A DNA stretch of 35,233 bases from Halieaceae bacterium (GTDB lineage: Bacteria > Pseudomonadota > Gammaproteobacteria > Pseudomonadales > Halieaceae), in the NCBI GenBank assembly GCA_902520195.1, contig CABYND010000018.1, positions 1 to 35,233 on the forward strand. Reading direction: 5' to 3'. A program made the position numbers and the translations under genes. Below are positions 1 to 35,233 of the stretch, in pieces. The notes under the pieces are model-generated. The model did no database searches. It was not told where the DNA came from and saw only the letters and a program-made list of their open reading frames with translations. Numbering within the stretch: position 1 is the first letter of the stretch; the number at the start of each line of letters is the position of its first letter.

Positions 1-2372
1 GTGGGCGGGAACTGCGCCTCGACCTCAGCGCCCGGGTCGCGCACCAGAATTTGCTCGCGCTTAAGCAGCAGCATCTCGTCCCGTGCGCGGTCTGCCTTCA
101 GCCATTTGATGAGCGAGGTCATGCCCACGCAGTCCTTACCCAGACGCTCATCATAAAACTGCACCAGCGCCTCTTCTTCAATCAGCAAATCCCGGCGACG
201 GGTCCGTGACTCGAGCTCCTCGACCGAGCGCATCAGCGCCAGGTTCTCTTTGAGGAAACGCGGCGGCTTCATCACGTTGCCGGTCACCAGCGCGTCACGA
301 ATAAAGATCTCGCGAGACGTTTTGGCATCGATGTCACCAAAATTCACTCGACGACCATCGCTGATGGTGAGTCCGTAGAGCGTGATGCGCTCTTTGGCCA
401 TCACCCGGCCGCTGCGGCGCTGCCAAGCGGGCTCGTAATGGCTCCGCTTCAATACCCGCGGGTTCACGCGCAACAACCAGTCCGGCTCAATGGCCCCGCA
501 CTGGCGGGCATACACCTGGTTGGTCTCGACAATCTCGCCCGCCACCAGCCACGGCGGCGGCTTTTTGTATTGACCCGAGCCGGGGAACACGACAATCTTG
601 CGGTTGCGCGTGGCATTGAACTGCTTGCCCTCGTCGCGCTGGGCGACGTTGCCCAAAAGCCCGGTCAGGAGCGCCTGATGAATCGCTTCATAGGCCTCCT
701 CTTCGGGAAGTTGCGGCGGCACCCTAAAGCCCAGCTGCCGACAGGCGATGACCAGCTGACCATGAATCTCGCGCCACTCGCGCATGCGCATGTAGGCCAG
801 GTACTCGCACTGACAGAGCTTGCGTAGCTGGTTCTGACTGAGCGCCTGGCGCTGCGCTTCGTAGTACCGCCAAAGCGCGATCCACGCCAGAAAGTCCGAA
901 CGCGGATGCTGGAACCGGGCATGGGCCTGGTCGGCCTGCGCCTGCTTGTCGGTTGGCCGCTCCCGGGGGTCCTGAATCGACATGGCGCTGACAATCACCA
1001 GCACCTCGGCAAGGCACCTAAGCTCATTTGCGGCGAGCAACATGCGCCCCAAACGGGGGTCGACTGGCAAGCGTGCAAGGCGTTGCCCCAAAGCCGTCAG
1101 CTTGCCTCGCGCCGACACCGCACCTAATTCTTCTAACAGCCGGTACCCGTCCCGCACCACCTTGGGGTCGGGCGGGTCAATAAACGGAAAGCGATCAACT
1201 TCACCAAGGCCGAGCTCAAGCATGCGCAGCACCACTGCCGCAAGATTGGTGCGGCGAATCTCCGGGTCGGTGAACTCGGGGCGGCCAAGAAAATCGGGCT
1301 CGCTATAAAGACGAATGCAGACGCCGTCTGACAGGCGTCCACAGCGACCCTTGCGCTGATTCGCACTGGCCTGGGAGATTGGCTCAATTGGCAAGCGCTG
1401 CAGACGGCTGCGCGCACTGTAGCGGCTGATCCGCGCCTCGCCCGGATCAATCACATAACGAATGCCCGGCACGGTCAGCGAGGTTTCGGCCACGTTAGTG
1501 GCGAGCACCACGCGCATGCCCGAGCCACCGCTCTGAAACACGCGATTCTGCTCGGCCTGACTCAGCCGCGCATAAAGCGGCAGTACCCGCAATCGATCGT
1601 TGTATCTGAGTGCCTTGGCAAGCTCACGGATGTCGCGCTCGCCGGGCAAAAACACCAAGGCATCGCCCCGTGGGCCAAACCGGCCTTGCTCAATTTCGCC
1701 GAGCAAGTCAGCGATCTGCTGACGCACGCCCTCGTCCCGGTCTTCGGTGTCGCCGACGTACTGGACGTCCACCGGATAGGTGCGACCGCTGACTTCGATC
1801 ACCGGCGCGTCGTTAAAGTGCTCTGAGAAGCGTGCCACGTCGATGGTGGCCGAGGTGACGATAATTTTGAGGTCGGGCCGGCGCGGCAACAGTTGCTTGA
1901 GATAACCCAATAGAAAATCAATATTGAGGCTGCGCTCGTGGGCCTCATCGATGATCAGCGTGTCGTAGGCGCTGAGGTCACGGTCGTGGGTCAGCTCGGC
2001 GAGCAGGATGCCGTCGGTCATCAGCTTAATGGCAGAGGCATCCGAGACGGTGTCATTGAAGCGGATTTGATAGCCCACCAGGCCGCCGAGCGACGTGTTG
2101 AGCTCATCGGCAATGCGCTGGGCCACGGTGCGCGCAGCAATTCGCCGGGGCTGGGTGTGACCAATGCGCAACTGGCGGCCGCGGCCAAGATTCAGACAGA
2201 TCTTGGGGAGCTGGGTGGTTTTACCCGAGCCCGTTTCGCCTGCGAGGATGACCACCTGATGATCGCGAATCGCCGCCTCGATATCGGCGCGGCGCTCGCA
2301 TACCGGCAGCTGTTCGGGGAAATCGATCTGTGCCGGCACCTCGCGTTCGGAGACCCGCTGGGTAGTGCTCAT
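1..2372 (-). CDS. hrpA: ATP-dependent RNA helicase HrpA (3' end beyond window)
   Basis: DEAH-box RNA helicase of the HrpA family, a cytoplasmic enzyme linked in E. coli to mRNA processing and rescue of stalled ribosomes. The reading frame is open from the ATG at 2372 to the window edge, giving the first 790 codons of a protein that is about 1300 residues in E. coli. Seen in the sequence: Walker A GETGSGKTT at residues 45-53, the DEAH box at about 142-145 followed by ERSLNIDF, and towards the window edge the HrpA-specific segment RRVNFGDIDAKTSREIFIRD. It lies 15 bp downstream of the fadD stop on the same strand, so the two may be cotranscribed. The ribosome binding site is weak (CTCCGG). Only the C-terminal part is missing, because of the window, not because of damage. 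Confidence 0.95.
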   Translation of the reverse strand, partial: MSTTQRVSEREVPAQIDFPEQLPVCERRADIEAAIRDHQVVILAGETGSGKTTQLPKICLNLGRGRQLRIGHTQPRRIAARTVAQRIADELNTSLGGLVGYQIRFNDTVSDASAIKLMTDGILLAELTHDRDLSAYDTLIIDEAHERSLNIDFLLGYLKQLLPRRPDLKIIVTSATIDVARFSEHFNDAPVIEVSGRTYPVDVQYVGDTEDRDEGVRQQIADLLGEIEQGRFGPRGDALVFLPGERDIRELAKALRYNDRLRVLPLYARLSQAEQNRVFQSGGSGMRVVLATNVAETSLTVPGIRYVIDPGEARISRYSARSRLQRLPIEPISQASANQRKGRCGRLSDGVCIRLYSEPDFLGRPEFTDPEIRRTNLAAVVLRMLELGLGEVDRFPFIDPPDPKVVRDGYRLLEELGAVSARGKLTALGQRLARLPVDPRLGRMLLAANELRCLAEVLVIVSAMSIQDPRERPTDKQAQADQAHARFQHPRSDFLAWIALWRYYEAQRQALSQNQLRKLCQCEYLAYMRMREWREIHGQLVIACRQLGFRVPPQLPEEEAYEAIHQALLTGLLGNVAQRDEGKQFNATRNRKIVVFPGSGQYKKPPPWLVAGEIVETNQVYARQCGAIEPDWLLRVNPRVLKRSHYEPAWQRRSGRVMAKERITLYGLTISDGRRVNFGDIDAKTSREIFIRDALVTGNVMKPPRFLKENLALMRSVEELESRTRRRDLLIEEEALVQFYDERLGKDCVGMTSLIKWLKADRARDEMLLLKREQILVRDPGAEVEAQFPP

Positions 2373-2387
2373 CAATTCAAGCCGGAG

Positions 2388-4064
2388 TCAATCGAGGTCG
2401 CGCAGCTCGCGTCGCAGAATCTTACCCACCGCGGTCTTCGGTAACTTATCCTTGAACACGACCGACTTCGGCACCTTGTAGCCCGTAAGCCCCTCGCGCA
2501 TGAAATTGCGCACATCGTCTTCAGAGAGATCAGGATTGCTGCGAACCACATACATGCGAATCGCCTCCCCTGTGCTCTCACCGGGCACACCAACCGCTGC
2601 GCACTCGACTACTTCAGGATGCGCCACCAGTACATCCTCGAGTTCGTTGGGATACACGTTAAAGCCCGACACCACGATCATGTCCTTCTTGCGGTCGACA
2701 ATGCGCATGTAGCCGTCGGACTGCACCAACGCGATATCACCGGTGGCGAACCAGCCGTCGCTATCAATCACCTCCGCCGTGGCCTCGGGGCGCTGCCAGT
2801 AGCCGGCCATGACCTGCGGGCCGCGCACGCAAAGCTCCCCCGCCTCGTCGAGCCCGAGCGGGTTGCCCTCATCGTCGCGAATCTGGACCTCGGTGCCTGG
2901 AACTGGCACGCCGATGGTGCCAATTTGCACGCCATTGCCAGGGTTGGCTGAGACGGTCGGCGAGGTTTCGGTCAAACCATAGCCCTCTGATACTCGGCAA
3001 CCGGTCACTTCTGCCCAACGGTTGGCCGCGTCGTGGGTCAGCGCCATACCGCCCGATAGCGTCACCTGCAGGTTGGAGAAATCGAGGGCGCGGAACGCCT
3101 CGTTATTACAGAGCGCCACGAACAATGTGTTCAAACCGCAGAACAGCGCAGGGTTGTGGTCATCAAAAGCCTTGACCACCGAGGGCAGGTCACGCGGGTT
3201 CGGGACAAACGCGGTGTGGGCACCAATGCGCAGGGCATACATTGAGGCCGTAAACGCATAGATATGGTAGACGGGCAGTGGCTGCAGCATCGTGCTGCCC
3301 CGCCCCTCAATGTTATGGGTCTCAAAGAACGCATCGCTTTGTAGCACATTGGCAATCAGATTGCCGTGGGTCAGCATCGCGCCCTTGGCCACGCCCGTGG
3401 TGCCACCAGTGTATTGCAGCATGGCCAGATCGTCGCGATTGAGAATCGCCGCGCGATACGGCGTTTTGGCACCAGCTTTTAACACGGCATTGAGCTTGAG
3501 TGCCCCGGGAATGAAGAACGCGGGCACCATGCGCTTCACATGTTTAACGAGGAAATTAACGAGCGAGCGCTTGGGCTGGGGGTGGAGATCAGCAATCTCG
3601 GTAACGACGACGGTCTCCACGTCTGTTCTGGGCAGCACCGCCGCCGCGGTTTGCGCCACGTTGGCCTGCACCACCATCACTCTGACATTGGCGTCATTGA
3701 GCTGATGCTCCAGCTCCCGCTCGGTGTAAAGCGGGTTGGTATTGACCACCACCATGCCGGCGCGCAGCGCGCCGAGGCAGACCACCAGATACTGAATGAG
3801 GTTGGGCATTTGCACCGCGACCCGGTTGCCCCGCTCGAGCCCCGCGCCCTGCTGCAGCCAACCGGCAAACTGCGCCGAAAGTCGGTCGAGGTCGGCATAG
3901 GTCAGGGTGTGCCCCACACTGCTGCACGCGGCTTCGCTCTGGTAGATCGCGAACGCTTCCTCGAAGAGCGCGACAATCGAGGGATAGGTGTCGGTATCGA
4001 TGTGGCTGGGAATCTGCAGCGCATCAAGCTGGGCCGCGATCGCACTTTGGACCGTTTCCGTCAT
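2388..4064 (-). CDS. fadD: Long-chain fatty acid--CoA ligase FadD
   Basis: Adenylate-forming acyl-CoA synthetase that activates long-chain fatty acids with ATP and CoA at the inner face of the cytoplasmic membrane, feeding beta-oxidation. At 558 residues it matches E. coli FadD (561). Visible motifs: the AMP-binding P-loop YTGGTTGVAKG at 218-228, GYGLTETSP at 361-369, the TGD motif near 441, the FACS linker and signature around RIVDRKKDMIVVSGFNVYP (454-472), and the C-terminal LPKTAVGKILRREL with the likely catalytic lysine at 548. The start follows a poor Shine-Dalgarno sequence but aligns well with family length. The 183 bp upstream, up to the alternative oxidase remnant, should hold its promoter. 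Other medium- or long-chain ligases share this architecture, so chain-length preference is not shown. Confidence 0.93.
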   Translation of the reverse strand: MTETVQSAIAAQLDALQIPSHIDTDTYPSIVALFEEAFAIYQSEAACSSVGHTLTYADLDRLSAQFAGWLQQGAGLERGNRVAVQMPNLIQYLVVCLGALRAGMVVVNTNPLYTERELEHQLNDANVRVMVVQANVAQTAAAVLPRTDVETVVVTEIADLHPQPKRSLVNFLVKHVKRMVPAFFIPGALKLNAVLKAGAKTPYRAAILNRDDLAMLQYTGGTTGVAKGAMLTHGNLIANVLQSDAFFETHNIEGRGSTMLQPLPVYHIYAFTASMYALRIGAHTAFVPNPRDLPSVVKAFDDHNPALFCGLNTLFVALCNNEAFRALDFSNLQVTLSGGMALTHDAANRWAEVTGCRVSEGYGLTETSPTVSANPGNGVQIGTIGVPVPGTEVQIRDDEGNPLGLDEAGELCVRGPQVMAGYWQRPEATAEVIDSDGWFATGDIALVQSDGYMRIVDRKKDMIVVSGFNVYPNELEDVLVAHPEVVECAAVGVPGESTGEAIRMYVVRSNPDLSEDDVRNFMREGLTGYKVPKSVVFKDKLPKTAVGKILRRELRDLD

Positions 4065-4247
4065 GGGGTTATCTCGGGTAACACAGATGGTTTGGGTATG
4101 ATGTGGATCGAGTGGTGCGGGGTCAACCTCCCGCCCCGCTTTGGTAATGGCGTCGTTGCCGGCCCATGACCCTGATGACTGCGCGAAGCAAAAAAGGACG
4201 CTTAGGAGTCGGGCACTACAGGAATTTCTGATCGGTTAGGCGGTTGC

Positions 4248-4820
4248 TTAGTCGAATCCCTCTGAGAACGTCAGGTTTGCGTCTGCGTGCCCCTGCTCGT
4301 CAGCCCTCACTCTAAGGATCATGTCCGACAGCTTTGCATCAGCGGGCAGGTCGTAATAGTCGATGGCAAGACCAGGAGCTGGGCAGTTCTCTATCTCTCC
4401 CACCTCTATCTGCGCCAGGCATGCGGTGTAACTGTTGACTGCTTCCTCTTCAAAATAGTGAATCATCCTGTGCGCCGTCTTTGGCGATACGACGTAGAGA
4501 ACGAAGTAATAGGCCATGAAAACCAACTGAGCGAATAATATCAGCGCTCTCTCTAACCAGCTAGGCTGTGCGATGTCGATGAAGAACATCAGATGCATGC
4601 GCTCGTTCTCAGCCTCGGCTAGCAGCTCTCGTGTCAGTGGGCCGTAACCTGTCTTAGCTTGCCGTCAGCTTTTCAGGTGAACCCACATGCCAGCAACCAT
4701 TCCCGGCACGCCAGCGACTGTCTCCAGCACGACAGCGCGATGGCCGTAGCGGCTAGCGAAAAATGCATCTGCGAAGAAGCGAAAGAACGCTGTCATGCTC
4801 CGTGCGAACCAATCACTCAT
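4248..4820 (-). pseudogene. aox: Alternative oxidase (AOX) gene interrupted by an in-frame TGA at codon 52
   Basis: Di-iron ubiquinol oxidase family. AOX takes electrons from ubiquinol to oxygen without pumping protons and is attached to one face of the membrane. Reading from the ATG at 4820 gives 190 sense codons plus one internal TGA at 4665-4667. Before the stop: [20 protein letters not shown], including ligand Glu33. After it: NERMH (Glu73, His76), YFEEEAV (Glu124-126) and RADEQGH (Glu175, His178). All six expected iron ligands are therefore present and the frame is the same on both sides, so the only visible lesion is one nonsense codon where the family usually has Leu (HLKS-stop-RQ). 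The ATG at 4598 could restart translation but would lose Glu33 and Glu73. Without readthrough the product should be inactive. The gene sits in an AT-richer stretch. Confidence 0.88.
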
Positions 4821-5294
4821 GATCAACCCCTACCCCTGAAGCGCCTAACAGTAGTGGATTCACCGTTGAAAACCCGTTGTTCATCGGGGCCTGCAGACCG
4901 AGACCACGCTGCAGCATGCAGGGCATCCATCACACACGCGCGGAGTCCAACCTGACGAATAGTCAACGACGTGTCAGCGCGTACTTTTGACCTTTAGGAA
5001 CGTTACCGGTAGTAGAAAACTTCAGTGAGCCTAGGTCCTGACCTGTTAAACTTCTGAGATGGTCGACTGCCCAGCCTCATTACTTGCTTCGGGCTTAAAC
5101 GGCTTGCGCCTTGGGGACGCTGGCAGAAATCATCATTGAAATAACAGCTTGCAGTTGGCGGCCCCGGCATCAGCGCGGGAGTCTCCAGCACCACTAAAAC
5201 AGAAGCTGCTGACAACGCCGGCGAGACACCAAGACCTGCATGAAGAAACCTTTTCCGTTGACAGGCCGGTTTTAAGCGGGCCCCCGTTCGCCCT
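4821..5294. other. Intergenic stretch with no recognised gene
   Basis: This 474 bp region separates the alternative oxidase remnant from the 3' end of the att operon. It should contain the AOX promoter, since that gene reads away from it on the minus strand. A run GGGGTAGGGG just upstream of the AOX ATG could act as a ribosome binding site. A 70-residue minus-strand frame at 5003-5215 shows no recognisable domain and its composition does not look protein-like. No tRNA, clear terminator or insertion sequence end was seen. Confidence 0.5.
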
Positions 5295-6422
5295 CTAGTA
5301 TCCGGTCAGCTCCAAATAGCCCACACCCTGGTGGCTGCCGTTCACTGCGACAGGCCCTTCCCAGTAAGGAAACGCTGTTGCAAGCCAGCTGTGGGGTCGA
5401 TCCGTCGTCACTGAGATATCAATGCCGAGCTTGGGTACCCGGACGCGCCAATCGAGTGGTATGTCCTTAATACTGCTCTCGGGCCTGTCGCCTGCAAGGC
5501 TTGGAATCGGCAGGCGAGTTTCGCTCTGCGGAATCATTGTTACATCCCCAACCTCCAACACCGTAACCTCACCAGACCCACTCACCCAACTGCCGCTTAT
5601 GTAGTGCTCCCCCGAATCATGGCGCAGCTGGTACACCATCAGAGCACTGCCGTCACTTAAGTGCAGCGACACCCAATCCCAGCCGGCTTGATTGTCTGCC
5701 AATGGTTGTGAGCTCCACTCGCGGTCTAACCAGCCTTGGCCAGTCACTTCGACGGGCTCATCATGAGTCCAGATGGTGCCGGCGATTTCGATAAAAGGTT
5801 GACTGTAGTAATAACTCGCTTGGCCGAGGTCACTCTTTTGACTGAAGCCGCCCTTGCCTTGCAATACCCATTTGTCGGACGCCTCCAGCGTCAACTGAAA
5901 GCGATGAGTATTGGTGCTGGCTGTCAGCACTCCTGGAAAAGGGGCCGGTGAATTAGATCGCCAAAGCCAATCATCCATCCAAGCCTCAAACGTGTTTTTC
6001 TGCGTCACGGAAACTCCCGCTTGCGCTACGCCGCCCCGCGCAAATCGCTGTGCAAACTCAAAGCCAAACGGCGCAGAGATCGCTGTATGTGCCATCCAAG
6101 TTTGATTCGACTGCCAGCCACCTAGGTTTGGCGCCGGGCTCATCGCCTGCCGAAATAACGTCCAGTGAATGCCGTAATCCTGACCGTCGTTACCTGTCAG
6201 ATTCGCAGTGAGGTACCACCACTCAATTTTAAAACGTTCATGCGGGTAATGATCCTGCGGAAAAAGAAATGCCCGACCCGGTGCAACCTGAGCGAAGCCC
6301 TCTCCCGATTGACGCAACAGCTGATAGGGGTCTTGTGCTGGAGCAAGTTCGCTTGTGGCCCCGAAGATCAATACAAGCGAAAGGAACAGCGATCTGCGCA
6401 ATTTAGTGTGGTTCAGCATCAT
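5295..6422 (-). CDS. AttH/CrtC-like lipocalin-domain protein, exported
   Basis: Protein of the AttH / hydroxyneurosporene synthase-like (CrtC, lipocalin-type) family; in Att systems this is the secreted or periplasmic partner of an ABC transporter, with no settled biochemical role. The 375-residue product begins with a basic n-region and hydrophobic segment (SLFLSLVLIFGATSE), then a likely signal peptidase site near APAQ. The family hallmark follows: FPQDHYPHERFKIEWWYLT at about 54-72 and the YGIHWTLFRQ block, with GWLDREWSSQPL in the second half. Its ATG overlaps the permease stop in an ATGA, so the two are translationally coupled. It is last in the three-gene operon. Carotenoid hydratase activity (CrtC proper) is possible by fold, but the linkage to ATPase and permease favours AttH. 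Confidence 0.85.
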   Translation of the reverse strand: MMLNHTKLRRSLFLSLVLIFGATSELAPAQDPYQLLRQSGEGFAQVAPGRAFLFPQDHYPHERFKIEWWYLTANLTGNDGQDYGIHWTLFRQAMSPAPNLGGWQSNQTWMAHTAISAPFGFEFAQRFARGGVAQAGVSVTQKNTFEAWMDDWLWRSNSPAPFPGVLTASTNTHRFQLTLEASDKWVLQGKGGFSQKSDLGQASYYYSQPFIEIAGTIWTHDEPVEVTGQGWLDREWSSQPLADNQAGWDWVSLHLSDGSALMVYQLRHDSGEHYISGSWVSGSGEVTVLEVGDVTMIPQSETRLPIPSLAGDRPESSIKDIPLDWRVRVPKLGIDISVTTDRPHSWLATAFPYWEGPVAVNGSHQGVGYLELTGY

Positions 6423-8908
6423 TCACCCGCGAGGTTCTTGAGCGCTTTATTGACCTCTACTTGCTGCCTCAGTGAGGCCAGGATAAATGCGGTCAATACC
6501 ACTGCAGCAACTACAACAAACAAAAAGGCGATTGGTTCTGGAGCGACGATCACAGGCATGGTCCACCCGAAGGAAATGACATTGATCTTATGAATGAGCA
6601 GCCAGGACAGCACGATACCTAAAGGCAATGCTAGGGCCATCGCCGCGACGGTCATAAGCACAATAGGGAATCCCGACACCATGAAAAAGCCGAACCAACT
6701 CATCCCCAAAGATCGCCACAAGGCATACTCAGGTCGCCTCAACTGATATACAGCAAGCAGTGAAGAAAAGATGGCGACGGCAGCTACCAGCAATGTCAAA
6801 GCATTCAGCGCGCGAGTGATAGCAAATGTACGATCAAAAATAGTGAGAGATAGCGCAAGCACATCACGCTGTGACACCCACTGTGTGGGCTCTAATCCGA
6901 GTTGCGACAACCCCAATTCAGCAGCTGCTCGCTGACTTTGCTCCACCCAAATGCCCCACCCCTGTGGTTTGGCGTTTGCATAAAGTTGTTCGAGGCGCCC
7001 GCTGGGCAGGTGAAGCGAGAAGTTGACGTTTCCGTAGTCGTGAAAAAAGCCGACCACCTCAAACGGTCTAATACCCAGGTCGGTCTCTAATTCAAGTGTA
7101 TCGCCAACCTCGAGCCCGCCGAGGTATCTCAACTGCTCGTTGGCGAATACACGATCAACACCAACGCCGCCAAGTAACCAGCGCGCAAAAGCCTCGGGGT
7201 CACCATCAACAATATCATCGGGGCCAAAGTCAGGCGCGTCGGCATCAATACCAACAACCGTGAGGGTCCTGCCCGCGAAAGACCGTTCCGCAACCAGGCG
7301 CCGATGGGCGGCTTGAATCCAAACTTGGCCCGCGAGAACTTCAGCGTCGATGACACCCGCGGTCACATAAAAATCCGCCGATAACCGTGTTTCAAGCCAG
7401 TCGGTGAGCGCTAGCCGGAAACTGCCCACCAAAGCAGTGACACCGATGCTCGCAATCAAGGTGAGCAACAAGGCCATCATCGCCAACCGCAAATGTGGAA
7501 ACTGGAGGCTCACGTCAGCAAATGCCCAACGCGCCAACCAGTGTTGTCGTGTCAACGACCTCCCCAATGCCGACACCAACACAACGACCATGGGTAGCAA
7601 CGCAACCCCAGCAAACAATACTAGTGACAGTAGAGCAAATCCCTGCACCACCGAGGAGGCTATTGGATAACAGGCGTAGGCAAGCGCCAGCAACGCTACG
7701 CCGACTCCCGCCAGCACAACATTGTGGCGCGAAAATAATGCCTCGTTGCGCGAATCGGGTTCATCAGAATGCGTTGCGCTTGCCCGCACCAATGGTAAGA
7801 CCAGCGCCAAGAGCAACCCCGCAAGCGCGAGCAGCAGCGCTTCCCAAAATAGTCCCGTGTTAAATACGGGAAGACTCGATACGGATGCTCCGTAGATATT
7901 TTGCATGGTAGCCGCCACGGCAGGCATTAACGCAGCGCTTAAAGGTTGCGCTAGGAGTGTTCCGAGTAACGCTCCAGCAACAGCCCAAAATAGTGATTCG
8001 ATTGCAATAGCCGTGAAAATCGCTGCTCTTACTGCACCCAGATCCTGTAAAACGCGCAAATTTTGTTGCCTTGCGTGCAGAGAAAAATTGACGGCGTTAA
8101 ACACAATAAAAGTGCCCACAACAAAAGACAAAAGCCCCAACGCAGTTAAGTTAGTGTGCAAACTTCCGGTCAATTGAGAGAGATCCAGCGTTTGCGACTG
8201 GTTAGATAGCGCTAAGCGATCACCAAACTGTTCAACAAATTTCTGCTGCTCGGTTTCTGTCAAAGGCGAGGTCGCTAGATAAGACACCCTGTCTGTCTCG
8301 AATAGGGATAGCGCCGCACCCATGTCGATAAAGATTTGATCGCGTTGTTGCGGCTGAGACCGGATAATCGCTGGTGGGAGCAGTTTGCCCTCGCGAAGCC
8401 GAATCTGTTGCCCTTCAGTAACCGCCAAACGTTCTGCCGTCTGAGGCGGCACCCATGCTTCGTAGGGTGGCTGCGTTAGGCGACTCCAGCCATCGCCGCC
8501 AAATGAGCCGGTGTCAACGCCACTATCGCGACCACTGTCGACGCCTGACCCAAAAGAAGTCAGTGCTAACAGGTCTGTCGCTATGATCGAGATGAGAGCT
8601 CCTTCTGCGCTCGCAAGCCGCTTCTCGATAACCGGATAGACCCGGGTGAAACCTGCTCGTCGGAGCCGAATGTAGTCAGTGATGGCGACGTTGGTGTTCA
8701 CGCGGTCAGTAATCCGCCATGGTGCTGACACACCCAAAATTTGATCAGCTTCCGCGTAGCTCGCCTTCGCGCTTGCGTTAATTTGGGCAACCGAGGTGTA
8801 AAGTCCACAGCCCAGCACCAGTCCAACTACCACAAAGAGTGCTTGCAGAGGGTTTTGACGATAAAAGGCTAGTGTTGTCGCCAGTGTAACCAGCGTAGCG
8901 CGCATCAT
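6419..8908 (-). CDS. Double FtsX-type ABC transporter permease of an Att-like system
   Basis: Inner-membrane permease of the FtsX/MacB/LolC superfamily, 829 residues. It has an N-terminal membrane anchor (about 20-45), a large periplasmic domain, and a first helix bundle near 255-380 (LGLLSFVVGTFIVFNAVNFS and following). Further hydrophobic segments occur around 400-490, then a second periplasmic domain and a C-terminal bundle from about 700 (ALNALTLLVAAVAIFSSLLA) to 815. The two FtsX-like bundles in one chain would supply both halves of a transporter, matching the two permease genes (attF, attG) described elsewhere. It overlaps the upstream ATPase and the downstream AttH-like gene by 4 bp each. 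Such permeases usually extract or move lipids and lipoproteins using mechanical energy rather than passing small solutes; the substrate here is unknown. Confidence 0.85.
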   Translation of the reverse strand: MMRATLVTLATTLAFYRQNPLQALFVVVGLVLGCGLYTSVAQINASAKASYAEADQILGVSAPWRITDRVNTNVAITDYIRLRRAGFTRVYPVIEKRLASAEGALISIIATDLLALTSFGSGVDSGRDSGVDTGSFGGDGWSRLTQPPYEAWVPPQTAERLAVTEGQQIRLREGKLLPPAIIRSQPQQRDQIFIDMGAALSLFETDRVSYLATSPLTETEQQKFVEQFGDRLALSNQSQTLDLSQLTGSLHTNLTALGLLSFVVGTFIVFNAVNFSLHARQQNLRVLQDLGAVRAAIFTAIAIESLFWAVAGALLGTLLAQPLSAALMPAVAATMQNIYGASVSSLPVFNTGLFWEALLLALAGLLLALVLPLVRASATHSDEPDSRNEALFSRHNVVLAGVGVALLALAYACYPIASSVVQGFALLSLVLFAGVALLPMVVVLVSALGRSLTRQHWLARWAFADVSLQFPHLRLAMMALLLTLIASIGVTALVGSFRLALTDWLETRLSADFYVTAGVIDAEVLAGQVWIQAAHRRLVAERSFAGRTLTVVGIDADAPDFGPDDIVDGDPEAFARWLLGGVGVDRVFANEQLRYLGGLEVGDTLELETDLGIRPFEVVGFFHDYGNVNFSLHLPSGRLEQLYANAKPQGWGIWVEQSQRAAAELGLSQLGLEPTQWVSQRDVLALSLTIFDRTFAITRALNALTLLVAAVAIFSSLLAVYQLRRPEYALWRSLGMSWFGFFMVSGFPIVLMTVAAMALALPLGIVLSWLLIHKINVISFGWTMPVIVAPEPIAFLFVVVAAVVLTAFILASLRQQVEVNKALKNLAGE

Positions 8909-9567
8909 GCGGCAGGCGTTAAGGTGCCCGAGCCCAATCGGTAAGAGTGGCTCAGATAACCGGCTATCGATGCGCTATGAGTCACCACTAACAACGTAGC
9001 ACCAGCATCAGAGGCAGCGCTCACGAGCAACTCAATGACCGCAGCACTGGTTGCCTCGTCGAGATTTCCAGTGGGCTCATCAGCCAACACCAATTGGGGC
9101 TGATGCATGAGCGCCCTCGCTATCGCAACTCGCTGTTGCTGTCCTCCTGAAAGCTGGCTGGGGCGCCGATGAGCAAGATGATCGATACCCAGCACGTCGA
9201 ATAAATGGTTAGCAAAGTCGCTGTCGAAGACGCCTGCCAAACGAGCTTGTAAGGCGCCGTTGTCCCAGGCCGACAGCGAGGGTATTAAGTGGAACTTCTG
9301 AAAGATCAGTCCGATGTGATTGCGACGAAAAGCAGTGAGTTCCGCCTGACCGAGCCGATCGATGTGTACACCATCGACCAGCACCTCGCCGCTATCGGCC
9401 TTATCAAGACCCGCGATCATATTCATCAGCGTGGTTTTACCCGCGCCACTCTCTCCCATCAGCGCGGCACTCTCGCCAGAACCTAGGTGCCAGCACAGAT
9501 CTTGCGCTACTTGGATCACATCGCCTCTGTCACGGAATGATTTGTTGACGTGCTTAAGTTCGAACAT
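8905..9567 (-). CDS. ABC transporter ATP-binding protein of an Att/LolD-like system
   Basis: Cytoplasmic ATPase of the MacB/LolD/AttE group, 220 residues, a normal length for the group. Walker A is GESGAGKTT at 38-46, the Q-loop FQKFHLIP near 89-96, the ABC signature LSGGQQQR at 139-146, Walker B LVLADEP at 159-165 followed by TGNLD, and the switch histidine lies in VTHS. It is the first gene of the operon and should energise the double permease encoded next, whose ATG overlaps its stop codon (ATGA). The start at 9567 is supported by AAGG about nine bases upstream. Base composition is more AT-rich than the flanking housekeeping genes, as for the rest of the operon. Confidence 0.92.
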   Translation of the reverse strand: MFELKHVNKSFRDRGDVIQVAQDLCWHLGSGESAALMGESGAGKTTLMNMIAGLDKADSGEVLVDGVHIDRLGQAELTAFRRNHIGLIFQKFHLIPSLSAWDNGALQARLAGVFDSDFANHLFDVLGIDHLAHRRPSQLSGGQQQRVAIARALMHQPQLVLADEPTGNLDEATSAAVIELLVSAASDAGATLLVVTHSASIAGYLSHSYRLGSGTLTPAA

Positions 9568-10067
9568 GGCAACCTTGCATGTGTCAGCGTGAAGCGAGTG
9601 TCTGTTGTCGGCAGACCGTAAAGAAAGCCTAGTGATGTATACGCAGATTTGCGCCGATTAGAGTGCGTTTCGTTGTGACATTTGTCTCGTTCTCTACACC
9701 GAGGCATCCTGTATGGGATCGCTTGCATTGTGATTCAAAGCCACATTTTTGTTCGCCTAAAAGTTGTTCAGTGAGTGCCCTCCAGATTGACCGACTCAGT
9801 AAAGAACACAGTCTTGTCTCTCGCCAGCTAAGATGGTGAGTCTTGCTCGAGCGCGGATCAGCTTGCCGGGCGAGCTGAACGGTCTGCAAGCCCCTCTCTG
9901 CGTGTGAGTTGCCACGTAGCGCAGGGATAAAAAAACAGCAAGTTGAGAAGCAAGCAGACACAGCCAAGTCACAAGAACTCAACTGCCGCCCACCAGACCC
10001 GCACCACGGGTGATTGCGAGAATGAGTCGATGAAAAACAGACGGGAACAAAACGAGGAAGACGCTAC
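9568..10067. other. Divergent intergenic region between the att-like operon and the MaoC-like gene
   Basis: Five hundred bases without a convincing gene. It lies between two divergent transcripts and so should contain the promoters for the ATPase operon (minus) and the hydratase (plus). A 117-residue minus-strand frame at 9629-9982 is cysteine- and arginine-rich with no family resemblance and is probably chance. GAGGAAG at about 10050-10056 is the hydratase ribosome binding site. No terminator, tRNA or repeat was seen. Confidence 0.5.
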
Positions 10068-10562
10068 ATGCAGATTAACAACGTGACCTTCGATGAGATC
10101 GCCATCGGTGATACCGCGACCTACACGCGGCTCATCACCAATCAGGAAGTCGAAGCTTTTGCCGCGATCTCGGGGGATCACAACCCACTGCACCTCGACC
10201 CCGAATACGCCGCCACCACCGACTTTGGCGAGTGTATTGCACACGGGATGCTCACGGGGGCACTGATCAGCGCTGCGATCGCCATGCAATTACCGGGCCC
10301 GGGCTCAGTCTACTTGAGTCAGAACATCCAGTTCCGCGCGCCCGTGTTTTTAGGCGATACGTTGACCGTCACCCTTGAGGTGACTGACAAGCATGGCAAG
10401 CGGCCCTGGGTCACTTTAGGCTGCACGGTGGAAAATCAGGAAGGAAAGGCCGTCGCAAAGGGCGAGGCTCAGGTCGCGGCACCAACCGAAAAAGAAACGG
10501 TGACGGTGGTGCCGCCGCCGGCAATTCAACTGTTAGAAGAGGCCGCGCTGGCGTCTGACTGA
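10068..10562 (+). CDS. MaoC-family (R)-specific enoyl-CoA hydratase
   Basis: Hot-dog fold hydratase of the MaoC/PhaJ type, 164 residues. Known members add water to trans-2-enoyl-CoA to make (R)-3-hydroxyacyl-CoA, linking fatty acid breakdown to polyhydroxyalkanoate synthesis. The hydratase-2 motif is plain: SGDHNPLHLDPEYA at about 35-48, with the catalytic Asp and His of the D-x4-H pair, followed by GECIAHGML and the YLSQNIQFRAPVFLGDTL core strand. It is longer than PhaJ (about 134) because of a polar, proline- and alanine-rich tail from about 135. The start has a good ribosome binding site (GAGGAAG). Its 3' end overlaps the convergent gene at 10526-11044 by 37 bp. No PHA synthase is in view, so the physiological substrate is open. 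Confidence 0.88.
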   Translation: MQINNVTFDEIAIGDTATYTRLITNQEVEAFAAISGDHNPLHLDPEYAATTDFGECIAHGMLTGALISAAIAMQLPGPGSVYLSQNIQFRAPVFLGDTLTVTLEVTDKHGKRPWVTLGCTVENQEGKAVAKGEAQVAAPTEKETVTVVPPPAIQLLEEAALASD

Positions 10563-11044
10563 GCGAACTGCTCGGGGTCGATATACATTAACTCAATGAG
10601 CACTACCGGTTCGCTCGCTGACGGCGTGGCACCCATCATCAATACGTTGGGCACTCCCTCGGCCACTACTAAACCGGGCACGCCAAATAAGCGTCGTTCG
10701 GAGGTCGCCTGACCGCTCTCATCCATCATTCGCAGTGCGGGTAGCGGCGTGTCTTCGTCTTTGAGCATCTCAGTCATCTTGGCCAACAGCGCCAATACCG
10801 AGTCCCGGAATAGGGAGAAGTTCAGCGCGCCACGAAACTCCGTGTGATCAAGGGTCAGATCCAAGCGCACTTGACCGCCATCTTCCATGCGGAGCTGCGT
10901 CAGAGCGACCCGCGTCCCGGCTTCGAGCTCGCGAAAAATGCGCTTGCCCACCGTGCGTGACACCTCAATCAAGGTTTGATGCAAAACATTGACGCTGATG
11001 GTCGCAAACTGCTCATCAGTCAGTGTTTTTTCGCCTGCTGCCAT
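10526..11044 (-). CDS. Uncharacterised protein, 172 residues
   Basis: I do not recognise this family. The protein is soluble and acidic, with no signal peptide, membrane segment or obvious catalytic motif. Its N-terminal half reads as an amphipathic helical region (TISVNVLHQTLIEVSRTVGK), then LRMEDGGQVRLDLTLDHTEF and ALNFSLFRDSVLALLAKMTE. Codon use looks like a real GC-rich gene, and the start has a usable AGGAGG-like sequence (GAGCAGGAGGACAC) upstream. It is convergent with the MaoC-like gene, overlapping its last 37 bp, and divergent from mnmC. The Ser/Ala tail (QSDASAASSNS) lies entirely inside the overlap and may be a later extension. Confidence 0.7.
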   Translation of the reverse strand: MAAGEKTLTDEQFATISVNVLHQTLIEVSRTVGKRIFRELEAGTRVALTQLRMEDGGQVRLDLTLDHTEFRGALNFSLFRDSVLALLAKMTEMLKDEDTPLPALRMMDESGQATSERRLFGVPGLVVAEGVPNVLMMGATPSASEPVVLIELMYIDPEQFAQSDASAASSNS

Positions 11045-11199
11045 GTGTCCTCCTGCTCGAGCCGCGAGTGTACCCTGCCCCTCGGTCGACTCCTACTGTG
11101 ATTTGTCCAGAACGCGGTGCTGACACGGGTTTGTTAGACTCAGTGGCGGCGGGCTCAGCAAGGCTCTCGCCCCACCCTGCTGTTGAGAGCGACCAACCT

Positions 11200-13206
11200 T
11201 TGATCAACCCCACCCAAACTCTCTGGACACCGCTCGCGCCGCTCACTCTTGACTGGCGTGGCGACGCGCCGGTAGCGCGCGACTCCGGCGATATTTTCTT
11301 TTCCACGGAAGACGGGCTGGCCGAGAGCCGGTATGTGTTTCTAGGGGGCAATCGGCTGTCGGAGCGCTGGCCGGCGCAGACTACTGGTCAGCCCTTTGTG
11401 ATCGGTGAGATCGGTTTGGGAACCGGGCTGAATCTGTGCCTGACGGTCGCCGAGTGGCTCAGGCAGCGCCGCCCCGGCGCAACGCTGCACTATGTCGGAT
11501 TGGAGAGAGCGCCCTTCAGGCCCAAGGAGATGTGCCGCGCGCTGGGTCACTGGCCGGAACTCACGCCTGTGCTCAGTGCGCTCTTGGCACGTTGGCCGGA
11601 CCCTCTGCCCGGCTGCCACCGACGATACTTTACCGAATGGGGTCTCACGCTGGATCTCTGGTGGGCAGATGCCGCCGACACCCTGCAGGACTTAGCCAGC
11701 CACGGTCGGCCCTGGGTGGATGCCTGGTACCTCGATGGCTTTGCGCCGTCGCGGGAACCGGGCCCCTGGCAACAGCGGCTCTATGACGCGATGGCGGGCT
11801 TGAGCCGGGCCGAAGCCACCTTTGCCACCTTCACAGTGGCGGGCGATGTCAGGCGAGGCCTCGCGGCATCCGGATTCGAAGTGCACAAACGACCCGGCTT
11901 CGGTAGCAAACGGGAGGCGCTGTGCGGAACGATAGACACCCCACATACCACTGCACCCACGATAACCCCCTGGGACCTGCATCCCGCATCGCATACACCA
12001 GAACGCGCGTTGATACTTGGAGCAGGACTGGCTGGCGCGCACGCCGCATTTGCCCTCGCGCGTCGAGGGGTCGCCGTGACGGTGCTGGAGGCCGCAAGCG
12101 TCGCTGGCGGCGGCTCGAGCAACCTGCAGGGCGTCACGTATACGCGACTATCCCATCAACACAATCCACTGACCGATTTCTCCCTCGCCGGGTTTTGCTT
12201 TGCCACCGACCACTATGAGACGCTCTTGGGTGGCGGTGCGCTCACAAGAGATGGGGACATCGGCCTCGGCGGATATGTGCAACTGCACGAGCCCGACGAG
12301 ATGCTGACACACTTGAGTGAGGTGCTGCCGCTGGCGCCCGAATTTGCGCGGGTGCTCACCGCCACGGAAATCGCAGCGCTCACTGGGCTGACGCCAAGGT
12401 GCGGTGGCATTCACTACCTGCGGGGCGGCTGGCTGACGCCGGCGGCGGTCTGCCGCGCGCTACTCGCTCATCCGTTGATCTCGCTCCAGAGCGACTGTGG
12501 GCCCCTGTCGCTCAGCCGCGGGCCAGACGGCGGCTGGCAGGCGGTCGATGCACAGGGCGCTGTATTGGCGGAGGCCAATACAGCCATTTTGGCCACGGCC
12601 CACGCCGCACTGCAGCAACCCGAGCTCAAGTGGCTACCGCTCACTGCCATTCGCGGGCAGACGACACACCTACCGACGCCGCCTGCGCTCGCGCAACTGT
12701 CCGTGACTCTCTGCGATCAGGGCTATCTGCCGCCGGCGCGGGCGGGCCTGCACTGGCTGGGCGCGAGTTTTGGTCCGGGGGATGCGGGCAAGGATGAACG
12801 GGAGGCGGAGCATGCGCATAATATCGACATGGTGAAGACTGCCCTGCCCGATTTAGATCTCGGTGCCCCCGACGAGGGCTGGCAAGGTCATGTGGCGCAT
12901 CGTTGTAACAGTAGCGACTACCTCCCCGTGGCGGGTCCGGTGCCTATGCTCGATGAGTTCAACCGCCGCTACGAGCGACTGCGCCACGATCGCAAGCGGG
13001 TCATCGATGCACCGAGCCCCATGCTGCCGGGACTCGCAGTACTGACCAGCCTGGGATCACGGGGCTTGTCTGCCGCGCCTTTGGCCGCGGAGATGGTGGC
13101 AGATCAGCTCATGGGCACGCTGCCCGCGGTGCCGCGGTACCTGCAGCGAGCGCTCTCACCCGCGCGCTTTGCGGAGCGCGGGCTGAAACGCGGCGAGCCC
13201 TTGTGA
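11200..13206 (+). CDS. mnmC: Bifunctional tRNA 5-methylaminomethyl-2-thiouridine biosynthesis protein MnmC
   Basis: Two-domain enzyme completing mnm5s2U at the wobble position of tRNAs. The C-terminal FAD domain removes the carboxymethyl group from cmnm5U, and the N-terminal SAM-dependent domain methylates nm5U. The methyltransferase half shows GEIGLGTGLNLCL and WYLDGFAPSREPGPW. The oxidoreductase half begins at ALILGAGLAGAHAAFALA and contains NLQGVTYTRLSHQ. The longest frame opens at an ATG at 11023, but that start lies inside the divergent neighbour and adds 59 residues with no family match. The TTG at 11200, preceded by GAGAG, gives 668 residues, the same as E. coli MnmC, and a correct distance to FFSTEDGLAESRYVF; GTG codons at about 11098 and 11142 remain possible. 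Its stop overlaps the next gene's GTG. Confidence 0.93.
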   Translation: MINPTQTLWTPLAPLTLDWRGDAPVARDSGDIFFSTEDGLAESRYVFLGGNRLSERWPAQTTGQPFVIGEIGLGTGLNLCLTVAEWLRQRRPGATLHYVGLERAPFRPKEMCRALGHWPELTPVLSALLARWPDPLPGCHRRYFTEWGLTLDLWWADAADTLQDLASHGRPWVDAWYLDGFAPSREPGPWQQRLYDAMAGLSRAEATFATFTVAGDVRRGLAASGFEVHKRPGFGSKREALCGTIDTPHTTAPTITPWDLHPASHTPERALILGAGLAGAHAAFALARRGVAVTVLEAASVAGGGSSNLQGVTYTRLSHQHNPLTDFSLAGFCFATDHYETLLGGGALTRDGDIGLGGYVQLHEPDEMLTHLSEVLPLAPEFARVLTATEIAALTGLTPRCGGIHYLRGGWLTPAAVCRALLAHPLISLQSDCGPLSLSRGPDGGWQAVDAQGAVLAEANTAILATAHAALQQPELKWLPLTAIRGQTTHLPTPPALAQLSVTLCDQGYLPPARAGLHWLGASFGPGDAGKDEREAEHAHNIDMVKTALPDLDLGAPDEGWQGHVAHRCNSSDYLPVAGPVPMLDEFNRRYERLRHDRKRVIDAPSPMLPGLAVLTSLGSRGLSAAPLAAEMVADQLMGTLPAVPRYLQRALSPARFAERGLKRGEPL

Positions 13207-14006
13207 AAAGCCGCGGCGCACTGCTCTGCTCTCTACTTGCCGGGCTGATGCTTGTCGGGAGCGGGACCTGCCCAGCCGCAGAGAGTGAGTCGCAGCAAGC
13301 CACTGTTCCCACCTACGGCTACGAGGTGGTGTCCCGTTTGCGCTTTGATCGGGCGAATTTCACTCAAGGACTCGAAATTTTTGATGGGCGCCTCTATGTC
13401 AGCTCGGGCCTCTACGGCGAGTCCATGATCAGAGTGTATGACTTCCCCGCGATGGAAGAGGTTCAGGCCGTACCCGTAGATCCCAGAATTTTTGCCGAGG
13501 GGCTTACGGTCATCGACAATAGGCTGGTGGTGCTCACCTGGCGCGAACGCGTCATGCTGGTGTATTCGCTGCCCGATATGTCATTACTGGGCCAAAGCGC
13601 CCTGCCCGGGCAGGGTTGGGGAGCCACTCGCTCAGGTTCGACGCTATGGTTCAGCGATGGCTCCCACTACCTATACTCCGCCGACATGAGCGGCGACGGG
13701 CAACTGGCCCGGCTACCGGTCACGCTGGAGGGCCGGCCGCTGCGCAATTTGAATGAACTCGAGTGGGTCGACGGGGAGATCTGGGCTAATGTGTGGCAAT
13801 CAGATGAGATCGCGCGGATTGATCCCGGTACGGGCGACGTGGTCGGCCTGATTGATCTCTCCGGCTTACTACCCGATGAGGACCAACTCAGGGATACGGA
13901 TGTGCTCAATGGCATCGCCATCGACCCCATCACCCAGGCCATTTGGGTTACCGGCAAACGCTGGCCCTGGCTTTTTGAGATTACACTGGAAAACGACGCG
14001 GACTGA
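13203..14006 (+). CDS. Glutaminyl-peptide cyclotransferase (glutamine cyclotransferase family), exported
   Basis: Member of the plant/bacterial-type glutaminyl cyclase family, a five-bladed beta-propeller that converts N-terminal glutamine to pyroglutamate with release of ammonia. The 267-residue protein starts with a signal peptide (GALLCSLLAGLMLVGSG, likely cut near CPAAES), so it should act in the periplasm. Family landmarks are FTQGLEIFDGRLYVSSGLYG at about 54-73, FAEGLTVIDNRLVVLTWRER, LNELEWVDGEIWANVWQSD and VLNGIAIDP. The start is a GTG overlapping the mnmC stop (GTGA), so translation is probably coupled, although no functional link to tRNA modification is obvious. Confidence 0.88.
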   Translation: MKSRGALLCSLLAGLMLVGSGTCPAAESESQQATVPTYGYEVVSRLRFDRANFTQGLEIFDGRLYVSSGLYGESMIRVYDFPAMEEVQAVPVDPRIFAEGLTVIDNRLVVLTWRERVMLVYSLPDMSLLGQSALPGQGWGATRSGSTLWFSDGSHYLYSADMSGDGQLARLPVTLEGRPLRNLNELEWVDGEIWANVWQSDEIARIDPGTGDVVGLIDLSGLLPDEDQLRDTDVLNGIAIDPITQAIWVTGKRWPWLFEITLENDAD

Positions 14007-14056
14007 CCCCATATCTGACCGCTAACAAGACGAACACCGCTCAACTGGAACCGAAC

Positions 14057-17005
14057 ATGACAGACGCCTCAACTCGCCCCGCCGACGCACACATCCCGAG
14101 TACTTTTGTGCTGAAGCGGGCAGTGCCGATCCCCAGCTTGAATCTCACCGTCGAGGAATACGCGCATCCCGGCACCGGTGCCCAGCACCTGCACTTGAGC
14201 AGTGATTCCTCCGAGAATGTGTTTATGGTCGCCCTGCGTACGGTGCCCGAGGATTCCACGGGCGTGGCACACATCCTCGAGCACACGGCGCTGTGTGGCA
14301 GTGAGCGTTACCCGGTTCGGGACCCTTTTTTCATGATGCTGCGGCGATCTCTGAATACGTTTATGAACGCGTTCACCAGCTCGGACTGGACCGCCTATCC
14401 ATTCGCCACGCAAAACCGAAAGGATTTCGGCAACCTGCTCGATGTCTACCTCGATGCCGTGTTTTTCTCGAGACTGGACCCGCTCGACTTTGCGCAGGAA
14501 GGACACCGGGTCGAGTTTGAGAACGACGACAGCACGCAACCGCTGGTGTTCAAAGGCGTCGTGTTCAACGAAATGAAGGGGGCCATGTCCTCTACCCCGT
14601 CGATCCTGTGGGACCGGCTGTGCCACGAGCTGTTTCCATCCAACACCTACCACTTCAACAGCGGCGGTGACCCGGAGCACATTCCCGACTTGAGCTACCA
14701 GGAATTGAGGGACTTCTACGCCGAGCACTACCACCCCAGCAACGCGATATTCCTCACCTTCGGCGATATTAGCGCCGAGGCACACCAGCAGATTTTTGAG
14801 GCACAGGTGCTAGAGCGTTTTGAGGCGCTGGAGCGGAAAATCGAGGTCGCGCTCGAAACACCCTTCACCACTCCGGTGCAGGCGACGCACCCCTATGCAG
14901 TAGATGCGGAAGAAGGCACAGAAAAGAAAACGCATCTGGTTATGGGTTGGAAGCTCGGCGAGAGTGCTGACCTGACCGCCATGTTGGAAGCGCAGCTGGT
15001 GTCCTCAGTGTTGATGGAAAACAGTGCTTCGCCAATGATGCACTACTTAGAGACCACTGACCGCGGCGCTGCGCCCTCTCCGCTCTGCGGACTGGAAGAA
15101 TCAATGCGGGAGATGGTGTTCTGCTGCGGCATCGAAGGCAGCGAGGCCGAGCACGCCGAGGCGTTTGAGGCGGAGGTGCTGGCCTGTATCGAACAGGTCG
15201 CCGCAAACGGTATCGATGAAGAGAAGATCGACGCGATCCTGCGGCAGATCGAGCTGCATCAAAGAGAGGTGAGTGGCGACGGCATGCCCTACGGACTCAA
15301 TCTGATGCTAAGAGCCCTCGGCGCGGCCACGCATTATGGCGACGCGGTGGCGGCACTCGATCTTGAGCCGGTGATTGCCACCCTGCGTGAGCGAGTCAAA
15401 GACCGTGATTACCTGCCCGGACTCATTCGCCGTCTGTTACTCGACAACCCCCACCGGGTGCGACTGGTCGTGGTGCCGGACACCGGTCTCTCGACCAGTC
15501 GCGAGTCGGCTGAGACCGCCCGTCTGGCAGAGATGAAAGAGGGTCTTAGCAGCGAACACACTGCAGAGATTCTCGACCTCGCCGAGCGCCTCAGGGCCCG
15601 ACAGGGACAGAAGGATGACCCGGACGTGCTGCCGAGAGTGGCGCTCTCGGACATTCCGGCAGAAACCGCCTCCCCCGAGCCAGTTATTGAATCAGGTGCA
15701 TCGACCCATTACCGCTACACCGCGGGTACCAATGGACTCGTGTATCAGCAGTGGGTGAGCCCGCTACCCGCGCTGACCGCAACCGAGCAGCAGCGTCTGC
15801 CGCTGGTGACGGCATTGATGCCCGAGGTCGGCGTCGGCGATCTCAACTATCTGGACACCCAGGAGCGACTCTCAGCAACTGTCGGCTCACTCAGTGCGTC
15901 GGTCAGTAGCCGCGCGCACCGCGACAACGAGCAAAACAGTGACAGCCTCTTCGTGCTGTCTTCCAAGGCCCTCGCTGATCGACTACAGCCACAGTTAGAA
16001 CTGATGTCGGACACACTGCAGGCCGCGCGTTTCGATGAGGTCTCGCGCATCCGGGATCTGGTCAGTCAAATGCGCGCGCGGCGCGACCAGGGCATCACTG
16101 GCAGCGGACATGCACTGGCCATGACCGCGGCCTGTGCCGGTATGAGTCCCCTCGCGAAACGCGGCCACGAGCAAGGAGGGCTTGAGGGCATACGCACGCT
16201 GCGTGCGCTAGATGACGTACTCAAAAATGACGGCGAGCTGGAGGCGCTCGCTCACTCGCTGGGCGCCATCCATCAGAAGCTGGCAGGTGCGGGCGCACCG
16301 CTTTTGTGCACCGTCGCCGATGACCCCAACATCCAGTCTGCGAGCGAGGCTGCCGCACAGCGAGCAGGGGCTCTGCCAACCTCGTCCCATGACGGAATTG
16401 TGCTGGATCCGGTCCGTACCAGGATTCAGGAAATGTGGGTCACCAACACCCAGGTTAACTTCTGCGCCAAGGCCTACCCGACGGTCCCCTCGGGACACCC
16501 CGATGCGCCGGCGCTATCGGTACTCGCCGCTTTTCTGCGTAATGGCTTTCTGCATCGTACGATTCGTGAACAGGGCGGTGCTTATGGCGGTGGGGCCAGC
16601 CACGACGCGAATATCGCCGCTTTTCGCTTCTTCTCTTACCGTGACCCCCGCTTGGTCGAAACGCTTGACGACTTCGATGCCTCCATCGCCTGGCTACTGG
16701 AGACACAGCATGAGCAGTTGGCGCTGGAAGAGGCGATCCTGAGTGTGATGGCGAGCCTTGATAAGCCAGGGTCTCCAGCCGGCGAGGCAAAGCGAGACTT
16801 CCACGAGCGTCTATTCGGTCGCACTGCAGAACACCGCCGCATCTTGCGCGCAGGCATTGTGGGCACCACCCTCGATGATCTCCGCCTTGTGGCAGAAACC
16901 TACCTGAAGCCCGAGCTTGCCAGTACAGCGGTGGTCACCCACACCGCAGGTGCGGACATCGTGGCAGAGCGTCAGTTACCACTCACCCGACAAGATCTTC
17001 TCTGA
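14057..17005 (+). CDS. PreP-like M16C zinc metalloprotease
   Basis: Large peptidase of the insulinase clan, subfamily M16C, related to mitochondrial and chloroplast presequence protease PreP. These enzymes enclose and degrade peptides of tens of residues. The inverted zinc motif HILEH is at residues 72-76, with a third ligand expected near the conserved GVVFNEMKGAM segment (around 170-182). NTFMNAFTSSDWTAYPFAT and NYHPSN-like segments also match (here EHYHPSNAIFLTFG). The 982-residue length fits the four-domain architecture, and the C-terminal REQGGAYGGGA block carries the substrate-binding Arg/Tyr region. No signal peptide is seen, so it is probably cytoplasmic. It follows the cyclotransferase by 50 bp. 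Its last 23 bases overlap the antisense C39-like remnant. Confidence 0.9.
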   Translation: MTDASTRPADAHIPSTFVLKRAVPIPSLNLTVEEYAHPGTGAQHLHLSSDSSENVFMVALRTVPEDSTGVAHILEHTALCGSERYPVRDPFFMMLRRSLNTFMNAFTSSDWTAYPFATQNRKDFGNLLDVYLDAVFFSRLDPLDFAQEGHRVEFENDDSTQPLVFKGVVFNEMKGAMSSTPSILWDRLCHELFPSNTYHFNSGGDPEHIPDLSYQELRDFYAEHYHPSNAIFLTFGDISAEAHQQIFEAQVLERFEALERKIEVALETPFTTPVQATHPYAVDAEEGTEKKTHLVMGWKLGESADLTAMLEAQLVSSVLMENSASPMMHYLETTDRGAAPSPLCGLEESMREMVFCCGIEGSEAEHAEAFEAEVLACIEQVAANGIDEEKIDAILRQIELHQREVSGDGMPYGLNLMLRALGAATHYGDAVAALDLEPVIATLRERVKDRDYLPGLIRRLLLDNPHRVRLVVVPDTGLSTSRESAETARLAEMKEGLSSEHTAEILDLAERLRARQGQKDDPDVLPRVALSDIPAETASPEPVIESGASTHYRYTAGTNGLVYQQWVSPLPALTATEQQRLPLVTALMPEVGVGDLNYLDTQERLSATVGSLSASVSSRAHRDNEQNSDSLFVLSSKALADRLQPQLELMSDTLQAARFDEVSRIRDLVSQMRARRDQGITGSGHALAMTAACAGMSPLAKRGHEQGGLEGIRTLRALDDVLKNDGELEALAHSLGAIHQKLAGAGAPLLCTVADDPNIQSASEAAAQRAGALPTSSHDGIVLDPVRTRIQEMWVTNTQVNFCAKAYPTVPSGHPDAPALSVLAAFLRNGFLHRTIREQGGAYGGGASHDANIAAFRFFSYRDPRLVETLDDFDASIAWLLETQHEQLALEEAILSVMASLDKPGSPAGEAKRDFHERLFGRTAEHRRILRAGIVGTTLDDLRLVAETYLKPELASTAVVTHTAGADIVAERQLPLTRQDLL

Positions 17006-17236
17006 GCGAGGGCAAATAGCCCTCACCGCGGGGTGCCCAGGCGCGCAGGAAATCCTCACGGGTCTAGATCAACCGGCCCTGTGAAGGATCAGCCAGCGCA
17101 ACGTGGTGGCCGGCCAGCCCGGTCAGCAGGCTGAAATGGGGCCCGTGTCTAACTGTAAGTACACCAGCACCGGCAGCCTGATAGTCGACAGCGACGCGGC
17201 ACCACACAGGCCTAGTACGAAAATCCATATTCTCAT
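16983..17236 (-). pseudogene. Decayed C39-peptidase-like gene (internal deletion, frameshift and stop)
   Basis: Too short and broken to appear as an intact ORF. From an ATG at 17236 with a strong AGGAG ribosome binding site eight bases upstream, the frame reads a signal-peptide-like start (MRIWIFVLGLCGAASLS), then LPVLVYLQLDTGP. One extra base in the GGGCCCC run would continue it as GPHFSLLTGLAGHHVALADP, then SQGRLI, a TAG at 17064-17066, and TREDFLRAWAPRGEGYLP, ending at a TGA at 16983. The middle block is the typical second half of a C39-type cysteine peptidase domain (catalytic His in GPHFSLLTG, Asp in ADP). The first half with the catalytic Cys (CGPA region) is missing. Lesions seen: a large 5' deletion, a one-base frameshift and a nonsense codon. 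Its 3' end lies antisense to the protease gene. Confidence 0.75.
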
Positions 17237-17422
17237 GTTGCTGGCTCCTAGCTATTCAAGATCATACCGAATTGAGACTCGGTCACCGCCGATCGTGGCA
17301 GAAAGTCTGTCATGACCGGCTCAACACCTACTTTGCCAACTGGACTATTGCCCCACCACGTCATGGGCAAGCACAATCCCTCCACGCGTCGATGAGATCG
17401 CTGAAGGACAGGAGAGATTGCA

Positions 17423-18244
17423 ATGATGGTGAAGCGTGTGGCGGGCGCACTGGGTGCCGAGTTGCAGGCCGTCAACTTGGGCGACGGATTTGACGCCGAG
17501 CTAGCCGGTACCCTGCGCGCACTGCTTAATAAGCACGAGGTGCTGTTTCTCCGCGATCAAAATATTGAACCCGCCGCGCAAAAAGCGCTGGCCGCGATTT
17601 TCGGACCGCTGCAGACCCACCCGGCTTACAACACGGTAGAAGGCCTGCCTGAGGTGATGATTCTGGAGAGCACCCCGGAGAATCCCTCAAAGATTGAAGT
17701 GTGGCACTCGGATATGACTTTTCGCCAGCACCCGCCCTCGGTCACCGTACTGCGGGGGATCACCATCCCGGAAGTCGGCGGTGACACGCTTTTTGCCAGC
17801 ATGACCGCCGCCTACGACGCCCTGTCCTCGGCGATGCAGCGCTATCTGGATGGACTGGTCGCGGTCCACGATTTTAGTCACGGCTTTAAAGAGAGCCTGG
17901 CAGAACCCGGGGGCCGGGAGCGTTTGGCTGATGCCTTGACCGCCAACCCGCCGGTACGCCACCCGGTGGTGCAAACTCACCCTGAAACCGGGAAAAAGGT
18001 GCTGTTCGTGAATGCCTTGTTTACGACTCACATTGAGGGTCTACCGCCGCTGGAGTCGGCTGAGGTCCTGCAGTTTCTGTGGCGCCACGCCAGCCTGCCC
18101 GAGTTCACCTGTCGCTTTAACTGGGCACCAAACAGCATGGTCCTCTGGGATAACCGCAGCACCCAGCACAAGCCCGTGAACGATTTCTTTCCTGCGACGC
18201 GACGCCTGCATCGCGTGGTGAGCGAAGGCGATCGGCCCTACTAA
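17423..18244 (+). CDS. TauD/TfdA-family 2-oxoglutarate-dependent dioxygenase
   Basis: Fe(II)/2-oxoglutarate dioxygenase, 273 residues, collinear with E. coli TauD (taurine dioxygenase, 283). The iron triad is visible: His95 and Asp97 in WHSDMTF, and His249 in WDNRSTQH, with the 2-oxoglutarate-binding arginine in the RRLHRVV segment soon after. Other shared blocks are VLFLRDQNI, GGDTLFASMTAAYDALS and NPPVRHPVVQTHPETGKKVLFVN. The start at 17423 follows AGGAGAG at a good spacing. Without tauABC or sulfonate genes nearby the substrate cannot be named; related enzymes act on taurine, alkyl sulfates or aryloxyacetates. It converges on the symporter gene with a 4 bp overlap. Confidence 0.9.
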   Translation: MMVKRVAGALGAELQAVNLGDGFDAELAGTLRALLNKHEVLFLRDQNIEPAAQKALAAIFGPLQTHPAYNTVEGLPEVMILESTPENPSKIEVWHSDMTFRQHPPSVTVLRGITIPEVGGDTLFASMTAAYDALSSAMQRYLDGLVAVHDFSHGFKESLAEPGGRERLADALTANPPVRHPVVQTHPETGKKVLFVNALFTTHIEGLPPLESAEVLQFLWRHASLPEFTCRFNWAPNSMVLWDNRSTQHKPVNDFFPATRRLHRVVSEGDRPY

Positions 18245-19680
18245 CTGGCCTTGATGTCGGCCAAGTAGCGATTGACCTCGCGCCTTACCAAAGGCGCGAA
18301 CAGGTACAGCATGAACACGTTAGGCAGCGCAATGAGGAAGGTCATCGCGTCCGAGAAGTCCAGCACCGCGCGCAGCTCCAGCATGCACCCCAGGGCAATA
18401 AAGGTGCAAAAGATCATCTGGAAGACAATACTCTTCACTTTCCCCTCACCCAGCAGATAGGTCCAGCCCTTGAGGCCGTAGTAGGACCAAGCCAGTGCAC
18501 TCGAGAAGGCAAATAAAAGTGCTGCCACCGCAATCACGTAAGGCGCCCAGGAAAAGTGCCAGGCAAAGGCCGCCGAGGTGAGCTCAATCCCCGCGAGGCC
18601 CGACCCCATCAGTCCCTGGGGGATAGCTGTCGTAAGCACCACCAGTGAACTGAGTGAACACACGACCACGGTATCGATGAAGGGCTCCAATAACGCCGTG
18701 ATGCCCTCGGAGGCAGGTCTTTCGGTTTTAACCGCGGAGTGCGCGATAGAGGCTGAACCAATACCCGCCTCGTTGGAAAATAGCGCTCGTTGGAAGCCGA
18801 TCACCATGGCACCCAAAATGCCACCGGATGCCGCCTGCCCGGTAAAGGCCTCCGAGACCACCAGAGCCAGCGCCGCAGGCAGGTGCTCTGCGCTGAGGCT
18901 AATCACCACCACCGCGGCGATCACGTAGATGAGCCCCATCACCGGCACCAGCACCGCCGCGACCCTTGCGATCGAGCGAATACCGCCAATGATCACAGCG
19001 GCAATTACCGCAGCGAGCGCCAGCCCGAACAGCCAACCCCTCTCAGCAAAAAAAGAGGTCTCGCCGCCGGTAATCACTACGAACTGGGCGAAGGCCTGAT
19101 TGGACTGAAACATATTGCCGATGCCCAGACAGCCAATGACCAGCGCCAGCGCGTAGAAACTGCCAACGCCCTTGCCGATACCCTGCCAGCCCCGCTCTCG
19201 AAAGTAGGCCTCCATGTAGAACATGGGGCCACCGGATACCGAACCGTCGGCGTTGTAGCGCCGATACTTAACGCCCAGCGTGCACTCCACCAGCTTGGTC
19301 GACATAGATAACAGCCCGGCGATAAAAAGCCAAAAGGCCGCACCCGGGCCGCCGAGGGAAATCGCCACCGCCACGCCGCCAATGTTGCCGACGCCGACCG
19401 TGCCGGACACCGCCGTGGCAACGGCCTTGAAATGACTGATCTCACCGCGGGCATCAGGATCAGCAAAATCGCCGCGGACATGTCGGATCGCAAGCCCCAG
19501 CGCCCGCACATTGATTAGCCGCAGGTAAAACGTAAAAAACAGGCCGGCCACCGCCGTCCACATCACGATGAGCGGCACGTCGGTACCGGCAATGGGCACC
19601 GTGTAGAAAACGATAGAAGACAGCGCTTCTGCGATGGGGCCGAGGTGCGCCTCCACCCACTGGTCAGGAGACTGGCTCAC
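18241..19680 (-). CDS. Sodium:alanine/glycine symporter, AGCS family
   Basis: Inner-membrane sodium-coupled amino acid symporter of the AGCS (AlsT/DagA) family. With the GTG start at 19680 the protein has 479 residues and about ten to eleven membrane segments. Family signatures are GTVGVGNIGGVAVAISLGGPG, GGPMFYMEAYF, GCLGIGNMFQSNQ and FSNEAGIGSASIAHSA. A longer frame to 19863 exists, but it would read through the end of the desaturase gene and adds an Arg/Pro-rich leader with no family resemblance. The GTG overlaps the desaturase stop (GTGA), a clear translational coupling that fixes this start. Alanine or glycine is the usual substrate; the exact amino acid is not shown. Confidence 0.92.
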   Translation of the reverse strand: MSQSPDQWVEAHLGPIAEALSSIVFYTVPIAGTDVPLIVMWTAVAGLFFTFYLRLINVRALGLAIRHVRGDFADPDARGEISHFKAVATAVSGTVGVGNIGGVAVAISLGGPGAAFWLFIAGLLSMSTKLVECTLGVKYRRYNADGSVSGGPMFYMEAYFRERGWQGIGKGVGSFYALALVIGCLGIGNMFQSNQAFAQFVVITGGETSFFAERGWLFGLALAAVIAAVIIGGIRSIARVAAVLVPVMGLIYVIAAVVVISLSAEHLPAALALVVSEAFTGQAASGGILGAMVIGFQRALFSNEAGIGSASIAHSAVKTERPASEGITALLEPFIDTVVVCSLSSLVVLTTAIPQGLMGSGLAGIELTSAAFAWHFSWAPYVIAVAALLFAFSSALAWSYYGLKGWTYLLGEGKVKSIVFQMIFCTFIALGCMLELRAVLDFSDAMTFLIALPNVFMLYLFAPLVRREVNRYLADIKAS

Positions 19681-20588
19681 CCCCACTGCACCGTGTGGCG
19701 CAATACCTGTTGGTAACCGTTGAAGCTGGGCACCTCGTCGAGCAGACCTTTTTCCTCTAGCAAGGCGCGGAAGGCGGGCAAGCGGTAGCAGGGCACACCG
19801 GGGAGCAAGTGATGCTCTAGGTGGTAGTTGACGAAGTGCGGGGCCATGAGAAAGCGCTGCCACACCGGTGCTTCAACCGTGCGGGTGTTAAAGCGGGGAT
19901 CGGGGTTATCGGCATCGGGCACTGCCGCATGCTCCGCGATCTGTCGCAGTCGCGCTACCAGCATGTAGGACGTCATCAAGCTCGCAAACCAGAGCCACCA
20001 GGTCCAGCCAATGCCCAGCAGCATCAAGATGGCGGCGAGCGCCGCCTGCACTGATAGTTGCTTGAGCAATAAAGAGTTGCCATCGGAACTGCGACCACCA
20101 AAGTGGACCAAGCCGCCGCGCAGGATGCCGGCAATTAATTTAAAGCCAGTCTGTCCAGTCAGATCCCGCACCACCTTGCGCCGAAAGCTTGTGCCGTCGA
20201 CCGGATAGGCCCGGTAATTGGGCAGATCAGGATCATTAGGCGTTCCGGCCAGCCGATGGTGATCGAGATGCCCTGTGGCATAGGCAGTCAGATCATTGAG
20301 CGTTGGCAGGGCACACAGCCACTGCCCTACTCGCTGATTCAGCACGCGATTGGCGAACAGGGTGTGGTGACCCGCCTCATGCATGAGCACGGACAAACCC
20401 AGTTGGCGCCCTGCCAGCAGAGCCCAAACCAACACAATTGTGACCGGTTGCGGAAACGCGCCTGCCAGCCACAATAGTGACAGCGTCAGCGCCCAGGTCG
20501 AGAGCACCAGCCACCAGGCCCAGAGATCGCTGCGGCTCAGCACCTGCATGCGCTCAGCAGGGGTCAGGTAATCGTTGATCTTCAGCAT
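19677..20588 (-). CDS. Membrane fatty acid desaturase family protein
   Basis: Integral membrane di-iron desaturase of the fatty acid desaturase superfamily, 303 residues from the ATG at 20588. All three histidine boxes are present: HEAGHH at 70-75, HLDHH at 107-111 and HLEHH at 256-260. Hydrophobic segments occur around 24-45, 50-68 and 175-200, as expected for a four-helix desaturase. The start was moved from a TTG at 20609 to the internal ATG because GAGGTGG lies directly before it. It is coupled to the downstream AGCS symporter gene through a GTGA overlap. The family also includes carotenoid hydroxylases and ketolases and alkane-like hydroxylases, so lipid desaturation is the default guess, not proven. 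Confidence 0.85.
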   Translation of the reverse strand: MLKINDYLTPAERMQVLSRSDLWAWWLVLSTWALTLSLLWLAGAFPQPVTIVLVWALLAGRQLGLSVLMHEAGHHTLFANRVLNQRVGQWLCALPTLNDLTAYATGHLDHHRLAGTPNDPDLPNYRAYPVDGTSFRRKVVRDLTGQTGFKLIAGILRGGLVHFGGRSSDGNSLLLKQLSVQAALAAILMLLGIGWTWWLWFASLMTSYMLVARLRQIAEHAAVPDADNPDPRFNTRTVEAPVWQRFLMAPHFVNYHLEHHLLPGVPCYRLPAFRALLEEKGLLDEVPSFNGYQQVLRHTVQWG

Positions 20589-20659
20589 GCCCACCTCTTC
20601 ATGCGCCAATTATCAGTGATTTAAGCGACACCGCAAACGGGTCAGTTCCCTGGCTACTT

Positions 20660-20697
20660 AGGGCTTGCCCGGGCATCAGTTCAGGGCTTTTCCGGGC
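20660..20697. repeat. Imperfect 15-bp direct repeat upstream of the desaturase
   Basis: Two copies, AGGGCTTGCCCGGGC (20660-20674) and AGGGCTTTTCCGGGC (20683-20697), differ at two positions and are 23 bp apart start to start, about two helical turns. They lie in the 163 bp between the desaturase start and the 3' end of the SLC13 gene, where the desaturase promoter should be. Paired sites on one face of the helix could be an operator, but this is inference. Confidence 0.4.
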
Positions 20698-20751
20698 GCC
20701 AATGGTGACAGAAAGGTGGAGAGGTCCCGACGGTTCTGGCAAGCCAGCGCA

Positions 20752-22473
20752 TCAGAAGGGAAATACCCGAGGCAACAGCGCCAACACTACAAGCGAGTAG
20801 GACAATGACACCAGCCAACCAAAGCGCAAGTAGTCTGCGCGGGTGTAGCCGCCGAGGTTCTGCACCATCAGGTTGGTGGTGTAACCATATGGCGTAAGAA
20901 ATGACGCGCTGCCACCGAGTGCCACCGCCATCACAAAGGCCATGGGATCGAGCCCGGCCGTGACTGCCAGCGTATAGCCCAGAGGGAACATCAGCGCCGC
21001 AGCGGCGTTATTGGTAATCAGCTCAGTCATCGCGAGCGTCAGGACATAGACTAATATCAACATGGCCAAAGGTGGCATGCTGCCGATCAAGGGCCCGAGC
21101 CAGGTCATCGCATGCCCCATCAGCCCGGAATCCATCACCGCCTGACTGATGGCCAGCGCAGACGACACAATCAGCCACATCTCAAAGGGGAACCGACGTC
21201 GCAACTCAGCGGTACTGAACAGCTTCATCGCCAGCATCAGTAGCAGCAAAAACATGAGGCCGGTCGCGAGCGGTACCCAGCCCATGACCGAGGCAGTCAC
21301 GGCGGTAAACATGCCCGCGGCGACCGTCAGACTCTTGCCGCTAGAGAGGCTGTGACTGGCGACACTGCTGTCGATCACCAGAAAATTGCGGCTCAGGTTG
21401 CTGCGCTTCTGAAAGTCGGGCCCCACGGCAAGCATTAGGGAATCACCGCCGCGGAGCACAATGTTACCCAACGGCCCCGACAGGCGCTCACCATCCCGAT
21501 GCACGCCCACCACCGCCGCATCGAAGCGGGAGCGAAACTCGCTTTCTTTAATCGAGCGCCCGATCACCGCCGAGCCCGCCAACAGTACGGCCTCGGTTAG
21601 GTTGGTGCCGAGCAGTCCCTCATCGATGGCAAAAGAGCGCAGCCCATGAAAGCGCTCCAGAATACCCACCTTGGACACATCGCCCGAGAAAATCAGCCGG
21701 TCACCCGCCTCGAGCACCTCATCGGGTGACACCGGGGTGAGCAGCCGCCCATGACGCGCAATCTCTACCAAAAACAATTCGCCCAGGTCACGAAGCCCGT
21801 TGTCTTTGACCGATTTACCGATCATGCGGGAATCATCCGCAACTACCATTTCCACCAGAAACTCGTTGACCGGTGCACCATCCCTGTCTGCCTTAGGCAA
21901 CACTCTGGCCATCACCAGCATCGCAACCAATCCCGCCAGCGCCGCCGGCAGGGCAACCGGTAAAAACGCGAAGAAAGGAATGCCCTCCCCCGTCACGTCC
22001 TCGAGAAAACTGCTCACGATTAAGTTGGTGGATGTGCCAATCAGCGTCAGCGTGCCACCCATGATGGCGGCGTAGGAAATCGGCAGCAGAATTTGGCTGG
22101 CGGCGTGATGGGGGTTCTTGCGCAGCGTGCCGGCGAGCGTCGCGACCACCGCCGTGTTGTTCATAAAAGCCGAGAACAGCATGGTCATACCGGAGAGGCT
22201 GAGCAGGGTGCGAGGGAGTGAGCCTTTTACCACGCGGTTGGAAATAGCCAGCAGCCACGGCAGGCGCTCCAGCCCAACCGACACCATCAGCAAGAGCAAT
22301 AGCGTCACCAGCCCTTCGTTGGTGGCTTTGCGCATCACCGCCTGCATATCGATCGTCCCCACCAACACACAGGCAGCCATCGCCGCCGTGAACAAAAGCG
22401 CGGGAGATAGACGGCTGAAGATCAAAGCCATGATCAGGGCCGCCACAATCAGAGCAATCAGCGATGACTCCAT
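20752..22473 (-). CDS. SLC13/DASS-type anion permease with two TrkA-C (RCK_C) domains
   Basis: Inner-membrane permease of the divalent anion:sodium symporter/CitT superfamily. Two membrane halves flank a cytoplasmic insert of about 180 residues. The first half has NNTAVVATLAG and the hairpin motif GTLTLIGTSTNLIVSS. The insert contains two TrkA-C-like repeats (FLVEMVVADDSRMIGKSVKD, LTEAVLLAGSAVIGRSIKES). The second half has ELITNNAAAALMFPLG and the closing SFLTPYGYTTNLMV. From the ATG at 22473 it has 573 residues; the longer GTG start at 22527 has no ribosome binding site. This arrangement resembles the YfbS/SAC1-like group rather than simple dicarboxylate carriers; sulfate, dicarboxylates or other anions are possible. 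Confidence 0.88.
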   Translation of the reverse strand: MESSLIALIVAALIMALIFSRLSPALLFTAAMAACVLVGTIDMQAVMRKATNEGLVTLLLLLMVSVGLERLPWLLAISNRVVKGSLPRTLLSLSGMTMLFSAFMNNTAVVATLAGTLRKNPHHAASQILLPISYAAIMGGTLTLIGTSTNLIVSSFLEDVTGEGIPFFAFLPVALPAALAGLVAMLVMARVLPKADRDGAPVNEFLVEMVVADDSRMIGKSVKDNGLRDLGELFLVEIARHGRLLTPVSPDEVLEAGDRLIFSGDVSKVGILERFHGLRSFAIDEGLLGTNLTEAVLLAGSAVIGRSIKESEFRSRFDAAVVGVHRDGERLSGPLGNIVLRGGDSLMLAVGPDFQKRSNLSRNFLVIDSSVASHSLSSGKSLTVAAGMFTAVTASVMGWVPLATGLMFLLLLMLAMKLFSTAELRRRFPFEMWLIVSSALAISQAVMDSGLMGHAMTWLGPLIGSMPPLAMLILVYVLTLAMTELITNNAAAALMFPLGYTLAVTAGLDPMAFVMAVALGGSASFLTPYGYTTNLMVQNLGGYTRADYLRFGWLVSLSYSLVVLALLPRVFPF

Positions 22474-22652
22474 GGATTTCGTCGCCTGCGGATCCGGGAA
22501 ACAGAATACGCGCTCTTTAGGTGACACAAAAAGCCCGAAATCTGGTCATCCTGCCGCTTCATCGCTACCCTCTGACGCTATGATTGACCGGCTATTCAAA
22601 GCTCGCTTAGGGTGACGAAAGCCTCATTCAATATAACCAGCAGGAGCAGACG

Positions 22653-23030
22653 ATGATCGCCTACACCACACTCGGCGTGAGTGACTTTGACGCCGCAAAG
22701 ACTTTTTACAGCAACCTTCTGGGCGTTATTGGCGCAGAGTACGTTCTCGGGAACGAACGCATTGCACTTTACGGCTATAACGTTAGTCAGCCGATGTTGA
22801 GCATCTGCATCCCTTACGACGAGGGTGAGCCCAGCGCGGGTAACGGCACTATGGTGGCGATTCGCGCCGGCGGACCCGAGGACTGCGACGCGCTTTATGC
22901 AAAAGCGATCGAACTGGGCGCCACCTGTGACGGCCCGCCCGGCGAGCGCATGCCGGGCCTCTTCTATGGCGCCTATGTCCGCGATCCAGATGGCAACAAG
23001 CTGTGTTTCTGTCAGATAGGCCCTAGCTGA
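22653..23030 (+). CDS. VOC-family (glyoxalase/bleomycin resistance-like) protein
   Basis: Single-domain vicinal oxygen chelate protein of 125 residues. It opens with IAYTTLGVSDFDAAKTFYSN, the usual first beta-alpha unit, and ends with YGAYVRDPDGNKLCFCQ, where the second unit holds the typical RDPDGN turn. The ribosome binding site CAGGAGC lies seven bases before the ATG. Members range from glyoxalase I and dioxygenases to antibiotic-binding proteins, and this short form is common and generally unassigned. It precedes the truncated DUF481 gene. Confidence 0.85.
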   Translation: MIAYTTLGVSDFDAAKTFYSNLLGVIGAEYVLGNERIALYGYNVSQPMLSICIPYDEGEPSAGNGTMVAIRAGGPEDCDALYAKAIELGATCDGPPGERMPGLFYGAYVRDPDGNKLCFCQIGPS

Positions 23031-23090
23031 GACTCAAAGACTGGCTTACACTTTTTAGAGAAAAAACAGACTGCATTGAAGCACTACCTC

Positions 23091-23228
23091 ATGCGTCGTT
23101 ATCGATTGATCCATCAGATTGGCCTACTATGCGCGCTTCCGCTGTGCGCCGCCCAGAGCTGGGGGCACGCCAAAACCGACCTGATCACCTTGGCAAATGG
23201 CGACCAGATCACCGGGGCTCTGATAAGC
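23091..23228 (+). pseudogene. Truncated DUF481-type gene: signal peptide and first domain residues only
   Basis: The ATG at 23091 opens a signal peptide (IHQIGLLCALPLCAAQS) followed by HAKTDLITLANGDQITGALI. This is the characteristic N-terminus of DUF481 outer-membrane-type proteins (usual form: K-T/D-x-V-x-L-x-N-G-D-x-I-T-G). The match stops at about codon 46, exactly where the convergent aroG gene ends. Beyond 23228 the frame runs on to 23387, but only as antisense of aroG, giving unrelated sequence. The rest of the protein (normally over 200 residues) is absent, so this looks like a deletion that joined the gene's 5' end to the aroG stop. The upstream ribosome binding site is weak. Confidence 0.7.
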
Positions 23229-24290
23229 TCACGCTGCTTTTCTCCGCTGCTGTACCGCCTTGGCGAGGGCATGCAAGGTGGAAACCGTCTGCGCCCAGTC
23301 CATGCACGGGTCGGTAATACTTTGACCGTAGACCAGATTGTTCTTGTCAACCACGTCTTGCCGACCTGCCTCGATGAAGCTCTCTAACATCAAACCGATA
23401 ATCCGGCGATCACCGCGGGCTACCTGAGTGGCGATATCCTCGGCTACCGAAACCTGCCGCGCCGGCTGCTTACGGCTGTTAGCGTGGCTGGCGTCGATCA
23501 TCACGCTCTCGGCTAGCTTGGCCTTGGCGAGCATCGCACAAGCATCGTCCACCGAAAACATGTCGTAGTTGGGTTGGGGTCCACCGCGCAGAATGAGATG
23601 GCAATAAGGGTTACCGGCCGTCTCGAAAATGGCGGACTGACCGCCTTTGGTGACCGACAAAAAATGATGTGAGTGCTGCGCCGCACCGATTGCATCAACC
23701 GCAATCTGCACATTCCCGCCCGTGCCGTTTTTAAAACCCACCGGGCAAGAGAGGCCGCTCGCCAGCTCGCGATGGCTCTGGCTCTCGGTCGTGCGGGCGC
23801 CGATGGCGCCCCAGCTGACCAGATCGGCGATGTACTGGGGTGAGATGAGATCCAGATACTCGGTGGCGGTGGGGAGGCCCGCGCCATTGATGTCCAGCAG
23901 CAACTGGCGCGCGCGAAGCAGGCCCTCGTTGACATCAAAGGAGTTGTCGAGGTGAGGGTCATTGATGAGCCCTTTCCAGCCGACCGTAGTACGGGGTTTT
24001 TCAAAATACACCCGCATCACCACAAAGATGTCTTCTGCAACTTCATCTGCCAGCGTTTTCAGTCGCGCGGCATAGTCCATCGCAGCGTCCGGGTCATGGA
24101 TCGAACACGGTCCCACCACGACCACCAGTCGGTCGTCGGTTTGCTCCAGAATCGACTGAATGACCATGCGAGACGCATTCACATGCTCAGCCAAGGGCCC
24201 TTCCGCCGGCAGCTCTGCAATGAGCGCCTCAGGCACTACCAGCTCGCGCAGATTCTGGATGCGAAGATCATCAGTGTTGGTGGACATCAT
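23229..24290 (-). CDS. aroG: 3-deoxy-7-phosphoheptulonate synthase (class I DAHP synthase)
   Basis: First enzyme of the shikimate pathway: condenses phosphoenolpyruvate and erythrose 4-phosphate to DAHP in the cytoplasm. The 353 residues match the AroF/G/H family (about 350). Visible motifs are VVVVGPCSIHDP, the MRVYFEKPRTTVGWKG block, GARTTESQSHRELASGLS and the metal-site segment MIDASHANSRKQ. The C-terminus (YGQSITDPCMDW through QQRRK) aligns to the end of the family, so the gene is intact despite abutting the DUF481 remnant. The feedback-controlled isozyme (Phe, Tyr or Trp) cannot be told by eye. The symbol aroG is used for the family. Confidence 0.93.
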   Translation of the reverse strand: MMSTNTDDLRIQNLRELVVPEALIAELPAEGPLAEHVNASRMVIQSILEQTDDRLVVVVGPCSIHDPDAAMDYAARLKTLADEVAEDIFVVMRVYFEKPRTTVGWKGLINDPHLDNSFDVNEGLLRARQLLLDINGAGLPTATEYLDLISPQYIADLVSWGAIGARTTESQSHRELASGLSCPVGFKNGTGGNVQIAVDAIGAAQHSHHFLSVTKGGQSAIFETAGNPYCHLILRGGPQPNYDMFSVDDACAMLAKAKLAESVMIDASHANSRKQPARQVSVAEDIATQVARGDRRIIGLMLESFIEAGRQDVVDKNNLVYGQSITDPCMDWAQTVSTLHALAKAVQQRRKAA

Positions 24291-24345
24291 CTTCTACCGC
24301 TTTTACCCATGAAATTGAGCGCCGAAGGATACCACCGCCCGCGCA

Positions 24346-24876
24346 TCAATCCGTGGCCAAGTATTCACCTTCTGCAATGAGCTCATCGACCAACTGTCCA
24401 ATGGTGTTGGGCGTGACCAAATGGGCGGCATACCAGGTATGCAGGCACCGAATGCGAGTCGGCTCACTGATGCCACCAATCCCCCGCTCATCGAGCGCCG
24501 CTTGCATCCCTTTCTCACTCAGCAGCTGTCGCTCAGCATCGGACAAGAAACGTAACCGCTCCTCACGGTGACGAGCATGATCATTGTGCATGGCCTTCTG
24601 CAGTGTTGTTGAGGCATCCACACGATCCTGCAATCGCGCGATACAACCGGCCGCTTCGAGTCGATCGATCCGCAGGCACAACTCCGCGCCTACCAACCAA
24701 TACAACGTGGGAAAAGGTTTTTCGTCGACGACCGAGGCCACACGAATGACCAGCGGCTCCCCGTGCGTATCCGCCACTGGGATCGCGCGCAAACCCCGGG
24801 GCTCTCGCCCGAGCAACACGGCAACGCGGGCGCGCTGATCAGCGGTGAGAGGCGTGTCGTGGTAATCGGACTGCAT
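24346..24876 (-). CDS. DUF501 domain-containing protein
   Basis: Protein of unknown function with a DUF501 domain, 176 residues from the ATG at 24876. Family features: LLGREPRGLRAIPVADTHG near the N-terminus, then the conserved PFPTLYWLVGAELCLRIDRL segment and the NDHARHREER basic-acidic helix. It ends in a helical region (WYAAHLVTPNTIGQLVDELI). No signal peptide or membrane segment is seen. A longer frame reaches 25065, but this would run antisense through the cobalamin riboswitch and is not supported. It lies 55 bp upstream of aroG on the same strand and may be cotranscribed with it. DUF501 genes in actinobacteria sit near enolase and exopolyphosphatase genes; that context is absent here. 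Confidence 0.82.
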   Translation of the reverse strand: MQSDYHDTPLTADQRARVAVLLGREPRGLRAIPVADTHGEPLVIRVASVVDEKPFPTLYWLVGAELCLRIDRLEAAGCIARLQDRVDASTTLQKAMHNDHARHREERLRFLSDAERQLLSEKGMQAALDERGIGGISEPTRIRCLHTWYAAHLVTPNTIGQLVDELIAEGEYLATD

Positions 24877-24937
24877 GGCCAAATGGTAACACCGGCGTCG
24901 ATTGACCCCGATGTCGAGTGGGAGTAAGGTTCCGCGC

Positions 24938-25059
24938 ATCAGGTGCCTGCCGGTCTCACGATCTGGGCAGGTTAAAAGGGAAGTCCGGTGAGCTTTGGCA
25001 AGTCCGGCGCTGCCCCCGCAACGGTCATCACTGAGGTGAGAGCCCGATACCTGCCTGAT
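24938..25059 (+). promoter_or_regulatory. Cobalamin (B12) riboswitch
   Basis: Adenosylcobalamin-type aptamer. The sequence runs ATCAGG as a closing strand, then the conserved GGTTAAAAGGGAAGTCCGGTG, the core GCTGCCCCCGCAACGGT, and the B12-box segment GAGCCCGATACCTGCC, closing with CCTGAT. About 137 bases separate the aptamer from the btuB ATG, room for an expression platform that blocks the ribosome binding site or terminates transcription when B12 is plentiful. It should repress the btuB-cobO-membrane protein operon. Confidence 0.95.
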
Positions 25060-25196
25060 CAACACCCATCATGTGGAGCGGAGGGCTTCCACAGGATGCG
25101 CTCGATGCCCGTGGCGGAACCTGCCATGCCGTGTCATGCATCCCCTGCCCTCGCCCCGAACGCCGCATAGTCGGCAGCAGAACTACGAGGGAAGGG

Positions 25197-27266
25197 ATGA
25201 CAATGTTCAACACTCACCGCACTCACCACGGGGTTCGTCACAGCGCCACTCACGCTCACGCCCGCAACAACCCTGGCGAGATCACCACACCGGCAGCTTC
25301 AGCATGGGAACGGCTGGTACCCTCGTCGACCGGTGTCAGTCTTAAAGCGCATTCGCGATTCAGTGGCACCACTGCATTGCGTCTGTCGCGCTCTCGTACC
25401 GGTCTTCTTCGGTCCACTGCGCTGTTGGTGTCGGCCCTGAGCGGCTCGTGCATCGCCATAGCGCAGGACTCGTCTTCCAGCGCGGCCGCGGATGTTGGCG
25501 AAGTCGAGGAAGTTGTGGTGTCATCACGAACACCCGACCTGATCGATCAAATTGGGGTCTCGGTCAGCGTGATCGATGAGGACACGATGCGATCTCTGGC
25601 TTATCCCGACCTCGCGTCACTGCTCGACACCCAACCGGGCGTTACGGTGACCATGGATGGCGGTTACGGCAAAGCGGCGGCGGTTCGAATCCGGGGTGAG
25701 GAAGGCTACCGCACACGCATCGTGCTGGACGGCATCAATATTGCTGACCCCTCCTCCCCCCAGGTCAGTCCCCGTATCGAGCATTTGGTGAGCAGCGGCT
25801 TGACCCGGGCGGAAATCCTGCGCGGCCCCCAGGGCTTGCTCTGGGGTGCGGATGCCGGTGGCGTGATTCTCATGTCGACTACCGACGCCGCGGCGGAGTC
25901 GGGATTGGGTGGTTTTTTGGAGGCCGGCAGCGACGATTTCTATCAGGGCGCCATTAACGGCGTCTTGAGCACTGATCAGCTGACCGCGTCGGCTTCGCTC
26001 TCGCAGCTGGAGACCGACGGCTTCAACGCGCGGGAGATCGACAGTGTCGACCCCGACCGGGACGGCTACGAGAACACGACTGCCCACGGAGCGCTCTCCT
26101 GGGCGATCAGTGACGTGATGTCACTTAATTTTGCGGCAACCGATATCTCTGGCGACAACGAATATGACGGTTGCTACGACACTGCGACATTTGCGTTGAT
26201 TCACGACTGTGACGATGAGTACGAGCAACAAGCCTGGCGGGGGGCGCTGCGCTACGCCTCTGCACGACACACCGTCGAGCTCAGCTATGCCTCGAGCGAC
26301 ACGGAGCGCGCCTTTTTCTCCGCCGGCGTGCTGTCCTATGAGACCGAGGGTGAAACGAATACCACGTCTCTGACCGGCGCATGGCGGCTCACTGACAACA
26401 CCCGGCTCACTTACGGCCTCGATCAAGAGGAGCAGTCGCTCTCCGATGCCAGCACCGATTGGTCCCGAGACAACACGGGTGTTTATCTGGAAGCCCAACA
26501 GCGATTTGGACGCGGCGTGATGACCGTTGGCTGGCGTCATGACGACAACGACGACTTCGGCGAGTTCGACAGTTGGCGCGTCAGTGGGCGCTACGATCTG
26601 GACGGCATGGGCGAGGGCTGGGCACTCCGCGCCGCGATCGGCACCGGTTTTCGCGCGCCGAGTCTTTACGAGATCGCTTACAATAACGGCCCCTTTGCCT
26701 ATCCACCTGCGAGCAGCGCGCCGCTCCTGGAGGAAGAATCCGAGGGCTGGGAAGTCGCAGTCTTAGGTACGCTGGGTAAGCTTGAGATCGAACTGATCTG
26801 GTTTGATCAGGAAATTGACAATGAGATCATCTTCGACCTTGCGGGTTACAGTGGCTATCTACAAACCACAGGGACCAGTTCGTCCGAAGGCCTAGAAATC
26901 ATTGCCACCCTGCCTCTGTCAGAGCGCTGGCACATCGAGGGCAATTTCACCTCGCTCGACGCCAAGCAGCAAAACGGAAATGATCGGGCCTATCGACCCG
27001 ATCAGACTGGGCAGGTGAGTGTGGTGTGGACCCGCAGTACTTTGCGCGCCAGAGTCACCGGCCGCTACACCGGGGACGCTACCGACCCCTTCATGACTTC
27101 AATTGACGACACTTTCACGCTCGACCTGAGCGCTCAATTGGATCTTTCAGAGCGTTGGGCGCTGGAAGCCAGAGTTCTTAACGTCACAGATCACGATGAC
27201 CAGCAGCTCCCGGGCTATTATGTGCCCGGCATGACCGCCTACGCCGGCGTGCGCATGAAGCTCTAG
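25197..27266 (+). CDS. btuB: TonB-dependent vitamin B12 receptor, BtuB-like
   Basis: Outer-membrane beta-barrel receptor for cobalamin, energised by TonB. From the ATG at 25197 (ribosome binding site GAGGGAAGGG) it has 689 residues, longer than E. coli BtuB (614 with signal). A TonB-box-like EEVVVSS is near 104-110, then the plug domain (VSVSVIDEDTM, LLDTQPGVTV, RIRGEEGYRTRIVLDGINI, EILRGPQGLLWGADAGGVI) and a barrel with GTGFRAPSLYEIAY. It closes at the C-terminus with AYAGVRMKL, ending in Leu rather than the usual aromatic residue. The hydrophobic signal segment (STALLVSALSGSCIAIA) comes only at about 73-89, so the n-region is unusually long and His-rich. The riboswitch directly upstream supports B12 as ligand. 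Confidence 0.92.
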   Translation: MTMFNTHRTHHGVRHSATHAHARNNPGEITTPAASAWERLVPSSTGVSLKAHSRFSGTTALRLSRSRTGLLRSTALLVSALSGSCIAIAQDSSSSAAADVGEVEEVVVSSRTPDLIDQIGVSVSVIDEDTMRSLAYPDLASLLDTQPGVTVTMDGGYGKAAAVRIRGEEGYRTRIVLDGINIADPSSPQVSPRIEHLVSSGLTRAEILRGPQGLLWGADAGGVILMSTTDAAAESGLGGFLEAGSDDFYQGAINGVLSTDQLTASASLSQLETDGFNAREIDSVDPDRDGYENTTAHGALSWAISDVMSLNFAATDISGDNEYDGCYDTATFALIHDCDDEYEQQAWRGALRYASARHTVELSYASSDTERAFFSAGVLSYETEGETNTTSLTGAWRLTDNTRLTYGLDQEEQSLSDASTDWSRDNTGVYLEAQQRFGRGVMTVGWRHDDNDDFGEFDSWRVSGRYDLDGMGEGWALRAAIGTGFRAPSLYEIAYNNGPFAYPPASSAPLLEEESEGWEVAVLGTLGKLEIELIWFDQEIDNEIIFDLAGYSGYLQTTGTSSSEGLEIIATLPLSERWHIEGNFTSLDAKQQNGNDRAYRPDQTGQVSVVWTRSTLRARVTGRYTGDATDPFMTSIDDTFTLDLSAQLDLSERWALEARVLNVTDHDDQQLPGYYVPGMTAYAGVRMKL

Positions 27267-27275
27267 GAGCCTGCC

Positions 27276-27875
27276 ATGGACCGCAACACCAAACACAACA
27301 AGGCCATGGCCAAGCAGAAGGCGGCTGTAGATAAGGGCATCGCCAAGGCTGATATCGAGCGCGGCGTATCCATTTTGCTCACCGGTGATGGCAAGGGCAA
27401 AACCAGCTCGGCCTTCGGCATGGTGATGCGGGCGCTGGGCTACGGCCAAAAGGTGGGCGTGGTGCAATTTATCAAAGGCGCGCAGGCCTCCGGCGAGGAA
27501 AACTATGTCAGAGATCACCTGCCAGGCGTCGCACTTCACCAAATGGGCACCGGGTTTACCTGGGACACACAGGACCGGGAGAGCGATATCGCCGCTGCCA
27601 AGCGGACCTGGGAACATGCCGTGGAAATGTTAAGCGACGTCAGCTACCACCTGGTCGTGCTCGACGAGCTCACCTACATGCTGGCCTTTGACTATCTTCC
27701 GGAGAGTGAGGTGATCAATGCGCTCACGGGTCGACCCGAATCCCAAAGCGTGGTGGTCACTGGTCGCGGCGGGGGTCAAGCCTTACGCGAAGCCATGGAC
27801 ACCGTGTCTGAGGTGAAGGAAATCAAGCACGCCTATCGCGCCGGTATTCGCGCCCGACAGGGCGTGGACTACTGA
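27276..27875 (+). CDS. cobO: Cob(I)yrinic acid a,c-diamide adenosyltransferase (CobO/BtuR)
   Basis: Corrinoid adenosyltransferase of the CobA/CobO/BtuR family, which moves the adenosyl group of ATP to Co(I) corrinoids to form the cofactor's Co-C bond. The 199 residues fit the family (about 196-200). The P-loop is GDGKGKT at 37-43, followed by SSAFGMVMRALGYG and VGVVQFIKG; later blocks are LVVLDELTYML (the Walker-B-like segment) and VVVTGRGGGQALREAMDTVSEV. It starts ten bases after btuB with GGAG upstream of the ATG, so it shares the riboswitch-controlled transcript. It is followed within 2 bp by the membrane protein gene. No other corrin synthesis gene is in view, so this is salvage of imported corrinoid. 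Confidence 0.94.
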   Translation: MDRNTKHNKAMAKQKAAVDKGIAKADIERGVSILLTGDGKGKTSSAFGMVMRALGYGQKVGVVQFIKGAQASGEENYVRDHLPGVALHQMGTGFTWDTQDRESDIAAAKRTWEHAVEMLSDVSYHLVVLDELTYMLAFDYLPESEVINALTGRPESQSVVVTGRGGGQALREAMDTVSEVKEIKHAYRAGIRARQGVDY

Positions 27876-27877
27876 CA

Positions 27878-28507
27878 ATGGGTGCGCACCTGGCGATCCG
27901 CCCCGCCGCCTTCATCCGCTACAAGTTTCTCAACTCGCTTTTTCTCGGACTCTCCGTTGGCGCGGTGTTTGTGCTTTACACACCCCTATCACCCGCGGTG
28001 TTCTCGGCAGGCGGCATCGGACTCGCCTTGGGCACACTGATCGTCGCCACCCAGTACCGACGCATTCTGGCGCCTGACTGGTTCTTTCGACTGTCGCTCG
28101 GGGTAGAGCTGGTCACGCTGAGTGGCGTGGTAGCGGTGCTCCTCTTCCCCCTGGAGCTCGCCCTCGCGCTGTTTATCTACATTGGCTATCAGATGACCTT
28201 CTCGCTGGGGAATTACCTAGTGCGCTGCGAAACCCTGCTAATGGTCTCGGTGGAACAGCTGCGCAAACTCGATGTGGCCAAACAGGCAGGCTATCTACTT
28301 GGCATGGGGGGGGCGTGGGCGGTGTATGCGGGTCTCGAGCACTTTGCGGCGATCGACGAGCGCGTCGAGCAGGTGGTGTCCCTGCACTGGGTGCTGGTGG
28401 TTATCGAAGTCGCGGTGGTGGTCGCCCTTTGGCGGGCCTTCAATCGGGATCAGCTAGTACTCAGCGCCCCGTTAATACGCGATGAGCAAGACGCCGCCCT
28501 CGACTAA
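27878..28507 (+). CDS. Uncharacterised six-helix inner-membrane protein in the B12 operon
   Basis: Not recognised. The 209-residue protein has about six hydrophobic segments (near 17-35, 38-57, 71-90, 91-110, 131-150 and 165-185). The N-terminal tail is short and positively charged (RPAAFIRYK) and the C-terminus polar and acidic. A single cysteine, Cys117, lies in NYLVRCETLLMV, just after the fourth helix. Its ATG comes 2 bp after the cobO stop, so it is almost certainly translated from the riboswitch-controlled transcript. A B12-related membrane role (corrinoid movement across the inner membrane, or anchoring of the adenosyltransferase) is inference. BtuM, another small six-helix B12 protein with a functional cysteine, is a possible analogue, but I see no clear sequence match. 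It overlaps the convergent aldolase gene by 4 bp. Confidence 0.8.
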   Translation: MGAHLAIRPAAFIRYKFLNSLFLGLSVGAVFVLYTPLSPAVFSAGGIGLALGTLIVATQYRRILAPDWFFRLSLGVELVTLSGVVAVLLFPLELALALFIYIGYQMTFSLGNYLVRCETLLMVSVEQLRKLDVAKQAGYLLGMGGAWAVYAGLEHFAAIDERVEQVVSLHWVLVVIEVAVVVALWRAFNRDQLVLSAPLIRDEQDAALD

Positions 28508-29292
28508 TCCAGCAAATCTGGCTGCTCGCTCAAAATGACATCGAACAGTGGCTGGGCGCTGAACCAACCCGCCAACGTGCTGCCTACCTGTCCCGCCGTA
28601 TGGAGCGCCATATCGTGAGGAATCGGCTGGGTGGTGCCCGCCGCTTCGGCCATCAGCTGCGCCTGACAGCTGCGCTCACAGGTCACGTACCACCACAGTG
28701 CCTCGTCGACTGATTCACCCACCGTCAGGTGGCCATGATTCTTCAACACAATCGCTTTTTTATCGCCGAGTGCCTTAGCGAGGCGCGCTCCTTCGCTCAT
28801 CGATACCACCACACCGGTGTAATCATCCAACAAAGCGAGGTCGTCATAAAACGCGCAGGCGTCCTGTGTGATCGGGTCGAGCAAGCGGCCCAGTGAGGAC
28901 CAGGTCTTGCCGTAAATCGAGTGGGCGTGGGCTGCGGCGGTAACTTCCGGCCGGGCTTGATGAATGTGGCTGTGAATCGTGAACGCCGCACCATTCAGCA
29001 ACCCCTCGCCTTCAACGATATCGCCCTCATGGCTGACCCTGATCAAGTCCGAGACCCGCATGAGCTTGAACGAGCGACCCATGGGGTTGACCCAGAAGGT
29101 GTCGGTATCGATAGGGTCACGGACCGTGATGTGACCAGCGACGCCCTCGTCAAAACCAAACTTGCCGAAGATTCTCAGTGCCGCGGCAAGGCGCTGCTTA
29201 CGCTGTAACTGCTCAGCGGCTGGGTCCAGACCCGCCTCGGGCAAGGTCGCCAAATCCGCATTCATCACCAGTTGGTTCACTTGCTCGTTCAT
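28504..29292 (-). CDS. Class II aldolase/adducin-family protein
   Basis: Zinc-dependent class II aldolase-like protein, 262 residues. Family landmarks are FDEGVAGHITVRDP (start of the domain), FWVNPMGRSFKLM, the paired histidine segments FTIHSHIHQARPEV and AAAHAHSIYGKTWS that supply zinc ligands, and KNHGHLTVG with the third histidine. Fuculose- and ribulose-phosphate aldolases share the fold, but the extended N-terminal region and the FxEGVAGHIT pattern are typical of the adducin-like oxidative subgroup whose substrates are mostly unknown. The start at 29292 sits in an ATGA overlap with the HxlR gene upstream and has AGGAGCG eight bases before it. The pair probably forms one operon with its own regulator. 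Confidence 0.88.
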   Translation of the reverse strand: MNEQVNQLVMNADLATLPEAGLDPAAEQLQRKQRLAAALRIFGKFGFDEGVAGHITVRDPIDTDTFWVNPMGRSFKLMRVSDLIRVSHEGDIVEGEGLLNGAAFTIHSHIHQARPEVTAAAHAHSIYGKTWSSLGRLLDPITQDACAFYDDLALLDDYTGVVVSMSEGARLAKALGDKKAIVLKNHGHLTVGESVDEALWWYVTCERSCQAQLMAEAAGTTQPIPHDMALHTAGQVGSTLAGWFSAQPLFDVILSEQPDLLD

Positions 29293-29846
29293 GCCTGTTC
29301 GCTCCTGTTCTCGCGCCAATACTGCGCCGCCTCGCGCGCCAACTCACCCTCTGACGGAAGCGGCTCGCCTTGAGCATTCAAGTGCGCCACATACGCACTC
29401 AGTACCTCACCCGCCTGCGCCGAGACTTCCTCGGGGCGCAGCGGCTCACCACATTCACTACAGGACAGCACCGCCCGTGTTTGCTTGCCACACAAACTGT
29501 GGCGATAGCGCTGGGGTGGGCCGTTACCGTCGTCCATCCAGTCATCACCCCACTGGCTCAGCGTCATGAGCACGGGGTAAAGCGCCAGACCTTTGCGGGT
29601 CAATCGATACTCGTAGCGCATGGGTCGCTCCATATAGGCCACCCTGGTCAACACACCTTCGTCGACCAATTTGCCAAGGCGTTCAGAGAGCCGATGCCGC
29701 GTGACGCCCAGACTGCGCTGAAATTCGTCAAATCGCCGATTGCCGCGAAAGGCGTCGCGAATGATCAGCAGCGTCCAGCGCTCGCCCAGCACCGAGAGTG
29801 CGCGGGCCACCGAACAGACCTGTTGATCAATATCGTCCCATTTCAT
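29289..29846 (-). CDS. HxlR-family winged-helix transcriptional regulator
   Basis: DNA-binding regulator, 185 residues from the ATG at 29846. The HxlR domain occupies the first 110 residues: CSVARALSVLGERWTLLIIR, RRFDEFQRSLGVTRHRLSER (recognition region), LVDEGVLTRVAY and YRLTRKGLALYPVLMTLSQW. A tail of about 75 residues contains a Cys-x2-Cys (LSCSECGEPL), with another cysteine upstream in HSLCGKQ, possibly a small metal site or redox sensor. Cys7 near the N-terminus is the position that senses quinones or aldehydes in some HxlR proteins. It overlaps the aldolase gene by 4 bp and probably controls it; the inducer is not known. Confidence 0.9.
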   Translation of the reverse strand: MKWDDIDQQVCSVARALSVLGERWTLLIIRDAFRGNRRFDEFQRSLGVTRHRLSERLGKLVDEGVLTRVAYMERPMRYEYRLTRKGLALYPVLMTLSQWGDDWMDDGNGPPQRYRHSLCGKQTRAVLSCSECGEPLRPEEVSAQAGEVLSAYVAHLNAQGEPLPSEGELAREAAQYWRENRSEQA

Positions 29847-29882
29847 GCCTGAAAGAGTGCGCGTGACGGACGCCAAACGCAA

Positions 29883-29906
29883 GCGCGGGCAACGAAGTGC
29901 CCGCGC
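29883..29906 (-). terminator. Hairpin between hxlR and aceA, likely aceA terminator
   Basis: A perfect 9-bp GC-rich inverted repeat (GCGCGGGCA and TGCCCGCGC, six-base loop) lies 26 bp past the aceA stop on the minus strand. Read on that strand it is followed by the moderately T-rich TTGCGTTTGG, so intrinsic termination is plausible but the T tract is imperfect. It could also shield the hxlR gene from read-through. Confidence 0.55.
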
Positions 29907-29932
29907 CGATTCACCATTTCCCCAGGTGTGAT

Positions 29933-31528
29933 TCAGCCAAACTGATTCATGGTGTTGTCTTCACCGGCGGCCTTCAGCGCCGCATCGCCGGAGAAGTACT
30001 CCTTGTGGTCATCGCCCATGTCGGAGCCTGCCATGTTCTGGTGCTTCACGCAGGCGATGCCCTGCCGGATTTCCTTGCGCTGCACACCCGCGACGTAACC
30101 CAGCATGCCCGCCTCACCGAAGTACTCCTTGGCCAGGTTGTCGGTGGACAGCGCCGCCGTGTGGTAGGTCGGCAGCGTGATCAGGTGATGGAAAATACCC
30201 GCCTCTCGTGACGCGTCGCGCTGGAAAGACTGGATACGGGCATCGGCCTCGAGCGCCAGCTCAGTCTCGTCGTAGCTGGCATCCATAAGCGCGTCGCGGT
30301 CATACTCCGAGACGTCCTGCCCCGCCTCGGACCAGGCGTCGAACACCTGCTGGCGGAAGCTGAGGGTCCAGTTGAATGATGGACTGTTGTTGTAAACCAG
30401 CTTGGCATCGGGCACGACTTCGCGAATACGGTTCACCATCGCCGCGATCTGGCCGACGTGGGGCTTCTCGGTCTCGATCCACAGGAGATCCGCACCGTTC
30501 TGCAACGAGGTAATGCAGTCGAGCACCACACGATCCTCGCCCGAGCCCTTGCGGAACTGGAACAACCCTGAAGCCAGTCGCGCCGGCTTCAAGAGTTTGC
30601 CGTTTGCCTTGACCACGACATCGCCATTGGCAATGTCATCGGCGCTGTCGATGTACTCGCCATCGAGAAAACCGTTGTAGAGGTCGCCGAGGTCACCGGG
30701 TTCCTGCGTGACCGCAATCTGCTTGGTCAGACCTGCACCGAGTGAATCGGTGCGCGCAACGATGATGCCGTCTTCCACGCCCAGCTCAAGAAAGGCGTAA
30801 CGAATCGAACGGATTTTGGCGATAAAATCGGCGTGGGGCACCGTGACCTTGCCGTCCTGGTGTCCGCACTGCTTCTCGTCGGAGACCTGATTCTCGATCT
30901 GGATGGCGCAGGCGCCCGCCTCGATCATGCGTCGAGCGAGCAGATAGGTGGCCTCTTCGTTGCCGAATCCGGCATCGATGTCAGCGATGATTGGCACCAC
31001 GTGGGTCTGGAACTCATCGATCTGCTTGGTGATGCTTTGCAGTTCGACTTCGTTACCGCTCTCGCGCGCCTTGTCGAGGGCGCGGAACAAGCCGCCAAGC
31101 TCACGGGCATCGGCCTGCCGTAGGAAGGTATAGAGTTCTTCGATCAACCCCGGCACCGAGGTTTTCTCGTGCAAGGACTGGTCGGGCAGCGGGCCAAAAT
31201 CGGAGCGCAGTGCGGCGATCATCCAGCCTGAGAGGTACAGGTAACGCTTGTCGGTATTACCGAAGTGCTTTTTGATCGAGATCAACTTCTGCTGCCCAAT
31301 GAAGCCGTGCCAGCATCCCAGAGATTGGGTGTAGTGGCCCGGGTCACTGTCGTAATCCGCCATGTCTTTGCGCATGACCGCCGCGGTATACCGAGCAATA
31401 TCGAGTCCGGTCTTAAAGCGATTCTGTAACCGCATTCGGGCAGCGTATTCCGGGCTGATATCGGACCAGTTGCTGGATTGTCCGCAACTGGCTTCCATCT
31501 CCTTGATGGTCTCAGCATATTTCGACAT
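29933..31528 (-). CDS. aceA: Isocitrate lyase
   Basis: Glyoxylate-shunt enzyme cleaving isocitrate to succinate and glyoxylate, needed for growth on acetate and fatty acids. From the ATG at 31528, preceded by AGGAGAG, the protein has 531 residues, the same as the Pseudomonas-type enzyme and about 100 longer than E. coli AceA. The catalytic loop reads KQCGHQDGK (219-227, Cys221), in the variant form of this long subgroup instead of KKCGHLGGK. Other blocks are IIADIDAGFGN, IQIENQVSDEKQCGH and NNSPSFNWTLSF. No malate synthase gene is in the window. The AT-rich 245 bp up to purE should hold its promoter. Confidence 0.96.
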   Translation of the reverse strand: MSKYAETIKEMEASCGQSSNWSDISPEYAARMRLQNRFKTGLDIARYTAAVMRKDMADYDSDPGHYTQSLGCWHGFIGQQKLISIKKHFGNTDKRYLYLSGWMIAALRSDFGPLPDQSLHEKTSVPGLIEELYTFLRQADARELGGLFRALDKARESGNEVELQSITKQIDEFQTHVVPIIADIDAGFGNEEATYLLARRMIEAGACAIQIENQVSDEKQCGHQDGKVTVPHADFIAKIRSIRYAFLELGVEDGIIVARTDSLGAGLTKQIAVTQEPGDLGDLYNGFLDGEYIDSADDIANGDVVVKANGKLLKPARLASGLFQFRKGSGEDRVVLDCITSLQNGADLLWIETEKPHVGQIAAMVNRIREVVPDAKLVYNNSPSFNWTLSFRQQVFDAWSEAGQDVSEYDRDALMDASYDETELALEADARIQSFQRDASREAGIFHHLITLPTYHTAALSTDNLAKEYFGEAGMLGYVAGVQRKEIRQGIACVKHQNMAGSDMGDDHKEYFSGDAALKAAGEDNTMNQFG

Positions 31529-31599
31529 GGTATCTCTCCTGTTCACGTGCACTGCCAAGGCAGCATCTTTAACTGGCCGGCAGTCTAGGTCTCAGCTCA

Positions 31600-31618
31600 C
31601 TATTTTCAAACCAAATAG
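31600..31618. promoter_or_regulatory. Inverted repeat in the aceA upstream region
   Basis: CTATTTTCAAACCAAATAG is a 6-bp inverted repeat (CTATTT and AAATAG) around a seven-base centre. It lies about 72 bp upstream of the aceA ATG inside the most AT-rich part of the aceA-purE gap. The position suits an operator for a carbon-responsive repressor of the glyoxylate shunt. The regulator is not identifiable from sequence. Confidence 0.35.
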
Positions 31619-31773
31619 ACCTCATATTTACCATTCACAACCTAAATACGATGTCTTACTTTGAATTGTCCGGCCGGGACAGGCTTCCCTTTAAAGTCGT
31701 CGCATTTGCCCCTAGACTCCGCCCCTTGCCCGCGCCACTGCGCTACCGGTTCCGCCGGTCAGGAGAGAACAGC

Positions 31774-32256
31774 ATGAGCGAACCGCTGGTCAGCATCATC
31801 ATGGGGTCCCAATCTGATTGGGAAACCATGCAGGCTGCCACCACCGTGCTCACCGAGCTGGGTGTGCCCTTTGAGACACGGGTTGTGTCAGCACACCGCA
31901 CACCCGCGCGGCTGGTCGAATTTGCTGAAGGTGCGGCGTCCCGCGGCCTGAAGGTCGTCATCGCGGGCGCGGGTGGTGCCGCGCATTTGGCCGGCATGGC
32001 GGCGTCGATGACCCACCTGCCTGTTATTGCTGTGCCGGTTGCCAGCAACCAGCTGAAGGGCATGGACAGCCTGCTTTCGATGGTGCAAATGCCAAAAGGC
32101 GTAGCCGTCGCCTGCCAGGCAATTGGTGAGGCCGGCGCGTTTAATGCCGGCCTGATGGCCGCACAGATTCTGGCCACCTCGGATCCTGCGCTGTCAGAAG
32201 CGATCCAGAACTGGAGAGCGCAGCAAACCGACAACGTTCCTCACGCCGTCGACTGA
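31774..32256 (+). CDS. purE: 5-(carboxyamino)imidazole ribonucleotide mutase PurE
   Basis: Purine biosynthesis mutase converting N5-CAIR to CAIR, 160 residues. Motifs: [12 protein letters not shown] at the N-terminus, [15 protein letters not shown] (the SAHRTP substrate loop), [16 protein letters not shown], and [23 protein letters not shown]. The start was set at 31774, with AGGAGAG just upstream. The longer frame from 31651 adds a leader of unrelated Arg/Pro-rich sequence. The stop overlaps the purK ATG by one base (TGATG), so PurE and PurK should be made in step, as fits their consecutive reactions. Confidence 0.96.
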
Positions 32257-33371
32257 TGCAAATTGCCATCGCCGGATGCGGCCAATTGGCAAGAATGCTG
32301 GCTCTGGCGGGCTGGGAAATGGGCCACCACTTCTCCTTTATTGCCGACCCGGGCGAAGGCACGGACTGCGTCGCCGGTCTGGGCCCCGTGGTTGCCCGTG
32401 ATGACTATCCCGAGGCGGCAGCGCTCTTTGAGGCGCTGGGACGCCCCGACGTCGTCACTGTCGAGAAAGAACATGTGAGCGTGACCCTGCTCCAGGGACT
32501 GGCCGAACACTGTCTGGTCGCGCCCTCCCCCGAGGCGATTCGCATCTGCCAACATCGCGGAAGAGAAAAAACGGCGTTGCAAAACCTCGGCATCAGCACA
32601 GCGCCTTTCCGGTTAGTCGAAGATGGTCCGTCATTAATCGCCGCGGTAGAGACACTGGGCTATCCCGCGTTCGTGAAATCCTGTGAGCAGGGCTATGACG
32701 GCCAGAACCAGTGGTTACTGCACGACCCCGAGTCGTTGGAACCACTAGCGGCACAAATGGACTCGCTGCCACCGCTGGTCGTTGAGGGCGCCGTTCACTT
32801 TGACCGCGAACTGTCGATGATTGCTGCGCGCTCGGTGAGCGGCGAGACCGCGCTCTACCCGCTGGCAGAGAACCGTCACCGCGAAGGGATTCTGCTCACC
32901 TCGGAAGTGCCGGCAGACAATATCAGCGAGGAAACACAGGCGCAGGCCAACCACATTGCGCGGACACTCCTCGAGCAGTGGTCCTACATAGGCGTGCTCT
33001 CTATTGAGCTCTTTGATGAAGGCGGCGCGCTGCGCGCGAACGAACTGGCACCCCGGGTTCACAACAGTGGCCACTGGTCGCAAGACGCGGGCGTCACCTC
33101 CCAGTTCAGCAACCACATTCGTGCGATTACTGATACGCGACCGGGCAATACCCGACCCGCACTCTACGCCGGCATGGTGAATTTATTGGGGCGAGAGCCT
33201 GATGCGGCACTCACACAGGCGGAAGATGTGAATCTCCATTGGTATACCAAATCAGTCCGCAGCAGGCGTAAAGTCGGGCACATCAATGTGCAGGCAAAGG
33301 ATCGTGCTCGGCTGCAACAGCGCCTCGCTGAATTGGAAGCGGCCTTGTACCCCGAAGGGGAGCCGCTATAG
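32256..33371 (+). CDS. purK: N5-carboxyaminoimidazole ribonucleotide synthase PurK
   Basis: ATP-grasp enzyme that carboxylates AIR with bicarbonate to give N5-CAIR, the PurE substrate. The 371-residue protein has the N-terminal nucleotide-like start IAIAGCGQLARMLALAGW, the ATP-grasp core (GYPAFVKSCEQGYDGQNQW, LVVEGAVHFDRELSMIAARS) and the active-site region ANELAPRVHNSGHWSQDAG near the C-terminus. The glycine-rich GxGQL motif reads GCGQLAR here. It is translationally coupled to purE and convergent with der, whose stop codon is only 7 bp away, leaving no room for a separate terminator. Confidence 0.96.
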   Translation: MQIAIAGCGQLARMLALAGWEMGHHFSFIADPGEGTDCVAGLGPVVARDDYPEAAALFEALGRPDVVTVEKEHVSVTLLQGLAEHCLVAPSPEAIRICQHRGREKTALQNLGISTAPFRLVEDGPSLIAAVETLGYPAFVKSCEQGYDGQNQWLLHDPESLEPLAAQMDSLPPLVVEGAVHFDRELSMIAARSVSGETALYPLAENRHREGILLTSEVPADNISEETQAQANHIARTLLEQWSYIGVLSIELFDEGGALRANELAPRVHNSGHWSQDAGVTSQFSNHIRAITDTRPGNTRPALYAGMVNLLGREPDAALTQAEDVNLHWYTKSVRSRRKVGHINVQAKDRARLQQRLAELEAALYPEGEPL

Positions 33372-33378
33372 CGCACCG

Positions 33379-34806
33379 TCAGCCGTCGCGTTTTTTCTGA
33401 CGCGCTTTCTTCTCTGATTTTTTGATGTGGCTCATCATCCGCCGACGGCGTTGCACCTGGCGCTGGGTCAACTTGTTGCGCTTTCCTGCGTAGGGGTTCT
33501 CACCGGATCGGAGTTCGATGCGAATCGGCGTGCCGTGTAACGCTAGCTCACGACGAAAGATCTTTTCCAGATAGCGCTGGTAACTCGCGGGCAAGGCGTC
33601 CGTTTGGGTGCCATGCACCACCACGACAGGCGGATTCTGGCCGCCGGCATGAGCATAGCGCAATTTGACCCGTCGCCCATTCACCATGGGAGGCGGATGA
33701 CTCGCCACCGCATCCTCGAGGATACGGGTGAGGCGCGGCGTACTCAGGGATCGGGTTGCCGCGTCGTGGGCCGCATGAATCGAACCATATAGCTTGCCGA
33801 CGCCAGAGCCATGCAGGGCGGAGATAAAATGAATGTCCGCGTAGTCAATGAACTGCAATCGCCGACGTAGCTCCGAGCGAATCCAATCCCGCTCATCGGA
33901 CTCAATGCCATCCCATTTGTTCAGGGCAATCACCAGCGCCCTGCCCGCATCGATACATTGGCCCAGTAAATGAAGATCCTGCTCCACCAGGCCTTCATGG
34001 GCGTCCATAGTGAGGATCACCACCTGGGCATCGGCAATCGCCTTCAGGGTTTTGACGATGGAAAACTTTTCCACGGCCTCGCGGACGTTTTTCCGTTTGC
34101 GCACCCCGGCGGTGTCAATCAGCGTGTAGTGCCGACCCCGGCGCTCATAGTCGATGTAAACGCTGTCCCGGGTGGTACCCGGCTGGTCGTAGACCACAAC
34201 CCGCTCCTCACCCAGTAATCGATTTACGAGCGTCGACTTGCCCACGTTGGGGCGGCCGACAATCGCGACGCGAATGGCGCCATCGATTGTTGGCGGCGCT
34301 TCTTCATCGGCATATTCCAACCAGGGTGTCAGGACCGAGGCAATGAGCTTGCGGACACCACGATTGTGGGAGGCCGCGATCATGTGTAGGTGCTCCACTC
34401 CCAGCTGATAAAAATCGCTGGCGGCGATGTCCTCACCCACGCCATCGATTTTATTCACCACCAAATGGAAGGGCTTGCCCTCGGTCCGCAGGTGCGTGAC
34501 GAGCGCTTCGTCGCCCGGGTGCACCCCCGCGCGACCGTCCACCAACAGCAAGACCACATCTGCCTCGGAGATAGCGGCCATCGATTGGCTCGCCATTGCC
34601 GCATCGATGCCCTCTTCCTCACCCGAGATGCCACCGGTGTCGATAACAATAAAGGCCGTCTCGTCCAGCCACCCCTGACCGTACTGCCGATCCCGGGTCA
34701 GGCCCGACAAATCGGCGACCAGGGCGTCCCGACTGCGGGTCAGCTGATTAAAGAGTGTGGATTTGCCGACGTTGGGACGGCCCACCAAGGCGAGCACGGG
34801 CAGCAT
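33379..34806 (-). CDS. der: Ribosome biogenesis GTPase Der (EngA)
   Basis: Essential GTPase with two tandem G domains and a KH-like C-terminal domain, needed for assembly of the 50S subunit. Both P-loops are GRPNVGKST (9-17 and 184-192). NKID is at 118-121 and NKWD at 296-299, with the switch-II DTGG and DTAG motifs also present. The C-terminus ends in a lysine/arginine-rich tail ([19 protein letters not shown]), typical of Der. At 475 residues it is close to E. coli Der (490). The ATG follows the bamB stop by four bases; the bamB-der order is conserved in gammaproteobacteria. Confidence 0.97.
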
Positions 34807-34810
34807 GGCG

Positions 34811-35233
34811 TCAGTTTCGCGCTTCGACGTCGTAGGCTTTCAAGGCACCGTCGTTGGTGTAGACAAACAGTCGGTTGCCCCGCGCGATCATGTCAGCTCG
34901 CGCACCCTTTGAATCGACTTTGGTGCGGCCAACGATTTCGCCATCGACCTGCGACAGCAGGTGCAGGTATCCCTCGAAATCAACCGTTGCCACATAGCTG
35001 TTGACGGGCGTCGGACGGGACAACTCGCGGAAACCCAGATCGATATTCTGCCAGCGCACGCCCTGCCCATTGCGGAGGAACGCACTGACGGTGCCATCGT
35101 CGTCGGCAACGTAGACGTTGCCGAAGCCCACACCGACACCCGATACCGACGACACGTTACGCTGCCAGAGCCGCCGGCCGGAACGGGTGTCGATAGCCAC
35201 CAAGCGGCCTTGATAGCTCGCGACATAGAGCTC
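34811..35233 (-). CDS. bamB: Outer membrane protein assembly factor BamB (C-terminal part, 5' end beyond window)
   Basis: Periplasmic beta-propeller lipoprotein of the BAM complex that helps insert beta-barrel proteins. Only the last 140 codons are in the window, in an open frame from the edge. They show PQQ-like propeller repeats: [52 protein letters not shown] and [19 protein letters not shown] at the C-terminus. The signal peptide and lipobox lie outside. The next gene on the strand is der, four bases away, the conserved arrangement that supports this call. Confidence 0.93.

Follow-up and report, generated by a model that had tools for sequence, protein, structure and literature searches.

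A six-helix membrane protein encoded behind cobO as a proposed solitary B12 importer in a marine genus of the Halieaceae

A small gene directly behind cobO in a cobalamin riboswitch operon of a Halieaceae bacterium encodes a six-helix inner-membrane protein, hereafter X, that stands in place of btuCDF in its genus, a marine one. X is proposed to be a solitary inner-membrane importer of B12 or close corrinoids that replaces BtuCDF in this genus, a reading to which a probability of just under 0.8 is assigned. The window, the whole stretch of DNA that was analysed (35,233 nucleotides), carries a first-pass annotation that tied X to B12 and named it a candidate for the inner-membrane step of btuCDF, and the exchange of the two at a single site supports this well; the interpretation as a whole is partly supported, as a special role suggested for a cysteine of X did not hold (see below). 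If X transports B12, uptake in the marine genus and in part of a second phylum would be explained, genomes that seemingly have no transporter could be annotated better, and a very small, sequence-unrelated B12 carrier would be gained for structural study.

The operon of the window runs on the + strand in the order riboswitch-btuB-cobO-X. The cobalamin riboswitch aptamer (RF00174; 24924..25072, + strand) scores 65.5 bits against a gathering threshold of 31.5 (E 3.4e-14) and is followed by a BtuB-like TonB-dependent outer-membrane receptor (25206..27266, + strand; PF00593 and PF07715 above cut-off), whose listed open reading frame opens at 25071, the start at 25206 being provisional. The best NCBIfam match of this receptor is the TonB-B12 model TIGR01779 (E 5e-59), with 200 bits, which is below the 600-bit cut-off of this equivalog. 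The next gene encodes a CobO/BtuR ATP:corrinoid adenosyltransferase (27276..27875, + strand; PF02572, E 2.5e-59), also above cut-off for NF004637 and TIGR00708 of NCBIfam. The CobO stop codon lies at 27873-27875 and X (27878..28507, + strand) begins at 27878, confirming the gap of 2 bp reported earlier; its frame opens with ATG and specifies 209 amino acids with a single cysteine, Cys117. A motif scan found no + strand terminator-like site in the cobO-X interval and no promoter-like sites (shuffled mean, 1.0), while terminator-like matches totalled four against a shuffled mean of 2.7, with a + strand match at 26109-26125 within btuB. The genes from the riboswitch through btuB and cobO to X are presumably co-transcribed. 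Riboswitches of this class turn down their operon as a whole at high levels of coenzyme B12. On the other side of the riboswitch lies a divergent gene (24346..25065, minus strand), which as called overlaps the aptamer, and its true start is probably further in than called.

The reading frame of X is not a product of chance, because a homologous open frame is present behind cobO in all 30 Halieaceae loci compared (L001-L010 and L026-L045) and is kept even at 36% identity; the choice of start codon is doubtful in several of them, L029 having no in-frame ATG, GTG or TTG near the expected position, and in L010 the frame is cut by the contig end. The association with btuB and cobO for which the first-pass annotation proposed a test is without exception in this set, with cobO directly 5' of X and a BtuB-like receptor 5' of cobO in 30/30. 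Apart from the window, 16 Halieaceae X loci were scanned for RF00174 and 15 contain it (6/7 and 9/9); the contig of the sole exception, L002, starts only a short way before its btuB match. Two clades of X occur inside the genus and are 36-42% identical to each other, the corresponding receptors being 35-38% and the CobO proteins 64-68% identical, such that the btuB-cobO-X unit has been kept together despite large sequence change. This constant position is also what would be seen if X were an accessory protein, either a membrane anchor or activator of CobO or a partner of the receptor, with an unrecognised transporter moving B12. The docking of CobO alone would leave the inner-membrane step unexplained, and the accessory reading is considered distinctly improbable in view of the distribution of X relative to btuCDF, presented in the following paragraphs.

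Within the family, X is present in 51 of 140 genomes and is nearly confined to one genus, being found in 50 of the 57 genomes of the window's genus and in one of the 83 others (G008). Many genomes of the genus are incomplete (the window's own assembly is 69% complete); X occurs in all 17 that are at least 90% complete, and the seven genus genomes without X are 54-83% complete. The distribution of FecCD permeases (PF01032), over cut-off in 85 of the 140 family genomes, is close to the reverse, with 79 of 83 genomes outside the genus and six of 57 inside. X and a FecCD permease over cut-off occur together in six of the 140 genomes (six of the 51 that bear X), a weak match to FecCD, below cut-off, was obtained in another genome with X (G103), and among the 17 near-complete genus genomes a single one (G102) has a FecCD permease over cut-off.

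The operons themselves show where the exchange took place. Thirteen loci were compared from other genera of the family, representing 11 genomes, and each of the 11 genomes possesses a riboswitch operon with cobO followed by btuC-, ABC ATPase- and btuF-like genes, at a cobO-btuC distance of about 1.5 kb in three of them; a receptor gene lies between riboswitch and cobO in 10 of the 11 (absent in L074). The other two loci fetched, L076 and L077, have neither riboswitch nor cobO. The divergent gene that borders the operon in the window flanks 27 of the 30 X loci and nine of the 11 btuCDF operons. In the three X loci without it the contig extends barely or not at all beyond btuB on the upstream side, and in the two btuCDF operons without it less than 1 kb precedes the riboswitch. 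As the same gene lies beside both versions of the operon, X and btuCDF occupy the same chromosomal site, behind cobO and under the same riboswitch. This exchange weighs against an accessory role, since X takes the place of btuCDF whereas cobO is retained with either. A single event probably underlies the exchange: in a quick tree all 31 rows of Halieaceae X fall on one side of a branch (97% SH-aLRT), and because of this clustering the genome counts are not independent trials.

A btuCDF system elsewhere in the genome, which would have accounted for uptake, was looked for in the same genomes. No riboswitch-linked or BtuB-linked ABC importer was seen in the 51 X-bearing family genomes, nor did the genus show a locus of btuC type. 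Retention of btuCDF in the six X-bearing genomes with a FecCD permease was considered and, on the evidence of the loci themselves, rejected, as their FecCD loci are without a riboswitch and the one locus tested by HMM (L060) has a heme receptor and HmuQ above cut-off. Seven FecCD loci were retrieved from the genus and from G008, none of them with a riboswitch; one belongs to an X-negative genus member (G095). Six of the seven are five-gene loci of heme type; the seventh, L065 of G102, is partial, lies at a contig end and was called heme-type by similarity. This apparent heme uptake and degradation locus, found in a few genus members (L060, 1578-6907, and its relatives L061-L064 and L066), consists of genes for a receptor, a binding protein, a permease, an ATPase and HmuQ. 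In L060 the receptor fits TIGR01786 and TIGR01785 above cut-off, the small gene fits HmuQ above cut-off, and the best match of the ATPase is a heme ATPase, below cut-off. For the permeases of L060 and L065 the highest-scoring models are those of BtuC, whose cut-offs they do not reach, and the heme-type call therefore rests on the neighbouring genes; such a score in a heme-type locus is a trap for automatic annotation.

The genus appears to need an imported corrinoid. CbiC, an enzyme of corrin synthesis, was found in none of the 57 genus genomes (control genomes, 7/14), and the importer types covered in the genus, FecCD permeases and EcfT/CbiQ, gave the FecCD loci described above and no EcfT/CbiQ (PF02361; 0/57, with the same model found in 10 of 14 control genomes). 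B12-binding domains are nevertheless present in 55 of the 57 genomes (53 over cut-off) and in all 17 of the near-complete ones, and this combination argues for a need for import. That neither a BtuC-type locus nor EcfT was seen in the genus also weighs against the accessory role, which requires another transporter. In the window's genome, the two domains of a methylmalonyl-CoA-mutase-like enzyme are encoded on separate genes, both above cut-off, with a MeaB-type GTPase just below cut-off, and another genus member (G058) possesses a full methylmalonyl-CoA mutase above cut-off. The MetH activation domain was detected in only 14 of the 57 genomes, so methionine synthesis is not a general reason for import. 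G058 also possesses, together in one locus (L184, 1038-5255), genes for a trimethylamine-methyltransferase-like protein, an MtgC-like corrinoid protein and a methyltetrahydrofolate:corrinoid methyltransferase, the last above cut-off and the first two being best matches below cut-off, a set that suggests another use of B12 in these bacteria.

In the scheme proposed here, the BtuB-like receptor would bring B12 into the periplasm, X itself would carry it across the inner membrane, and CobO would adenosylate it, such that it is trapped and supplied to B12 enzymes, among them methylmalonyl-CoA mutase. The ligand would be B12 rather than a precursor, and the energy could be supplied by trapping through adenosylation or by proton coupling through an invariant glutamate, Glu77, in the third helix. 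Relative to BtuCDF, with which it shares its position in the operon and, as proposed, its job, X would be a far simpler device, one gene without an ATPase or binding protein as opposed to a three-gene, ATP-driven system, and it does not match PF01032, the family of BtuC.

The predicted architecture of X is in favour of an importer, with six helices, both ends inside and 22 invariant columns in an alignment of 32 diverse homologues. AlphaFold2 models of the window's X and of a homologue from a Hydrogenothermaceae genome, built from 12-row alignments, both have six long helices, in agreement with the six-helix protein described earlier, at low to middling confidence (pLDDT 65.4 and 70.6; pTM 0.56 and 0.59). 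Counts of lysine and arginine predict that both termini lie inside, as do loops 2 and 4. The invariant residues include Y15, K16, N19, E77, Y101, Q105, R116, E118 and D132. Glu77 sits in helix 3, the most hydrophobic stretch of X, and from this placement might take part in handling a proton or the ligand. Conserved residues R116, E118, D132 and K135 fall in the inside loop that joins helices 4 and 5, a feature that would also suit an accessory protein in contact with CobO. The first-pass annotation had singled out Cys117, and this element of it is not upheld: the column has cysteine in eight of the 32 homologues, no other column has it in more, and 15 of the 32 contain no cysteine whatever. 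Cys117 as a cobalt ligand in the manner of BtuM was therefore rejected, the residue being unconserved.

By sequence, X belongs to no family above cut-off in Pfam or NCBIfam, with one Pfam match far below cut-off (E 1.4), no NCBIfam match at all and no match among PDB sequences. The 32 homologues scanned singly against Pfam gave 17 families with one member each (best E 0.006), and a profile of all 32 searched against PDB chains, with matches accepted at E up to 10, returned only six CusA sequences (best E 0.12). PF01032 was matched by none of the 32 and hhalign of X against 15 FecCD proteins gave 0.1%. Against 15 MFS proteins, 14 from the window's genome and one from a relative, hhalign gave a probability of 1.4% and a score of 21.8, higher than the reversed alignment (13.7) and than any of 20 controls made by local shuffling (best of these, 18.1), which is at most a hint. 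With this probability and with none of the 32 members matching an MFS Pfam family, the sequences do not support homology of X to the MFS. A description of the X family was not found among titles and abstract openings in the literature, where an earlier mention beyond these parts is possible. The most fitting description of X is that of a new family whose function is probably a known one.

The closest functional parallel is BtuM of Thiobacillus denitrificans, described in the consulted parts of its structural report as a small six-helix inner-membrane protein with both ends inside, in which an invariant cysteine (Cys80 in the solved protein) binds cobalt (PMC6072759). According to the same parts of that report, the gene for BtuM lies near btuB and the adenosyltransferase gene in genomes without an ECF module, and its authors, who pointed out this neighbouring adenosyltransferase gene, proposed facilitated diffusion (PMC6072759). 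By analogy, a facilitated-diffusion logic of the BtuM type could drive X, or X may be proton-coupled. The likeness extends to the size class (about 22 kDa), six helices, cytoplasmic ends, absence of an ECF module and btuB/btuR neighbours, and on these shared traits X might be a highly diverged BtuM or S-component, a six-helix solitary B12 carrier, which would be compatible with the importer reading. Such an origin is judged unlikely. The invariant cysteine ligand of BtuM has no counterpart in the X family, the profile of 32 homologues matched only CusA chains among PDB sequences (E up to 10), although very distant kinship with BtuM is possible, and no S-component appeared by name among the best 50 Foldseek matches of either model (of 359 and 284), where the matches listed are mostly MFS proteins and the models are weak. 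An S-component working with an ECF module would, moreover, lack its EcfT/CbiQ partner throughout the genus.

Foldseek searches of both models against the PDB gave nothing significant. For the window's X (pLDDT 65.4 model) the first match was MelB (E 0.19; query TM-score 0.59), and for the Hydrogenothermaceae X, likewise a model of low to middling confidence, it was SLC19A1 (E 0.07; query TM-score 0.31); query TM-scores among the matches listed reach 0.59 and 0.39, respectively, and NorA is also among the top matches, all non-significant. Judged by name, we take about 47 of the best 50 of 359 matches for the window's X and about 42 of the best 50 of 284 for the Hydrogenothermaceae X to be MFS proteins, again non-significant, and several of the non-MFS proteins among the matches listed are nucleotide-sugar transporters. 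The signal may partly reflect the abundance of MFS chains in the PDB. The six helices of X would equal half of an MFS carrier, and from these models a half-MFS fold is put forward as a hypothesis; X is half the usual MFS length and has no sequence-profile relation to that group. An extended and tentative version of the importer reading, which we regard as doubtful, holds that X is an MFS-like carrier of half size, two copies of whose six-helix unit would join into a 12-helix, proton-driven B12 importer in which Glu77 handles the proton. It would then be a third answer to inner-membrane B12 uptake, unrelated to BtuCDF and BtuM, that gene transfer has spread over two or three phyla.

Beyond the family, the distribution of X is patchy. 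A scan of public genomes returned 12 loci, 10 of them in records named Halieaceae, Luminiphilus or Gammaproteobacteria that are 76-93% identical to the window's X over the best segment, and the other two in a Campylobacterales MAG (52%) and a Hydrogenothermaceae MAG (47%, both best segment). Among 249 genomes across the window's phylum X was found only in the window's own genome and in none of the 248 others, and none of 48 candidate stretches in viral contigs encodes a relative. In the second phylum, that of the Campylobacterales MAG, 55 of 249 genomes have a match, 54 of them strong.

The second-phylum loci bear on whether X occurs mainly outside B12 contexts, and they place it mostly beside TonB receptors and sometimes beside CobO. 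Of the 54 genomes, 21 loci were examined (L011 and L110-L129), and in 17 a TonB receptor lies directly upstream of X on the same strand, with apparent gaps of -14 to 33 bp; in L110 the receptor is one ORF away (read by eye). CobO stands at -1 or -2 of X in four loci (L114, L116, L118 and L120), immediately upstream in one of the 21, and L116 has the order MetH-CobO-receptor-X. These four would fit an accessory protein of CobO, but the receptor is the far more constant neighbour, CobO lying within three genes in only these four and X following a receptor without CobO in that range in 14 of the 21. A strong FecCD match (E below 1e-20, counted by eye) is present in 21 of the 54 X-bearing genomes and in 151 of the 195 others, two X-bearing genomes (G607 and G617) being taken by inference as without FecCD; the contrast is only mildly supportive because FecCD proteins in this phylum include iron and heme carriers.

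The substrate is less plainly marked outside the Halieaceae. No cobalamin riboswitch was found in the 11 second-phylum X loci scanned. Of seven second-phylum receptors tested, six have the TonB-B12 model as their best match but stay below its cut-off, and for the seventh (L126) siderophore models are the best match. Neither a receptor nor CobO lies within three genes of X in L111 and L117, and neither adjoins X in the Hydrogenothermaceae locus L012, whose neighbours presumably are an ATPase, Fur and MetE from their resemblance, giving three of 22 non-Halieaceae loci without either neighbour. Such loci, and receptors that are less B12-like, would be expected if X carried another ligand, such as cobalt, a lower-ligand base or a TonB-receptor substrate such as a siderophore. 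This is very unlikely, as corrinoids are indicated both by the riboswitch and by the replacement of btuCDF, and cobalt has no evident use in corrin synthesis in a genus in which CbiC is missing.

Several other genes lie near X in the second phylum. In L117 a YcaO gene (5895-8095) lies directly before X with a 4-bp overlap and best fits the S12 methylthiotransferase accessory model, below cut-off. A gene for a DUF4139 protein lies upstream of X in L111 (1881-3317) and L114 (7332-8729), with CobO between them in L114. A cysteine-rich gene of 143-152 amino acids adjoins X or the receptor in L011 (8570-9001), L110 (5787-6218) and L122 (8365-8823) and may be another B12-linked gene; the L011 copy, the sole one tested, is weakly like PF04071 (E 4e-4, below cut-off). 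Finally, second-phylum receptors adjoining X have in common an unusual N-terminal stretch (GF..KYFSLAAI and similar), as in L116 (3896-5761), L118 (6557-8455), L121 (3670-5631), L123 (6255-8273) and L127 (6356-8344), which from its sequence looks like a special export signal.
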